The notes below the pieces were generated by a model. It saw nothing but the letters and a program-made list of their open reading frames with translations. It did not search any database and was not told the origin of the DNA. DNA of 64,000 nucleotides from Caballeronia insecticola (GTDB lineage Bacteria; Pseudomonadota; Gammaproteobacteria; Burkholderiales; Burkholderiaceae): assembly GCF_000402035.1 (NCBI RefSeq), contig NC_021287.1, forward strand, positions 2,356,001 to 2,420,000. Direction: 5' to 3'. Shown here piece by piece: positions 1-64,000 of the stretch. Position 1 is the stretch's first letter. Every line of letters begins with the position of its first letter. Position numbers and translations under genes: made by a program.

Positions 1-1
1 C

Positions 2-502
2 ACGTTTTATGAGCATCGCGGGCCGATTCACGGCAAGACCGTCGCCTGGGTCGGCGATGCGAACAACATGCTCTACACGTGGATCGAGGCCGCGCAGATT
101 CTCGGCTTCAAGCTGCGTCTCTCGACGCCGCTCGGCTACAAGCTCGATCCCGCGCTGGTCTCCGCGGAAAGCAAACCGTTCTACGAAGAGTTCGACGATC
201 CGAACGACGCCTGCGCGGGCGCCGATCTCGTCACAACGGACGTCTGGACCAGCATGGGTTACGAGGCCGAAAACGAGGCCCGCATGAAGGCGTTCGCCGA
301 TTATTGCGTCGACGGCGAGATGATGGCGCGCGCCAATCCCGACGCGCTCTTCATGCACTGCCTGCCCGCGCATCGCGGCGAGGAAGTGAGCGCGGAAGTG
401 ATCGACGGTCCGCAAAGTGTTGTCTGGGACGAGGCAGAGAACCGTCTGCACGTCCAGAAGGCGCTGATGGAGTATCTGCTGCTCGGCAAGCTCAATCACT
501 GA
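2..502 (+). CDS. argF: Ornithine carbamoyltransferase, 3' part (5' end outside window)
   Basis: The gene is open from the left edge and ends at a TGA at 500-502. It transfers a carbamoyl group from carbamoyl phosphate to ornithine to make citrulline in cytoplasmic arginine synthesis. Visible family features are GDANNM near the start of the fragment, and the C-terminal HCLPAHRGEEV block, which carries the cysteine that binds ornithine. About 166 residues remain, roughly the C-terminal half of a protein of about 310. The next gene on the same strand, argG, performs the following pathway step, 152 bases downstream. Confidence 0.96.
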   Translation, partial: TFYEHRGPIHGKTVAWVGDANNMLYTWIEAAQILGFKLRLSTPLGYKLDPALVSAESKPFYEEFDDPNDACAGADLVTTDVWTSMGYEAENEARMKAFADYCVDGEMMARANPDALFMHCLPAHRGEEVSAEVIDGPQSVVWDEAENRLHVQKALMEYLLLGKLNH

Positions 503-654
503 GCCAGCGCGGCCGCGTATCCCAGGTTTATGGAAACGCGGCCTTTTAATGTCAAAATAGTGTTTTTTCCGCGCACTTCATGCCCGTCGCGTGCCCGGCG
601 GACGCGAAGCGGCGCACAACCGCCGCACCTGGCTTTTCAGCACACGAGTTCACC

Positions 655-1884
655 ATGAGCGATATCAAGAAAGTCGTGCTCGCCTATTCGGGCGGTCTCG
701 ACACCTCCGTCATCCTGAAATGGTTGCAGGACAACTACGACGCCGAAGTCATCACCTTCACGGCCGACATCGGCCAGGGCGAGGAACTGGAACCCGCGCG
801 CAAGAAGGCGCTCCAGTTGGGCATCAAGCAGGAAAACATCTTCATCGAAGACCTGCGTGAAGAGTTCGTCCGCGATTTCGTCTTCCCAATGTTCCGCGCG
901 AACACCATTTACGAAGGCGAATATCTGCTGGGCACGTCGATCGCGCGTCCGTTGATCGCGAAGCGTCAGATCGAGATCGCGCGCGCGACCGGCGCACAAG
1001 CCGTCTCGCACGGCGCGACCGGCAAGGGCAATGACCAAGTGCGCTTCGAACTCGGCTATTACTCGCTCGAACCGGGCATCAAGGTCATCGCGCCGTGGCG
1101 CGAATGGGACCTGCTCTCGCGCGAAAAGCTGCTCGCGTACGCCGAAAAGGCCGGCATTCCGATCGAAATGAAGCACAAGCAAGGCGGCGCGCCCTACTCG
1201 ATGGACGCCAACCTGTTGCACATCTCGTTCGAAGGTCGCCATCTGGAAGATCCGAAGGCCGAAGCCGAAGCCGACATGTGGCGCTGGACCGTGTCGCCGG
1301 AAGAAGCGCCGGATGCGCCGGAGTATCTCGACATCGAATTCGAAAAGGGCGATCCGGTCGCGCTGAACGGCAAGCGCCTGTCGCCCGCCGAGATGCTGAC
1401 CGAGCTGAACCGTCTGGGCGGCAAGCATGGCATCGGCCGTCTGGATCTGGTCGAGAACCGTTACGTCGGCATGAAGTCGCGCGGCTGCTATGAAACGCCG
1501 GGCGGCACGATCATGCTGAAGGCGCATCGCGGCATCGAGTCGATCACGCTCGATCGTGAAGTCGCGCATCTGAAGGACGATCTGATGCCGCGCTACGCCT
1601 CGCTGATTTACAACGGCTACTGGTGGAGCCCGGAGCGCCGCGCGCTGCAGGTGCTGATCGATCACACGCAGGAGAAGGTGAACGGCTGGACGCGCGTGAA
1701 GCTGTACAAGGGCAGCGTGTCGGTCGTCGCGCGCGATTCGAAGGAAACGCTGTTCGACAAGACCATCGCGACCTTCGACGACGACGGCGGCGCCTACGAC
1801 CAGGCCGACGCCGGCGGCTTCATCAAGCTGAACGCATTGCGCATGCGCATTGCGGAAAACGCACGCCGCAAGCGCGGCGCGTAA
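655..1884 (+). CDS. argG: Argininosuccinate synthase
   Basis: The enzyme joins citrulline and aspartate using ATP to form argininosuccinate in arginine synthesis. The protein has 409 residues, normal for the family. The ATP pyrophosphatase loop YSGGLDTS is at residues 11-18, and [15 protein letters not shown] follows further in. I chose the ATG at 655 ([14 protein letters not shown]) because it puts the loop at the usual distance from the N terminus. The frame stays open upstream to 580, but that stretch has no family similarity. It follows argF, and a strong hairpin terminator lies 20 bases past its stop. Confidence 0.97.
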
Positions 1885-1904
1885 TTCGCCGCTTGCCGGA
1901 TGTG

Positions 1905-1940
1905 AAAAACCCGCCGGACTTCGGTTCGGCGGGTTTTTTT
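1905..1940 (+). terminator. Intrinsic terminator after argG
   Basis: AAACCCGCCG, a short loop and CGGCGGGTTT form a GC-rich stem with a run of seven T on the + strand and a run of A at the start. It can therefore serve argG and probably also the convergent murB. Confidence 0.9.
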
Positions 1941-2000
1941 GCGTCCGATCTTGCGGCCGATCTTGCGTCCGGCTTCGCGCCTGGTTTCGCGCGCCTCAGA
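1941..2000. repeat. Degenerate 12-bp tandem repeat at the murB 3' end
   Basis: Five consecutive 12-base units start at 1941, 1953, 1965, 1977 and 1989. The first two differ at one position (gcgtccgatctt and gcggccgatctt) and later copies drift. The last unit contains the murB stop codon (complement of 1996-1998). The array fills the whole space between the argG terminator and murB. Confidence 0.8.
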
Positions 2001-3027
2001 GCGCGACCGGCTCCATTTCCAGTTCGACGTCGAAACGTGCGAGCACGTCGCGCTTGATCGCTTCGGCGAGTTCGAGCACTTGCGCGCCCGTCGCGCCGCC
2101 GCGATTGACGAGCACAAGCGCCTGACGATCGTGCACCGCCGCGCCGCCGATGCCGCGCCCTTTCCAGCCGCATTGGTCGATCAGCCAGCCCGCCGCGAGC
2201 TTCACCTGTCCGTCCGCCTGCGGGTACGAAACGACGCCGGGTTCCCGCGCGCGCAGCGCATCGAACGCCTGCGCGCTCACCACCGGATTCTTGAAAAAGC
2301 TGCCCGCGTTGCCGAGCACGGTCCAGTCGGGCAGCTTCGCGCGCCGCACGGCGATGACGGCATTGAAAATGGCCTGGGCGTCGCATTGCGTGGCGGCATC
2401 GAGCACGCGCGCAATGTCGGCATAACCGGCGCGCGGCGTCCATGCTTTCGGCAGCCGGAACACCACCGATGTGATCATGAAGCGCCCGCGCCCTGCTCGC
2501 TTGAAAAAGCTGTCGCGATAACCGAACGCGCAGGCGTCGCGATCGAATTCGACGCGCGCGCCCGTGGCCAGCTCCACTGCGCTGAGCCGCTCGAAGCGCT
2601 CGCCCATTTCGAGTCCGTAAGCGCCGATGTTCTGGATCGGCGCCGCGCCCACCGTGCCCGGGATCAGCGCGAGGTTTTCGAGCCCGGGCATGCCGTGCGC
2701 GAGCGTCCACGCGACGAAACCGTGCCAGCTCTCGCCCGCGCCGGCTTCGACGAGCCACGCGTCGTCGTCCTCGGCGATCACGCGCTTTCCCGCGATGCCG
2801 ACGATCAGCGCGACGCCGTCGAAATCGCGCGTCAGCACGATATTGCTGCCGCCGCCGAGCACCAGTTGCGCCATGTTCGCAATGCGTTTGTCGGTGCACA
2901 GCGCGGCGGCGGCCTCGACGCTGTCAATTTTCATGGCATGCCGCGCGCGCACGTCGAAGCCGAACGTATTGTGCGTGCGCAGCGAGTAGTCGGCGAGGAA
3001 TTCGGGCGCGAGGAATGCGTGAGACAT
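1996..3027 (-). CDS. murB: UDP-N-acetylenolpyruvoylglucosamine reductase
   Basis: This NADPH- and FAD-dependent reductase converts UDP-GlcNAc-enolpyruvate to UDP-MurNAc, the second committed step of peptidoglycan precursor synthesis in the cytoplasm. The protein has 343 residues. The FAD-binding motif GGGSN is at residues 58-62, followed by [30 protein letters not shown] carries the catalytic serine. The ATG at 3027 gives the THNTFG motif near the N terminus that is typical of type I MurB. It is convergent with argG. Confidence 0.96.
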
Positions 3028-3182
3028 GAGTGGCCGCGGAATAAGCGCGTGGAGAGGCTTGCGAAACGGCGCGGCCTTGGGGAAACAGCGGGCGCGTCGG
3101 TAGAATGACGGAACATCGAATTATATACACATGAAATCGCGCGAGCCGCCCTGCGCGCTCGCCTCAACGAAGGAGAATTCAG

Positions 3183-3668
3183 ATGCCATCGTTTGACGTT
3201 GTCAGCGAAGCAAACATGATCGAAATGAAGAACGCGATTGAGCAATCGAACAAGGAAATCTCGACGCGCTTCGACTTCAAGGGTTCGGATTCACGCGTCG
3301 AGCAAAAGGAGCGCGAACTCACGCTCTACGCCGACGACGATTTCAAGCTCGGCCAGGTGAAGGACGTTCTGCTGAACAAAATGGCCAAGCGCGGCGTCGA
3401 CGTGCGTTTCCTCGACTACGGCAAGCAGGAAAAAATCGGCGGCGACAAGCTGAAGCAGGTCGTCACGGTGAAGAAAGGCGTGTCGGGCGATCTGGCGAAG
3501 AAGATCGTCAAGGTCGTGAAGGACAGCAAGATCAAGGTGCAGGCGAGCATTCAGGGCGACGCGGTGCGCGTGCAAGGCACGAAGCGCGACGATCTGCAAA
3601 GCGCGATCGCCTTGCTCAAGAAGGAAGTCACGGACACGCCGCTCGACTTCAACAATTTCCGCGACTGA
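3183..3668 (+). CDS. yajQ: YajQ-family nucleotide-binding protein
   Basis: A 161-residue protein of the YajQ (UPF0234) family, made of two small alpha/beta domains. Family members bind nucleotides, and the Xanthomonas relative binds cyclic di-GMP and acts in virulence signalling; the role here is unknown. Visible features are the N-terminal [19 protein letters not shown] near residues 21-30, and the C-terminal PLDFNNFRD. The ATG follows an AGGAG ribosome-binding site. A terminator follows, so it is probably transcribed alone. Confidence 0.94.
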
Positions 3669-3690
3669 CCGTCAGGTTGCACCCAACGTG

Positions 3691-3730
3691 AAAAAGCCGT
3701 TCCGGAGTCGAATCCGGAACGGCTTTTTTG
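3691..3730 (+). terminator. Intrinsic terminator between yajQ and plsY
   Basis: AAAAAGCCGTTCCGGA and TCCGGAACGGCTTTTTT form a 12-bp stem with T-runs readable on both strands. It can serve yajQ and the convergent plsY. Confidence 0.92.
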
Positions 3731-3736
3731 CGTTTA

Positions 3737-4363
3737 TCACTCGGCGGCTTTCTTCTTGCTGCCGATGCGGCTTTCCTTTCCCGCCAGCAGCTTCGAAATG
3801 TTCGCGCGATGCCGCCAGATGAGGAGCAGGCTCATTGCGAGCACGGCGAGCGAGATACGGCTCGGCCCGAACAGAAACACTTGATAAAACGGCGCGAACA
3901 CCGCCGCAACCAGCGCCGCCAGCGAGGAATAGCGGAAAAAGAACGCGATGATGAGCCACGTCAGCAGCGTGGCGAGCCCGAGAACCGGATGGATCGCGAG
4001 CAGCACGCCCGCCGCGGTCGCCACGCCCTTGCCGCCCTGAAACTTGAAGAAAATCGGGTACAGATGGCCGAGAAATACGCAGATGGCCGCAAGCGCCGTC
4101 GCGGTGACGATGCCCGCCTGATCCCAGCCGAAGCCCGCGCCGAATTGCACGACGACCCAGACCGGCAGCCAGCCTTTGAACGCGTCGCCGATGAGCGTGA
4201 GAATGGCCGCTTTCTTGTTCCCCGTGCGCAGCACGTTGGTCGCGCCGGGGTTGCCCGAGCCGTACGAGCGGGGATCGGCTAAGCCCATCGCGTGGCTCAC
4301 GACGACGGCGAACGATATCGAACCGATTAGATAGGACGCGACGGCGACGAGCAGAAAAATCAT
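3737..4363 (-). CDS. plsY: Glycerol-3-phosphate acyltransferase PlsY
   Basis: An inner-membrane enzyme that transfers an acyl group from acyl phosphate to glycerol 3-phosphate, the first step of phospholipid synthesis. The 208-residue protein is mostly hydrophobic with about five predicted membrane segments. The first conserved loop SGNPGATN is at residues 36-43, and [10 protein letters not shown] forms the second. The C terminus is basic (GSKKKAAE). Confidence 0.95.
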
Positions 4364-4399
4364 GGTGTCTCTTGGGTGATAGCGAATGCGCTGTGCATT

Positions 4400-4891
4400 C
4401 TAATCGACGCTCGCGCACTGGACGGATTTCGCGTTCAGCAGGCCGGTCAGCAGCTTGGGATCGATGCTGACGAGATAACCGCGCCGCCCGCCGTTCAGAT
4501 AGATGACATCGAGATCGAGGATGCTCGATTCGACGTACACCGGCATGGCCTTCCGGGTGCCAAACGGCGACGTTCCGCCGACCAGAAAGCCCGAGTGCCG
4601 GTTCGCGACCTCCGGCTTGCACGGCTCGATGCGCTTGGCGCCCGTCTGCCTCGCGAGATTCTTGGTGGACACGGTGCGGTCGCCGTGCATGAGAACGATG
4701 AGCGGCTTCGCGTGCTCGTCCTCCATGACGAGCGTCTTGATGACGCGATGTTCGTCCACGCCGAGCTGCCGCGCGGATTCTTCCGTGCCGCCATGATCGA
4801 CATAATCATAGGGATGCTCGCCGAACTCGACCTTGTGACGACGCAGGAATTGCGTCGCGGGCGTTTCGGAGACGTGTTTGCTTTTCGACAT
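4400..4891 (-). CDS. ybaK: YbaK/EbsC-type Cys-tRNA(Pro) deacylase
   Basis: A 163-residue editing-domain protein. Relatives hydrolyse cysteine from mischarged Cys-tRNA(Pro). Features include TPATQFLRRHKVEF at the N terminus, the KTLVMED strand and the GGTSPFG loop with the central conserved lysine/aspartate region. The frame is open to 4999, but I chose the ATG at 4891 (MSKSKHVSETPATQF), which matches the family's usual N terminus. It sits 36 bases upstream of plsY on the same strand, so the two may be cotranscribed. Confidence 0.88.
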   Translation of the reverse strand: MSKSKHVSETPATQFLRRHKVEFGEHPYDYVDHGGTEESARQLGVDEHRVIKTLVMEDEHAKPLIVLMHGDRTVSTKNLARQTGAKRIEPCKPEVANRHSGFLVGGTSPFGTRKAMPVYVESSILDLDVIYLNGGRRGYLVSIDPKLLTGLLNAKSVQCASVD

Positions 4892-5033
4892 GGACGCATT
4901 GTAGCGGCGCGTTTCGCGGCCCACCATCGGCCGAATGGCCAGGTGTGCAAAGCTGCGCCGCCGTGGCACGATCGTTCGCGAATGTGAAGCGAGATGCACG
5001 CGGGCGCTGACTTTACGAAGGCAGGTCGCGAAC

Positions 5034-5960
5034 CTACCCGCGCGGATGATGCTCCTGATGCAGCTTGTGCAGCCGCTCGCGCGCGACGTGCGTATAGATC
5101 TGCGTCGTCGAGATGTCCGAGTGCCCGAGCAGCAATTGCACGACGCGCAAATCCGCGCCGTGATTGAGCAGATGCGTCGCGAACGCGTGGCGCAGCGTGT
5201 GCGGCGAAAGCGGCGCGTGCACGCCGCCGTTCAGCGCATGGCGCTTGATGATGTTCCAGAATTGCTGGCGCGTCATGCCCTCGCCGCGCGCCGTGACAAA
5301 CAGTGCATCGGCGGCGCGCGCGCCGAGCAGCACTTGCCGCGCTTCGCGCAGATAGCGTTCGAGCCAGTCGTGCGCGGTCTCGCCGAACGGAATGAGCCGC
5401 TCCTTCGAGCCCTTGCCCATCACGCGCACGACGCCTTCGTTGAGGCCGAGTTCGACCGTCTTCAGCGTGACGAGCTCGGTCACGCGCAGGCCGCTCGCGT
5501 ACATCAGTTCGAGCATCGTGCGGTCGCGCAGGCCGAGCGGCGTGTCGATGTCGGGCGCGTGAAGCAGCGCCTCGACCTGCGCCTCGTTGAGCGTCGACGG
5601 AAAGCGCGGCGGCTGCTTCGCCGAGCGCAGCTTGAGCGTAGGGTCGGCGGCGGTCCGGTGTTCGCGCAGCGCCCACGCGTAGTAGCGGCGAAACACGGAC
5701 AACCGCCGGTTCGCGGAGGTCGCCTTGTCGCCGCGGCGCGCCGCCATGTAGCCGTTCATGTCGGCTTCGGCCGCGACGTCGATCGATGTGCCGCGGGTCT
5801 TGCCGAGCCATTCCGCGAAAAGCTTGAGGTCGCGCCGGTACGCTTCGAGCGAGTTCTTGGCGAGCCCGTGTTCCAGCCAGAGCGCATCGCAAAAGAGGTC
5901 GATCGAATCGTGGCTCGCGGCCAGTCCTGGTGTTTGTATTTCGTCGGTCGTTGCGCTCAT
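5034..5960 (-). CDS. xerD: Tyrosine recombinase XerD
   Basis: Site-specific recombinase that works with XerC at dif to resolve chromosome dimers. The 308-residue protein has an N-terminal SAM-like DNA-binding domain and a C-terminal catalytic domain. Visible catalytic elements are ASGLRVTEL (Arg), GKGSKERLIP (Lys), HTLRHAFATHLL (His-x-x-Arg) and LLGHSDISTTQIYTH (His and the nucleophilic Tyr). Its ATG overlaps the stop of ogt by 4 bases, so queG, ogt and xerD form one operon. XerC is not in the window, so the choice of XerD over XerC rests on overall likeness. Confidence 0.9.
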   Translation of the reverse strand: MSATTDEIQTPGLAASHDSIDLFCDALWLEHGLAKNSLEAYRRDLKLFAEWLGKTRGTSIDVAAEADMNGYMAARRGDKATSANRRLSVFRRYYAWALREHRTAADPTLKLRSAKQPPRFPSTLNEAQVEALLHAPDIDTPLGLRDRTMLELMYASGLRVTELVTLKTVELGLNEGVVRVMGKGSKERLIPFGETAHDWLERYLREARQVLLGARAADALFVTARGEGMTRQQFWNIIKRHALNGGVHAPLSPHTLRHAFATHLLNHGADLRVVQLLLGHSDISTTQIYTHVARERLHKLHQEHHPRG

Positions 5961-6433
5961 GCGATCGATACACCTTCATGCGCCAGCAGCCAGCGCTTCA
6001 CGTTGCGATAAAAACCTTCGCCGGGATGATGCGCAAAGCCGCCGATGCCGCCCGCCGCCACCACCCGGTGGCACGGTATCACGATCGGCAGCGGATTGGA
6101 GCCGCACGCCTGGCCGACTGCGCGCGGCACGCTGCCGATCTCGCGCGCAAGCTGCCCGTAGGTCCACACGTTGCCCGGCGCGATGCCGCAGATTCCCTGC
6201 CACACGCGCCGCTGAAACGCGGTACCGCCGATCGCGAGCGGCAGGTCGAAACGCATGGACGGCGCGTCGAAGTAGCGGCGAATCTGCCCGGCGGCTTCTT
6301 CGGCGAGCGGCTTGTGCGGGGCGATCGCCGGCGTGTCGTCCGGCAGATAGACGATCTCGCGCACGAACCGATCATCGGCGCGAATGCCGACTTTGCCGAA
6401 CGGCGCGTCGATGACGGCGTCGAATGCATTCAT
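5957..6433 (-). CDS. ogt: Methylated-DNA--protein-cysteine methyltransferase
   Basis: Suicide DNA-repair protein that moves the methyl group from O6-methylguanine or O4-methylthymine to its own cysteine. The protein has 158 residues. The active-site PCHRV motif is at residues 120-124 with Cys121, preceded by the helix-turn-helix with VPRAVGQACGSNP. The ATG at 6433 overlaps the queG stop by 4 bases (ATGA), and its own stop overlaps xerD the same way. Translational coupling within queG-ogt-xerD is likely. Confidence 0.95.
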   Translation of the reverse strand: MNAFDAVIDAPFGKVGIRADDRFVREIVYLPDDTPAIAPHKPLAEEAAGQIRRYFDAPSMRFDLPLAIGGTAFQRRVWQGICGIAPGNVWTYGQLAREIGSVPRAVGQACGSNPLPIVIPCHRVVAAGGIGGFAHHPGEGFYRNVKRWLLAHEGVSIA

Positions 6434-7674
6434 GTCCGGCTCCCTTGCGCGAGCGCCCAGCGGACATGCTCGCGCACAAGCGTTGACGGATCGTCCGCGC
6501 GCGCGTCCAGTGCTTCGACAATCGCCTTGCGTTCGCCCGCATCGAGCCCGGATGCGCGCAACGCGTTGCCCATCGCCACCGCGATATTGCGCAGCCACCG
6601 CTCGTGCCCGATGCGCCGGATCGCACTGCCCTGCATGCGCGTATCGAAGTCCGCCGCGCTCCATGCGAACAGCTCGACGAGCGTCGCGCGATCGAGCCCG
6701 TGCCGCACGTCGAAATCCGCGACGGGCGCGGCCTGCGCGAATTTGTTCCACGGACAGACGAGCTGGCAGTCGTCGCAACCGTAGATGCGATTGCCGATCA
6801 GCGGACGCATGTCCTCGGGAATGCTGCCGTGCAGTTCGATCGTCAGATACGAGATGCAGCGCCGCGCATCGACGCGATACGGCGCGACGATCGCGCCCGT
6901 CGGACACGCGCCGATGCAGCGCGTGCACTGCCCGCAATGCGCGCCGTCCTGCTCGGGATGCGGATCGACGGGCAATGGCACATCCACGAAAATCTCGCCG
7001 AGAAAGAACAGCGAACCCGCGTCGCGATCGAGCAGCAGCGTGTGCTTGCCTCGCCAGCCGTTGCCCGCCTTCTGCGCGAGCGCGACTTCCAGCACCGGCG
7101 CCGAATCCGTGAACGCCCGATACCCGAACGGCCCGATCTCGCCTTCGATGCGCTCCGCCAACTGCTGCAACCGCTGACGCATGACCTTGTGATAATCGCG
7201 GCCGCGCGCGTAGATCGACACATTGGCCTGCGCGGGCTGCGCGAGGCGCGTCCATTCGATCGCGCGCCAGTCGTTCTTCTGACCATCGGCTGTCAGGACA
7301 CTTTCATCGCCGGTTTTTTCGAGCGTTTGCGCGGGCAGATAGGCCATGCGCGCGGTGATGACCCGTCGCGTTCCGGCCACAAGCTCGGCGGGCCGCGCGC
7401 GTTTCATCCCATGTTTGGCCATATAATCCATTTCGCCGTGATAGCCTGCTTCGAGCCATTCAGCGAGGCCTTTCTCGGCATCCGTCAGGTCGATATCGCT
7501 GATACCGACCGCACCGAATCCCAACTCGCGACCCCACGCCTTGATGCGTTGCGCGAGTTCCGACAGCGCAGCCTCCTCTTCGCGAGTGAAGGCGCGAGAC
7601 ACTGAGACGGACTCAGCGGCGGCGTCGCTGGACGCGGTCGTGATTTCAACGGAATGTTCCGGCAATCGGTTCAT
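6430..7674 (-). CDS. queG: Epoxyqueuosine reductase QueG
   Basis: Cobalamin- and 4Fe-4S-dependent enzyme for the last step of queuosine synthesis in tRNA (epoxyqueuosine to queuosine). The two ferredoxin-like clusters of cysteines are visible at CGQCTRCIGACP and CDDCQLVCPW. The 414-residue product from the ATG at 7674 has an N-terminal extension of about 35 residues over short family members. A GTG codon directly precedes this ATG in frame. The start lies only 18 bases from that of the divergent tsaE. Confidence 0.94.
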   Translation of the reverse strand: MNRLPEHSVEITTASSDAAAESVSVSRAFTREEEAALSELAQRIKAWGRELGFGAVGISDIDLTDAEKGLAEWLEAGYHGEMDYMAKHGMKRARPAELVAGTRRVITARMAYLPAQTLEKTGDESVLTADGQKNDWRAIEWTRLAQPAQANVSIYARGRDYHKVMRQRLQQLAERIEGEIGPFGYRAFTDSAPVLEVALAQKAGNGWRGKHTLLLDRDAGSLFFLGEIFVDVPLPVDPHPEQDGAHCGQCTRCIGACPTGAIVAPYRVDARRCISYLTIELHGSIPEDMRPLIGNRIYGCDDCQLVCPWNKFAQAAPVADFDVRHGLDRATLVELFAWSAADFDTRMQGSAIRRIGHERWLRNIAVAMGNALRASGLDAGERKAIVEALDARADDPSTLVREHVRWALAQGSRT

Positions 7675-7692
7675 CACGACATTTTACGAGCA

Positions 7693-8271
7693 ATGCCCGA
7701 AAGCCCCGCACGCACCACGCCCGATCTTTTATCCGCGCTTCTCGAACGCCGCTTCGTTCTGCGCGACGAGGCGGCCACGCTCGCTTTCGGCGAACGCTTC
7801 GCGCGCGCCATCGAAGCCACGCGAACGCACACATCGTCTGAACGATTCACGGGTTTGCAAGTCCAGTTGATCGGGGACCTGGGCGCGGGCAAGACCACGC
7901 TCGTGCGCGCGACCTTGCGCGCGCTGGGCCACACCGGCCGCGTGAAAAGCCCGACTTACACACTCGTCGAGCCGTATTCGCTCGAGACCGAAAGCGGCCC
8001 GCTCGACGTTTATCACTTCGATCTCTATCGCTTCGCCGATCCGGCCGAATGGGCCGATGCCGGCTTCCGCGAATATTTCGATGCGGGCGCGGTGTGCCTC
8101 GTCGAGTGGCCGCAGCAGGCGGGCGGTCTGCTCGGCGTGCCCGATCTCGTGTTCCGGCTGTCGCTGCCGGATGAACCGGGTTCTTCCGGTCATCCGAACG
8201 AAGAAGAAGGCCGCGTGCTCAGCGCGCGGGCATTTAGCGAAACAGGAAAGTCATGTCTCGAAAGATGTTGA
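7693..8271 (+). CDS. tsaE: tRNA threonylcarbamoyladenosine biosynthesis ATPase TsaE
   Basis: ATPase partner of TsaB and TsaD in forming the t6A modification at position 37 of ANN-decoding tRNAs. The Walker A motif is GDLGAGKTTLVR, followed by SPTYTLVEPY and YHFDLYRF. I chose the ATG at 7693 (MPESPART); the frame is open back to 7654, but that would run into the divergent queG. The last 19 bases overlap the start of amiC, so the two are translationally coupled, an arrangement common in proteobacteria. Confidence 0.93.
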   Translation: MPESPARTTPDLLSALLERRFVLRDEAATLAFGERFARAIEATRTHTSSERFTGLQVQLIGDLGAGKTTLVRATLRALGHTGRVKSPTYTLVEPYSLETESGPLDVYHFDLYRFADPAEWADAGFREYFDAGAVCLVEWPQQAGGLLGVPDLVFRLSLPDEPGSSGHPNEEEGRVLSARAFSETGKSCLERC

Positions 8272-9806
8272 TCAAGCCGTTCCATTCGATCGAATCGGGC
8301 GCCACCGCGCCGCACAACTGGCGCCGCCGCCAGGTGCTGCGCGCAGGCGCCTCGACGATCATGCTCGCGCTCGTCGCGCCCCGGCTCGCGCATGCGAGCA
8401 GCGTGCTCGGCGTGCGCGTGTGGCCCGCGCGCGACTACACCCGCGTGACGATCGAATCGGACCAGCCGCTGCAGAACACCAACCAGACGCTGCAAGGGCC
8501 GGACCGGCTCGTCGTCGATCTGAACGGCATCGATCTCGATCAGTCGCTCAAGGATCTCGTCTCGAAGATCACGCCGAACGATCCGCAGATTCAGTCGGTG
8601 CGCGTCGGGCAGTATCAGCCGCATGTCGTGCGCATGGTGTTCGACCTGAAGGGGTCGGTGAAGCCGCAGGTTTTCACGCTCGGTCCTATCGGCAGCTACA
8701 AGTACCGGCTCGTGTTCGACTTGTATCCCGCCGTCGCGCCCGATCCGCTGATGGAACTGCTCGCACAGTCCGAGCGCAAGCAGGAAGCGTTCGACCGCGC
8801 CAATCCGAATCCGTCCGCGCCGCCGCCGGCGACGCTGTCCGGCCCGGCGACGCCGCAAAAACCCGTTACGCCCGATTCGACCGACGACTTCTTCCAGAAG
8901 TACGCGCAGAACGACGCGCCCGCCGACGCGGTTCCATCAGCGCCGTCCGCACCCGCCACGCCCGCCACGCCCGCCACGCCTGCGCCCACGCCCGCCGTGA
9001 AGCCGCGCGTGCCGGTCGCGCCGCCCGTCATCGCCAAAAAAGACGACAGCGACGATACGTACACCTTCTCCGCGCCCAAGCAAGGCGCCGGCACGACGCG
9101 TCTGCTCACGGTCGCGATCGATCCGGGCCACGGCGGCGAAGACCCCGGCGCGATCGGTGGCCAGGGCACATACGAGAAGCACATCGCGCTCGATATCGCG
9201 AAGAAGCTGCGCGCGAAGATCGACGCCCAGCCCAACATGCGCGCGATGATGACGCGCGACGCCGACTTCTTCGTGCCGCTCAACGTGCGCGTGCAGAAGG
9301 CGCAGCGCGTGGGCGCGGACCTGTTCGTATCGATTCACGCGGATGCGTTCACCACGCCCGACGCGCGCGGCTCGTCGGTGTTCGCGCTGTCGGAGCACGG
9401 CGCGTCGAGCGCGGCGGCGCGCTGGATGGCGAACAAGGAGAACGCGTCGGATCAGGTCGGCGGCATCAACGTGAAGTCGCAGGATGCGAGCGTGAACCGT
9501 GCACTCTTCGATATGTCGACGACCGCGCAGATCCGCGATTCGATGCGCTACGGCAGCTTCGTGCTCAACGAGATCGGCGGCATCAACAAGCTGCACAAGG
9601 GCTCGGTCGAACAGGCGGGCTTTGCCGTGCTGAAGGCGCCGGACATTCCGTCGATCCTCGTGGAGACGGCGTTCATCAGCAACCCGGACGAAGAAGCGCG
9701 CCTCAACGACGACGCCTATCGCGACAAGATGGCCAACGCGATCGTGAAGGGCATCAAGCGCTACTTCGCGGCGAATCCGCCGCTCGCGAAGAGCCGCATG
9801 ACGTAA
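8253..9806 (+). CDS. amiC: N-acetylmuramoyl-L-alanine amidase AmiC, Tat-exported
   Basis: Periplasmic amidase that cuts stem peptides from MurNAc to split septal peptidoglycan at division. The 517 residues comprise a twin-arginine signal (NWRRRQVLRAG at 22-32, cleavage after LAHA near 48), an N-terminal AMIN domain (about 50-165), a Pro/Ala/Thr-rich linker with ATP-type repeats (about 190-270) and an Amidase_3 domain. The Zn-binding DPGHGGEDPG and the catalytic-Glu region VETAFISN are present in the last domain. The ATG overlaps the end of tsaE. Confidence 0.95.
   Translation: MSRKMLIKPFHSIESGATAPHNWRRRQVLRAGASTIMLALVAPRLAHASSVLGVRVWPARDYTRVTIESDQPLQNTNQTLQGPDRLVVDLNGIDLDQSLKDLVSKITPNDPQIQSVRVGQYQPHVVRMVFDLKGSVKPQVFTLGPIGSYKYRLVFDLYPAVAPDPLMELLAQSERKQEAFDRANPNPSAPPPATLSGPATPQKPVTPDSTDDFFQKYAQNDAPADAVPSAPSAPATPATPATPAPTPAVKPRVPVAPPVIAKKDDSDDTYTFSAPKQGAGTTRLLTVAIDPGHGGEDPGAIGGQGTYEKHIALDIAKKLRAKIDAQPNMRAMMTRDADFFVPLNVRVQKAQRVGADLFVSIHADAFTTPDARGSSVFALSEHGASSAAARWMANKENASDQVGGINVKSQDASVNRALFDMSTTAQIRDSMRYGSFVLNEIGGINKLHKGSVEQAGFAVLKAPDIPSILVETAFISNPDEEARLNDDAYRDKMANAIVKGIKRYFAANPPLAKSRMT
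8954..8980 (+). repeat. 9-bp in-frame repeat in the AmiC linker
   Basis: Three units of cgccacgcc lie head to tail, encoding the ATPATPATP stretch between the AMIN and amidase domains. Copy-number change would lengthen or shorten the linker by three residues without a frameshift. Confidence 0.75.
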
Positions 9807-9833
9807 ATGTCGTAAGAAGGACGCACGCCTCGC

Positions 9834-10715
9834 TCAGCGCGCCGACGGCAGAATGCGCTGCACGAAGCGCGCGCCGAACACGTTCACCACGAGCCCTGCC
9901 ATCACGAGCGCCGCGCCCGCGATCTCCGCGGCGCTCAGTCCTTCGCCGAGCGCCACCGCCGCCGAGACGAGTCCGATCACCGGGACGAGCAGCGAAAACG
10001 GCGCGACGCTGCCCGCCGGATAACGCGCGAGCAGCTTTCCCCACAAGCTATAGCCGACGAGCGTCGCGACGAACGCGAGGTAGAGGATCGCGAACACGGA
10101 AACGAGCGGAATGGCCGCGAGACTGGATTCGATGCGCGCCGGGCCTTCGAAGATCAGCGAGAGCGCGAGGAACGGCAGCGGCGGAATCAGGCTGCCCCAC
10201 ACGACGAGCGACAGCAGATCGACTTTGCCCATGGCCTTCGTGACGACATTGCCGAGCGCCCACATCGCGGACGCGGCGAGCGTGAACAGGAAGCCGGTGA
10301 TGGTCATCGCGTGGCCGCCCTGCATGCCGATCAGCGCGAGCCCCGCCGCCGCGATCACGAGACCGGCGACGTTCGCCGCGCGGATGCGCTCGCCGAGAAA
10401 CATTGCCGCGAAAATGAGTGTGAAGAACGCCTGCGCCTGCAAAACGAGCGACGCAAGCCCCGCAGGCATGCCGACATACATGCCGTAAAAGAGCAGCGCA
10501 AATTGCCCGAGCGAGATGGTGAGGCCGTAAGCGAACAGCCAGCGCAGCGGAATTTGCGGACGCTTGACGAAGAACGCCGGCAGTGCGGCGAGCGCGAAAC
10601 GCAGCGCGCCGAGCAGCATCGGCGGCACGCCGTGCAGTCCCAGCTTGATGACGACGAAATTCACGCCCCACGCAAGAATGACCACGGCGGCGATCAGCAA
10701 ATCCTTTGGCGACAT
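9834..10715 (-). CDS. EamA-family (DMT superfamily) inner-membrane transporter
   Basis: A 293-residue protein with about ten hydrophobic segments arranged as two EamA repeats, the first starting MSPKDLLIAAVVILAWGVNF and the second near FTLAASAMWALGNVVTKAMG. Family members export amino acids and related metabolites; the overall pattern is closest to the O-acetylserine/cysteine exporter (EamA/YdeD) type, but the substrate cannot be read from sequence. It is convergent with amiC, 27 bases apart, with no obvious terminator between them. Confidence 0.88.
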   Translation of the reverse strand: MSPKDLLIAAVVILAWGVNFVVIKLGLHGVPPMLLGALRFALAALPAFFVKRPQIPLRWLFAYGLTISLGQFALLFYGMYVGMPAGLASLVLQAQAFFTLIFAAMFLGERIRAANVAGLVIAAAGLALIGMQGGHAMTITGFLFTLAASAMWALGNVVTKAMGKVDLLSLVVWGSLIPPLPFLALSLIFEGPARIESSLAAIPLVSVFAILYLAFVATLVGYSLWGKLLARYPAGSVAPFSLLVPVIGLVSAAVALGEGLSAAEIAGAALVMAGLVVNVFGARFVQRILPSAR

Positions 10716-10821
10716 CGCCCTTCCCCTCTCATCGGCTCGTTATCGGTGAGCCGATGAGTGTAACGGAGGGCGGCGCGGCGGGCTTGCCGGAAACGTCCGA
10801 ACCGCGTGCACGAAAGCACAC

Positions 10822-10862
10822 GCAAAAAAGCGCCCGCACCGCGGAAGCGATGCGAGCGCCTT
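10822..10862 (-). terminator. Intrinsic terminator after the small secreted protein gene
   Basis: On the minus strand GGCGCTCGCATCGC and GCGGTGCGGGCGC pair with a few mismatches and are followed by six T. It lies about 20 bases past the stop at 10881. Confidence 0.8.
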
Positions 10863-10880
10863 CTCGACCGGTCAAGCGGC

Positions 10881-11144
10881 TTACTTGCTCTGCCCGGACT
10901 CGCCCGATGCGTTATTGCCCGTTTCGGTGTCCGGCGTCTTCTTGCCCGACGACGGCTGCGCGGTGTGCTTCCTCGGCTTCTTGTGCTTCATCGTGCCGGA
11001 GCTGTCCGAGGTGCCGGCGGTGTCGTTGCCCATCGCGGCCGATGAATTGCCCGACGACGTCTGCGCCATCGCGCCCGTCGCAGCGGTGCCCGTAACGGCG
11101 AAAATGCCCACGGTCAGGGCGGCCAACAGTGTGTTCTTGCTCAT
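10881..11144 (-). CDS. Small secreted Ser/Thr/Gly-rich protein of unknown function
   Basis: An 87-residue product starting MSKNTLLAALTVGIFAVTG. It has a clear Sec signal peptide with likely cleavage after AMAQ or AMA near residue 25. The mature part is short, hydrophilic and low in complexity (Ser, Thr, Gly, Asn), with a basic patch KHKKPRKHT in the middle. No family or catalytic motif is recognised. The frame is open to 11201, but the ATG at 11144 gives a proper signal peptide. A terminator follows closely, so the gene is probably monocistronic. Confidence 0.72.
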   Translation of the reverse strand: MSKNTLLAALTVGIFAVTGTAATGAMAQTSSGNSSAAMGNDTAGTSDSSGTMKHKKPRKHTAQPSSGKKTPDTETGNNASGESGQSK

Positions 11145-11331
11145 TTCGAATCTCCCATCAAGGTTGTGCGTCAAAGTTGCCTGAGCTGCGCGACGCTGCA
11201 CGCATGCTGCAAAACACGGCGATAGAGACCAAAGGAAGCCGGCAGCGCGTCTGCGTCACGCGGAATCGGCCGGTAGAATCGATGCTTCCACGCGCGCCAT
11301 CCGGCGCCCGATCTGCCTTCCGGAATCCGCC

Positions 11332-12222
<891 letters not shown>

Positions 12223-12231
<9 letters not shown>

Positions 12232-12270
12232 GTCGAGGCATGAGTCGAAGCATGAGTCGAAGCATGAGTC
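12223..12270 (+). repeat. 12-bp tandem repeat carrying the pirin stop codon, four copies
   Basis: Units gaggcatgagtc, gaggcatgagtc, gaagcatgagtc and gaagcatgagtc start at 12223, 12235, 12247 and 12259. The pirin stop is the TGA at 12229-12231. Because the unit is four codons long, each later copy presents another in-frame TGA (12241, 12253 and 12265). Confidence 0.92.
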
Positions 12271-12348
12271 GCGCCCCGGCGCTTGAGAGTTGCGCGAGTC
12301 GTCCCCACATAAACGGGATCGACCACCGCAAGCATTAGGAGAGAACGC

Positions 12349-13197
12349 ATGGATACGACCCTCGCCACCTTCGAGAACGACGTCATCACCGCATCGATGC
12401 TCGCGCCCGTTCTGGTCGATTTCTGGGCGCCCTGGTGCGGCCCGTGCAAGACGCTCGGACCGATGCTGGAGCGGCTCGAAGCCGAAGCCGCGGGCAAATG
12501 GAAGCTGGTCAAAGTGAACGTCGACGAGAATCAGGAGCTCGCGGCGCATTTTCAGGTGCGCAGCATTCCGCACGTCGTCGCGTTCGCGGAAGGCCGGCCG
12601 GTCGATCAGTTCATCGGCGTGCTGCCCGAAGGCCAGCTGCGTGAATTTCTCGATCGCCTCGTGCCCGACGGCGCCGACGCCGAACGCCAAACCGCGCACA
12701 ACGCGTGGGCCGCGGGTGAACGCAAGCTGGCTATCGACACCATCAAGGCCGCGCTCGCGCTCGATCCCGGCTACGAGGACGCCCGCCTCGACCTGATCGA
12801 ATGGCTGATCGCCGAGCGCCGCATCGACGAGGCGAAGGACGAGGAAAAGCTCCTCTCGCCGAAGACGACGCAAGGCATCGACGCGCGCTACAACGCGCTC
12901 AAAACCGAGCTCGACGCCGCCGATGCCGCCGCCGATCTGCCGCCCGCCGACGCCTTGGTCGACGCAGTGAACGCCAATCCCGACGATCTCGATGCCCGCT
13001 TCGCGCTGGCGAACCGTCTGATTGCGGGCCGCGACTACGGCGGGGCGCTGGAGCATCTGCTGGCGATCGTCGTGCGCGACCGCGCGTTCATGGACGATGT
13101 CGGACGCAAGACGATGCTGTCCGTCTTCGAGCTGGCCGCGAATCAGCCGGATCTCGTGTCGCAGTGGCGGCGCAAGCTGAGCGCGGCGATGAACTGA
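12349..13197 (+). CDS. cnoX: Thioredoxin-TPR chaperone of the CnoX/YbbN type
   Basis: A 282-residue protein with an N-terminal thioredoxin fold (about 1-108) and C-terminal tetratricopeptide-like helices (about 115-280). The active site is WCGPC in VDFWAPWCGPCKTLGP, a full CxxC with the thioredoxin GP spacer, unlike the SxxC of E. coli CnoX. Such proteins act as redox-controlled holdases that pass clients to GroEL and DnaK. The start is set by a GGAGAGAACGC ribosome-binding region before the ATG at 12349. Confidence 0.87.
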   Translation: MDTTLATFENDVITASMLAPVLVDFWAPWCGPCKTLGPMLERLEAEAAGKWKLVKVNVDENQELAAHFQVRSIPHVVAFAEGRPVDQFIGVLPEGQLREFLDRLVPDGADAERQTAHNAWAAGERKLAIDTIKAALALDPGYEDARLDLIEWLIAERRIDEAKDEEKLLSPKTTQGIDARYNALKTELDAADAAADLPPADALVDAVNANPDDLDARFALANRLIAGRDYGGALEHLLAIVVRDRAFMDDVGRKTMLSVFELAANQPDLVSQWRRKLSAAMN

Positions 13198-13213
13198 GCG
13201 GCAAGTCCGCGCC

Positions 13214-13235
13214 CGAATCGCACTCGAATCGCGCT
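13214..13235 (+). repeat. 11-bp tandem duplication after the thioredoxin gene
   Basis: Two units, cgaatcgcact and cgaatcgcgct, differ by one base and lie 17 bases past the stop, just before the terminator. Confidence 0.55.
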
Positions 13236-13241
13236 CCCAAT

Positions 13242-13286
13242 AAAAACGGCCGGCTCTGAACCGAACTCCGGAAGCCGGCCGTTTTG
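13242..13286. terminator. Bidirectional intrinsic terminator
   Basis: AAAAACGGCCGGCT pairs with AGCCGGCCGTTTT around an 18-base loop. It lies between the convergent thioredoxin gene and tcdA and has a run of A on one side and T on the other. Confidence 0.88.
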
Positions 13287-13304
13287 CGTTAGTTATGAGA
13301 AAAA

Positions 13305-14150
13305 CTACGCTGCGCTTTTGGCCAGCGCCCGTAGCACATGCGCGGCCGCCGCGAAACCGAAGCTCGCCGTCACGCACACGCTGGAACCGAAACCCGCGCA
13401 ATTGAGCCCGACCGGGCCCGCATATCCCGCGCCGGTTTCCAGATGCTCGGCGCCTTCGCTCAAATCGCACACGGGCGCTTCGGGATAGATCAACGGCTCG
13501 TCGGAATAGACCGCGCTCACCTTGAAGCGCGCCTTCGGCCCGCGCGGAAAGCCGTGCAGCTTGCGCAACTGGCCGCGCACCTTCGAGAGCAGCGGGTCCT
13601 GAATGGTGAGCGCGAGATCGTCGATGCGGATGCGCGTCGGATCGAGCTGCCCGCCCGCGCCGCCCACGGTGATGAGCGCCTGCTTGCGCGCCACGCACCA
13701 CGCGATCAGCGCGGTTTTCGTGCGCACGCTGTCGATCGCATCGACGATGAAATCGAAGCCGCCGCCGAGCGTTGCATCGAAATTGCCGGGCTCGACGAAG
13801 TCCTCGATCTGGCGCACGTCGCACGCGGGATCGATCAGGCCGATGCGCTCGGCCATCGCCGCGACCTTGGCCTTGCCGTAATTGCCGTCGAGCGCGTGAA
13901 TCTGACGGTTCGTGTTGCTTTCGGCGACGTTATCGAGATCGATCAGCGTCAGCTTGCCGACCGCACTGCGCGCGAGCGCCTCCGCGACCCACGACCCCAC
14001 GCCGCCGATCCCGATCACCGCGACATGCGCATTCTGGAATGCGGCGAGCGCGGGCGCGCCGTACAAACGCGCGATGCCGCCGAAGCGGCGCTCGCGATCG
14101 GCGGCTTCGTCGGCGGGAGGCGTCATGGCGATATCGGATGAGGCGGTCAT
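13305..14150 (-). CDS. tcdA: tRNA threonylcarbamoyladenosine dehydratase TcdA
   Basis: E1/ThiF-like enzyme that cyclises t6A to ct6A in tRNA using ATP. It shows the nucleotide-binding VIGIGGVGSWVAEALARS motif and LIDLDNVAESNTNRQ, both typical of the family, plus CxG-type cysteines near the C terminus (CAGFGSSVCVT). I chose the ATG at 14150 (MTASSDIAM), giving 281 residues. The ATG at 14126 is an alternative, as is a longer TTG-initiated form from 14216 that would translate a tandem repeat. None has a strong ribosome-binding site. Confidence 0.9.
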   Translation of the reverse strand: MTASSDIAMTPPADEAADRERRFGGIARLYGAPALAAFQNAHVAVIGIGGVGSWVAEALARSAVGKLTLIDLDNVAESNTNRQIHALDGNYGKAKVAAMAERIGLIDPACDVRQIEDFVEPGNFDATLGGGFDFIVDAIDSVRTKTALIAWCVARKQALITVGGAGGQLDPTRIRIDDLALTIQDPLLSKVRGQLRKLHGFPRGPKARFKVSAVYSDEPLIYPEAPVCDLSEGAEHLETGAGYAGPVGLNCAGFGSSVCVTASFGFAAAAHVLRALAKSAA

Positions 14151-14160
14151 TGAGTGCGAG

Positions 14161-14184
14161 GTCGAAACGTGGGTCGAAACGTGG
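14161..14184. repeat. 12-bp direct repeat at the 5' side of tcdA
   Basis: Two identical units gtcgaaacgtgg are followed by a degenerate third (tcaaaacgggg). They lie 10 bases upstream of the chosen tcdA start. Read in the tcdA frame they would encode HVSTHVST. Confidence 0.8.
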
Positions 14185-14339
14185 TCAAAACGGGGCGCTT
14201 TGAAAGCCGACTGCAAACAGCAAATTGCGATATGCCTTGCGCCGCGTCAATCAAGACTTACAAGCGGCTGTCGGTGTTGCAAAGTTGAGTCTTGGATTAT
14301 GCAAAATGCGGCCGAATTGCGTATTCTGCCTTATCGAAA

Positions 14340-14396
14340 CCGGAGACGTGATAGTCGGCAGTGGTTTGCGCAGCGGGCTCTCTAGCACGTCTCCGG
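14340..14396. other. 57-base stem-loop with a perfect 11-bp stem upstream of pdxH
   Basis: CCGGAGACGTG at 14340-14350 is the exact reverse complement of CACGTCTCCGG at 14386-14396. The 35 bases between them contain no gene. The element ends 63 bases before the pdxH start. Confidence 0.7.
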
Positions 14397-14459
14397 GTAA
14401 TCAGGGCAAGAACGTTTTACTCTGGCTATACTGACGCGACTGTAGCGATTGCATAAAAA

Positions 14460-15101
14460 ATGACCACCCTCGCAGATCTTCGCACGAACTACTCGCGCGG
14501 CGCACTGGACACCGCGGACGTCGACCCGAACCCGTTTCGCCAGTTCGAAACCTGGTTCGCGCAGGCGCTCGACGCGAAGTTGCCGGAACCCAACGCCATG
14601 ACCCTCGCGACCGTCGATCGCGAAGGCCGTCCGTCTGCTCGCATCGTGCTCATCAAGGGCATCGACGAGCGCGGATTCGTTTTCTTTACCAACTACGAAA
14701 GCCGCAAGGGCCGCGAAATTGCCGCCAATCCCGCGGCGAGCCTGCTGTTTCACTGGATCGAACTCGAGCGCCAGGTGCGCATCGAGGGCCGCGTCGAACA
14801 GACGAGCACGGAGGAAAGCGACGCGTATTACGCCTCGCGCCCGCTCGGCTCGCGCATCGGCGCATGGGCATCGGATCAGAGTCAGCCGCTCGAAAGCCGC
14901 GAGGCGCTGGAAGCGCGCGAGCGCGAGATGAGCGCCCGGTTCGGGGACGCGCCGCCGCGTCCGCCGCACTGGGGCGGTTATCGTCTCTTGCCCGATTCCA
15001 TCGAGTTCTGGCAGGGACGCCCGTCGCGGCTGCATGACCGCATCGTCTATACGCGCGAACACGCGGGCGATCCCTGGCGAATCGCGAGACTCGCACCGTA
15101 A
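14460..15101 (+). CDS. pdxH: Pyridoxamine/pyridoxine 5'-phosphate oxidase
   Basis: FMN-dependent oxidase that makes pyridoxal 5'-phosphate, the last step of vitamin B6 synthesis and salvage. The 213-residue protein shows family blocks [57 protein letters not shown] and the C-terminal RLHDRIVY. The ATG at 14460 follows an A-rich stretch without a clear Shine-Dalgarno sequence. pdxA, from the de novo branch of the same pathway, lies far away at 45.5 kb. Confidence 0.96.
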
Positions 15102-15220
15102 CGCGGCACCTCGCCGGCGCGGGGAGCGACGAACGGACGGAAGCACGGACGAAGCGGCAAGCAGTACGAACATGGAGGCGCGAGCCTTCCCTTGATTTCA
15201 TCTAGCGCGGAGAAACAAGC

Positions 15221-16435
15221 ATGTTCTGGGAGAAGAAGCTGACGCAATGGGTTCACGAAGTTCGCGAACGGGCCAATCTGCCCGCGCGGCTCGTGCTGTG
15301 GGACGGACAGCAACACGATTTCGGCCAGTTCGCCGCGCCGCAGGTCACGCTGCACGTGAAGACCGCGACCGCGCTGCCCTATCTGCTCGAACCGAGTCTC
15401 GACAATCTCGGCGAAGCGTACGTGAAGGGCAAGATCGATATCGAGGGCAAGCTCACCGACATCATCAATATCAGTTACTCGCTTGCGAAGAGCACCGTGA
15501 CGAATGCCGGCAAGCTCGCGCGCGTGCGGCGCTACTTCAATCACTCGAAGGCGTCGGACAAGAAGGCCATTCAGTACCACTACGATGTGTCGAACGAGTT
15601 CTATCAGCTCTGGCTCGACAAGAACATGGTGTACTCCTGCGCCTATTTCGAGGACGGCGACGAAGACATCGACACCGCGCAGCTCAAGAAGATCGACCAC
15701 ATTCTCACGAAGATCCAGTTGCAGCCGGGCCATCGTCTGCTCGATATCGGTTGCGGCTGGGGCGCGCTCGTGATCCGCGCGGCGCAGAAGTTCGGCGCGC
15801 AGTGCGTGGGCGTCACGCTCTCGGAAAACCAGTTCAAGCTCGCGACCGAACGCGTGAAGGCGGCGGGCCTCGAAGACCGGATCGAAATCCGTCTGCAGGA
15901 TTATCGCGACGTTCCCGGACAGTTCGACCGCATCACGAGCGTCGGCATGTTCGAGCACGTCGGGCGCAAGAATCTGCCCGATTACTTCGCCAAGATTCGC
16001 GATCTGCTCGTCGACGACGGCGTCGTGATGAACCACGGCATCACGTCGTCGGATGCGGACAGCGGCGAGACTTCGCTCGGCGGCGGCGAATTCATCGACA
16101 AATACGTGTTTCCGGACGGCGAACTGCCGCATATCGGACTGGCGCTCGAAAGCATGCAGCGCGGCGGGCTGGAGGCGATCGACGTCGAAAGCTTGCGGCG
16201 GCATTACGCGCATACGCTCAACATCTGGGCGAATCGCTTCGAAGAGCGCGCCGAAGAGGCGCAGAAGCTTGTCGATGACGCGCATTTCCGCATCTGGCGC
16301 GTGTATCTCGCGGGCTGCGCGTATGCGTTCGAAAACGACGATGTGTCGATCTATCAGGTGATCTGCCGCAAGGCGGGACGCAGCGCGACGACGCTTCCGT
16401 GGTCGCGGCGCTATATCTACGAGAAGGCGTCCTGA
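15221..16435 (+). CDS. cfa: Cyclopropane-fatty-acyl-phospholipid synthase
   Basis: SAM-dependent enzyme that adds a methylene bridge to unsaturated acyl chains of membrane phospholipids, usually in stationary phase or under acid stress. The 404-residue protein has an N-terminal lipid-binding domain and a methyltransferase domain with the SAM motif LLDIGCGWGAL. Family signatures QYHYDVSNEFYQLWLD, MVYSCAYF and SVGMFEHVG are present. A GGAGAAACAAGC sequence precedes the ATG. The next gene starts 23 bases downstream. Confidence 0.95.
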   Translation: MFWEKKLTQWVHEVRERANLPARLVLWDGQQHDFGQFAAPQVTLHVKTATALPYLLEPSLDNLGEAYVKGKIDIEGKLTDIINISYSLAKSTVTNAGKLARVRRYFNHSKASDKKAIQYHYDVSNEFYQLWLDKNMVYSCAYFEDGDEDIDTAQLKKIDHILTKIQLQPGHRLLDIGCGWGALVIRAAQKFGAQCVGVTLSENQFKLATERVKAAGLEDRIEIRLQDYRDVPGQFDRITSVGMFEHVGRKNLPDYFAKIRDLLVDDGVVMNHGITSSDADSGETSLGGGEFIDKYVFPDGELPHIGLALESMQRGGLEAIDVESLRRHYAHTLNIWANRFEERAEEAQKLVDDAHFRIWRVYLAGCAYAFENDDVSIYQVICRKAGRSATTLPWSRRYIYEKAS

Positions 16436-16458
16436 ACCGCGATCTCACGTCACTGGAA

Positions 16459-17514
16459 ATGGGCGCGCCGCAAGAGCAGGTCGATCTCTTCGGCGAACCC
16501 GCGCCGGTTTCAGCCGATACGGCCACGCCAGCGAACCCGCCCAAGCCGCGCGGCGTACTGCCCGCGCTGCTGCAACCCGAACACGACGCCCTTTCTCAAC
16601 GCCTTCCCCGCACGGTTCATCTCGGCACATCCACGTGGTCGTTTCCGGGCTGGCGCGGCATCGTCTACGGCGACGGGTATTCGAACACGAAACTCTCGCG
16701 CGACGGTCTCACCGCTTACGGCGCGCATCCGCTTCTGAAGAGCGTGTCGATCGACCGCTCGTTCTACGCGCCGCTGTCGCTCGCGAACTATGCGCGCTAT
16801 GCGTCGCAGGTGCCGGAGCATTTCCGCTTCATCGTGAAGGCGCCCGCCTCCGTCACCGATGCCTTCGTGCGCGGCGAACGCGGCACCCCCGACGCCGACA
16901 ATCCCGCGTTCCTGAACGCGCAGATCGCCATCGACGAATTCGTCCTGCCGTGTATCGGCGGGCTCGGCGCGAAGGCCGGCGCGCTCGTGTTCCAGTTCTC
17001 GCCGCTGCCCGATGCGATGATCGTGGAACCGGCGCGCTTCATCGAGCGGCTGTCGGCGTTTCTGAACGCGCTGCCGCCGCTCGAAGGCGATGCCTGTTAC
17101 GCGGTCGAGATCCGCGATGCGGTCATGCTCACGCCGCGCTTCATCCGCGCGCTGCGCGAGGCGAACGTGCGCTATTGCATCGGCGTGCACGCGCGCATGC
17201 CGGACGTGCGCCGGCAGGCCAAGGCGCTCGAACTGCTGGACGAAGAAGGATTGGGACCGCTCATTGTGCGATGGAGTCTGCACAGCGGCTTTCGCTATGA
17301 ACAGGCGAAGGCGAAATACGAGCCGTTCGATCAGATCGTCGATGAAGACCTCGATACGCGCGGCGCCCTCGCCGAACTGGCCGCGCGTTACGCGATTGCG
17401 GGCCAGCCGGTCGTGATCGCGGCGAACAACAAGGCGGAAGGCTCGGCGCCGCTCACGTGTTTCGAGCTCGCGCGCGGCATCGCGGAGGAATGCGAGCGCG
17501 CGCGAGGCGGCTAG
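16459..17514 (+). CDS. DUF72 family protein
   Basis: A 351-residue protein of the DUF72 (YecE-like) TIM-barrel family, whose biochemical role is not established. Visible family blocks are HLGTSTWSFPGWRGIVY, SVSIDRSFYAPLS, FRFIVKAPASVTDAF and VEIRDAVML. An N-terminal extension of about 50 residues, rich in Pro and Ala, precedes the barrel. I chose the ATG at 16459 (MGAPQEQVDLFG); the frame is open to 16399 but that would overlap the end of cfa. It is probably cotranscribed with cfa. Confidence 0.88.
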   Translation: MGAPQEQVDLFGEPAPVSADTATPANPPKPRGVLPALLQPEHDALSQRLPRTVHLGTSTWSFPGWRGIVYGDGYSNTKLSRDGLTAYGAHPLLKSVSIDRSFYAPLSLANYARYASQVPEHFRFIVKAPASVTDAFVRGERGTPDADNPAFLNAQIAIDEFVLPCIGGLGAKAGALVFQFSPLPDAMIVEPARFIERLSAFLNALPPLEGDACYAVEIRDAVMLTPRFIRALREANVRYCIGVHARMPDVRRQAKALELLDEEGLGPLIVRWSLHSGFRYEQAKAKYEPFDQIVDEDLDTRGALAELAARYAIAGQPVVIAANNKAEGSAPLTCFELARGIAEECERARGG

Positions 17515-17524
17515 TACCGTTCAA

Positions 17525-17580
17525 TGGCGCTGAGGCGCTTAGGCGTTCAGGCGCTCAGACGCTTCGGCGCTTTACGCCTT
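17525..17580. repeat. Degenerate 8-bp tandem repeat across the msrA 3' end
   Basis: Units aggcgctt, aggcgttc, aggcgctc, agacgctt and cggcgctt run from 17533 to 17572, with weaker copies on both sides. The msrA stop (complement of 17572-17574) lies inside the array. Confidence 0.78.
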
Positions 17581-18141
17581 CAGCCGGTGCACGAATTTCT
17601 TGCGGAATTTCGCGACCTTCGGCCCGACCACCGCCGCGCAATAACCCTGATTCGGATGCTGCGCGAAGTAGTTCTGGTGATACGCCTCGGCGGCGTAGTA
17701 GTTGCCGTCGAGCGGCGTGACTTCCGTCACGATCTTGCCGCCGTAGACATCCTCGCGCTGCAGTTCGTCGATGACGTCGAGCGCGGTCTTGCGTTGTTCA
17801 TCCGAATGCGTGAACACGACCGAGCGATATTGCGTGCCGACATCGTTGCCCTGACGATTGAGCTGGGTCGGATCGTGCGTCGCGAAGAAAATCTCGAGAA
17901 CCTCGCGATAACTGATGATGGCCGGATCGAACACCACCTTCACCACTTCGGCGTGACCGGTTTCGCCGTCGCAGACTTGCTCATAAGACGGGTTCAACAC
18001 GCGGCCGCCCGCATAGCCGGATTCGACCGATTCCACGCCCTGCACTGCAAGAAACACGGCTTCGGTGCACCAGAAACAGCCGCCGCCGAGCGTCGCGGTT
18101 TCGAATCTGCCCTGCTCGTTCTGCTGGTTGGTTTGGGTCAT
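17572..18141 (-). CDS. msrA: Peptide methionine sulfoxide reductase MsrA
   Basis: Reduces methionine-S-sulfoxide in proteins and free methionine using thioredoxin. The 189-residue protein has the catalytic GCFWCTE motif near residues 21-27, then GYAGG, GHAEVV, and HQNYFAQHPNQGYC carrying the C-terminal half of the active site. The ATG at 18141 gives a short Gln/Asn-rich leader before the domain. It is convergent with the DUF72 gene. Confidence 0.95.
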   Translation of the reverse strand: MTQTNQQNEQGRFETATLGGGCFWCTEAVFLAVQGVESVESGYAGGRVLNPSYEQVCDGETGHAEVVKVVFDPAIISYREVLEIFFATHDPTQLNRQGNDVGTQYRSVVFTHSDEQRKTALDVIDELQREDVYGGKIVTEVTPLDGNYYAAEAYHQNYFAQHPNQGYCAAVVGPKVAKFRKKFVHRLKA

Positions 18142-18479
18142 CAGGCGCCACTCCTCATCAGGTGCATGCGGGCTTGCCGCGGATCATGCATATGGATGCG
18201 CCCGGCCGAAACTTCAATGCGCTCATGCACGCCCAGCCGGGACGAGATAAATCGAGCTTACTGGGTTTGATCGGGCGCTGCACAAAGCCCGGGGCGGCAG
18301 AGAACTTGCTGTCGATGAAGGTCATTACGCGGCCAGCGGCAGCCGATTCCGCTAGAATCGACAAAAATCCGTTGTTTTTACATGATTTCTGAAAAGATCC
18401 TTCCGACTGAAGCGCGACGCGCGGCCGGCTCGGCAGCACACGACACACTCGACCGCCCATTTGCCCGCTCATCTGCGAA
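18142..18479. other. Intergenic region between msrA and the flavin reductase gene
   Basis: 338 bases between two divergent genes. A 76-codon frame on the + strand (18162-18392) has no recognisable similarity or ribosome-binding site and is not called. I see no repeat or structured RNA. The divergent promoters of the two genes must lie here, but no convincing -35/-10 pair stands out. Confidence 0.5.
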
Positions 18480-18992
18480 ATGACACGCGCCAAAGCCCCG
18501 AATTTCGATCCTGCAAAGTTTCGCGCCGCGCTCGGCCAGTTCGCGACCGGCGTCACCGTCATCACGACGCGCACCGCTTCCGGCCAGCCGATCGGCATCA
18601 CCGCCAGTTCCTTCAACTCGGTGTCGCTCGATCCGCCGCTCGTGCTATGGAGCCTCGCGACCAAATCGGCGTCGATGGCGGTGTTTCGCGCGAACAGTCA
18701 CTACGTGGTGAACGTGCTGGCCGCCTCTCAACTCGATCTGTGCCGCCGTTTCGCGACCGTCAAGGGCGATCGCTTCGCGGGCGTGTCGCACGCCGCGGGC
18801 GACACCGGCATGCCCGTTCTGGAAGGCGCGCTCGCGTGGTTCGAGTGTCACAACCGCAGCCGCTACGACGAAGGCGATCACGTGATCTTCGTGGGCGAAG
18901 TGGAACGCTGCGGCGTGCGCGAAGGCGTGTCGCAGGTCGCGCCGCTGGTGTTTCAGGCGGGCGATTTCCACACGCTGGGACCGCTCGATTAA
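18480..18992 (+). CDS. Flavin reductase family protein
   Basis: A 170-residue FMN-binding split-barrel protein of the flavin reductase family. Blocks FRAALGQFATGVTVITTR, GITASSFNSVSLDPPLVLWSL and HVIFVGEVE are typical. Members use NAD(P)H to supply reduced flavin to two-component monooxygenases; no partner oxygenase is next to it, so its substrate and partner are unknown. The next gene is convergent, 12 bases away, with an imperfect CCCCTA/TAGGGG hairpin between the two. Confidence 0.88.
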   Translation: MTRAKAPNFDPAKFRAALGQFATGVTVITTRTASGQPIGITASSFNSVSLDPPLVLWSLATKSASMAVFRANSHYVVNVLAASQLDLCRRFATVKGDRFAGVSHAAGDTGMPVLEGALAWFECHNRSRYDEGDHVIFVGEVERCGVREGVSQVAPLVFQAGDFHTLGPLD

Positions 18993-19004
18993 CCCCTAGG
19001 GCAC

Positions 19005-19508
19005 TCAGGGTGTAGGGGCGCGCACCGGCTGCTCGATCAGCGCGACCGGCACGCCCGCGTCGTCCTTCATGGTCTGAAGCACGATGTTCGAGCGGATGTC
19101 GATCACGCCGGGCGCCTTGTAGAGCTTCGAGAGAATGAAATCGGAGTAATGCTTGAGGTTGTGCGCGAGCACCCGCAGCACATAGTGCGTGTCGCCCGTC
19201 ACGACGAACGCGCCGACCACTTCCGGCCATTCGCGCACGGCGGCGGCAAACGTCTCGTGCCAGTTTTCCTGGTCGTTGCGCATGGAGACATGCACGAACG
19301 CCTCCAGTTCGATGCCGAGCCGCTCGCGGTCGAGGCACGCGCGATAACTCGCGATCACCCCTTCCTCTTCCAGCAGCCGCATCCGGCGCAAGCACGCCGA
19401 CGGCGAGAGCGAAATGCGCTCCGCCAGGTCCAGGTTGCTGATCCGTCCATCTTCCTGCAGTACCGCCAGAATTCGGCAATCCGTTGCATCGAGCGTGAAG
19501 CCGGTCAT
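19005..19508 (-). CDS. kynR: Lrp/AsnC-family regulator, probable regulator of kynBUA
   Basis: A 167-residue regulator with an N-terminal winged helix-turn-helix (about 5-60, TLDATDCRILAVLQEDGRISNLDLAERISLSPSACLRRMRLL) and a C-terminal RAM ligand-binding domain. In Pseudomonas the Lrp-type KynR activates kynurenine-pathway genes in response to kynurenine. Its position, divergent from kynB with 134 bases between them, supports the same role here. The assignment is by context; I could not pick out an operator. Confidence 0.82.
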   Translation of the reverse strand: MTGFTLDATDCRILAVLQEDGRISNLDLAERISLSPSACLRRMRLLEEEGVIASYRACLDRERLGIELEAFVHVSMRNDQENWHETFAAAVREWPEVVGAFVVTGDTHYVLRVLAHNLKHYSDFILSKLYKAPGVIDIRSNIVLQTMKDDAGVPVALIEQPVRAPTP

Positions 19509-19642
19509 TTTTGAGTCCCCTGTGCCCGTTTCATCGAATTATGTTCTAAGTGCGACCGTTTTGGGTGGTTATTTTGCAAGCACCTTTCGAGATATCACGA
19601 CTATGATTTGACGCATCTCCACGCTTTCTGTTAGGGCGAGTC

Positions 19643-20269
19643 GTGACACTTTTTGATATTTCCCCGCCAATCGGCACCGCCACACCCGTCTGGCCGGGCG
19701 ATACAGCCGTCGGCATCGAGCGCGTGTGGCGCATGGAAGCGGGCTCGCCCGTCAACGTCGCGCGTCTCACGCTCTCGCCGCACACCGGCGCACACGCCGA
19801 TGCGCCGCTCCACTACGACGAGCACGGCGCGGCGATCGGCGCCGTCGCGCTCGAAACATATATCGGTGCGTGCCGGGTCGTGCATTGCATCGGCGCGGCG
19901 CCGCTCGTGCTGCCCGAACACGTCGCCGCGCATCTCGCCGACGTCCCCGCGCGCGTGCTGCTGCGCACTTACGCCCACGCGCCGCTCGACGCGTGGGACA
20001 GCGCCTTCACCGCCGTCGCGCCCGAGACCATCGACTTGCTTGCATCGAAAGGCGTGAAGCTGATCGGCATCGACACGCCTTCGCTCGATCCGCAAGACTC
20101 GAAGACGATGGACGCCCACAAGCGCATCCGCGCGCATCGCATGGCGATTCTCGAAGGCCTCGTGCTCGATGCCGTCGCGCCGGGTGACTACGAACTGATC
20201 GCGCTGCCACTCAAATTCACGACGCTCGATGCGAGCCCGGTTCGCGCCGTTCTGCGTCCACTTTCCTGA
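19643..20269 (+). CDS. kynB: Kynurenine formamidase
   Basis: Metal-dependent hydrolase converting N-formylkynurenine to kynurenine plus formate. The 208-residue protein has the metal motif [12 protein letters not shown] near residue 50 and GIDTPSLDP further on, both typical of the cyclase family. The start is a GTG at 19643, preceded by an AGGGCGAG ribosome-binding site; no ATG fits. It leads the kynB-kynU-kynA operon. Confidence 0.95.
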
Positions 20270-20294
20270 TCCCCTCGAATATATGGATTTTTCG

Positions 20295-21545
20295 ATGAAA
20301 TTTCGTGACGAAGCCGTGACGCTCGACCGCGACGATCCGTTGCGCGCCCTGCGCGACCAGTTCGCGCTCGCCGACAACGTGATCTACCTCGACGGCAACT
20401 CGCTCGGCGTGCCGCCCAAAGCCGCCGCCGCGCGCGCCGCCGACGTCATCGCCGCCGAATGGGGCGACGGCCTGATCCGCAGCTGGAACACGGCCGGCTG
20501 GTTCGCGCTGCCCAAACGGCTCGGCAACAAACTCGCGCCGTTGATCGGCGCGGGCGAGGACGAAGTGGTCGTGACGGACACGATCTCCGCGAATCTCTTC
20601 AAGATTCTCTCGGCGGCGCTCAGGCTCGCGAACGAGCGCGATCCGAAGCGGCGCGTGATCGTCTCCGAACGTTCGAACTTTCCGACCGATCTGTACATCG
20701 CGCAGGGTTTGATCGAGCAACTCGATCGCGGCTACGAATTGCGTCTTGTCGACGATCCGTCGGAACTGCCCGACGCCATCGACGAAAACACCGCCATCGC
20801 GATGATCACGCACGTCAATTACCGCAGCGGCTACATGCACGACATGGCCGCGCTCACGCAGACGATCCGTCGCGCGGGCGCGCTCGCCGTGTGGGATCTC
20901 GCGCATTCGGCGGGCGCGGTGCCGGTGGATCTGAATGGCGTCGGCGCGGACTACGCGGTCGGCTGCACGTACAAGTATCTGAACGGCGGCCCCGGCTCGC
21001 CCGCGTTCGTGTGGGTGCCCAAGCGCCATCAGAACGCGTTCTCGCAGCCGCTTTCCGGCTGGTGGGGCCACAGGAAGCCGTTCGAGATGAACCCGGTCTA
21101 TCGCCCGGACGACGGCATCGGCCGCTTTCTGTGCGGCACGCAGCCGATCGTGTCGATGTCGCTCGTCGAATGCGGGCTCGACGTCTTCCTGCAAACCGAC
21201 ATGCATTCCCTGCGCCGCAAGTCGCTCGCGCTCGGCGATCTGTTCATCAGGCTGGTCGAGGAACGGTGCGGTGAATTCCCGCTCACGCTCGCCACGCCGC
21301 GCGCGCACACGCTGCGCGGCTCGCAGGTGAGCTTCGAGCATCCCAACGGCTACGAGGTGATGCAGGCGCTGATTGCGCGCGGCGTGATCGGCGATTATCG
21401 CGAGCCGCGCATTCTGCGCTTCGGCTTCACGCCGCTGTACACGCGTTTCGTCGATGTGTGGGACGCCGTCGAAACCCTGCGCGATGTCCTCGCGACCGAA
21501 AGCTGGCGGGCGCCCGAGTTCGCCGAGCGCGCATCGGTGACCTGA
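20295..21545 (+). CDS. kynU: Kynureninase
   Basis: PLP enzyme that splits kynurenine to anthranilate and alanine. From the ATG at 20295 ([16 protein letters not shown]) the product is 416 residues, the usual family length; an in-frame ATG at 20283 would add four. Motifs include [11 protein letters not shown], the [13 protein letters not shown] block and the PLP-lysine region [19 protein letters not shown]. The gap to kynB is 25 bases and to kynA 13 bases. Confidence 0.95.
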
Positions 21546-21558
21546 GAGGAACGTCGAC

Positions 21559-22434
21559 ATGGACGAAACCAAAGGCTGCCCGTTCGGCCACGGCGCCGCA
21601 CAAACCGGCCAGGAAACAGGTTGGCACGACGCCAAGCTCGATTTTGCAGACTCGATGAGCTACGGCGATTATCTCGGCCTCGATTCGATCCTGACCGCGC
21701 AGCATCCGCTGTCGCCGGATCACAACGAGATGCTGTTCATCGTGCAGCATCAGACGAGCGAGCTATGGATGAAGCTCGCGCTCTACGAACTGCGCGCGGC
21801 GCTCGCGGCGGTGCATCGCGACGCATTGCCGCCCGCGTTCAAGATGCTCGCGAGGGTGTCGCGCATTTTCGAGCAACTGGTGCAGGCGTGGAACGTCCTC
21901 GCGACGATGACGCCCTCCGAATACACGGCGATGCGTCCGTATCTCGGCCAGTCGTCGGGTTTTCAGTCGCATCAGTATCGGCAGATCGAGTTCATGCTCG
22001 GCAACAAGAATCCGCAGATGCTCCAGCCGCATGCGCATCGGCCGGATATTCTCGCGCAGGTGCGCGAGACGCTGGAGGCGCCCTCCTTCTACGACGAAGT
22101 GATCCGCCTGCTCGCGCGGCGCGGCTTCGAGATCGACCCGGCGCGCCTGAACCGCGACTGGACGCAGCCGACCACGGCGGATCCCACCGTCGAGGCGGCG
22201 TGGCTCGCGGTGTATCGCGATCCGTCGCATCACTGGGATCTTTACGAGATGGCGGAGGAACTCGTCGATCTCGAAGACGCGTTCCGGCAATGGCGCTTCC
22301 GCCACGTGACGACGGTCGAGCGCATCATCGGCTTCAAGGGCGGTACGGGCGGCACGGCGGGCGCGTCGTATCTGCGCAAGATGCTCGATGTCGTGCTGTT
22401 TCCGGAACTCTGGCATGTGCGGACGGTGCTCTGA
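21559..22434 (+). CDS. kynA: Tryptophan 2,3-dioxygenase
   Basis: Heme enzyme that opens the indole ring of tryptophan to give N-formylkynurenine, the entry step of the pathway. The 291-residue protein shows [40 protein letters not shown] and the [21 protein letters not shown] block with the heme-ligand histidine. The first enzyme of the pathway is encoded last in the operon. The pathway as encoded here ends at anthranilate. Confidence 0.96.
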
Positions 22435-22457
22435 TCGTTCCTGAGCGTCCGGCAGAT

Positions 22458-23258
22458 TCAGGCGAGGCGCGCGGCCAGCGCCTTCAGTTTCGGGCCGATG
22501 ATGTCGCGGAAATACGCCTCGCCCATCGACGATGCCGGCCCGCTGCTCGACAGCACCAGCCAGCGCCCGTTACGCACGTCGCGAAACGGCGCGGCGATGG
22601 CGTTGACGTCGTCGTGCCATTCGCGGAACGAGTAGCAGCAGCCGTCGCGGGCGAAATCGGCGATCGCGCGGCGCGCTGCATCGACATGCGCCGCGCCTTC
22701 GTTCCTGCCCAGCTCCTCGAACAGCGCCTCGCGCGCCGCCGTGTCCTGCACGGCGAGATAGGCGCGGCCCATCGAGCTTGTGAGCATCGACAGACGCGAG
22801 CCGGGCGCGAGTCCGAGCGTCAGCGCCGTCTCGCTGCGAATGGTTTCGAGATAGATCATGTCGAGCCCGTCGCGGCAGCCGAGCGACACCGCCGCGCCGA
22901 TCTCGCGCGCCAGCTCGCGCATGTGCGGACGCGCGAGTTCGAGCGTGTCCGCGCCCGCCAGCAGCGTGAAGCCGAGCGAGAGCACGCCGGTATCGAGCGC
23001 GTATTTGCCGGCCGGCTCGTCGAAGCGCAGATAGCCGAGCGTCGTCAGCGTGTAGGCGAGACGATTGACCGTCGCCTTCGGCAAGCCCGTCCGCTCGACG
23101 AAATCGCGATTGCCGAGCAGCGTCTCGCCGGGCCGGAATGCGCGCAGCAGGTCGAGCCCGCGTGCAAGCGCGACGACGAACTTGCGCTCGTCGATATCGT
23201 CGGATGAAACGGGACGCCGCGGAGTCGACGTGGAATTTCGATTGGAATCGGCTGGCAT
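22458..23258 (-). CDS. IclR-family transcriptional regulator
   Basis: A 266-residue regulator with an N-terminal helix-turn-helix (about 27-85, including ERTGLPKATVNRLAYTLTTLGYL) and a C-terminal IclR effector-binding domain. It is divergent from gcdH, and an IclR-like palindrome lies between the two genes, so it most likely controls glutaryl-CoA dehydrogenase and perhaps itself. The effector is unknown; glutarate or glutaryl-CoA would be natural candidates. Confidence 0.88.
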   Translation of the reverse strand: MPADSNRNSTSTPRRPVSSDDIDERKFVVALARGLDLLRAFRPGETLLGNRDFVERTGLPKATVNRLAYTLTTLGYLRFDEPAGKYALDTGVLSLGFTLLAGADTLELARPHMRELAREIGAAVSLGCRDGLDMIYLETIRSETALTLGLAPGSRLSMLTSSMGRAYLAVQDTAAREALFEELGRNEGAAHVDAARRAIADFARDGCCYSFREWHDDVNAIAAPFRDVRNGRWLVLSSSGPASSMGEAYFRDIIGPKLKALAARLA

Positions 23259-23293
23259 CGGGTGATAAACTCGGAACAGATTTGCAAAACATT

Positions 23294-23310
23294 GTTTCGC
23301 TTAGCGGAAC
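23294..23310. promoter_or_regulatory. Candidate IclR operator upstream of gcdH
   Basis: GTTTCGCTTAGCGGAAC is a 17-bp dyad of the form GTTnCGC-N3-GCGnAAC with only one mismatched pair. It lies in the 133-bp divergent space, 36 bases from the IclR gene start and 82 bases from gcdH. Size and form suit an IclR-family dimer site. Confidence 0.55.
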
Positions 23311-23391
23311 TCATGTCAAGCGCCTCGCGCGCCGGCCGATCGCACGACCGATTCCGCCCCGGCGCTTTTCGATGAAATCAGGAGAACGCAC

Positions 23392-24582
23392 ATGGCCCAC
23401 GCCGCCCAATTCAACTGGGAAGATCCCCTTTTGCTGGATCAGCAACTGACCGAAGACGAACGCATGGTGCGTGAAGCCGCGCGCGCCTACGCGCAGGACA
23501 AGCTGCAGCCGCGCGTGATGCAGGCGTTTCGCGAAGAAAAGACCGATCCCGCGATCTTCCGCGAGATGGGCGAAATGGGCTTGCTCGGACCGACGATTCC
23601 CGAGCAATACGGCGGACCGGGCCTCAACTACGTGTGCTACGGGCTGATCGCGCGTGAAGTGGAGCGCGTGGATTCGGGTTATCGCTCGATGATGTCGGTG
23701 CAGTCGTCGCTCGTGATGGTGCCGATCAACACCTTCGGCAGCGACGCGCAGAAGGAAAAATATCTACCGAAGCTCGCGCGTGGCGAGTGGATCGGCTGCT
23801 TCGGCCTCACCGAACCGAACGCCGGCTCCGACCCGGCCGGCATGACGACGCGCGCGAAGAAAGTGCAGAACGGCTTCTCGCTGTCCGGCACGAAGATGTG
23901 GATCTCGAACTCGCCGATCGCGGACGTGTTCGTCGTCTGGGCGAAGCTCGAAGAAGACGGTCGCGACGAGATTCGCGGCTTCATTCTGGAGAAGGGCTGG
24001 AAGGGACTCTCGGCGCCCGCGATTCACGGCAAGGTCGGCCTGCGTGCGTCGATCACCGGCGAAATCGTGATGGACGAAGTGTTTGTCCCCGAGGAAAACA
24101 TGCTGCCGAACGTGCGCGGTCTCAAAGGGCCGTTCACGTGCCTCAATTCAGCGCGTTACGGCATTTCCTGGGGCGCGCTCGGCGCGGCCGAAGCATGCTG
24201 GCACACGGCGCGTCAGTACACGCTGGATCGCAAGCAGTTCGGCCGCCCGCTCGCGGCGAACCAGCTAATCCAGAAAAAACTCGCCGACATGCAGACCGAA
24301 ATCACGCTCGGCCTGCAAGGCGTGCTGCGTCTCGGTCGCATGAAGGACGAAGGCACGGCGGCCGTCGAGATCACCTCGATCATGAAGCGCAATTCGTGCG
24401 GCAAGGCGCTCGACATTGCCCGCCTCGCGCGCGACATGCTCGGCGGCAACGGCATCTCGGATGAATTCGGCGTCGCGCGTCACCTCGTCAATCTCGAAGT
24501 GGTGAACACCTACGAAGGCACGCACGACATTCACGCGCTGATTCTCGGGCGCGCGCAAACGGGCATTCAGGCGTTTTTCTAA
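23392..24582 (+). CDS. gcdH: Glutaryl-CoA dehydrogenase
   Basis: FAD-dependent acyl-CoA dehydrogenase that oxidises and decarboxylates glutaryl-CoA to crotonyl-CoA in lysine/tryptophan/glutarate breakdown. The 396-residue protein has the [17 protein letters not shown] and KMWISNSP blocks of the family and the C-terminal [22 protein letters not shown] region, where the catalytic Glu lies within the YEGT motif. AGGAGAACGCAC precedes the ATG. It stands alone between its regulator and a terminator. Confidence 0.95.
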
Positions 24583-24604
24583 AGCGTTTCGTTCATGCGT
24601 AATG

Positions 24605-24634
24605 AAGCCGGCGCTCGCACGCCGGCTTTTTTTC
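24605..24634 (+). terminator. Intrinsic terminator after gcdH
   Basis: AAGCCGGCG, a short loop and CGCCGGCTTTTTTT form the stem and T-run, 22 bases past the gcdH stop. Confidence 0.92.
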
Positions 24635-24774
24635 GTTTGTAACTTTCGATAAGCTGCTGAAACTTTTACGGGTCAGATCGTATCCATCTCCGGCGATGTC
24701 GATGAATTGACGAGGCGACGCATCGTCGCGGCAAGACTGCGCGACTGGAACGGAATCTGCGTACGTTTCGTGCT

Positions 24775-24792
24775 GGAGGGCGCAAGCCCTCC
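24775..24792. other. Perfect GNRA-capped hairpin upstream of the DUF883 gene
   Basis: GGAGGGC-GCAA-GCCCTCC is a perfect 7-bp stem with a GCAA tetraloop and no T-run after it. It lies 58 bases before the DUF883 start, in what may be its leader. Confidence 0.5.
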
Positions 24793-24850
24793 TCGTCAGC
24801 GATCCCATCTTTGGTTACGATTCGCGTAGCCTCACCGATTGGAGCCTTTA

Positions 24851-25153
24851 ATGTCAGAAATCAACAAGGAGCGATTCATGTCGGATATCAAAACCGTACT
24901 CGCTGACGCCGAAGATCTTTTGAAGCAAGCGGCTACTGCCACCGGTGAACGCGCCTCCGAACTGCGCGAAACCGCCCTCACCCGCCTCAAGCAAGCGAAA
25001 GAAAAAGCCGCCGATGCGCAAGTTGTGGTGATCGAGCGAGGCAAGAAGGCCGCGCGCGCCACCGACGATTACGTGCACGAACATCCGTGGGCGTCCATCG
25101 GCATTGCAGCGGGTCTCGGCATGGTGATCGGCCTCCTGATCAACCGCAAATAA
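24851..25153 (+). CDS. DUF883 (YqjD/ElaB-like) membrane-anchored protein
   Basis: A 100-residue protein with a long amphipathic helix rich in Ala, Lys and Glu, then YVHEHPWASIGIAAGLGMVIGLLINRK, the C-terminal membrane anchor typical of YqjD/ElaB. In E. coli these stationary-phase inner-membrane proteins bind ribosomes. Two in-frame ATG codons, at 24851 and 24878, each have a ribosome-binding site (GGAG and AAGGAG), so a 91-residue form starting MSDIKTVLADAEDLL is equally possible. It heads a trio with the next two genes. Confidence 0.88.
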   Translation: MSEINKERFMSDIKTVLADAEDLLKQAATATGERASELRETALTRLKQAKEKAADAQVVVIERGKKAARATDDYVHEHPWASIGIAAGLGMVIGLLINRK

Positions 25154-25192
25154 ACTTTTTCCCGGCCGCGCACAGCTTTCCCTGACCATGGC

Positions 25193-25210
25193 CCGCTGAT
25201 TGCTCAGCGG
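25193..25210. terminator. Terminator-like hairpin after the DUF883 gene
   Basis: CCGCTGA-TTGC-TCAGCGG followed by TTTCTG. The stem is perfect but the T-run is short, so it may only partly stop transcription into the following gene. Confidence 0.4.
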
Positions 25211-25348
25211 TTTCTGTCGCAGTCTCCGTTGGACTGAACCGCGAGCGCCTGCCCGGGCGCGCGGCTCGACATTCGTACCGGCCGGCACCTGCTTCATGCG
25301 CCGACCGGACCATAAAAGCGGCACCAACGCGCTTCTTGCATCCACGCC

Positions 25349-25729
25349 ATGACGACAGAACGGCCACCGCAGCAATCGGCTCCCGGACCACTGCGACGAA
25401 TACTTACCTCCGTCTTCGCCATCTTCGAGACGCGACTTGAATTGATCGGCATCGAGCTTCAGGAGGAGAAAGAGCGGCTCGTAGGCGTACTCTTTCTCGG
25501 CCTCACCGCCATGATGCTCGCGATGATGTCGCTCATCTCCCTGACGGTCCTGATCGCCATCTTTTTCTGGGACACCTATCGCTGGCAGGCGCTTGGCGGC
25601 ATCACCGTGCTGTATGCGCTGGTTGCCATTGCGTGCGGCCTGCGTGCGCGCAGCAACCTGCGCGACGCGCCCAACCTGTTCGACGAGACGCTCGCCGAAT
25701 TCCGCAAGGACCGCGACACGTTCCGCTGA
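25349..25729 (+). CDS. YqjE-like phage-holin family membrane protein
   Basis: A 126-residue protein of the phage_holin_3_6 (YqjE) family with two membrane segments (about 47-72 and 79-98) between a conserved LELIGIELQEEKERL helix and a charged C-terminal tail. Despite the family name it is a chromosomal envelope protein found next to YqjD-type genes; nothing suggests a prophage. It is 21 bases before the next gene, so likely cotranscribed. Confidence 0.82.
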   Translation: MTTERPPQQSAPGPLRRILTSVFAIFETRLELIGIELQEEKERLVGVLFLGLTAMMLAMMSLISLTVLIAIFFWDTYRWQALGGITVLYALVAIACGLRARSNLRDAPNLFDETLAEFRKDRDTFR

Positions 25730-25750
25730 TTCCGCGAACCCACATCCGCC

Positions 25751-26248
25751 ATGAGCCAAAACGACGACACCTTCAAGACGCCCAAGCGCAACACCGTGCA
25801 GAAGTTGCGCACGCCGCACATGCGCGCGCTGCGCAAGGAACTGCTGATTGCACGCGCGGACGTCGAACGCATGGAACTGCGCCAGGCGACCTACGATCTT
25901 CGCGCATCGGTCACGCACTTCAGTTTCCTGCGTTTTCTGATGCCCGGCAGTGGCGCGCGTCGCTGGGGCAAACGCGGCGCGGCGCCGGGCGGCATCGGCG
26001 GGCTGCTCTCGTCGCTGCTCGGCTCGGGCAATGTGGGCGTGTTGTTCAAGAAGTACCCGATTATCGGCTCGGTTGCGTCGCTCGTACTCACCAAACCGGT
26101 GCGAACGAGACTGCTGCATGGGGCCAAGCCGCTGCTCAAATGGGGCGGTCTCGCGCTTGCCGGATGGGAAGGCTGGCGCATCTATCAGCAGATGAAGTCC
26201 ACCGCCACTGAGACTTCGACCGACGCCGTCGACCCGACGGTGTTCTGA
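25751..26248 (+). CDS. DUF3318-like protein, third gene of the yqjD/yqjE-type trio
   Basis: A 165-residue basic protein with a polar N-terminal helix (RALRKELLIARADVERMELRQATYDLR), a Gly-rich middle (GAAPGGIGGLLSSLLGSG) and a weakly hydrophobic C-terminal part. It resembles DUF3318 proteins that follow YqjE-like genes in Burkholderiaceae; the family name is from memory and the function is unknown. The stop lies 11 bases from the end of the convergent pilus operon. Confidence 0.7.
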   Translation: MSQNDDTFKTPKRNTVQKLRTPHMRALRKELLIARADVERMELRQATYDLRASVTHFSFLRFLMPGSGARRWGKRGAAPGGIGGLLSSLLGSGNVGVLFKKYPIIGSVASLVLTKPVRTRLLHGAKPLLKWGGLALAGWEGWRIYQQMKSTATETSTDAVDPTVF

Positions 26249-26259
26249 CTCGACCCGTT

Positions 26260-26724
26260 TCAATTCCTCCCTCCCCAACACGCGGCCGACTGCGCGGCGT
26301 CGAGCGGTACGGTCGCGCCGGACGCGTGATTCCAGCGCAGTCCGGTCGCATCCATGACGAACGTGCCGCAGGCGTCGTCCTGCATCGCGCCTGAAACGAC
26401 CGGAGCGGCTTCGATGGCGTAGCCGCCGTTCGTCGTCGATTCCGGCAATACCGCAAGTCGATACACCGCCATGCCGTTCGATGGCGCCTGTTCCAGACCT
26501 CCGCTCAACACAACCGCGTTGCCGCCGTCCGCAGTTTGCGCAAGCCGCGCAGTCTCGACGAACTCGACCGCCCGCATGACAGCGGCCGCGGCCTCGAGCC
26601 GATGCGCCTTCATCACATGCGCGCGATACGCCGGAATCGCAAAGGTCGCGATGATCGCGGCCACGCCCAGCGCAATCATCAGTTCGAGCAGGCTGAAGGC
26701 TGCGCATCTTTTTCGCGTATTCAT
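26260..26724 (-). CDS. pilE: Type IV pilin-like protein (PilE type), Ala at the processing site
   Basis: A 154-residue prepilin. The N-terminal signature is CAAFSLLELMIALGVAAIIATFAIPAY: Phe at +1 and Glu at +5 are normal, but the residue before the cut is Ala instead of the usual Gly. A C-terminal pair of cysteines (DDACGTF and AACWGGRN) could form the D-region disulfide. It is the last gene of the fimT-pilV-pilW-pilX-pilE operon, 9 bases after pilX, and probably a minor pilin rather than the main one. Confidence 0.85.
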   Translation of the reverse strand: MNTRKRCAAFSLLELMIALGVAAIIATFAIPAYRAHVMKAHRLEAAAAVMRAVEFVETARLAQTADGGNAVVLSGGLEQAPSNGMAVYRLAVLPESTTNGGYAIEAAPVVSGAMQDDACGTFVMDATGLRWNHASGATVPLDAAQSAACWGGRN

Positions 26725-26733
26725 CGCGGACCC

Positions 26734-27267
26734 TCAAAACGGACGAGCGACGACGCGTCGCCAGTGCGGCGTGCCGACGCCATCGGCGACATCGGCAACA
26801 TCGATGCGAAGTTGAAGCCACGCTTCCGAATCGGCCGTCGCGCCAAAGCCGCGCGCGGTGACGAGGTATGACGCGCCCGCCTCGTTGACCGACTTCGCCC
26901 ACGATTCGATCAGACACTGCGGCACCCGACGCGCGTAAGGCCAATCGGCAAAGGGCGCGAACGCCAGGGCTGCCGGCCCCTCGAACGATGTCTTCAGACG
27001 CCAGCGCGACGGCTCATCGCGCGGCGACTGGCTCGCGGCCGGCAGCGCCGCCGACAGCATGCGAGCGCAGCGAATCAACGCGCTGTCCGCGGCATGAAAT
27101 GCCTGCACACGTTCGCGCATCGCGACGGTCGAACGTGCGGCCACCAGCGACATTTGCAGCCAGGCGCTCGCCGTCACCAGCATCATGGCGGCGAGCATCA
27201 GGACGATCGGCAGCACGGTGCCACGTTGCGAGTGACGCTCGATGGCGCGCTTGATGGCAGGTTTCAT
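26734..27267 (-). CDS. pilX: PilX-like minor pilin
   Basis: A 177-residue protein with a class III-like signal: RHSQRG then TVLPIVLMLAAMMLVTASAWLQ. The +5 position is Ile, not Glu, as is usual for PilX/GspK-type tip components. The rest resembles the PilX domain (FHAADSALIRCARML). Its ATG at 27267 overlaps the stop of pilW by 4 bases. PilX is expected at the pilus tip together with PilV, PilW and FimT. Confidence 0.82.
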   Translation of the reverse strand: MKPAIKRAIERHSQRGTVLPIVLMLAAMMLVTASAWLQMSLVAARSTVAMRERVQAFHAADSALIRCARMLSAALPAASQSPRDEPSRWRLKTSFEGPAALAFAPFADWPYARRVPQCLIESWAKSVNEAGASYLVTARGFGATADSEAWLQLRIDVADVADGVGTPHWRRVVARPF

Positions 27268-28055
27268 GGCGCACCTCGCGTCGACGTTGCCGCCATATTG
27301 CGTAGCGCGACGCGGCGCCGGAACGCTTGACGGGCGCGGCCGTCGTCGGCGTAGGCGGCAAGGCCGTCGCAATCGACGTACGCCGCTTTTCGTTTCGCCT
27401 GCACCGCGAAGCCGCGCACGAGGACGCAAAGGTCCGCGGCATAAACTTCGCGCCAGCGATCGCGTGAAATCGCCGACGCATCGAGCGCCGTGGGCGCGGA
27501 CGTCAGCCAGTACTGTGCGCGCATCCGTTCGATGCCTTCCACGATAGGCTGTGCCTGCTTGCCGCCGCCTTCGCAATACAACTCGGGCTCGCCGGTGGAC
27601 GCGCTCGCTTTTGCGTAGAAACGGTTCGTGACGATGGTGTCGGAGACCGCCTGCCCGAGGCAGTCGGACGGCGCGCCGGTCGAGGTCGGCCAAGTGGACA
27701 CGAGATCGGCGGCATAGCCGATCTGTACGCCGTCCGAGCGGCCCGCGAGCGATTCGCACGACGGCGACGCATCCGCGCCGACCACGCGGCCCTGCGCACA
27801 CCCGAAGATCGGCGCGCCGATTGCCGCGTTTGCTTTCGGGCCAGAGATGAAGCCGGCCATCTGCATGTGCTGGCCGATCAGGTCGAGCGCGATCGATGCG
27901 GCGTCGTGCATGCGCGCGGCATCGGTGGCGCGTTCGAACGCCGCGCGCTGTGCCCTGTACAGCGACAGGCACGCGGTCACGACCAGCATGCCGAGCGCGA
28001 GCGCAATCGTCAGTTCGAGCAATGTATGGCCGCGCGAGGAAGAACGCCGGTTCAT
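27264..28055 (-). CDS. pilW: PilW-like minor pilin
   Basis: A 263-residue prepilin starting MNRRSSSRG then HTLLELTIALALGMLVVTACLSLY, with Glu at +5. It is the longest minor pilin of the set, and its C-terminal half contains GIERMRAQYWL, typical of PilW. I chose the ATG at 28055, which overlaps the pilV stop by 4 bases. The longer frame upstream belongs to the pilV region. Confidence 0.85.
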   Translation of the reverse strand: MNRRSSSRGHTLLELTIALALGMLVVTACLSLYRAQRAAFERATDAARMHDAASIALDLIGQHMQMAGFISGPKANAAIGAPIFGCAQGRVVGADASPSCESLAGRSDGVQIGYAADLVSTWPTSTGAPSDCLGQAVSDTIVTNRFYAKASASTGEPELYCEGGGKQAQPIVEGIERMRAQYWLTSAPTALDASAISRDRWREVYAADLCVLVRGFAVQAKRKAAYVDCDGLAAYADDGRARQAFRRRVALRNMAATSTRGAP

Positions 28056-28453
28056 CGCGCGAACGCCACCGAGATGCACGACGTGAGCGGCGGCGCCTGC
28101 GGTTCCGGGCACGGATCTGCGCGGTCCTCCGCATGCCAGCTCACCGCGACGATCCGCACGCCGTCTGTCCGGTCGATGACGGCGACATCGCCGGAAGGAA
28201 GCATCGACGCCGCCCGCGCGCGCCATTGCGTGACGATTGCCGCCCGGTCCGCTTCCCCGCGGATGCCCTCCGCGACTGAATCTGCCACGAGCGCCGCGCG
28301 TTCCCGCCACAGCGCCATGCGCTCGCCCCGCGCAAGCGCGCTCTGCACGGCGACGAGCCCGAGCGCCGTGACCGCCGCAAGCGACAACGCGAACATCACT
28401 TCGATGAGCGAATCGCCCCGCTGAAGGCGCCTCATAGTTGGTTTTCGTTTCAT
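28052..28453 (-). CDS. pilV: PilV-like minor pilin
   Basis: A 133-residue prepilin: RRLQRG then DSLIEVMFALSLAAVTALGLVAVQ, with Glu at +5 and Asp at +1. The ATG at 28453 overlaps the fimT stop by 4 bases; a second ATG at 28435 is possible. The sequence SLIEVMFALSLAA is typical of PilV/GspI. Short overlaps on both sides imply coupled translation. Confidence 0.85.
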   Translation of the reverse strand: MKRKPTMRRLQRGDSLIEVMFALSLAAVTALGLVAVQSALARGERMALWRERAALVADSVAEGIRGEADRAAIVTQWRARAASMLPSGDVAVIDRTDGVRIVAVSWHAEDRADPCPEPQAPPLTSCISVAFAR

Positions 28454-28998
28454 GCCGACGCCCCGCAAGAGCCTTGCGTCATGCGCGCCCGGCCGCCCGC
28501 GGCGATGCGGATGCAACGTCGCGCCGCCGGGTTGGTGGTCGCCTGGCTGCCGCGCGGGGCGAAATCGAAACTTCGAAAGCCGCCGATCACCTGGCCCGAA
28601 GGCGGCGTGAACGAAATGTCCGTCGACGTTCCGGTGATCGATACGGGGGTCATCGCCGGTTGCATGCGCAGGAGTGTCGGCGCGCCGTCGCGGTCGACGA
28701 ACAAGCCCCAGCCACAGGACCAGTCCGTGACGCCGTCGTCGCAACTTCGTCCGGATGCGAGGCAACGCCGCGCGCTGTCGATACGGCAAAGTGTGACGCG
28801 CGCGCCGCGCCGGACCGCTTCCGCGCGGGCAAGCGCAAGCGTCGAGAACAGCGAGCGCGCACGCGCATCGACCTGATCGCGTGCCTGCCATGCGACGAAC
28901 GAGGGCACGGCGAACGTCGCGAGAATCGCCATCACGGCGAGCACCACGCAGAGTTCGACGAGCGTAAAGCCTTGATTTGAAGCGGAGATCATTTGCAT
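28450..28998 (-). CDS. fimT: FimT/GspH-family pseudopilin
   Basis: A 182-residue prepilin with SNQG then FTLVELCVVLAVMAILATFAVPSF (Gly before the cut, Glu at +5), followed by a GspH domain with LFSTLALARAEAVRRGARVTLC. FimT/FimU proteins initiate pilus assembly, and some bind DNA during transformation. It is the first gene of the minor-pilin operon. PilY1, commonly encoded with these genes, is absent here. Confidence 0.88.
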   Translation of the reverse strand: MQMISASNQGFTLVELCVVLAVMAILATFAVPSFVAWQARDQVDARARSLFSTLALARAEAVRRGARVTLCRIDSARRCLASGRSCDDGVTDWSCGWGLFVDRDGAPTLLRMQPAMTPVSITGTSTDISFTPPSGQVIGGFRSFDFAPRGSQATTNPAARRCIRIAAGGRARMTQGSCGASA

Positions 28999-29155
28999 TC
29001 CTTAGCGATCGAGTCGAATCGGAACGCTCAATCTAGCGTGAAGAAATGCGCGCCGCCATTAGCCGAACGGACGAGTGTTCACGCCGTTCGAAGCCCGGCA
29101 CACTGCGCGAGCAGACGGCAATGAACAGGCTTGGGAGGAAGGAATGCGGACAGAC

Positions 29156-29638
29156 TCAGCGCTTGCGCGAAGTCGTTTTTTTCGGCGCGGCGCGCCTGAA
29201 TTCATCGAGCACGTCTTCGAATTCGGAGACGTCTTCGAAGCGCTTGTAGACAGAAGCAAAACGCACGTAAGCGATGGTGTCGAGTTGGCGCAGCTCGTTC
29301 ATGACGAGTTCGCCGAGCCGCTCGCTCTGCACTTCGCGCTCACCGCTGCCGAGCAATTGATATTCGATGCGCGCAACCGAGGCGTCGACGGCATCGGCCG
29401 CTACCGGACGCTTTCGGAGCGCAAGCTGCATGCTCGACACGATCTTGCGACGGTCGAACTCCACGCGGCTGCCATCTTTCTTGACGACCGACGGCAACGC
29501 CAGCTCGACGCGTTCATACGTGGTAAAGCGCTTGTCGCAGGAAGGACAGCGCCGCCGCCGCCGAATGGCCGCGCCATCCTCCGACACGCGAGAATCCACG
29601 ACCTGGGTGTCTTCGTGTCGGCAGAATGGGCAGCGCAT
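29156..29638 (-). CDS. nrdR: Transcriptional repressor NrdR
   Basis: A 160-residue repressor of ribonucleotide reductase genes that senses ATP/dATP. It has the N-terminal zinc ribbon [17 protein letters not shown] with the second pair CPSCDKRF, then an ATP-cone domain starting near residue 49. The C-terminal basic tail KKTTSRKR is slightly longer than usual. It is 18 bases downstream of glyA on the same strand, a common pairing in betaproteobacteria. Confidence 0.96.
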
Positions 29639-29656
29639 CGGCGTTGGACTCGCGGA

Positions 29657-30904
29657 TTAACGGTAGACCGGGAAGCGCTTGGTGAGATCAGTCACTTGTG
29701 CGCGCACGCGCTCGATGGTCGCCTGATCTTCCGGATTGTCGAGCACGTCGGCGATGAGATTACCGACCTGCTCCGCTTCCTTCACGCCGAAGCCGCGCGT
29801 GGTCATCGCGGGCGAACCGAGACGCACGCCGCTCGTGACGAACGGCTTTTCCGGATCGTTCGGGATCGCGTTTTTGTTCACCGTGATGTGCGCGGCGCCC
29901 AGTGCGGCCTCGGCAGCCTTGCCGGTGATCTTCTTCGCGCGCAGGTCGACCAGCATCACATGGCTTTCCGTGCGGCCCGAGACGATGCGCAGACCGCGCT
30001 TCACGAGCGTTTCAGCCAGCACGCGCGCATTGTCGAGCACGGCTTGCTGATACGTCTTGAAGTCCGGCGAGAGCGCTTCCTTGAACGCCACGGCCTTCGC
30101 CGCGATCACGTGCATGAGCGGACCGCCCTGAATGCCCGGGAAGATGGCCGAGTTGATCTGCTTCTCGAATTCGGCCTTCATCAGGATCACGCCGCCGCGC
30201 GGGCCGCGCAGGCTCTTGTGCGTGGTCGTGGTGACGAAGTCCGCATGCGGCACCGGGTTCGGATACACGCCCGCTGCAACGAGACCCGCGTAGTGCGCCA
30301 TGTCGACCATGAAGTACGCGCCGACGCTCTTGGCGATCTTCGAGAGACGCTCGAAGTCGATGCGCAGCGCGAACGCCGACGCGCCCGCCACGATCAGCTT
30401 CGGCTTGTGTTCTTTCGCGAGCGCTTCGGTCTTGTCGTAGTCGATGTCTTCGGCTTCGTTCAGACCATAGCTCACGACGTTGAACCACTTGCCGGACATG
30501 TTGACCGGCGAGCCGTGCGTCAGGTGACCGCCTTCGGCGAGGCTCATGCCCATGATCGTGTCGCCCGGCTTGAGCACGGCGAAGAACACGCCCTGATTGG
30601 CCTGCGAGCCGGAGTTCGGCTGCACGTTCGCGGCTTCGGCGCCGAACAACTGCTTCACGCGGTCGATCGCCAGTTGCTCGACGATGTCCACATATTCGCA
30701 GCCGCCGTAATAGCGCTTGCCGGGATAGCCTTCGGCGTATTTGTTGGTGAGTTGCGAACCTTGCGCCGCCATCACAGCAGGCGAAGTGTAGTTTTCCGAC
30801 GCGATCAGTTCGATGTGATCTTCCTGACGGCGATTTTCCTGCTCGATCGCCTTGAGCAATTCGGGATCGACGTTGGCGAGGGTACTTTCGGCTCTGTCAA
30901 ACAT
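29657..30904 (-). CDS. glyA: Serine hydroxymethyltransferase
   Basis: PLP enzyme that interconverts serine and glycine and loads one-carbon units on tetrahydrofolate. The 415-residue protein has [34 protein letters not shown], and the PLP-lysine block [15 protein letters not shown]. The ATG at 30904 matches the usual N terminus ([16 protein letters not shown]). A long upstream region with several hairpins precedes it. Confidence 0.97.
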
Positions 30905-31375
30905 ACGTTTTCCGTGAGATCAAAACAGGTTGACCGGATCGCGCGTGCGCCACGTTTGAAGCAGACGCAGAAAACGCTGGAAACCCATGGAGTCCAGGCG
31001 CGACGGATGAAGGAAGATTCCGATTTCGCGGGACGGACAGCCACCGGCAACGCAGCAATGGCGTGCGGATCTCAGCTGCCCAGGCGAACGGCAAAACGAC
31101 GCTCCGCGCTTCCTGGTGGGTCGCTCCACCTTGAATCCGAAGATTCTATCGCCAGTCACGCGGGGTTTGAGCGTTGTAGTGTAATGGGCGGGCATGCTTT
31201 AGGCAACCGGCTGACAGGGCCGTTTCGCGTACGTTCGGACGCATTTAAAGCACGATCGTTCGCATTCGCCGTTGCTTGCCGCGGCGCACCAATGGAAGTA
31301 CTCTTTGCGCCGTTGCCGGATGCGCGCATTCGTGCGCCGCGGCGCTGCACATTCAATCTCTTCCGGAGCTCGTCC
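30905..31375 (-). other. 471-base glyA upstream region with several hairpins
   Basis: No convincing gene lies here. Clear inverted repeats are GCAGC 31052-31056 with GCTGC 31075-31079, CCAGG 31080-31084 with CCTGG 31112-31116, GGTGG 31115-31119 with CCACC 31126-31130, and the tetraloop hairpin GAATC-CGAA-GATTC at 31133-31146. The second and third overlap by two bases and could be alternatives. This could be a structured glyA leader or a small RNA; I could not match it to a known riboswitch class. Confidence 0.4.
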
Positions 31376-32122
31376 ATGATCGTCTTCGTCACCGGCGCTT
31401 CCGCCGGTTTCGGCGCTGCCATCGCCCGCACTTTCGTGAAAGGCGGCCATCGCGTGATCGCCGCCGCGCGCCGCAAGGAGCGCCTGGTCGCGCTATCCGG
31501 CGAACTCGGCGACGCACTGTTGCCGCTCGAACTCGACGTCCGCGACGAGAACGCGGTCAGGAACGCCATCGCCTCGCTCCCCGAAGCATTCGCCCAGATC
31601 GACGTGCTCGTGAACAATGCCGGTCTCGCGCTCGGTCTCGAGCCCGCGCAACGGGCCGATCTCGACGACTGGAAGAAGATGATCGACACGAACTGCACGG
31701 GCCTCGTGACGGTCACGCATGCGATCCTTCCCGGCATGATCGAACGCAATCGCGGTCACGTGTTCAACATGGGCTCGGTCGCGGGAACGTATCCGTACGC
31801 CGGCGGCAACGTGTACGGCGCGACCAAGGCGTTCGTGCGGCAGTTCAGCCTGAACCTGCGCGCCGACGTCGCGGGCACGGCGCTGCGCGTGACCGACATC
31901 GAGCCGGGTCTGGTCGGCGGCACCGAATTCTCCAACGTGCGCTTCAAGGGCGACGACGCCAAGGCCTCGACTGTATATAAGGACACGCAGGCGCTCACCC
32001 CGGAGGACATCGCCGACTCGATCTACTGGATCGCCACGCGTCCGGCGCATGTGAACGTCAACGCAATCGAACTCATGCCGATCGCGCAGACCTTCGCACC
32101 GTTGCAAATTCACCGCGGTTGA
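31376..32122 (+). CDS. ydfG: SDR-family NADP-dependent 3-hydroxy acid dehydrogenase (YdfG-like)
   Basis: A 248-residue short-chain dehydrogenase. Visible elements are the cofactor motif TGASAGFGAAIA near residues 6-17, NNAG, the catalytic Ser region NMGSVAGTYPYAGG, and YGATKAFVRQF with the catalytic Tyr-x3-Lys. The ending DIADSIYWIATRPAHVNVNAIELMPIAQTF is typical of YdfG, which oxidises L-allo-threonine, serine and 3-hydroxypropionate. The substrate assignment is by likeness only. Confidence 0.88.
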   Translation: MIVFVTGASAGFGAAIARTFVKGGHRVIAAARRKERLVALSGELGDALLPLELDVRDENAVRNAIASLPEAFAQIDVLVNNAGLALGLEPAQRADLDDWKKMIDTNCTGLVTVTHAILPGMIERNRGHVFNMGSVAGTYPYAGGNVYGATKAFVRQFSLNLRADVAGTALRVTDIEPGLVGGTEFSNVRFKGDDAKASTVYKDTQALTPEDIADSIYWIATRPAHVNVNAIELMPIAQTFAPLQIHRG

Positions 32123-32248
32123 ATTCGCGATCTGCCTAAGGTTTTGGCGGTGGTGTGCCCGCTTCCGGTAAAATGCCGCCGATGAATATTTGTCAAAAAG
32201 CTCGCCGGAGCGGGGTTACACCTCGCGCGCGAGCGGAGCAGCGCAAAG

Positions 32249-32692
32249 GTGAGTGATCCGTTGACCTTCGAGTGGCCGGTTCGGGTGTACTACGAGGACA
32301 CCGACGCCGGCGGCATCGTCTTTTACGCGAACTACCTGAAGTTTTTCGAACGGGCGCGCACCGAATGGTTGCGCGCGTGCGGCATCGACCAGCAGCGTGT
32401 CGCCGAGTCGGACGGCATCGTGTTTGTCGTGAGGCGCACGGCCGTCGATTATTCGTCGCCGGCGCGTCTGGATGACGTCATCCGCGTCGTGAGCCGGATC
32501 GAGCGGCTCGGGCGCGCGTCGGTGGATTTTCATCAGGAAGCGTGGCGCGACGGCGTGCTGCTCGCAAGCGGCGAGATTCGCATCGCTTCGGTGGACCGCG
32601 CGTCGATTCGTCCGGCCGGCATTCCCGATGCGGTGCTCGAGGGACTGCGGCGCGGCCCCCACGCCGCGCGCAACGGATCGCACGCGCTTTGA
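32249..32692 (+). CDS. ybgC: Tol-Pal-associated acyl-CoA thioesterase YbgC
   Basis: A 147-residue hotdog-fold thioesterase with the catalytic signature VYYEDTDAGGIVFYANYLKFFERARTEW. The start is a GTG at 32249, with GGAG 11 bases upstream; no suitable ATG exists. It precedes tolQ as in many proteobacteria and is thought to act in phospholipid metabolism at the inner membrane. A C-terminal extension (GLRRGPHAARNGSHAL) is weakly conserved. Confidence 0.93.
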   Translation: MSDPLTFEWPVRVYYEDTDAGGIVFYANYLKFFERARTEWLRACGIDQQRVAESDGIVFVVRRTAVDYSSPARLDDVIRVVSRIERLGRASVDFHQEAWRDGVLLASGEIRIASVDRASIRPAGIPDAVLEGLRRGPHAARNGSHAL

Positions 32693-32862
32693 AGCTGGCC
32701 GATGAACGCATCGCATCCGAGGCGAACCTCGCATCGGACAACAGAGGAAGCACTACCGAACACGAACCGGTCGCGGCGCGGCTTTCGACTGATTCACACT
32801 GGCTTCACGAAAGCATGACGTCGCGACCGGACGCCCGTTCCGGGACGTAACAGCGGACCTTT

Positions 32863-33540
32863 ATGAACAATACACAAGACTTGTCGATCGTTTCTCTCGT
32901 CATCCACGCGAGCCTGCTCGCGCAGGCCGTGATGGCGCTGCTCTTGCTGCTGTCGTTGCTGTCGTGGACATTCATTTTCCGCAAGTGGTTTGCCATTCGC
33001 CGCGCGCGCGCGCAAACCGAGCGTTTCGAGCGCGATTTCTGGTCGGGCGGCGATCTGCAGGCGCTCTATCAAAGCGCGGCGAACAACCGCCACACCATCG
33101 GCGCGCTGGAGCGTATCTTTGAATCCGGCATGCGCGAATTCCTAAAAGGCAAGGAGCGCCGCATCACCGATCCGGGCGCGATCCTGGACGGTTCCCGCCG
33201 CGCGATGCGCGCCGCTTTCCAGCGCGAAATGGACGTGCTCGAAGCCAATCTCGCGTTTCTCGCGTCGGTCGGCTCGGTGAGTCCGTATATCGGCCTCTTC
33301 GGCACGGTCTGGGGGATCATGAATTCGTTCCGCGGCCTGGCCAACGTGCAGCAGGCGACGCTCGCGAACGTGGCGCCGGGCATTGCGGAGGCGCTCGTCG
33401 CGACCGCCATCGGCCTGTTCGCCGCGATTCCGGCGGTGGTTGCATACAACCGCTATGCGCATGACATCGACCGTCTGGCGATCCGCTTCGAGACCTTCAT
33501 CGAAGAGTTCTCGAACATTCTGCAGCGTCAGGCGCACTAA
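32863..33540 (+). CDS. tolQ: Tol-Pal proton channel subunit TolQ
   Basis: Inner-membrane protein that with TolR harvests the proton motive force to drive TolA. The 225 residues contain three membrane segments (about 15-37, 130-150 and 165-190). GSVSPYIGLFGTVWGIMNSFRGL and PGIAEALVATAIGLFAAIPAVVAYN are the conserved channel helices. It leads the tolQ-tolR-tolA cluster. Confidence 0.96.
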   Translation: MNNTQDLSIVSLVIHASLLAQAVMALLLLLSLLSWTFIFRKWFAIRRARAQTERFERDFWSGGDLQALYQSAANNRHTIGALERIFESGMREFLKGKERRITDPGAILDGSRRAMRAAFQREMDVLEANLAFLASVGSVSPYIGLFGTVWGIMNSFRGLANVQQATLANVAPGIAEALVATAIGLFAAIPAVVAYNRYAHDIDRLAIRFETFIEEFSNILQRQAH

Positions 33541-33554
33541 GAAAGGAGTCCGCG

Positions 33555-33998
33555 ATGGCAGGCCCGATTCGTTCCAGTATGCGCGGCAGCTCGCGTCGCG
33601 CGATGGCCGACATCAATGTCGTGCCGTATATCGACGTCATGCTCGTGCTGCTCGTCATCTTCATGGTGACGGCGCCACTCGTGTCGCCCTCGATCATCAA
33701 CTTGCCGACGGTCGGCAATGCGCAGCCGCAGGAACAGCAGCCGCCGCTCGTGATCAACATCAAGGCGGACGGCAGCATGAACGTCCGCTACAAGGAAGAC
33801 GGTGGCTCGACCCAAGAGCAGAGAATGACCATGAACGACCTCAACACGTTCGTGCTGAACCGGCAGGAGTCGCATCCCGATCAGCCTGTCGTGATCGCCG
33901 CCGACAAGACGGTGAAATATGAAGTCGTCATGAACGTGATGTCCGATATGAAGGCGCGCGGCGTGAAGCGCGTCGGATTGCTCGTCAAATCGCAATGA
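33555..33998 (+). CDS. tolR: Tol-Pal proton channel subunit TolR
   Basis: A 147-residue ExbD/TolR protein with a single N-terminal membrane segment carrying the essential Asp in ADINVVPYIDVMLVLLVIFMV, and a periplasmic domain. GAAAGGAGTCCGCG precedes the ATG. The stop overlaps the tolA start by 4 bases (ATGA). Confidence 0.96.
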   Translation: MAGPIRSSMRGSSRRAMADINVVPYIDVMLVLLVIFMVTAPLVSPSIINLPTVGNAQPQEQQPPLVINIKADGSMNVRYKEDGGSTQEQRMTMNDLNTFVLNRQESHPDQPVVIAADKTVKYEVVMNVMSDMKARGVKRVGLLVKSQ

Positions 33999-35107
33999 CC
34001 GGTTCGCAGAACAAGCATGGCCGAGCGCGCGGCGCGTCCGCGCGGCCCATCCGCCCGCCGCGAGAGCGCGGGACGGGCCGTGCGTTCGCGCTCGCCGCGC
34101 TGATGCATCTGTTGCTCATCTGGCTGCTGTATCACGGCATCAACTGGCAGAACAACACGCCCGCGGGCGCCGAGGCGGAAATCTGGACCGAGATCCCGGA
34201 CACGCCCGCGCCGACGCCCCGCCCCGCTCCGCCGCCGCCCGCGCCGGTGAAGGTCCAGCCTGCGCCGCCGCCCGCGAAGGACGAGGAAGCGGATATCGCG
34301 TTGCAGGAAAAGAAGCGCAAGCAGCAGGAAGCCGCCGCGCGTGAAGCGCAGCTCGCCGAGCAGCGCCGTCAGCAGGAACAGGCGCAGCAGGAAGCGGAAG
34401 CGAAGCGTCAGCAGCAGCTCGCGGCGCAAGCCGCAGCGGCGGCCGCGCAACAGAAGGCGATGCAGGACAAGCAGAAGCAAATCGAGCAGCAGCGTCAGGC
34501 CGATCTGCAAAAGCAGCAGCAACAAAAGGCGCAGCAGGACAGGCGTCAGCAACAACAGGCCGAAGCGCAAAAGCAGGAGCAGTTGAAGGAGCAGAAGGAA
34601 CAGCAGGAAGCCAAGGCGAAGGCTGACGCGCAAGCCAAGGCGAAGGCCGAGAGCGACGCGAAAGCGAAGGCGGCGGCGCAGGCGAAAGCCAAGGCGGAAG
34701 CAGAAGCGAAGGCCAAGGTCGATGCCGAACGCAAGGCACGTCTCGCGCAGTTGCAGGGTCAGCTGGGCGGCGGCACGGCGGGTAGCGGTGAGGGTCTCGC
34801 CAAGAGCGGCACCGGCAAGGGCGCGGGCGGCAATGCGACTTCGCCGGGTTATGCCGAGAAGGTGCAGCGTCGGGTGCGGCCGAACATCCATTGGGGTGGC
34901 GAAACGGCCGGCCTCGAAACCGTGGTTTCCGTCCGCTGCTCTCCTACCGGCACGCTGTTGTCGGCGAATATCACCCGTTCGAGCGGCAACGAGCAATGGG
35001 ATGCGGCGGCGCTGCGCGCGGTGCAGAACTCCGATCCGATGCCCGTTGACATCGACGGCAAGGCGCCCGGCAGCTTTACGATCACGCTGCGTCCGGCCGG
35101 AGGCTGA
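33995..35107 (+). CDS. tolA: Cell envelope protein TolA
   Basis: Links the inner-membrane TolQR motor to TolB-Pal at the outer membrane. The 370 residues comprise a cytoplasmic N terminus, one membrane segment (about 30-48), a Pro-rich stretch (PAPTPRPAPPPPAPVKVQPAPPP), a long Ala/Gln/Lys/Glu helix (about 95-255) and a C-terminal TolA/TonB-like domain (VRPNIHW...). The long helix has near-repeats rich in AKA and QQQ, normal for the family. Confidence 0.93.
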   Translation: MTGSQNKHGRARGASARPIRPPRERGTGRAFALAALMHLLLIWLLYHGINWQNNTPAGAEAEIWTEIPDTPAPTPRPAPPPPAPVKVQPAPPPAKDEEADIALQEKKRKQQEAAAREAQLAEQRRQQEQAQQEAEAKRQQQLAAQAAAAAAQQKAMQDKQKQIEQQRQADLQKQQQQKAQQDRRQQQQAEAQKQEQLKEQKEQQEAKAKADAQAKAKAESDAKAKAAAQAKAKAEAEAKAKVDAERKARLAQLQGQLGGGTAGSGEGLAKSGTGKGAGGNATSPGYAEKVQRRVRPNIHWGGETAGLETVVSVRCSPTGTLLSANITRSSGNEQWDAAALRAVQNSDPMPVDIDGKAPGSFTITLRPAGG

Positions 35108-35221
35108 TTGCGCAAAACGCCTGAATGCGCGCATTGAGCTGCGGGAACGAATCGTGCGACCGCGGGTCTGTTCTGCAGTCCGCGGACACTTGAAAACGCT
35201 TTTATCTGGAACCTAAACAGC

Positions 35222-36514
35222 ATGAGTTTGATGACGAAGCTTGGCCTGAGAACGCTGGTCGCGTCCTGCCTGATCGCAGCCGGCACCGCCGCACACGCCC
35301 AGTTGAACGTACTCGTGACCGGCGTCGGTTCGACCCAATTCCCGATCGCAACGGCCAATTTCGCCAACGAAGCGAATTCGCCGCAACAGGTGAGCGCGAT
35401 CATTCGCCAGGATCTGCAGCGCAGCGGCAAGTTCACGAACATCGACGCCGGCAGCACGCCCGTTTCGGAGACCGATTCGGTCGATCTCGGTGCCTGGAAG
35501 GCCAAAGGCGCGGATGCGTTCGTGTCGGGCAGCGTGAACAAGTTGCCGAACGGTCAGTACGAAGTGCGCTTCCGCCTTTACGACACGGTGAAGCAGCAGA
35601 ATCTCGGCGGCCTGTCGCTCGTCAGCGCCGAAAGCGGTCTGCGCATGAGCGCGCACAAGATCGCCGACTACATTTACGCAAAGCTGCTGGGCGGCCGCGG
35701 CGCATTCGCGACGCGTCTGTCCTACGTCATTCAGACGGGCGGCCGCTATCAATTGCAGATTTCGGATTCGGACGGCCAGGACGCGAAAATCGCCCTCTCC
35801 AGCCCCGAGCCGATCATCTCGCCGGCATGGTCGCCGGACGGCACGAAAGTCGCCTATGTGTCGTTCGAGAAGAAGAAGCCGGTGGTCTACATCCACGATC
35901 TGCCGACGGGACGTCGCGTGGTCGTGTCGAACCAGAAGGGCAACAACAGTGCCCCGGCGTGGTCGCCTGACGGCCGCAAGATCGCAGTCGCGCTCTCGCG
36001 TACCGGCAACACGCAAATTTTCGAGGTCAACGCAGACGGCTCCGGCCTGCGCCGTCTGACGCAAGGCAGTTCCATCGACACCGAGCCGTTCTTCTCTCCC
36101 GATGGCAACTGGATTTATTTCACGAGCGATCGCGGCGGCCAGCCGCAGATCTACAAGATGCCGGCGGCGGGTGAAAGCGCCGGCGCGGCCCAGCGGGTCA
36201 CGTTTGCGGGCAGCTACAACACGAGCCCGCGCGTGAGTCCGGACGGCAAGCAACTCGCGTACATTTCGCGCACGGGCGGCGGCTTCAAGCTGTACCTGCA
36301 GGACCTCGCGTCCGGCACGGCAACGGGGCTGACCGACACGACGCATGACGAATCGCCGAGCTTCGCGGCGAATGGTCAGTACATCCTCTACGCCACCCAA
36401 GTGAACGGACGTGGCGTGTTGGCAGCCGTTTCGACCGATGGTCGCACGCGGCAAGTCTTGTCCGTACAGGGCGGTGTGGTGCGCGAGCCGTCCTGGGGTC
36501 CGTTCATGCAATAA
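35222..36514 (+). CDS. tolB: Tol-Pal periplasmic protein TolB
   Basis: Periplasmic beta-propeller that binds Pal and TolA. The 430-residue precursor has a Sec signal peptide (cleavage near AHAQ at residues 21-24), an N-terminal alpha/beta domain and a six-bladed propeller with repeated PAWSPDG- and [18 protein letters not shown] motifs. The stop lies in a 12-bp tandem repeat that repeats it in frame. Confidence 0.96.
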
Positions 36515-36543
36515 GCTCAGCAATAAGTCCAGCAATAACGTCC
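36508..36543 (+). repeat. 12-bp tandem repeat carrying the tolB stop codon, three copies
   Basis: Units gcaataagctca, gcaataagtcca and gcaataacgtcc start at 36508, 36520 and 36532. The tolB stop is the TAA at 36512-36514. The unit is four codons, so TAA recurs in frame at 36524 and 36536. Confidence 0.9.
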
Positions 36544-36580
36544 ACAAACAACGTTCAGCTACAACACAAGGAGAGGTACC

Positions 36581-37087
36581 ATGATGTCGAAACTTCGTAT
36601 CGGCCTGGCAGTTGCAATGGTCGGCGCATTGGCGGCGTGTCACTCGGGTGTGAAGCTCGATGAAGGCGCGAACAAGGGCGCGGTCGGCACGCAGCCGAAC
36701 CCGACGGACGTGAAGCAGGTCAACATCGACCCGCTGAACGACCCGAACAGCCCGCTCGCGAAGCGCAGCATCTATTTCGACTTCGACAGCTATGCCGTGA
36801 AGGACGACTATCAGCCGCTGCTGCAACAACACTCGACGTACCTGAAGAGCCATCCGGAGCGTCACGTCCTGATCCAGGGCAACACCGACGAGCGCGGCAC
36901 GAGCGAGTACAACCTGGCGCTCGGCCAGAAGCGTGCGGAAGCCGTGCGTCGCGCCATGTCGCTGATGGGCGTCGCCGATACGCAAATGGAAGCCGTGAGC
37001 CTCGGCAAGGAAAAGCCGACGGCGACGGGTCACGACGAATCGTCGTGGGCGCAGAACCGCCGCGCGGATCTCGTCTATCAACAGTAA
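36581..37087 (+). CDS. pal: Peptidoglycan-associated lipoprotein Pal
   Basis: Outer-membrane lipoprotein that binds peptidoglycan and TolB. The 168 residues include a lipoprotein signal with lipobox LAAC and lipidated Cys20, then an OmpA-like domain (about 60-165) with IYFDFDSYAV and NTDERGTSEYNLALGQKRAEAV. An AAGGAGAGGTACC ribosome-binding site precedes the ATG. Confidence 0.97.
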   Translation: MMSKLRIGLAVAMVGALAACHSGVKLDEGANKGAVGTQPNPTDVKQVNIDPLNDPNSPLAKRSIYFDFDSYAVKDDYQPLLQQHSTYLKSHPERHVLIQGNTDERGTSEYNLALGQKRAEAVRRAMSLMGVADTQMEAVSLGKEKPTATGHDESSWAQNRRADLVYQQ

Positions 37088-37114
37088 CGTAACCAGTCAC
37101 GGGTGAGTCGCCCT

Positions 37115-37864
37115 ATGTTGTATCGCTTTCCTTTGCTGCGCGTGGCCGCAGCCGTGTGCGTGCTCGGTTCGACGACGCTTTGCGCACCCGCGCACGCCGG
37201 CGTCTTCGACGACAACGAAGCCCGCAAGGCCGTGCTCGACCTTCGTACGAAGTCCGACAGCCTGGCCAATCAGTTGCAGGCTGCGCAGCGCACGATCCTC
37301 GATCAGTCCAACCGGATCGACCAGCTCAACCAGCAGGTCGCCACGTTGCGTGGCCAGAACGAGGATCTGGCCAATCAGTTCACCACGCTGCAGAAGCAGC
37401 AGAAGGACTATTACGCCGATCTCGATACGCGCCTGAAAAAATTCGAGCCGCAGCAAGAGACGGTCGATGGCGTGAGCGGTTCGGTGCAGCCGGGTGAGAC
37501 GGAGGCGTTCAACGCAGCGTCGACTCAGTTCCGTAACGGTGACTACAAAAACGCCGCGGCGTCGTTCAAGGCGTTCGTGGCGAAGTATCCGCAGAGCCCG
37601 TATCAGCCGACCGCGCAGTACTGGCTCGGCAATGCGCTGTACGCTCAGCGCGACTACAAGGGATCGACTGCGATCTGGCAGAATCTGGTGAAAACGTATC
37701 CGACGCATCCGCGAGCGCCTGAAGCGTTGCTTGCGATCGCGAATAACCAGATCGAACAAGGTCAGAAGGCGGCTGCCAAGCAGACGCTCCAGCAGATCAT
37801 CTCGCAGTACTCTGGTACGGAAGTCGCGCAGACCGCGCAGAGCAAGATGTCGCAGGTGAAGTAA
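37115..37864 (+). CDS. cpoB: Tol-Pal-associated coordinator CpoB (YbgF)
   Basis: Periplasmic protein that coordinates peptidoglycan synthesis and outer-membrane constriction at division. From the ATG at 37115 it has 249 residues: a Sec signal peptide (cleavage after APAHA), a coiled coil (about 30-85, LANQLQAAQRTILDQSNRIDQLNQ...) and a TPR domain (about 125-245). A GTG at 37103 would add four residues; the ATG has GGTGAG at a better distance. Confidence 0.92.
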   Translation: MLYRFPLLRVAAAVCVLGSTTLCAPAHAGVFDDNEARKAVLDLRTKSDSLANQLQAAQRTILDQSNRIDQLNQQVATLRGQNEDLANQFTTLQKQQKDYYADLDTRLKKFEPQQETVDGVSGSVQPGETEAFNAASTQFRNGDYKNAAASFKAFVAKYPQSPYQPTAQYWLGNALYAQRDYKGSTAIWQNLVKTYPTHPRAPEALLAIANNQIEQGQKAAAKQTLQQIISQYSGTEVAQTAQSKMSQVK

Positions 37865-37887
37865 GCGCAGCCTTCGGCGCTTTTTTT
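37864..37887 (+). terminator. Intrinsic terminator after cpoB
   Basis: AGCGC and GCGCT around an 8-base loop, followed by seven T, begin at the cpoB stop codon. Confidence 0.65.
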
Positions 37888-37926
37888 AAGCGCTTCGGCC
37901 GGGTTTCGCGCCTCTCGAGGAGAATG

Positions 37927-37956
37927 CCCGCGGGCCGTCACGCCGCGGGTGTTTTT
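37927..37956 (+). terminator. Second terminator downstream of cpoB
   Basis: CCCGCGG pairs with CCGCGGG around a 9-base loop and is followed by TGTTTTT. It insulates the tRNA gene from the tol-pal cluster. Confidence 0.8.
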
Positions 37957-38000
37957 CTGATGTTTCTAGCGTTTTTCGATGGGTTTCAAGAGTAGTTCGG

Positions 38001-38030
38001 TTGACAGAATTTGAATCCGTCGACTATAAT
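38001..38030 (+). promoter_or_regulatory. Consensus sigma-70 promoter of the tRNA-Lys gene
   Basis: A perfect TTGACA at 38001-38006 and a perfect TATAAT at 38025-38030 are separated by 18 bases. The -10 ends 12 bases before the mature tRNA. Confidence 0.9.
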
Positions 38031-38042
38031 TTTGCCTCTTTT

Positions 38043-38118
38043 GGGTCGTTAGCTCAGCTGGTAGAGCAGCGGACTTTTAATCCGTTGGTCACAGGTTCGA
38101 ATCCCGTACGGCCTACCA
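38043..38118 (+). tRNA. tRNA-Lys (anticodon TTT)
   Basis: 76 bases folding as a cloverleaf: acceptor GGGTCGT with ACGGCCT, D-loop AGCTCAGCTGGTAGAGCA, anticodon loop CTTTTAA giving TTT, and T-arm with GGTTCGAATCC. The CCA end is encoded. A strong promoter precedes it and a terminator follows. Confidence 0.97.
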
Positions 38119-38128
38119 AAGATTTGAA

Positions 38129-38155
38129 GGGCTCAGCGCAAGCTGAGCCCTTTTT
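38129..38155 (+). terminator. Intrinsic terminator after tRNA-Lys
   Basis: GGGCTCAGC-GCAA-GCTGAGCCC followed by TTTTT is a perfect 9-bp stem, 10 bases past the tRNA. Confidence 0.95.
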
Positions 38156-38418
38156 CTTTGCCCATTCGATTCGCCACGCGATTCGCGCAGCCCGCTTCGC
38201 CCGCGGCTTCCAGCGCCTTGTCTTCGATTGTCGCGTTCGCTTCGATGAACGAAAGATCCTTTGCGTCTTCGGTACTCCAAAAACGCCCCCCCGATCTAGC
38301 CAACCGCCACAAAGCCCGCGCTCTGCATCAACCGCAATCCGCACCCTTCTCCCAATCAAGACACAATATGTCCCAATTCTCCCTATAATCCATCTCAATA
38401 TCCCCCCGCGCCGACGTC
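38156..38418 (+). other. Region between tRNA-Lys terminator and the WYL gene
   Basis: About 260 bases, slightly less G-rich than its surroundings and with no supported gene. The last 60 bases hold the promoter and dyad of the WYL gene. No copy of the tRNA 3' end was found downstream, so there is no sign of an integrated element using this tRNA. Confidence 0.5.
38357..38375 (+). promoter_or_regulatory. Dyad in the WYL gene promoter (candidate WYL box)
   Basis: CAAGACA-CAATA-TGTCCCA. Eight bases after it lies a perfect -10 TATAAT at 38384-38389, and no -35 hexamer is present. The oriented pattern and spacing match the two sites between the nuclease gene and the small protein gene. Confidence 0.65.
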
Positions 38419-39489
38419 ATGACCTCCAGCCTCGACGAAGCCATCCTCCGCGTGCTCCCCACCGAGCGCGACGCGACCGCCTGGCTCTCCACGCCCGAAA
38501 TCCATCGGCGGCTCGAAGAGCGCGGTCATCGCGTGGGTTATACGAAAAAGGTGCAGCGCCACCTGAGCGCGCTCGAAGCCGACGCGCGCGTCGTCTCGAT
38601 GCTCAACGGCCGCGAACTCCTCTGGCAGCGCAAACCGTGGCTGCACGGCTTGCAGGAAGGCGTGAGCGGTCTGATGAGCGCATCCGAGGCCGTCGCGTTT
38701 CACATCCTCCAGCGCTTCGCGGGCAACAAGCTGCCGAACGCCGTGACGCGCGACATCGATCCGCTCTTCAAGGCCGCCGAAGCACGGTTGTCGCAGGAAA
38801 AAGCCGACAGCCGCATCTATCGCGCGTGGGCGGACAAGATCGATTCCGTCGATGGCGCCTTCACGCTGATTCGCCCGAAACTGCGTCCCGACATCTTCCA
38901 GACCGTGGCGACCGCGACGTTCTTCGAACGTGAACTGCTCGTGCAATACCGCGCCGCCTACAAGAGCGAACAGGGTGAGCCAAAGACGAAGACACTCTGG
39001 CCGCTCGCTCTGGTCGAGTCCGCCGGCGTCATGTACATGGTCGCGCAGGACCCGAACCGCGCGCCGCAGCCCGAGAACGGCAACAAGGAATGGATGCGCG
39101 CGCTCTACCGGCTCGACCGCATTCGCTCGGTGACGGAGTCGGGCGCGTCCTTCACGTATCCCGACGACTTCAAGCTGCGCAAATACATCGAAACGCAGCA
39201 GGTCTTCGACTTTCTGCCCGAGCCGCCGGTGCGCCTCGAGCTTGCCTTCGAAGGGAACGCGGGCAATCAGTTGCGCGAATCGCCGATGTCGAAGGATCAG
39301 CAAATCGACGCCCTCCCCGACGGCCGCATGAAAGTCTCCGGGACCGTGACGCCGAGTCTCAAGCTGCGCTGGTGGCTGCGCGCGCTGGGTGCGGGCGTCG
39401 AGATTCTCGCGCCGCAAGCCTTACGCGATGAATTCGCCGACGACTACCGCAAGCTCGCGAATCGTTACGGCGCGGAACAGCCGCAATAA
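38419..39489 (+). CDS. WYL-domain transcriptional regulator
   Basis: A 356-residue regulator with an N-terminal helix-turn-helix (about 20-60, [32 protein letters not shown]), a middle WYL domain (about 170-240, with [18 protein letters not shown] where MYM stands in for the WYL triplet) and a C-terminal WCX part ending [24 protein letters not shown] domains sense nucleic acids or nucleotides: PafBC and DriD are activated by single-stranded DNA, and BrxR/CapW control phage defence. It is tail to tail with the SbcC-like ATPase gene, 24 bases apart. Confidence 0.88.
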
Positions 39490-39513
39490 GCGATGCCGCG
39501 TGTTACCCCATGG

Positions 39514-42500
39514 TCAGCCCATGTAGCGCACGTTGACCTGCGGGCCGAACACATCGCGGACGATATCGACCAGATGATCGTGATGGCTCAGAAAGATCAC
39601 CTGCGTGCGCTTCGCGATGTGCGCGAGCACGCGCAGGCCGGCGCGGGCGCGGCCATCGTCGAAATTGATGAAGAGATCGTCGGCGACGAAGGGCAGCGAC
39701 GCGGCTTTCTCGCCATGCTCCTCCAGCGCCGCGAGCCGCAACGCGAGAAAGAGCTGATCGCGCGTGCCCTCGCTCATGCCCGCGATCTCGACATGTTCGC
39801 CGCTCGCGCGGACGGCTGAAAGCGCCATCGGCTGACGGTCGTAATCGACGACGAGCCGCGAGAAGTGGCCGAGCGTCAGCTCCGAGAAGATGGTGCTCGC
39901 ACGCGTGAGCATCGGGCCTTGCCGGCGCTCGCGATAGCGGTCGATTGCCCATTTGAGCAGCGTCGATGCCGTTTCGACCTTCACGAAGCGCTCGGCGGCA
40001 TCGGCCATCGCGGCGAGCGCTTCCTGACGACGGGCTTCCGCGCGCGCCGCATTGGCTTCGCCTGAAATGGCATCGAGCTCGCGGCGCGCGGTGTTAAGCG
40101 CGGTGGCGATGTCGCTTGCGGTTGTCACCGATTCCGTGAGCGCCGCGCCGATCCGCGAGAGTTCAGCCTCGACGTTCGGCATGTCCGCGCCCTCCACTTC
40201 CGCGACGATCTCATCGAGCGACAAACCGTCGCCGCCCTTGATCAGCGCGGCGCGCGCGTCGTCTGCGGCGGCCAGCAACTCGCGCTTCTTCTGCGATTGC
40301 GCGATCAGCACCGCGAGCGCATCCGGCGCATCGACGCGCGCAAGCTCGTAAAGCGGCCGCAGCGCCGCTTTCGCTTCCTCGACCTCGGCATGCGCGCGCT
40401 TCACCTGATCCGTCGCCTGCGCGTGTTCCTTCGTCAGCCGCTGCCGTTCCGCATGCGCGACACACGCGCGATCGAGCCGCGCCGACAGGTCCGCCGCAAT
40501 GTGCTGCGTGCCGCGCGTGACGGGGGAAGCATCGAGTTCGCGCGCGAGCTGCAATGCGTCCGCATCGACCGTGGCGAGCGCCGCGCGCATCGCATCGATC
40601 TGGCCGGTGCGGATGGACTCGACCTGCGTCAATTGCTCGCCGATCTTCTTCACGATGTCGATCGCCGCTTCGGCCGCCGCCTGCGAATCCGCGCCCGCCG
40701 CGAGGCCCGCCTTCGCGATCGCCGCCGACCATTCGCCGCGCCAGCGTTCCAATGCTTCGCGCGCCGCCGCCGCCGCGTTCTGCCGCGCGATGCTGTCCGC
40801 GTGGGCTTCGTCGAGTTGCTCGCCGATGGTGCGCCGCGTGACCGTTGCGTCGTCGATTGCGGCGATGTGCGCTTCGGCGTGATCGCAGAGCGCGTCGAGG
40901 CCGGCTTGCGAGCCGAGGGCGTCGAGCGCCGCGCCCGCGTCGACGAGATGCCGCGCGAGTTCGTCGCGCCGCGCGGCGGCATCGGCGGATTCGCGCGCCA
41001 GTTCGCCTGCGCGGGCGTCGAACGATTGCGCGGCCGCCAGCGCCTTGTCGCGCGCGGCGAGCCACGACGGCGCATCGTCGAGCGACATGCCTTCCAGCCC
41101 CGACTGCGCGGCGAGCGCGCGCCACGCTTCATCGAATTCCGTGAGCGCCGCCTGCGCCTCATGCATGCCGTGCACGCCGTTCACGCGTCGGGCGAGCGTC
41201 GCTTCGTCGTTCGCGATGCGCCGCTTCAGCGCCGCGAGCTGCGTCGCCTGACCGAGCGAGCCGAGCTGGCGATCGGCGAGTCCGTCCGCCGCGTGCATGG
41301 CGGTCTCGAAGCCGGCGGCGCCGTGATCCAGCGCGACATCGCCGGACCGCATCGCGTGCCATGCGGCATCGCGCGCGGCACGGGCATCGCGCACCTGATC
41401 GCCCGTCACGACATCGTGCGTGTGCACGAGATCGTCCAGTTCGGTTTGCGTCGCGCGCAGATCGTCTTCGGCTTCGCGGGCGCGATCGGCGGCGAGCGCA
41501 AACCGCGACGCCAGTTCCTGCCGCCCGCTGCGCAACGCGGCGATGCGCTCGGCCGCCGGCAGCGTCATGGCCGCAAGCTCGCCGATCGGACGACGCCACT
41601 GCCCAAGCGACGCCACCGCTGCATCGAGCGCCTGCTGCGCATCGCGCTTTGCGTCTTCGAGACGACGCTGCTCCGCGCTCGCGTCGCGATACTTCTGCGC
41701 GGCCCGCAACGCCGCGCGCAAGGCCGGCGAGACATGGCCGCTCGCGATCGACGCAAGCCTGACCTTCAGCCCCTCGATATCCGCCGCGGCTTCACTCGCA
41801 GCCTGATCCGCGTTGCGCGCCGCGAGTTCCAGTTCGCCGCGTTCGAACATGAGGCTCGTCACCGTCTGCAACGCGAGCGTGCCGGGCATCGCGCGGCGCG
41901 CGCCCGCTTCGTCCAGCGGCCAGCCAAGCTGCGCGGCGTCCTGCGCGACCTGCTGCAAGCGCTCCGCGACATTCTGTTCGAGGCGCGCGATCTCGCTCGC
42001 GTGGTTCGCCGCGCGCTGCCACGCCGCGTCCAGCGCGCGCACGCGGGCCTGCGCCGCGAGCATCGCGTCATCGATGTGAACCGCGCTCGATGCGGCCTGC
42101 AACTCCCGCGCTTTGTCCGCATGCAGGTCGAGCGCGCGTTGCGCGGCAGCGAGCCGCGTCAGCGCGTTGTGCAGCGTCGCCTCGGCGTTCGCGGGCAAGT
42201 CGACGACATCGCCCAGTTCGCGCAACTCGGCGGCCTTGTCGCGCCACACGTTCAGATACGGCGCCACGCGTCTCACCCGTTCGAGCTTGCCGCGCATTGC
42301 TTCGAGTTCGGCGCGGCGCGCTTCCAGTGCGCGGCTCTTGTCCTCGGCTTCGTCCACGGCGGCATGCGCGCGCCGCCATTGCGCGGTCCGCACGCTGGCC
42401 GTCTTCAGTTCGGCGGTGGCTTCGTCGAATTGCTTCAGGCCGATGTTGTAGCTGCATCCCGACTTGCGTTTCGCCCACAATCCGGCGGCTTCGTCCGCGA

Positions 42501-42990
42501 GGCGCTGGCGCACGTCGCCGAGGCTCGCAATGCCCGCCGCCGACTGGAACAGCACCTGTCCGACGTCGCTCGATGCATCGAGAATGCTCCGTCCACCGCG
42601 AATCAGCGCCTCGTGATCGAGGCAGTACATCTGCTCGAAGAAATGCTTGTCGGCGGCGCCGAGAAACGGTGTGAGTGCATCGGCGGCGAGCGCGTCGCCG
42701 TTCGGTGCGCACAGCGGCGACTTGCGGCTCTTCGTGCGATGAAACGCGAAAGTCTCGTCGCCCGTCTGGATCGCCGCGCCGAGGCGCAAGTCGCTTTGCG
42801 GATGCACGAACGCGAGCGGCGAGCTGTGCGGCATGCCGAAGAGCAGTTCGGAGATCGCGTTTTTGATCGTCGACTTGCCGGCCTCGTTCGGGCCGACGAC
42901 GAAATGAAAATCAAGTTCCGCCGCCGGAAACTCGACGGCGTGATCGGTGAATTTCCCGTAACGGATGAGTTCGAGCTTGCCGATGCGCAT
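39514..42990 (-). CDS. SbcC/YhaN-like AAA ATPase, 1158 residues
   Basis: A large Rad50/SbcC-type ATPase. The Walker A motif GPNEAGKST is at residues 33-41 in FHFVVGPNEAGKSTIKNAISELLFG. The C terminus has a signature helix (MSEGTRDQLFLALRLAAL), a Walker B-like strand (LPFVADDLFINFDD) and LSHHDHLVDIV. Between them are long Ala-rich coiled coils. I see no CxxC zinc hook, which fits the YhaN group rather than true SbcC. It starts 2 bases after the nuclease gene, so the pair is one operon. It likely processes DNA ends or damaged DNA; the substrate is unknown. Confidence 0.9.
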   Translation of the reverse strand: MRIGKLELIRYGKFTDHAVEFPAAELDFHFVVGPNEAGKSTIKNAISELLFGMPHSSPLAFVHPQSDLRLGAAIQTGDETFAFHRTKSRKSPLCAPNGDALAADALTPFLGAADKHFFEQMYCLDHEALIRGGRSILDASSDVGQVLFQSAAGIASLGDVRQRLADEAAGLWAKRKSGCSYNIGLKQFDEATAELKTASVRTAQWRRAHAAVDEAEDKSRALEARRAELEAMRGKLERVRRVAPYLNVWRDKAAELRELGDVVDLPANAEATLHNALTRLAAAQRALDLHADKARELQAASSAVHIDDAMLAAQARVRALDAAWQRAANHASEIARLEQNVAERLQQVAQDAAQLGWPLDEAGARRAMPGTLALQTVTSLMFERGELELAARNADQAASEAAADIEGLKVRLASIASGHVSPALRAALRAAQKYRDASAEQRRLEDAKRDAQQALDAAVASLGQWRRPIGELAAMTLPAAERIAALRSGRQELASRFALAADRAREAEDDLRATQTELDDLVHTHDVVTGDQVRDARAARDAAWHAMRSGDVALDHGAAGFETAMHAADGLADRQLGSLGQATQLAALKRRIANDEATLARRVNGVHGMHEAQAALTEFDEAWRALAAQSGLEGMSLDDAPSWLAARDKALAAAQSFDARAGELARESADAAARRDELARHLVDAGAALDALGSQAGLDALCDHAEAHIAAIDDATVTRRTIGEQLDEAHADSIARQNAAAAAREALERWRGEWSAAIAKAGLAAGADSQAAAEAAIDIVKKIGEQLTQVESIRTGQIDAMRAALATVDADALQLARELDASPVTRGTQHIAADLSARLDRACVAHAERQRLTKEHAQATDQVKRAHAEVEEAKAALRPLYELARVDAPDALAVLIAQSQKKRELLAAADDARAALIKGGDGLSLDEIVAEVEGADMPNVEAELSRIGAALTESVTTASDIATALNTARRELDAISGEANAARAEARRQEALAAMADAAERFVKVETASTLLKWAIDRYRERRQGPMLTRASTIFSELTLGHFSRLVVDYDRQPMALSAVRASGEHVEIAGMSEGTRDQLFLALRLAALEEHGEKAASLPFVADDLFINFDDGRARAGLRVLAHIAKRTQVIFLSHHDHLVDIVRDVFGPQVNVRYMG

Positions 42991-42992
42991 GG

Positions 42993-44249
42993 CTACTCCG
43001 CGTCCGCCAGTTGCGCGATCAGACCGGAGCGCACTTCGCTCACCAGCTTCGCGAGGTCGCCGTTGCGGACGTGTTCGAGCTCGGGCACGGACTTGTGCAA
43101 CTCGGCCGGCGCCTGCAACGCGAGCGCAAGGAGCCGTTCCTTCAGCATCTCCAGAAACTCGGGATCGGACTCGGCTTCGATCAGAAGGCCGTGCAGATCG
43201 GCGAGCGCATCGACGCGGCCGGATGCGGGTTCGCTGTGCGCGAGCGGCTCGGTCGCGATCTTCACTTTTTCGAGCCAGAGCCGGTCGTGGCTGATGGCCG
43301 CGATCTGCGCGAGCACTTCCGCGCGCAGTTGCGTTTCCAGCCCGAAGAGCGCGCCGTGCGCATGCGTCGCGCCGGTGATCGTCACGCGCACGGCGTGCGG
43401 CACGGACGACGCCGCTTCTTCGACGAGCACTTCGAGCGCGCGTCCGACCGCGAGCGCGACTTCATCGAGCGTGCCCGCCTGCGAGGCGTCCACCATGACG
43501 GACTCCCAGCGCAAGACATCGACGAAAAGCCGTTCGACGCTGACCTCTTCCGTCTCCGACACGCTCACGATCACCGCGCCACGCCTGCCCGTCTCGCGAA
43601 TGTTGCGCCCTTGCAGATTGCCCGGAAACACGATCGTCGACGCTTCCTGCCAGATGGCGTACTCGTGCACGTGCCCGAGCGCCCAGTAGTGATATTGCTT
43701 CGCGTGCAGTTCGGCGATGGAGCACGGCGCGTAGGTCGCGTGCATCGAACTGCCTTCGAGCGCGGTATGCAGCACGCCGATGTTGAAATAACCCTCGATC
43801 GGCGCGGGATACGCGGTGACGAGATTCGTCGTGACCGCTTTTTCCTTGAAGCTGTGGCCGTGCAGCGCGACCTTCAAATTGTCGATGCGAAAGGTCTGCG
43901 GCTTGCGCGTCGAAAACGTGTGGACGTTGTCGGGCAATTGCAGTTGCGTCGTCATTTCGCTTTCGGCGTCGTGATTGCCGAACAGCACGTAGACCGGAAT
44001 GCCCGCGCGGCGCAGGCGTCCCATCTCGCGGCAAAAGAAGATGCCGGTGTTGTAGTCGCGCCAGGTGCCGTCGTAGAGATCGCCCGCGATAACCATGAAA
44101 TCGACCGCTTCTTCGACCGCGATATCGACAAGCTTCGTGAACGCTTCGCGCGATGCGCTGCGCAGCATCTCGGCGGGCGCGTCGGCATAGGCGGCGAGCC
44201 CGTGCAACGGGCTGTCGAGATGAATGTCCGCCGCGTGAATGAAGCGCAT
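42993..44249 (-). CDS. SbcD/YhaO-like DNA exonuclease (metallophosphatase family)
   Basis: A 418-residue nuclease subunit of the Mre11/SbcD superfamily. Metal-binding motifs are complete: Asp8 and His10 (HAADIHLD), Asp57 and Asp60 (GDLYD), GNHD at 91-94, His161 (GVLHTAL) and GHVH at 192-195. I chose the ATG at 44249 (MRFIHAADIHLDSPLHG), which puts the first motif at the usual place; the frame is open to 44291. It is followed directly by the ATPase gene, and its promoter region carries the WYL-type dyad. Confidence 0.9.
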   Translation of the reverse strand: MRFIHAADIHLDSPLHGLAAYADAPAEMLRSASREAFTKLVDIAVEEAVDFMVIAGDLYDGTWRDYNTGIFFCREMGRLRRAGIPVYVLFGNHDAESEMTTQLQLPDNVHTFSTRKPQTFRIDNLKVALHGHSFKEKAVTTNLVTAYPAPIEGYFNIGVLHTALEGSSMHATYAPCSIAELHAKQYHYWALGHVHEYAIWQEASTIVFPGNLQGRNIRETGRRGAVIVSVSETEEVSVERLFVDVLRWESVMVDASQAGTLDEVALAVGRALEVLVEEAASSVPHAVRVTITGATHAHGALFGLETQLRAEVLAQIAAISHDRLWLEKVKIATEPLAHSEPASGRVDALADLHGLLIEAESDPEFLEMLKERLLALALQAPAELHKSVPELEHVRNGDLAKLVSEVRSGLIAQLADAE

Positions 44250-44305
44250 GCGCTGTCTCCGTAGAGGATATTTTCTGCCCGAGTCCCGCATCTTCGGGGA
44301 CGACG

Positions 44306-44339
44306 ATCATAGCAGCCGAGCGGGACACATCGCGTCCCG
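44306..44339 (-). promoter_or_regulatory. Promoter of the nuclease-ATPase operon with a WYL-type dyad
   Basis: Read on the minus strand, CGGGACG-CGATG-TGTCCCG (44339-44321) is followed after 9 bases by TATGAT (44311-44306). The place of a -35 hexamer (CGCGAT) lies inside the dyad and does not match the consensus, which suggests that an activator takes its role. Confidence 0.62.
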
Positions 44340-44365
44340 ATTACGGTATGTCCGGCGCGCCCGAT

Positions 44366-44399
44366 CGGGACGCCGGATGTCCCGCCGCGCCGCCAGAAT
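44366..44399 (+). promoter_or_regulatory. Promoter of the small protein gene with a WYL-type dyad
   Basis: CGGGACG-CCGGA-TGTCCCG (44366-44384) is followed after 9 bases by CAGAAT (44394-44399), a four-of-six match to the -10 consensus. No -35 hexamer is visible. The gene starts at 44437 with GAGG before it. Confidence 0.55.
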
Positions 44400-44436
44400 C
44401 AATCGCTCGGATTCAACGCGACACGAGGCTACGACA

Positions 44437-44691
44437 ATGAACGAAACACTCGAACGAAACGCCGCCCCGACGAGCCCTTACACCGCGAGAAACGTGGATG
44501 CCGCGATCAGGCATCTGGAGCGCGTTCTGTCGGCGGAAGGCGCGAATTCGCTGTTCGGCCAGACCTACTGGCGCACGCGCGTGCAACAGGTGAGCGCGAC
44601 GCGCGGCCTGCAGCGCGAGCAGCGCGCACGCCTTGAGCGTCTGATGAAATTGCTCGCGGATGCCTGCTGCGTTCAGGCTTGCGAGCGCTGA
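44437..44691 (+). CDS. Small 84-residue protein of unknown function, probable third member of the WYL-controlled module
   Basis: The product starts [21 protein letters not shown]. It looks soluble and largely helical, with many Arg, Leu and Ala and no membrane segment or signal. Three cysteines cluster at the C terminus in [11 protein letters not shown], which might bind a metal. No family is recognised. The ATG at 44437 has GAGGCTACGACA before it. Its promoter carries the same dyad as the nuclease operon and the WYL gene. Its last 19 bases overlap the 3' end of rsmA on the other strand. Confidence 0.68.
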
Positions 44692-45488
44692 ACCGCCTGC
44701 GCGAGCGCGACGAATTCCGCGACGGGCACTTCTTCCGCGCGGCGTGTGAGGTCGAAGCCGAGGGCATCGAAATCGATCCGGTCGCGATAAGCCGCGAGGT
44801 TGTTGCGCAGCACCTTGCGGCGTTGCGCGAACGCCGCTTTCACGACATCCGACAACACGCGTTCATCCACGTCCGGCAACTCGTGCGGCGCGAACGGAAT
44901 CATGCGCACGATCGCGGAGTTCACCTTGGGCGGCGGCTGGAACGACTCCGGCGGCACGTCGAGCATTTTGTCCATCGCGTAGCGGTATTGCAGCATCACG
45001 GAAAGACGCCCGTAGTCCTTGCTCGCGGGCTCTGCGATCATGCGTTCGACCACTTCGTCCTGCAGCATGAAATGCTGGTCGATGACCTTCGGCGCGAACG
45101 CCGTGAGATGAAACAGCAGCGGGCTCGAAATGTTGTACGGCAGATTGCCGACGATACGCAGCGTCGGCTTCTCGCCTTCGAGCGCGAGCGCGCCGAAATC
45201 GAAGTCGAGCGCGTCGGCGGAATGCACGACGAGCAGCTCGCCGAAACGCTTTTCCAGCCGTCCGATGAGATCGCGGTCCAGCTCGACCGCATGCAGCGGC
45301 GACTCGGGCGTGGCCACGCGGCCGATCAGCGGCTCGGTGAGCGCCGCGAGTCCCGGCCCGATCTCGACCATGCGTTCGCCGCGTCGCGGCGCGATGGTAT
45401 CGACGATCGAATCGATCACACCCTGATCGACGAGAAAATTCTGCCCGAAGCGCTTGCGCGCGAAGTGGCCTTGATGTTTGGTCGCCAT
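44673..45488 (-). CDS. rsmA: 16S rRNA dimethyladenosine transferase RsmA (KsgA)
   Basis: SAM-dependent enzyme that dimethylates two adjacent adenosines near the 3' end of 16S rRNA. The 271-residue protein has [17 protein letters not shown] at the N terminus, the SAM motif [15 protein letters not shown] and the catalytic [12 protein letters not shown]. It is the last gene of the lptD-surA-pdxA-rsmA cluster and lies 34 bases after pdxA. Confidence 0.97.
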
Positions 45489-45522
45489 ACTCGTTTTGAA
45501 TGAAGCAGTCGCGCGGCGCGAT

Positions 45523-46506
45523 TTACGCAGCGCGTTTGTGACGGGCCATCGTCACGGCGGCGTCGATGGCGGCGATCATGCTGCCCGCGTCCGCGCGGCC
45601 CGTGCCGGCGAGATCGAGCGCGGTGCCATGATCGACCGACGTGCGGATGATCGGCAAGCCGAGCGTCACGTTGATGCCTTCGCCGAAGGTCGCGTACTTC
45701 AGCACCGGCAGGCCCTGGTCGTGGAACATGGCGAGCACGCAATCGGCGTCTTTCAGATAGCGCGGCTGGAACAGCGTGTCGGCAGGATACGGACCGGGCG
45801 CATCGATGCCGCGCGCGCGGGCGCGTTCGAGCGCGGGCGTAATCACGTCGATTTCCTCGCGGCCGAGATAACCGTTTTCACCCGCATGCGGATTGAGCCC
45901 GGTCACGAGAATGCGCGGCGCGGCAAGGCCGAAATGCGCGCGCAAATCGTGATCGATGATCGCCAGCGTCTCGACCAGCCCGTCGATGCTGAGCGCGGCG
46001 GACACGTCCTTCAGCGGCAGATGCGTGGTTGCGAGCGCGACGCGCAGCGGACGTTCGCCCGAACCCGCCAGCATCATGACGACGCGCGGCGTATGCGTGC
46101 GCTCGGCGAGATATTCGGTGTGGCCGGTGAAGGGAACGCCGGCATCGTTGATCGTGCTTTTCTGGAGCGGCGCGGTGACGATTGCGTCGAAACGGCCGGA
46201 AACCGCGCCGTCGATGGCGGCATCGAGCAGGCCAAGCACGTAGCGCCCGTTGGCCGCATTAAGCTTGCCCGGCTCGGCAGCAACCGCGAGCGGCCGATGC
46301 TCGATCTCGACGGCCACGCCCGCCACCGGCCAGTTCGTGCCGGCGCGCGCTTGCAGCAGCGCGCGGTCGCCGAGCACGGTGAAGCGGGCATGTGGCCAGC
46401 GCTCGTGCGCTTGCCGGAGCGCCGCCGCCGTGAGTTCCGGACCGACGCCGGCCGGCTCGCCGGTCGTAATGGCGATGGCGAGCGGACGGGCGGCGGCGGT
46501 GCCCAT
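45523..46506 (-). CDS. pdxA: 4-hydroxythreonine-4-phosphate dehydrogenase
   Basis: NAD-dependent enzyme of de novo vitamin B6 synthesis. The 327-residue protein begins with [12 protein letters not shown] and contains [12 protein letters not shown] and [21 protein letters not shown], all family blocks with metal-binding histidines. The C-terminal [34 protein letters not shown] region is also typical. The start is 4 bases past the surA stop. Confidence 0.96.
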
Positions 46507-46510
46507 GAGC

Positions 46511-47872
46511 TTACTGTGGCTGGGCGGCGACGCCCTTGTATTGCACGTACGCGGTGTCGCGCAGTTCGCGCAGCCAGTCGGAATAGGCTTGCTCGGCCTT
46601 GCGCTGGCCGATTGCCTGACGCGCGATGTCGAGCTGTTGCGTAGCCGAACCTTCTGCCTCGCGGCGGCCGAGCACCTGAATCAGGTGATAGCCGTACTCG
46701 CTGCGCACCGGATCACTGACGGCGTTGTCTTGCAGACTGTTCATCGCGCGCTCGAATTCGGGCACGGTTTCGCCCGGGCTGATCCAGCCGAGATCGCCGC
46801 CTTGCGAGGCCGAGCCGTCCTGCGAATAAGTGCGCGCGAAATTGGCGAAGTCACCGCCCGAGAGCACTTGCTGCTTGATGTCGAGCAGTTTCTGGCGCGC
46901 AGCCTGCTCCGACATGCCGTCCGACACGCGCAGCAGAATGTGGCGCACGTGCGTCTGCACGAGCTTGGGCGCATCGGCGGCCGTGCCCTGACTTGCGCGG
47001 CGATCCACCAGCTTGATGACCTCGAAGCCGCCGCTCGTGCGCAGCAGCGTCGGCGCGACCTGGCCCGGACGCAGTGTCGCCACCGCGCTCACGATGCCCG
47101 GCGGCAACGAACCCGGCGTGCGGAAGCCCAGATCGCCGCCCTTGTTCGCATCGGTATCCTGCGAATTGTTTTTCGCAAGTTTCTCGAAGTCGTCGCCGTT
47201 CAGCGCCTGTTTGAGCACGGCGTCGGCCTTGCTCTGAACCGCGTTCACGTCGGACTCGGGCGCGTCTTGCGCGACCTTGAACATGATGTGCTGCAGACGC
47301 AGATCGCTCGTGTTGCGCGCGCCCGGACCGCGCTGGCTCGCAATGTAGTTCGCCACTTCGCCGTCGGACACGGTGACCTTGGTGTCCACTTCCTTCTCGC
47401 GCAGCTTGGAAAGCGTCAGTTCCGTGCGGGCATCGCGCACGAACGTGGCCCAGGGCACACCCTGCGCCTCGATACGCGAACGGTAGACGTCGAGCGTCAT
47501 CTGGTTTTGCTGGGCGAGACGCGAAAGCGTGCGGTTCACGGTGGCATCGTCGATGTTGATGCCGTCTTCCTTCGCGCGCTGAAGCTGGATGCGTTCGAGC
47601 ACCATTTGATCGAGCACCTGCCGCTGCAACTGATCGGCGGGCGGCACGGGCGCGTTCTGCTGCTGCAGACGCTTGGCGATCAGCGCCGAGCGTTCCGCCA
47701 GCTCGCGCCGGGTGATGACGCCGTCGTTCACCACGGCGACGACGGAATCGGCGACCTGCGCACTGCTGCGGTTCGACAACGCCTGCGCACCGGCCGGCGT
47801 ACTCAGGACCAACGCGGCAGCGAGCGCACCCGCTGCAACTGCCGTCGATCGAAACAATTTCACGTTTGCCAC
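46511..47872 (-). CDS. surA: Periplasmic chaperone and peptidyl-prolyl isomerase SurA
   Basis: Chaperone that delivers outer-membrane proteins to the Bam complex. The 453-residue precursor has a signal peptide ([20 protein letters not shown], cleavage after AGAQ or nearby), an N-terminal SurA domain and two parvulin domains beginning RLQHIMFKV and [10 protein letters not shown] chose the GTG at 47872, which has GGAG 5 bases upstream. The GTG at 47863 also gives a good signal peptide. No ATG is available. Confidence 0.92.
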
Positions 47873-48008
47873 AGATACTCCATCGATTACCAGCTTCACC
47901 GTTCGTGTGCTGCGTGTGTGTGCTGCGTGTGTACTACCCGAGCGCGACGACCGGCGCCGCTGTTTGCTACGTATTCTTCGATGCCGCGCCGATACGTTCG
48001 TTCCGGCT

Positions 48009-50399
48009 TCACTCGTAGTCGCTGTAGCGAGCGAGCGGCGGCGGCGGCGCCGGCGGCGGCTGATAGCCCGCCACGCTCGCGCGGAATGCGCTGACAAGTC
48101 CGTTGTCGACGTTCGACAAGCCCTTGAAGGTCAGCTGCGCGAGCACGCGCGTGCCCGACGATGGCTGGCCCTGCGTGTTCACGCCGTTGGCGTAGCGCTG
48201 CATGCCGAAGCCGAACGCCCAGCAGTCGGCATCGTACTGGAAGCCCACGAGCCCGTCGACGAGACGATGGCTCGCGAGATCGTAGTTCACGCGGCCGACA
48301 GCGTAGAGGCGGTTCGTGAGCGGCCATTCGCCGGAAACCAGGATCTGGTTGATCGGCTCGTTGACCAGCGTGGTCTGGTTCGAGCGCGTGTACCGGTAGC
48401 CGACGTTGATGACCTTGCGTGTCTCGGGGCTGAATGCAAAACCCACGCTCGAACGCACGAGCTGGTTGTTGTCGACATTATATTGGAACGCCGTTTCCGA
48501 AGCGAAACCAGCACCCAGCTTGATGGCCGCCCCCGCGATCAGGTCCGAGTGCTTCGCCTGCTCCGGCAGTTGGCCCGGCGTGATCGTGACGCGCTGGCTT
48601 TGGAAATAATACTGCTGAGCGATGACAAAACGCGCGCGCTCGTCGCCCGTCGCCGGGTTGATGAAGCGCGTCGTGAGGCCGGCGGTGATGCGGTTCGCGT
48701 CCGCCACGCGATCGTTGCCGACGAAGGTGTTCGGCGTGTAGATCTCGGCGAGCCCGAAGTCGGCCTCGGCGGTATCGAAGATCGGCGCGAAATCCTGATT
48801 GTGATACGGCGTGTAGACGTAGTAGAGCCGCGGCTCCAGCGTCTGAATGTAATCCTGGCCGAAGAGCCGGACCGAACGGTCGAACACGAGCCCGGTGTCG
48901 AAACTGAGGGTCGGGATCGACTCGGTGAAATTCTTGGGCTGCCCCGCGACCGGCGGCGACGAACCCGCGACCTGCGTGCTCGCGATATGGCTCAGATCGT
49001 ACGACGCGAAGTGCCACTGCACCTTCGGCGTGATGAAGTAGCCCGGCGCGTTGACCCCGTAGCTCAAGTACGGATTGAAATAGAGCCGGTTGCCGTCGGT
49101 GGCGCCGTCGGTTGTGATCGTGAAGCGCGTGGCATCGAGTTCCGCGCCGTAATCGAAACCGCCGACGTTGTACTTGTTGTACTGCACGTTCACCTGCGGC
49201 TCGCGCGCGTACGGCGGCACCGAAGGCTGCAACGTCTGCCAGCGCTGCTCGCGGGCAAGCACCGACCACGGGCCGTTGTTGTACGTGAGCCCGGCTTCCT
49301 GCTGATACAGCAACTGCGTGCCGTTCAGGAACTGATTCGACGCGTTGCCGAGGTCTTCCGGATATTGATCGTCCGAGACCTTGTTGTAATTAACGTATCC
49401 ACCGAAGCCGCCGCCGAAATTCTGCCGATGCTGCCAGAAGATCGCATAGCGGTTCGTGTGCGTTTCCCGGTCGTTCGGCAGGTAGTCGCCGGTGAACGAT
49501 CCCGAATATGTCGGCGACAGATACCGGTATGTGGCTTCCCCGAGCACGCCGCGGCGCGTCATGATGCGCGGCGTGACGGTCAGATCGCGATTCGGCGCGA
49601 TGTTGAAATAATACGGAATCGTCGCTTCGAAACCGGTGGTCGAGCTGATCGAGAACGTCGGCGGCAAGAGACCGCTGCGGCGATCGCCCGTCAGCGGAAA
49701 CGACAGCCACGGGCTCGCGAACACCGGCACGCCCTGGAAGAACAGCACGCCGTTATGCGCGATGCCCTCTTCGGCGCCGGTGTCGAAATCGAACGACGTG
49801 CCCTTGATGTACCACGCCGGATCGGTGTCGCATGCGCACGCCGTGTACGTGCCGTGATCGACGCGCGCGCGCTCGTTGTCGATCATGTCGACGCGCTCGG
49901 CGCTGCCGGAGCCGCCCGTCAGATTGAAGCGGTATTTCGGGTTCGTCATGAACCCTTCGTTCGCCTCGATCTTGAGGTGCGCTTCCGGGCCGACGAAGGA
50001 CACGCCGTTGTTGATCAACCTGACATTGCCGAAAGCATCGGCCATGTCCGTGTCCTGATCGTAGTGCAGCGCGTCGGACTTGATGACAGTCACCGTGCGG
50101 CGCACTTCGGCCGAGCCTTTCGCGGCCATGTCTTCGTCGGAGGTGCCGGTGGCTTTGTCGCTCAGCAGGAACGTCGAGGGCTGCTGGCCGCTCTGCAGCG
50201 GGCGCTCCTCGAGTTGCGGCGCGAGACGCAGGCTGTCGGCACCGGCGAGCGGCGCGGGATAGGCGGCATCGCCCACGAGCTGGGCGTGCGCGAGAGCGGG
50301 CATCAGGCCCGGAACGGACAAAAGCGCGACGACGAGCCGCCGCCTGCGTGGCTGATCGTCGCTTTTGATCTTCGATACGGGAAACTGTCGTGGCGGCAT
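48009..50399 (-). CDS. lptD: LPS-assembly protein LptD
   Basis: Outer-membrane beta-barrel that with LptE inserts lipopolysaccharide into the outer leaflet. From the ATG at 50399 ([10 protein letters not shown]) the precursor has 796 residues: a signal peptide ([19 protein letters not shown]), a periplasmic OstA-like domain (about 115-250) and a C-terminal barrel to the end. The tail is Pro-rich ([16 protein letters not shown]). An ATG at 50504 is open but would put a long basic stretch before the signal. lptE lies far off at 63 kb. Confidence 0.94.
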
Positions 50400-50616
50400 G
50401 TATGGGTGGCGGTTCGATCCCGTTCGCGTCCCACGCGCTCGATGCCACCGGGCAGGCGGCCGCGTCGCTACCGCAGTCGAACTTGACGGTCCGTTGCTGA
50501 GCATTTGAATCGAACGGTGACGCTCACAGTCGTCGGGGGCCTGGCGCCAGGCGTGAAACGGATCGCATAAAAAGTCGTGGGGTATTATATGGCAAGATGT
50601 TTGGCCCCTCGAATTT

Positions 50617-51642
50617 ATGACGCACATTCCTTCAGACGCCCGCCTTGATCAACTCAACGCGTGGCTCCAGAGCTTCGCCGTCCGCTACCGGCTGGACGTG
50701 GCAAGTCTTGCCCCCGCTTCCGCCGATGCAAGCTTTCGTCGCTACTTCCGCCTCGGCAGCGCGGCGGAGTTCGGCAAGACGCTGATCGCCGTCGACGCGC
50801 CGCCGCCCGAAAAATGCCGCGAGTTCGTGCAGGTCGCCGGGCTGCTCGACGCTGCGAACGTCCACGTGCCGAAAGTCCTCGAAGTCGATTTCGATGCCGG
50901 TTTCATGCTCGTGACCGATCTCGGCACGACGACCTACATCTCCGTGCTCGACGAGAAGAACGCGCGCGGGCTGATGCGCGACGCCATCGACACCTTGATT
51001 CGCTTCCAGCGGAGCGCGCGCGAAGGCGTGCTGCCATCGTTCGACGAAGCGTTCCTGCGCCGCGAGATGGAACTGATGCCCGAATGGTTCATGGGCCGCC
51101 ATCTGAGCCGCAAAGTCACCGCCGACGAACGCAAGACCCTCGACGATACCTTCACGCTGCTCGTGCAGAGCGCGCTCGCGCAGCCGCAGACTTTCATGCT
51201 GCGCGACTTCATGCCGCGCAATCTGATGGTGTGCGAGCCGAATCCCGGCGTGCTCGACTTTCAGGACGCGGTGTTCGGCCCGATCACGTACGACATGGCC
51301 TCGCTCATGCGCGACGCCTTCATCAGCTGGGACGAGGAGTTTCAGCTCGACTGCATCGCGTATTACTGGGAGCAGGCGAAAAAGGCGGGACTGCCCGTCG
51401 ATGCCGATTTCGGCGAGTTCTATCGCCAGCTCGAGTGGATGGGCCTGCAACGCCACATCAAAGTGCTCGGGCTGTTCGCGCGCATCCATTACCGCGACGG
51501 CAAGCCGCGCTATCTCGCCGATCTGCCGCGTTTCATGGGCTACGCGCGCCGTGTCGCGGAACGCTACGCGCCGCTCTGGCCGTTCGCCCGTCTGCTCGAT
51601 TCGCTGGAAGGCCGGGCGGTCGAAGTCGGCTATACCTTCTGA
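50617..51642 (+). CDS. amgK: N-acetylmuramate/N-acetylglucosamine kinase AmgK
   Basis: Aminoglycoside-phosphotransferase-like kinase that phosphorylates MurNAc or GlcNAc at the anomeric position in cell-wall recycling, a route linked to intrinsic fosfomycin tolerance. The 341-residue protein has the catalytic block [13 protein letters not shown]: the catalytic Asp and the Asn five residues later are kept, but the His usual before Arg-Asp is Leu. [24 protein letters not shown] follows. The next gene is murU, 1 base downstream, which fixes the assignment. Confidence 0.9.
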
Positions 51643-51643
51643 A

Positions 51644-52351
51644 ATGACGATGACGCACGCTCTGAAAACGGCGATGATCTTCGCCGCCGGCCGTGGCGAA
51701 CGCATGCGGCCGCTCACCGACACCTGTCCGAAACCCTTGCTCGAAGCGGGCGGCAAGCCGCTCATCGTCTGGCAGATCGAGCGGCTGGCGGCGGCGGGTA
51801 TCGAGACCGTCGTCATCAATCATGCGTGGCTCGGCGAGCAGATCGAAAGCGCGCTCGGCGACGGTTCGCGCTGGGGCGTCACGCTGCGCTATTCGGCGGA
51901 AACCAGCGCGCTGGAGACGGCGGGCGGCATCGCGCAGGCGCTGCCTATGATCGGCGACGGCGTGTTCATCGCGGTGAGCGGCGACATCTTCTGCGATTTC
52001 GATTACGCGACGCTGCGCGCTCCCGCCGATGCGCTGCAGACGCAGCAAGAACCCGGCATGCATCTCGTGATGGTGCCGAATCCGCCGTTCCATCCGGCGG
52101 GCGATTTCGCGCTCAAAAACGGCACGCTCGCACTCGAAGGCGCGCCGCGCTACACCTTCGGCAATATCGGTCTGTACGACACGCGCATGTTCCGCGATCT
52201 CGCGCCCGGCACGCGCCGCGCGCTCACGCCTTATTACCGCGAAACCATCGCGGCCGGGCGCGCACGCGGCGAACTGTACGAAGGCCGCTGGGAAAACGTC
52301 GGCACGCCCGCGCAACTGCGCACGCTCGACGAAGAACTGCGCACGCGCTAA
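51644..52351 (+). CDS. murU: N-acetylmuramate alpha-1-phosphate uridylyltransferase MurU
   Basis: Nucleotidyltransferase making UDP-MurNAc from MurNAc-1-phosphate, the step after AmgK, bypassing MurA and MurB. The 235-residue protein has the sugar-nucleotide signature MIFAAGRGERMRPLTDTCPKPLLEAGGKPLI and AVSGDIFCDFDYA with the metal-binding Asp. The ATG at 51644 follows the amgK stop directly; an ATG at 51650 is also in frame. Confidence 0.92.
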   Translation: MTMTHALKTAMIFAAGRGERMRPLTDTCPKPLLEAGGKPLIVWQIERLAAAGIETVVINHAWLGEQIESALGDGSRWGVTLRYSAETSALETAGGIAQALPMIGDGVFIAVSGDIFCDFDYATLRAPADALQTQQEPGMHLVMVPNPPFHPAGDFALKNGTLALEGAPRYTFGNIGLYDTRMFRDLAPGTRRALTPYYRETIAAGRARGELYEGRWENVGTPAQLRTLDEELRTR

Positions 52352-53857
<1,506 letters not shown>

Positions 53858-53894
53858 GGCGCATCGATGTCGATCTGACGTCGCTGCAATACAT

Positions 53895-53931
53895 AAGGCC
53901 CCGCGTCTCGCGACGCGGGGCCTTCGTTTTT
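53895..53931 (+). terminator. Intrinsic terminator after purB
   Basis: AAGGCCCCGCGTC and GACGCGGGGCCTT form a 13-bp stem followed by CGTTTTT. It lies between the convergent purB and gntK. Confidence 0.9.
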
Positions 53932-53944
53932 GAGGGCAGCGCGA

Positions 53945-54445
53945 TCAGCGCGTCTCCAGTTCCTTCATCACGATTTCGACGATTTCTTCAGGCGTATTCT
54001 CGATGCTCACCACAATCGCCTCGTCCGTGCCCGGCGGTTCGAGCGTGTCGAGCTGGCTCTTGAGCAGCGACGGATCGAAGAAATGGCCGGTGCGCGTCGC
54101 AAGCCGTTCGTGCAGCACTTCGTACGTGCCTTCCAGATAGACGAAGCACACGTCGCGGTCGCCGTCGCGCAGCACGTCGCGATAGGAACGCTTCAGCGAC
54201 GAGCACGTAAACACCGCCGTCTCGCCCGCGCGCTGCTTGTCCTCGATCGCCGCGCGAATCGTCTTGAGCCACGGCCAGCGGTCGTCGTCGGTCAGAGGAA
54301 TGCCCTTGTGCATCTTCTCCTTGTTGGCGGCGCTGTGAAACGCGTCGCCGTCGGTGAACGAGCATTGCAGGCGCTCCGCCAGCAACTCGCCGATGCGGGT
54401 CTTGCCGGCGCCCGACACACCCATCGCGATCAGAATCATCGACAT
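53945..54445 (-). CDS. gntK: Gluconokinase
   Basis: Phosphorylates gluconate to 6-phosphogluconate, the substrate of Edd. The 166-residue protein has the P-loop MGVSGAGKTRIGELLA near residues 8-23, the DGDAFHSAANKEKMHKGIPLTDDDRWPWL block and FFDPSLLKSQLDTLEPP. It starts 4 bases after the permease gene and is cotranscribed with it. Confidence 0.95.
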   Translation of the reverse strand: MSMILIAMGVSGAGKTRIGELLAERLQCSFTDGDAFHSAANKEKMHKGIPLTDDDRWPWLKTIRAAIEDKQRAGETAVFTCSSLKRSYRDVLRDGDRDVCFVYLEGTYEVLHERLATRTGHFFDPSLLKSQLDTLEPPGTDEAIVVSIENTPEEIVEIVMKELETR

Positions 54446-54449
54446 CTCC

Positions 54450-55814
54450 TTATATGACCGCCGCGAGCGCGAAGGTCAACCCGAGCCCCATCAGGGAAAT
54501 GATGGTTTCGAGCAACGACCAGGTCTTGAATGTCTGACCGACGGTCATCCCGAAATACTCTTTGATCAGCCAAAAGCCGCCATCGTTCACATGCGAGAAG
54601 ATCAGCGAGCCGGAGCCGGTGGCGAGCACCAGCAGTTCCGGGCTCGTGTGACCGCCCGCGGCCGCCGCGATCGGCGCGACGATGCCGCACGCGGTGGTCA
54701 TCGCGACCGTCGCCGAACCGGTGGCGAGGCGGATCAGCGCGGCGACGAACCAGCCCAACAGCAGCGGCGACAGATGCGCCTGCGATGCGGTCGCCACGAT
54801 CTGCTGCGAAATGCCGCTGTCGCGCAGCACTTGCCCGAAGCCGCCGCCCGCGCCGACGATCAGCGTGATGCCCGCGATCGGCGCAAGACACTCGCCGCAG
54901 AACTTCTGAATCTGATCGCGGTTGAAGCCGCGCTTCGCGCCGAAGGTCCAGAAGCTGACCAGCACAGCGATCAGAAGCGCCATATCCGACTGGCCGATGA
55001 AGCGCAGCAAATCATTGGGCAGCGTCTTCGGCGTGAAGACCAGATCCGCCCAGCTGCCGACGAGCATCAGGATCACCGGCAGCAAAATGGTGAACAGCGT
55101 GATGCCGAAGCTCGGCAACTCGCGCTTCACCGCGGTGTCGCCGTGTTTTTCGGTGAACTGGTCGGCGAGCGCGTTGGTATCCGGCAGCTTGATGTATTTG
55201 CTGATCAGAAGCGCAAACAACGGACCCGCGACGATTGCCGTCGGCACGCCGACGATCAGCCCGTAAGCGATCGTCTTGCCGATATCCGCGTGATACTGCT
55301 GCACCGCGAGCAGCGCGGCCGGGTGCGGCGGAATCAGGCCGTGCACGACCGAGAGGCCCGCGACCATCGGCAGGCCGATCAGCAGCAGCGACTTGCCGGT
55401 GCGCTTGGCGACGTTGAACGCGATCGGAATCAACAGCACGAAGCCGACTTCGAAGAACACCGGCAAGCCGACGATGATCGCGACGACCATCATCGCCCAG
55501 TGAATGTTCTTCTCGCCGAACAGATTGATCAGCGTATTGGCGATGCGCTCGGCGCCGCCGGATTCGGCCATCATCTTGCCGAGCATCGTGCCGAGACCCA
55601 CGACCACGGCAATGTGGCCGAGCGTATTGCCGTTGCCGGTTTCGAACGATTTGACGATCTTGTCCATCGGCATGCCGACCGCAAGCGCGAGCAGCACGGA
55701 CACGATCATGAGGACGAGGAATGGATAGACTTTATAGCGTGCGATCATCAGGATCAAAACCGCGATCGCGATCACCGCGTAGAGCAGCAACATGCTCCCG
55801 TGGACGGCTGGCAT
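54450..55814 (-). CDS. gntT: GntP-family gluconate permease
   Basis: Inner-membrane gluconate:H+ symporter of the GntP family. The 454-residue protein has about 12 to 14 hydrophobic segments. GLPVFFEVGFVLLIPIAF and GLSVVHGLIPPHPAAL are family signatures, as is GSLIFSHVNDGGFWLIKEYFG near the end. I chose the ATG at 55814, which has an excellent AGGAGG ribosome-binding site; an in-frame ATG at 55829 is less likely. It heads a two-gene unit with gntK. Confidence 0.93.
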   Translation of the reverse strand: MPAVHGSMLLLYAVIAIAVLILMIARYKVYPFLVLMIVSVLLALAVGMPMDKIVKSFETGNGNTLGHIAVVVGLGTMLGKMMAESGGAERIANTLINLFGEKNIHWAMMVVAIIVGLPVFFEVGFVLLIPIAFNVAKRTGKSLLLIGLPMVAGLSVVHGLIPPHPAALLAVQQYHADIGKTIAYGLIVGVPTAIVAGPLFALLISKYIKLPDTNALADQFTEKHGDTAVKRELPSFGITLFTILLPVILMLVGSWADLVFTPKTLPNDLLRFIGQSDMALLIAVLVSFWTFGAKRGFNRDQIQKFCGECLAPIAGITLIVGAGGGFGQVLRDSGISQQIVATASQAHLSPLLLGWFVAALIRLATGSATVAMTTACGIVAPIAAAAGGHTSPELLVLATGSGSLIFSHVNDGGFWLIKEYFGMTVGQTFKTWSLLETIISLMGLGLTFALAAVI

Positions 55815-56100
55815 GACGCCTCCTTTCATAACGTTGAGGTTGTTTTTCTGCGCTATGGATGCGTTTGCCGTCGCTGCACTGCACACCTCGGCAATGTCCG
55901 GCAAGCGCGCACATGGCGCTGGGCCACAGAATTTTACTTGTAAGCGGGGCGTTTGGCGGGGAAGACGCTGCTCTTTGGCGTCTTTATGTGTGTCCGGCGG
56001 CGATCCTGCGGGAAAACTCAGGATTACCAAACTTCCGGATAAGTGATAGGCGCGCACCGGGCGCGCCTGTCGGGTACACGCTTAATTCGCTGACTTCGTT
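55815..56100. other. Intergenic region between eda and the gluconate permease gene
   Basis: 286 bases without a supported gene. It contains a perfect 8-bp inverted repeat AGGCGCGC-N5-GCGCGCCT (56048-56068) just past the eda stop and without a T-run. TTACTTGTAA (55935-55944), a 10-base dyad, may be a regulator site. The permease promoter probably lies here. Confidence 0.45.
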
Positions 56101-56733
56101 TTATTTATGCGGCGCGAGTTCGCTCGCGGCGCGCGCGAGGCGCGTGACTTCTTCCCAGTTTTGCGCGGCGAGCGCGGCCTTCGGCGTTAGCCACGAGCCG
56201 CCCACGCACACCACGTTCGGTTGCGCGAGAAAGCTCGGCGCGGTTTCGGCCGTGATGCCGCCCGTCGGGCAAATCTTGAGGTTCGGGAAGGGGCCGTGGA
56301 ATGCTTGCAGCATCGGGATGCCGCCGGCCTGCTGCGCCGGGAAAAACTTGACGATCTCGTAGCCCAGTTCCATCGCGGCGATGATGTCGGACGGCGTCAT
56401 CACGCCCGGCAGAAGCGGCAATCCCGCGTCCTGGGCGGCCTTGTGCATGTCTTTCGTGAGACCCGGCGACACGCCGAACTGCGCGCCCGCCTTCTTCGCC
56501 TGCGCGCAATGCTCGGGCTTCGTGATCGTGCCCACGCCGACGACGATATCGTCCGCGAGCTGGCTTGCGCGCTCGATCGCGGCGATGCCCGCCGCCGTGC
56601 GCAGCGTGATTTCGAGCACTTTCACGCCGCCGGCGTGCAGCGCGCGCGAGACGTGCTCGCCCTGTTCCACCGAATCGAAAGCCAGCACCGGGATCACCGG
56701 TCCCAGACGCACGATTTCGCTTACCGTTTTCAT
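56101..56733 (-). CDS. eda: KDPG/KHG aldolase
   Basis: Splits 2-keto-3-deoxy-6-phosphogluconate to pyruvate and glyceraldehyde 3-phosphate, the last step of the Entner-Doudoroff route. The 210-residue protein has Glu41 in VLEITLRT, and Lys129 in EIVKFFPAQ forms the Schiff base. I chose the ATG at 56733 (MKTVSEIVRLGPVIPV), with AGGAG upstream. It follows edd by 87 bases. Confidence 0.96.
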   Translation of the reverse strand: MKTVSEIVRLGPVIPVLAFDSVEQGEHVSRALHAGGVKVLEITLRTAAGIAAIERASQLADDIVVGVGTITKPEHCAQAKKAGAQFGVSPGLTKDMHKAAQDAGLPLLPGVMTPSDIIAAMELGYEIVKFFPAQQAGGIPMLQAFHGPFPNLKICPTGGITAETAPSFLAQPNVVCVGGSWLTPKAALAAQNWEEVTRLARAASELAPHK

Positions 56734-56820
56734 TTGATGCGACTCCTGGTTTTTGTGCGGCGCCCGCTGCATAGGCGGGTCTGTCCGCGGGTTTCTCTCA
56801 GGTTCCCGGCGCCGGGTTGC

Positions 56821-58770
56821 TCATTGATGCGTGGCGTGCGCCTTGTTCAGCGCCGATGCCGCAGCGCGCGCGTTGTCGCGCAATGGATTGCGCTCCCGCG
56901 CGGACCCGCCGTGCGCGCTCGAACCGTGGCCGTCCGGCGCGCCGACCAGCGGACCGAACACCGACGCGCCCTCTTCCGCCGGCAGCGCCGCGCTGCGGAA
57001 CACGCCGAACAGTTCGCGGCCGAAGCCGACTTCGTTGTCCGCCTGACGCAGCGGCGCCTCGACTTCCCGCGCCGCCCACTCGTTCACGTCGATCTCGATA
57101 TCGAGCACGCCCGCGGGCGCGTCGATCACCAGCATGTCGCCGGTGCGGACCTTGCCGAGCGGCCCGTGCAGCAGCGCTTCGGGCGATACGTGAATGACGG
57201 CCGGCACCTTGCCCGACGCGCCCGACATGCGGCCATCGGTGACGAGCGCCACATGAAAGCCCTGATCCTGCAACACGCCGAGCAGCGGCGTCAACCGATG
57301 CAGTTCCGGCATGCCGTTCGCCCGCGCGCCCTGAAAGCGCACCACGGCGACGAAATCGCGCTTCAGTTCGCCCTTGTCGAACGCTTCCTGCACTTCTTCC
57401 TGCGAATTGAAGACGATGGCCGGCGCCTTCACCACGCGATGCTCAGGCGCGACCGCCGAAATCTTGATGACGCCGCGCCCGAGCTTGCCCTGCATGAGAC
57501 GCAGGCCGCCGTCCGGTTGGAACGGCACGCCGATGCCGCGCAGCACCTTGTCGTCGTGACTTTCGGCGGCGCCGTCGACCCATTGCAGCTTGCCGTCGAT
57601 TAGCTTCGGTTCCTTCGTGTAATGCGACAGACCAAAGCCTGCAACCGTCTGCACATCTTCGTGCAGCAGCCCGCCTTCGAGCAGATTGCGCACGAGGAAC
57701 GCGACGCCGCCCGCCGCGTGGAAATGGTTCACGTCGGCCTTGCCATTCGGGTAGATCTTCGCGAGCAGCGGCACCACTTGCGAGAGTTCGTCGAAGTCGT
57801 TCCAGTCGATGATGACGCCCGCCGCCCGCGCGATCGCCACGAGATGCAGCGTGTGATTGGTCGAGCCGCCGGTCGCGAGCAACGCGACGATGCCGTTGAC
57901 GATCGCCTTTTCGTCGACGACGCGGCCGATCGGCGTGTAGTTGCCGCGCTCGTGCGTCAGGTCCAGCACGCGGCGCGCGGCCTCGGCGGTGAGCGCGTCG
58001 CGCAGCGGCGTGTGCGGATGCACGAACGCCGAACTGGGCAGATGCAGGCCCATCACTTCCATCAGCATCTGGTTGCTGTTGGCCGTGCCGTAGAACGTGC
58101 AGGTGCCGTGGCCGTGATAGGCGGCCGCTTCCGCTTCGAGCAGCGCGCTGCGGTCGCACTTGCCGGTCGCGAACTCCTGGCGCACCTTCGCCTTGTCGTC
58201 GTTGGTGAGGCCGCTCGTCATCGGGCCGGCGGGCACGAAAATGGTCGGCAGATGCCCGAACTGCAACGCGCCGATCGCCAGGCCCGGCACGATCTTGTCG
58301 CAGACGCCGAGACACAGCGCGGCGTCGAACATGTTGTGCGTGAGGGCGACCGCCGTGCTCATCGCGATCACTTCGCGCGAAAACAGCGACAGTTCCATGC
58401 CCGCGTTGCCCTGCGTGATGCCGTCGCACATGGCGGGCACGCCGCCCGCGAACTGCGCGATGCCGCCGTGCTCGCGCGCCGCCTGCTTGATGATGTCCGG
58501 AAAGCTTTTGTACGGCGCGTGCGCGGACAGCATTTCGTTATACGACGACACAATGCCGACATTCGGCTCGCGCACCGCCTTGATCGCGAATTTTTCCTGG
58601 CCTTCGAGACCGGCGAAGCCATGCGCGAGATTCGCGCACGACAGTGCGCCGCGCGCGGGGAACATGCCTTGCGCAGCGTCGATGCGCGCGAGATAGGCCG
58701 CACGCGTCGGCTTGCTGCGCTCGATGATGCGGTCGGTGACTTTTTTGAGTTGCGAATGCGGGGAAACCAT
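56821..58770 (-). CDS. edd: Phosphogluconate dehydratase
   Basis: 4Fe-4S dehydratase that converts 6-phosphogluconate to KDPG, the first Entner-Doudoroff step. The 649-residue protein shows [46 protein letters not shown] and [22 protein letters not shown], all typical, with the cluster cysteines in them. The C terminus has an extra hydrophilic tail of about 40 residues ([17 protein letters not shown]...) beyond the conserved domain. Confidence 0.96.
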
Positions 58771-58883
58771 CGATGCTCCTTCGTCTCACTCCCGGCGCGC
58801 CTGCCGTCGAGCTTTGGGTTTTGAATCGCGAGGAACGGCGGATTGGGTCTTTGTAGTGTCTGTGTGCCGATGTCCGGAATATT

Positions 58884-58898
58884 AGTAGAAAAACTACA
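58884..58898 (-). promoter_or_regulatory. Candidate HexR operator on the edd side
   Basis: On the minus strand TGTAGTTTTTCTACT, 114 bases before the edd start. It shares 12 of 15 bases with the site on the hexR side and has the TGTA/TAC half-sites typical of HexR sites in Pseudomonas and enterics. Confidence 0.65.
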
Positions 58899-59003
58899 CG
58901 AAGACAACGCGCTTTTCCGGCACAATCGTTAAGCGATCGCTTATCTCTGTGCCTTTTCTGGAGCGCATCTCAGGGAAATCCCTGAGATTCTTCGTCGAAA
59001 ATA

Positions 59004-59018
59004 TGTAGTATTTGTACA
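59004..59018 (+). promoter_or_regulatory. Candidate HexR operator on the hexR side
   Basis: TGTAGTATTTGTACA is a dyad with perfect TGTA/TACA ends, 54 bases before the hexR start. Confidence 0.68.
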
Positions 59019-59072
59019 AGACCGATCATCGGCTATAGTCGCAGGCAATTTTCAGCATAGGCGAGATTTCCG

Positions 59073-59912
59073 ATGTTGCTGTCCCAAGTCGAAGCGATGC
59101 GCGAACAGTTGCGCCCCTCGGAGCGCAAGCTGGCCGATTACGTGCTCGAAGCGCCGCGCGAAGTGCTCGATCTGTCGATGACCGATTTCGCCGCGCGCGC
59201 GGGCGTCAGCCAGCCGACTATCGCGCGTTTCTGTCAGGCGCTAGGTTTCTCGGGATTTCGCGAGTTCAAGATACGCCTCGCTCAAAGCGTAGCAGCCGAC
59301 GTTCCCACGGTTTATCGCGACGTGCGCAGCGACGAGCCCGCCGCCGGCGTCGCGGCGAAGGTGCTGGACCGGACCATCGGCGCGCTGATTCAGGTGCGCA
59401 ATAGTCTTTCGTCGGACAGCGTGGCGGCGGCGATCGCACTGCTGGCGCAGGCGCGGCGCATCGAGTTTTACGGCGCGGGCGGCTCGGGTATCGCCGCGCT
59501 CGACATGCAGCACAAGTTCTTCAAGCTGGGCGTGCCGTCGGTCGCCTATTCCGATCCGCATACGTACACGACTTCCGCCGCGCTGCTGGGCGACGGCGAT
59601 GTCGTCGTCGCGATCTCGAACACGGGCCGCACGCGCGACATTCTGGACGCGTGCAAATCGGCGCTGCACGGCGGCGCGAAGGTCATCGCGATCACGCACG
59701 GCAACTCGCCGCTCGCGCGCATGGCGACGGTCGGACTCTTCGCCAACGTCGATGAAGACACGGATATTTTTTCGCCGATGACGTCACGCGTTTCGCATCT
59801 CGCGATCGGCGACATTCTGGCGGTGGGCCTTGCGCTCGCGCGCGGGCCGGAACTGGCGGAGAAGCTCGCCGAAGCGAAAGACGTGCTGGAGAGCCGGCGC
59901 GTGGGCACGTGA
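59073..59912 (+). CDS. hexR: RpiR/HexR-family regulator of the Entner-Doudoroff genes
   Basis: A 279-residue regulator with an N-terminal RpiR helix-turn-helix (about 1-75, MTDFAARAGVSQPTIARFCQALGFSGFREFK) and a C-terminal SIS sugar-phosphate-binding domain (about 120-250, RRIEFYGAGGSGIAALDMQHKF and AISNTGRTRDIL). HexR represses edd and related genes and is released by KDPG. It is divergent from edd with paired operator-like sites between them. Confidence 0.9.
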   Translation: MLLSQVEAMREQLRPSERKLADYVLEAPREVLDLSMTDFAARAGVSQPTIARFCQALGFSGFREFKIRLAQSVAADVPTVYRDVRSDEPAAGVAAKVLDRTIGALIQVRNSLSSDSVAAAIALLAQARRIEFYGAGGSGIAALDMQHKFFKLGVPSVAYSDPHTYTTSAALLGDGDVVVAISNTGRTRDILDACKSALHGGAKVIAITHGNSPLARMATVGLFANVDEDTDIFSPMTSRVSHLAIGDILAVGLALARGPELAEKLAEAKDVLESRRVGT

Positions 59913-59930
59913 GCCGCGCGCGCGGCCCAC

Positions 59931-59948
59931 GCTAAAAACGCTAAAAAC
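59931..59948. repeat. 9-bp tandem duplication abutting the hemJ stop codon
   Basis: Two perfect copies of gctaaaaac occupy 59931-59939 and 59940-59948. The next three bases are the hemJ stop (complement of 59949-59951). Confidence 0.85.
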
Positions 59949-60365
59949 TCAGAATGGCTTGATGACGACGAGCAGCGTCGCGCCGAGCAACCCGAGCACG
60001 GGCAATTCGTTGAACATGCGGTACCATTTGTCCGAGCGCGTGTTTTCGCCGCGCTGGAAGGTATGCAGCAGGCGCCCGCAATACGCGTGATACACGATGA
60101 TCAGCGCGACGATCGTGAGCTTTGCGTGCAGCCAGCCCTGCCCCGCGCCGATCCCGACGACGAGCCACAGCCACAACCCGCAGGCGAGCGCCGGCACCGC
60201 GATGAACGTCATGAAGCGAAACAACTTGCGCGCCATCAGCAACAGGCGCGCGGTGGCGGCGGCGTCCGTTTCCATCGCGAGGTTCACGAAAATGCGCGGC
60301 AGATAAAAAAGCCCCGCGAACCACGAAGCCACCAGCACGATATGCAGCGATTTGATCCAGAGCAT
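59949..60365 (-). CDS. hemJ: Protoporphyrinogen IX oxidase HemJ
   Basis: A 138-residue membrane protein of the HemJ (UPF0093/CopD-like) family, which oxidises protoporphyrinogen IX to protoporphyrin IX in heme synthesis. It has four hydrophobic helices. The conserved His8 lies in MLWIKSLHIVLVASWFAGLFYLPRIFV, and the conserved Lys in LHAKLTIVALIIVYHAYC. It follows proA by 58 bases on the same strand. Confidence 0.9.
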   Translation of the reverse strand: MLWIKSLHIVLVASWFAGLFYLPRIFVNLAMETDAAATARLLLMARKLFRFMTFIAVPALACGLWLWLVVGIGAGQGWLHAKLTIVALIIVYHAYCGRLLHTFQRGENTRSDKWYRMFNELPVLGLLGATLLVVIKPF

Positions 60366-60423
60366 CGTTCTTGTCGTTCGGGCGTGCTTGTTGGTGGAAT
60401 TGTTGCGGAAAGGATGAGCGGGA

Positions 60424-61695
60424 TTACCGGCGCACTTCCCCGCGGCCGAGCACGACGTATTTCAGCGACGTCAGCCCGTCCAGCCCGACCGGGCCGCGCG
60501 CGTGCAGCTTGTCGTTCGAAATGCCGATTTCTGCGCCCAGCCCGAACTCGAAGCCATCGGCGAAACGCGTCGACGCGTTGACCATCACGCTCGCCGAATC
60601 GACTTCGCGCAGGAAACGCATCGCGCGGTCGTGGTCTTCGGTGACGATCGCGTCGGTGTGATGCGAGCCGTAGGTGTTGATATGGTCGATGGCTTCGTCG
60701 AGACCGCCGACGACCTTGATCGACAGAATCGGCGCGAGATATTCCGTGCTCCAGTCTTCCTCGGTCGCGTCCACGAGCGAGCCGATCCGCGCCGCTTCCA
60801 GCACGGCGCGCGCTTCGGCGTCGACGCGCAGTTCGACCTCCTTCGCCTGATACGCGCGCGCGAGCGGCGGCAGCGCCTCGCCCGCAATGCCGCGCGCGAC
60901 GAGCAGCGTTTCCATCGTGTTGCAGGTGCCGTAACGATGCGTCTTCGCGTTGTCGCAAATGGCCGCCGCCTTGCCGAGATCCGCGCGATCGTCCACGTAG
61001 ACGTGGCAGATGCCGTCCAGATGCTTGATCATCGGCACGCGGGATTCTTCCATCAGCCGCGCGATCAGGCTCTTGCCGCCGCGCGGCACGATCACGTCGA
61101 CGAATTCGGTCATCGTGATGAGCTTGCCGACCGCCGCGCGATCCGCCGTCTCGACGACCTGCACGGCGTCCTGCGGCAAACCGGCTGCCGCAAGCCCGAT
61201 GCCGATCAGCTTCGCGAGCGCCGTGTTGCATTCGAGCGCTTCGGAGCCGCCGCGCAGAATGGTTGCGTTGCCGGATTTGAGACAAAGCGCGGCGGCGTCG
61301 ATGGTCACGTTCGGCCGCGATTCGTAGATGATGCCGATCACGCCGAGCGGCACGCGCATTTGTCCGACCTGAATGCCGCTCGGGCGAAACTTGAGCCCGC
61401 TGATTTCGCCGATCGGATCGGCGAGGCCGGCGACCTGGCGCAGGCCTTCGACCATCGTGTCGAGCGCCTTCTCCGAGAGCGTCAGGCGGTCGATGAACGC
61501 GGCGTCGTGGCCTTTTTCGCGCGCCCGGGCGAGATCGCGCGCGTTCGCCTGCTTGAGCGCCTCGCGCTCGCGTTCGATGGCGTCGGCCACCGCCAGCAGC
61601 GCCGCGTTCTTCGCAGCCGTGGACGCCCGCGCCATCGCGCGCGACGCCGTGCGGGCGCGGCGGCCGAGGTCGGTCATGTATTGATCGATGTTCAT
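60424..61695 (-). CDS. proA: Gamma-glutamyl phosphate reductase
   Basis: NADPH-dependent reductase forming glutamate 5-semialdehyde in proline synthesis. The 423-residue protein has the family signature block [29 protein letters not shown] and the catalytic cysteine in [15 protein letters not shown] chose the ATG at 61695 ([15 protein letters not shown]); the frame is open further upstream. proB is not in the window. Confidence 0.96.
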
Positions 61696-61801
61696 CGTCA
61701 GTCTCGTTTCGTGAGCGGAGGCGCGCAGCAAGGCGCCTCGGAGGCACAGAATCACATTTTAAGCGGTTGTGCGCGCGGCAACAGCGCACGACGAAGGCGG
61801 C

Positions 61802-62881
61802 CTAGCGACGCGGCCGTGGCGCCGATGCCGGTTTGCCGCCTGCGACCGCCATCGCCAGTTCGAACATGCCGGCCCACGGATCGGGCGGCGGCTCGCTGCC
61901 GCGCTTGCCCGTGCTGCCGGACAAACCCTTGACCTGACGATCGAGCCGCGCCGCCAGCGACAGCGCGCGTTCCAGCGCTTCGTCGGTCACGCGTGCGAGC
62001 GCCGGGCCGATCAGCCGTTCGCGCGGCCCCCACACGCGGTTCTCGCGCATGAGCGTGGCAAGCGGCTTGCCCGACGCGACGCCGCGCTTGATGCGCAACA
62101 GCGTGCGCACTTCCTCGACGAGCGCCCACAGCACGAGCACGGCGGCCTCGCCTTCGCCCTTCAGGCCGTCGAGCATGCGCGCGAGGCGCCCGATATCGCC
62201 GGTGAGCATCGCTTCGTTGAGCTTGAACACGTCGTAGCGCGCGACATTGAGCACGGCGTCGTGGATCTGCTCGAAGGTGAGCACGCCTTCGGGATACAAA
62301 AGCCCGAGCTTCTGGATTTCCTGATGCGCGGCCAGCAGATTGCCTTCCACCCGTTCTGCCACGAATGCGAGCGCGCGCCGCCCTTCTTCGCCCGGCGCCA
62401 CGCGCTGGCCTTGTTGCGCGAGCCGCTGACCGACCCACATCGGCAATTGCGCGCGCTCGACCGGATCGATCTTCAGCGCGACGCCCGCGCCGAGCAACGC
62501 CGAAAACCACGCGGATTTCTGCGTTGCGGCGTCCAGACGCGGCAGCGTGACGAGCGTCACGACATCGGGATTGTCGGCGCCGGCGAGCGTCTTCAGCGCG
62601 TCTGCGCCTTCCTTGCCGGGCTTGCCGGTGGGAATGCGCAACTCGATCAGCTGACGGTCGCCGAACAGCGACATCGACTGCGTCGCCCCGATGAGCGCGC
62701 TCCAGTCGAAGCCGCGCTCGACCGTGAACACGGAGCGGTCCGTAAAACCGCTCGCGCGCGCGGTGGCCCGGATGCGGTCGCACGCTTCCTGCGCGAGCAG
62801 ATGCTCGTCGCCGTAGACGACGTACAGACCCTTCAGGCCTTTCGCGAGATGCGCATCGAGCGCGTCGAGCTTCAGTTGCAT
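61802..62881 (-). CDS. holA: DNA polymerase III delta subunit
   Basis: Clamp-loader subunit that opens the beta clamp. The 359-residue protein starts MQLKLDALDAHLAKGLKGLYVVYGDEHLL and has the AAA-like fold without a working Walker A, normal for HolA. The C-terminal half contains NVARYDVFKLNEAML and the collar region. It follows lptE by 19 bases. Confidence 0.95.
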   Translation of the reverse strand: MQLKLDALDAHLAKGLKGLYVVYGDEHLLAQEACDRIRATARASGFTDRSVFTVERGFDWSALIGATQSMSLFGDRQLIELRIPTGKPGKEGADALKTLAGADNPDVVTLVTLPRLDAATQKSAWFSALLGAGVALKIDPVERAQLPMWVGQRLAQQGQRVAPGEEGRRALAFVAERVEGNLLAAHQEIQKLGLLYPEGVLTFEQIHDAVLNVARYDVFKLNEAMLTGDIGRLARMLDGLKGEGEAAVLVLWALVEEVRTLLRIKRGVASGKPLATLMRENRVWGPRERLIGPALARVTDEALERALSLAARLDRQVKGLSGSTGKRGSEPPPDPWAGMFELAMAVAGGKPASAPRPRR

Positions 62882-62900
62882 GAGCGAGCGCCGCGGACGA

Positions 62901-63503
62901 TCAGAGCGGCGGCGTCGGCAGCGGCGCGCGCGGCGCGACGCCCGGCGTCTGCTCGCCCGGCGCCGGATGCAGCGAACGCACGACCGCCAGACGGCGCGTC
63001 AGCTGATCGACGGCGTCGTTGCGCATGTCGTTGTAGAGGAGCGTCGCTTCCTGCCCTTTGGCGAGCGTGTACTGGTCGCTGTAGGTCATCGCGCGATTCA
63101 GCGCAATCACGCTCGGCGGGATCAGCAGCGTGCCGTCGGCGCCATACAGCGAGTAGCTCAGGTTGTAGATGAGCTCATATTCCTGCACCACGCCCTGCGA
63201 ATTCAGGCTGAGCGTGCTGAGACCCGTGCCTTCCGACAGATTGAGCGTTGCGTCCGGCTTCTCGAACGGCTTGACGATGACCGTGTCGCTGCCGCCCTGC
63301 ACCAGGCGCTCGAGACGCGCGACCATCTGCGGCGCGCCGCCCGTGATCGCCAGCCGCTTGAACGCGTAGTCCTGCTGTCCGCGCAACTGGAAGCCGCATG
63401 CGGACAGCGCGGCCGCGCCGCCCAAGAGCGCGAGAAACGAACGCCTGCTTACGCCTTTTTCGACGGCTTTCCCGGTCACATCGACTCCCTTGGCTTTGCG
63501 CAT
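62901..63503 (-). CDS. lptE: LPS-assembly lipoprotein LptE with a Tat-like lipoprotein signal
   Basis: Outer-membrane lipoprotein that plugs the LptD barrel. The 200-residue precursor has SRRSFLALLGGAAALSAC, with the lipidated Cys at residue 36 and a twin-arginine SRRSFL motif at 19-24, which would suit Tat export. The mature part begins CGFQLRGQQDYAFKRL, the typical LptE start. The ATG at 63503 overlaps the leuS stop by one base (TGATG). Confidence 0.93.
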   Translation of the reverse strand: MRKAKGVDVTGKAVEKGVSRRSFLALLGGAAALSACGFQLRGQQDYAFKRLAITGGAPQMVARLERLVQGGSDTVIVKPFEKPDATLNLSEGTGLSTLSLNSQGVVQEYELIYNLSYSLYGADGTLLIPPSVIALNRAMTYSDQYTLAKGQEATLLYNDMRNDAVDQLTRRLAVVRSLHPAPGEQTPGVAPRAPLPTPPL

Positions 63504-64000
63504 CAAACGACCACGTTCACGAGACGGCCCGGCACCACGATCACCTTCTTCGGCGCGCGGCCTTCCGCAAACTTCTCGAACATTTCATGCGCGACCGCCG
63601 CTTTCTCGATAGCTTCGCGCGATGCGTCCTTCGCCACCGTCAGCGCGCCGCGCACTTTGCCGTTCACTTGCAGCACGAGTTCGATCTCCGCCTGTTCGAG
63701 CGCGGCTTCGTCGACCTTGGGCCAGGGCGCGTCGAGCAGCGGACCGAAGCTGGCGTCGTAACCGAGTTCCGACCACAACTGGAACGTGACGTGCGGCACC
63801 ACCGGATACAGCACGCGCAACAGCACGCTGAAGGTTTCGTTGAGCACGCCGTCGCCCGCGCTCTTCGCGCCGTCGAGCGCGTTGAGCATCTTCATGGCGG
63901 CGGACACGACCGTGTTGTACTGCAGACGGCCGTAGTCGAAATCGGCCTGCTTGAGCACGGTGTAAATTTCGCGGCGCAGCGCTTTGTCGGCGTCGCCGAG
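63503..64000 (-). CDS. leuS: Leucyl-tRNA synthetase, C-terminal part (5' end outside window)
   Basis: The frame runs off the right edge. It covers about 165 residues of the anticodon-binding and C-terminal domains, including [36 protein letters not shown] and the end [13 protein letters not shown], which is typical of LeuS. It is the first gene of leuS-lptE-holA in this orientation. Confidence 0.95.

Follow-up and report, generated by a model that had tools for sequence, protein, structure and literature searches.

A conserved dyad at promoters lacking a -35 element is shared by a WYL regulator gene, an SbcD-SbcC-like operon and a small-protein gene in Caballeronia insecticola and its relatives

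The window (the whole stretch of Caballeronia insecticola DNA analysed, 64 kb) contains a WYL regulator gene, a pair of neighbouring genes resembling sbcD and sbcC, and a gene for an 84-aa protein, with the following features.

38357..38375, + strand: dyad of the WYL gene, CAAGACACAATATGTCCCA, centred near -30; exact motif match, kept in relatives
38384..38389, + strand: -10 of the WYL gene, TATAAT, 8 bp past the dyad, without a -35; kept in relatives
38419..39489, + strand: WYL regulator, 356 aa; Pfam WYL and WCX, structure model, DriD nearest in the PDB
39514..42990, - strand: SbcC/Rad50-like ATPase (AAA_27), 1158 aa; partial match to NCBIfam Rad50, below the cut-off
42993..44249, - strand: SbcD/Mre11-like metallophosphoesterase, 418 aa, ATG at 44249; NCBIfam SbcD match below the cut-off
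44306..44311, - strand: -10 of sbcD-sbcC, TATGAT with a TG extension, 9 bp past the dyad; kept in relatives
44321..44339, - strand: dyad of sbcD-sbcC, CGGGACGCGATGTGTCCCG, centred near -31; exact motif match, kept in relatives
44366..44384, + strand: dyad of the small-protein gene, CGGGACGCCGGATGTCCCG, centred near -31; exact motif match, kept in relatives
44394..44399, + strand: -10 of the small-protein gene, CAGAAT, 9 bp past the dyad; all 29 conforming dyads have NANAAT at 9
44437..44691, + strand: 84-aa protein, unmatched in Pfam, NCBIfam and PADLOC

According to Pfam and the structure model, the WYL regulator combines a winged-helix-type N-terminus, a helical linker, WYL and WCX in one chain; no second WYL protein was found among the four locus proteins tested. 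The three 19-bp dyads reported by an earlier sequence-only reading were correct to the base: CRRGACR-N5-TGTCCCR matched exactly at 38357-38375 (+), 44339-44321 (-) and 44366-44384 (+) and nowhere else in the window. Dinucleotide shuffling gave 0.007 strict matches per shuffle (300 shuffles, largest value 1), an enrichment that is partly circular because the motif was written from these same three sites. Looser forms were not enriched in the window (6 matches vs. 6.3 expected with up to two mismatches; 10 bare RGAC-N7-GTCY dyads vs. 5.2 expected, largest shuffle 18). Dyads followed at 8 or 9 bp by a -10-like hexamer numbered 4 against 0.28 expected (largest shuffle 2); the fourth of these lies inside a KsgA-type gene. 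The gaps of 8, 9 and 9 to TATAAT, TATGAT and CAGAAT were confirmed and the fixed spacing recurs in relatives. The absence of a -35 also held, as the best matches to TTGACA at spacers 15-19 were 3/6 for the WYL gene and 2/6 for both sbcD and the small gene; MerR-like action on an over-long spacer was discarded on the same grounds, no hexamer at these spacers exceeding 3/6.

Conservation upstream of the orthologous loci, on which the sequence-only reading had staked its proposal, was borne out in 50 named Caballeronia, Paraburkholderia and Burkholderia loci. A dyad was present within 200 bp upstream of the WYL gene in 39 of them, with the -10 at an offset of 8 in 28, of 9 in 8 and of 6 in one, and no -10 in two; the dyad and the -10 were the best-conserved parts of this promoter. 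In the other 11 the 200 bp up to the match start held no dyad; of these stretches, two extend just 107 and 225 bp beyond the match on its upstream side, and another locus, L145, matches the WYL protein only from residue 29. At the SbcD loci the script placed the -10 at 9 in 20 of 22; the real site of one of the remaining two (L124) also has its -10 at 9, and the sbcD dyad of the other (L107) is degraded. The 84-aa protein gene adjoins the WYL gene in 33 of the 50 loci, 11 of those 33 being without an SbcD match, and a conforming dyad preceded it in 29 of 33, always with the -10 at 9.

The dyad reads essentially as a palindrome, GRGACA-N5-TGTCYC in its form at WYL promoters; both arms are conserved, and outer positions left free by the search pattern are also mostly constant. 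The promoter-side inner base was T in 38/39 WYL, 19/22 SbcD and 29/29 small-gene dyads, whereas the mirror base was A in 37/39 WYL dyads and G in 18/22 SbcD and 22/29 small-gene dyads. The idea that an intact TGTCCC half faces the promoter stands as a tendency but not as a rule.

The explanation we favour, with a probability of about two in three, makes the dyad an operator for the WYL protein encoded at 38419-39489, a putative homodimeric, DriD/SiwR-like activator of promoters without a -35. Each GRGAC(A/G) arm would be contacted by one of two winged-helix domains, with the palindrome centred at -30/-31 where a -35 would otherwise lie, and the dimer would keep RNA polymerase on promoters offering only a -10, 8-9 bp downstream. 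We infer that a homodimer binds the dyad and activates by that binding. The WYL protein would activate its own gene, a case of positive autoregulation, along with the genes of the SbcD-SbcC DNA-end nuclease and the 84-aa protein; a gene adjacent to lexA would join them in one genome group. The signal is likely to be single-stranded DNA (ssDNA) held by the WYL domain: R231 and R234 are invariant in 19 homologues, which makes ssDNA sensing plausible, and they line up with RLDR in DriD. The regulator is probably autoregulated and ssDNA-responsive.

The same operator could instead serve a repressor of the CapW/BrxR type, whose dimer would cover the -35 region and block transcription until freed by ssDNA or another ligand. 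Similarly built WYL proteins, CapW and BrxR, are described as repressors, which counts against an activator; they are said to repress until ssDNA is bound, so that induction by damage would not separate the two modes of action. We consider a repressor unlikely on several grounds. Operators reported for CapW overlap the -10 and that of BrxR follows immediately after the predicted promoter, whereas the 19-bp dyad here stops 8 or 9 bp before the -10. A set of 41 further stretches surrounding WYL homologues, with dyads picked blind to the -10, showed -10 hexamers peaking sharply at offset 9 and to a lesser extent at 8, a regularity across many promoters that steric repression would not need, and most offset-9 hexamers were poor (47 with 4/6 matches, 9 with 5/6). 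Lastly, a PDB profile search at E up to 1 matched nine sequences, with DriD as the nearest solved relative (E about 5e-12) and PafBC at 3e-4; CapW and BrxR were not among the nine.

Another chromosomal regulator might own the dyad, the WYL gene being just one of its targets; a neighbour is not always the regulator, and sites occur far from WYL genes, for instance beside lexA and before an S53 protease. The distribution of the dyad makes this improbable, since it goes with the WYL gene and not with the neighbour genes. It was found in 40 of the 41 stretches, many of which share few other genes, and still stands upstream of WYL homologues with identity as low as about 58%; no site was seen in L103. 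Conversely, it was missing before all 15 SbcD relatives in other families and before 19 of 20 small-protein paralogues elsewhere. The motif search that the sequence-only reading had proposed for relatives with and without the WYL gene gave 45 sites in WYL-bearing against 5 in WYL-less genomes, about 10 times more per base with WYL, a contrast partly confounded because the two groups differ in ancestry. Leaving out the 18 sites of the locus itself, the counts were 27 and 5 (about sixfold per base), and without WYL-linked and lexA sites 14 and 5. A PafBC-like sigma adaptation, with one subunit reading a half-site and the other touching sigma region 4, would suit the missing -35, the fixed distance to the -10 and the more constant promoter-side TGTC arm at sbcD and the small gene, but is barely credible: both arms are conserved, out to mostly constant outer positions, a genome search at E up to 0.001 gave a single WYL match without a PafB/PafC pair, and PafBC trails DriD by a wide margin in the profile search.

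The further site preceded the lexA-adjacent gene in 23 of 50 genomes examined, out of 54 with a match to the gene. Within the window's own genome, the 9-bp pattern had 4 matches against none in the control. A scan with up to two mismatches (262 forward and 212 reverse matches vs. 155 and 147 for the reversed pattern) was too loose for picking targets. Outside the locus, an exact match at C4:317780, before the S53 protease, obeys the 9-bp rule (own genome only), and another at C3:1173939 was dropped as lying, by eye, inside a coding frame. Recurrent matches near C1:6502-8010 in genomes G034 and G037 were judged unrelated by eye, as were those of the GTCATGAT type, which also occurs in a WYL-less genome.

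Taken as a WYL-dependent activator site, the dyad still has several observations counting against it: the 11/50 dyad-less WYL loci, a small-protein paralogue (L208) standing without a dyad about 14 kb from another WYL homologue, the lack of the lexA-neighbour site in 17/38 WYL-bearing genomes, and the 8-bp pattern with one mismatch, which showed no signal in the own genome (6 matches vs. 9 in the control). The sbcD promoter, with its extended -10, which had escaped the sequence-only reading, might also fire without an activator. Unlike what is proposed here, DriD is not autoregulated, and known WYL activators are said to keep a constant abundance after damage (PMC12288472). The computations support one regulon with one dyad, fixed before a -35-less -10 and tied to the WYL gene, and the locus looks like an undescribed DNA-damage circuit of a soil bacterium and its relatives.

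Products of the nuclease might feed back on the regulator, a loop that we infer with some help from the two very different SbcCD-type pairs standing behind the same kind of site. A wider picture is tentative and rather doubtful: a damage regulon of Burkholderiaceae that does not depend on LexA, its pieces lying dispersed beside the copies of one WYL activator family, might repeatedly recruit DNA-end-processing machines, such as the two SbcCD-type pairs, together with Sir2-like and small unknown proteins, with nuclease-made ssDNA as the activator's ligand in a self-amplifying loop and the lexA-side site as a tie to the SOS response. AddAB-like and RecBCD-like genes also occur as neighbours. Within the literature covered, an operator has been described for few WYL activators; here dozens of genomes reveal operator, spacing and targets, so that the regulon is predictable and testable at once. 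With this locus one can ask directly whether WYL regulators respond to what the nucleases under their control produce. It also hints that several uncharacterised small proteins take part in the damage response, among them the product of the lexA-adjacent gene in Caballeronia-type genomes.

Regarding known systems, the locus pair resembles SbcCD/Mre11-Rad50 in encoding a metallophosphoesterase and a Rad50-type ATPase as neighbours, and differs in scoring under the NCBIfam cut-offs for SbcD and Rad50. In Myxococcus, WYL proteins and SbcCD are described as rising after mitomycin C, with no mutual control reported in the text available (PMC12288472). Among the literature matches listed, no title described a WYL regulator of SbcCD, and a search for Caballeronia together with the WYL domain found nothing. 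CapW and BrxR are homodimeric WYL regulators of defence operons, where their operators are palindromes or inverted repeats, and gave similar Z in the structural comparison; they differ as reported repressors with operators over or past the -10. Mycobacterial PafBC is likewise made of WYL proteins, with an ssDNA signal and promoter recognition that dispenses with the usual -35 contact (PMC11804915), but is described as heterodimeric: a PafB domain recognises one element near -24/-26, and promoter DNA is bound only when RNA polymerase is present (PMC11804915; PMC12340889). PafBC is more distant in sequence, and neither a WYL pair nor a single -26 element is found here, there being one WYL gene and two conserved arms. 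As a model, PafBC, which the sequence-only reading had invoked, is weaker than DriD because the latter is nearer both in sequence and in published operator position.

DriD of Caulobacter crescentus, a homodimer, shares the winged helix-turn-helix, three-helix linker, WYL and WCX and tops the structural re-ranking against the model of the WYL regulator (about 20% identity in the structural alignment). Its site is described as overlapping a poor -35 at the same distance from a weak -10 as here (PMC12340889); the likeness is one of operator position. It differs in its targets, which include recJ and dnaG and, as named in the available text, not SbcCD, and in not controlling its own gene (PMC12340889), vs. 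the autoregulation proposed here. SiwR of Mycobacterium smegmatis, for which the available text sees no autoregulation and names DinB/YfiT-like genes as targets, is a homodimeric WYL activator whose site at an adjacent operon, an imperfect palindrome of 19 bp, falls in the -35 to -10 region, and its R-x-x-R pair is reported as required for ssDNA binding and activation (PMC10693628); R231/R234 were equated with SiwR R204/R207 by spacing alone. The single-chain domain plan, the palindrome over the -35 place at a fixed distance from the -10 and the paired arginines of the DriD/SiwR type are all found at this locus.

The closest named relatives of the WYL gene in the window are from Caballeronia, and the genome is thus of Caballeronia type. 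The locus comprises the following features:

left of the WYL gene: a YbgF-type gene and a tRNA gene, recognised by eye
38419-39489, plus strand: WYL gene (Pfam WYL and WCX)
39514-42990, minus strand: SbcC/Rad50-like ATPase (Pfam AAA_27)
42993-44249, minus strand: SbcD/Mre11-like nuclease (Pfam Metallophos)
44437-44691, plus strand: gene of an 84-aa small protein, with no match in Pfam, NCBIfam or PADLOC
44673-45488, minus strand: KsgA/RsmA-type gene, named by eye

The sequence-only reading had placed one oriented 19-bp dyad (CRRGACR-N5-TGTCCCR), a putative operator of the WYL regulator, at the promoters of the WYL gene, sbcD-sbcC and the small-protein gene; the three dyads, their strands, the gaps of 8, 9 and 9 bp to the three -10 hexamers and the absence of -35 hexamers were all found as described. 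Dyad centres fall at -30, -31 and -31. They were the only exact matches in the 64 kb, as compared to a mean of 0.007 per dinucleotide shuffle of the window. Looser forms were not enriched (6 matches with up to two mismatches vs. 6.3 expected; 10 bare dyads vs. 5.2, with shuffles reaching 18), and therefore the window by itself could not have decided the question.

Comparison with congeneric genomes showed the dyad and -10 hexamer to be conspicuous upstream of the WYL gene and between sbcD and the small-protein gene. Among 50 named loci of Caballeronia, Paraburkholderia and Burkholderia with a WYL match, a conforming dyad was kept within 200 bp upstream of that match in 39, and none was present at this distance in 11 (L126, L133, L134, L145-L148, L150-L152, and L154); the genomes share kinship, and neither these counts nor those below represent independent events. 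The -10 hexamer followed the 39 WYL dyads at 8 bp in 28 cases, at 9 bp in eight and at 6 bp in one, and was not found in two. Each of the 22 loci matching SbcD had some dyad within 200 bp upstream, the scripted -10 position being 9 bp in 20; at locus L124 the script picked a chance dyad, the true sbcD site having GACGAT at 9 bp, and at L107 one arm of the sbcD dyad was lost and the small gene's dyad was picked instead. Small-protein loci displayed a conforming dyad in 29 of 33 cases (exceptions L131, L153, L154, and L155), with NANAAT at 9 bp in 29/29. Information content was concentrated in the dyad and the -10 stretch at the WYL promoters (1.46 and 1.35 bits, respectively; flanks 0.31 and 0.36), the sbcD promoters (1.47 and 1.21; flanks 0.62 and 0.98) and the small-gene promoters (1.39 and 1.27; flanks 0.43 and 0.78).

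The dyad goes with the WYL gene. In a motif search of the kind proposed by the sequence-only reading, the pattern with 9-bp spacing gave 45 matches in 11 WYL-bearing genomes (around 73 Mb) vs. five in nine WYL-less genomes of the same genus (around 80 Mb), and its reversed control gave two across all 20. As read from the match table, the 45 comprised 18 of the locus's own sbcD and small-gene sites, seven in an island of genome G039, two beside other WYL homologues, four beside lexA and 14 elsewhere, some of the latter probably falling in coding DNA. The pattern with 8-bp spacing gave eight matches in the same genomes, seven of which were no more than about 70 bp away from WYL matches (control 0). 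Allowing one mismatch in the window's own genome, the 9-bp pattern occurred four times (control 0) and the 8-bp pattern showed no excess (6 vs. 9 in the control). Relatives of SbcD in other families (39-58% identity) had no GAC-N7-GTC in 260 bp in 15/15 cases, their start codons being placed solely from the match; this tally stops short of the weaker matches L329-L342. Similarly, among 20 paralogues of the small protein encoded elsewhere, a conforming dyad lay within 250 bp of the match in only one, L204, which has a WYL homologue at a distance of about 12 kb; the other 19, including L208 at about 14 kb from a different WYL homologue, had none. The small protein was found beside WYL where SbcD was not (L120, L123, L131, L133, L134, L139, L150, L151, and L153-L155); therefore the regulator seems to be more closely partnered with the small protein than with the nuclease. 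Its family has several copies per genome (e.g., G000:C3:1264718-1264924 in the window's genome; also G006:C111, G007:C15, G010:C37, G023:C47, and G024:C14), and in five draft genomes one copy is found close to the start of a contig (about 1.1 kb), suggestive of a neighbouring repeat.

The fixed dyad-to--10 geometry is general around WYL homologues. We listed all RGAC-N7-GTCY dyads with inner A or T, in both orientations and ignoring the -10, in 41 stretches (624 kb) outside complete window-type loci: 20 around WYL homologues, for one of which (L100) the joined G039 island containing it was used, and the 21 named loci lacking SbcD and KsgA matches. One stretch, L129, is a short contig whose WYL gene is of the window type. 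At least one dyad was present in 40 of the 41, and 148 oriented dyads were left after removal of near-duplicates. A hexamer matching TATAAT in at least four of six positions started at offset 9 for 47 dyads and at offset 8 for 12; the next-highest values among offsets 0-29 were nine (offset 12) and eight (offset 14), and therefore the peak at offset 8 is only modest at this threshold. With at least five of six positions, nine hexamers started at offset 9, eight at offset 8 and at most one at any other offset. The reversed motif, also a palindrome and of equal composition, had 14 oriented occurrences and one such hexamer, at offset 21.

In the G039 island, a 44-kb stretch (L282-L284, C1:2364000-2408000) adjoining a second WYL copy (78% identity), 17 dyads were followed at 8 or 9 bp by a -10-like hexamer vs. 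0.46 per shuffle (largest 3). Its genes include one of the Sir2 family, a DUF2779 gene and one for an RNase_H_2/helicase-like protein of 1153 aa; inspection by eye further recognised a small-protein copy as well as a HIDAIAR-type small protein. Many uncharacterised small proteins are also encoded there.

A like site precedes a 109-aa gene, whose product had no family match, immediately downstream of lexA (LexA identity confirmed) at G000:C1:1337060-1337091, minus strand (L007 and L288), and is followed at 9 bp by a -10-like hexamer. Of the 50 genomes examined, 23 had this site: 21 of the 38 with a WYL-bearing label and two of the 12 with a WYL-less label, the latter two being G018, with pieces of a broken WYL gene, and G026, of 60% completeness. 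The hexamer at 9 bp was mostly weak (e.g., CAAGAT, CAATAT) and in a few genomes, such as G008, poor. In another genus (L090) a WYL homologue adjoins a different Mre11/Rad50-like pair, its SbcD-like member being 27% identical to the window's SbcD over 206 residues; both promoters have the dyad with a 9-bp gap, that of the pair 63 bp before the start codon. Another, HTH_11-type WYL gene lies upstream of an SbcD relative in two other genomes (L326, 487-1458; L328, 508-1479), and therefore WYL and SbcCD genes meet repeatedly. Other WYL homologues neighbour AddAB-like genes (L097), a UvrD_C_2/NERD-type gene (L104) and, by eye, RecBCD-like genes (L104 and L105). Separately, a near-perfect dyad followed by CATGAT at 9 bp (G000:C4:317780-317813; L004, L293) sits about 180 bp upstream of a gene for an S53-type (pro-kumamolisin) protease, and in G010 (L289, 1379) a dyad followed by GAAGAT, again at 9 bp, precedes a SLATT-like protein matching PADLOC two-TM effector models.

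The earlier observation is thus confirmed and extended, and the idea of a WYL-linked regulon is supported. The WYL protein is probably an activator. The DriD dimer is reported to hold DNA over the -35, to contact the RNA polymerase beta subunit and alphaCTD, and to act at promoters with poor -35s and a constant distance to a weak -10 (PMC12340889); the SiwR site is described as an imperfect palindrome of 19 bp located between -35 and -10 (PMC10693628). A repressor of the CapW/BrxR kind is less likely, because the three window promoters share the layout described for DriD and SiwR, whereas CapW operators are reported to overlap the -10 (PMC9122588) and the BrxR operator to lie downstream of the predicted promoter (PMC9122601). 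CapW and BrxR are described as repressing until ssDNA is bound (PMC13373217), and damage induction would therefore be compatible with activator and repressor alike. As an activator, the WYL protein would also control its own gene, and ssDNA made by SbcCD might feed back to it. The putative operator, its targets and a probable self-control of the WYL gene are new within an already known regulator class. The parallel with PafBC drawn by the sequence-only reading is better replaced by DriD and SiwR; the abundance of all three regulators is said to be unchanged after damage (PMC12288472), from which the autoregulation implied here would differ.
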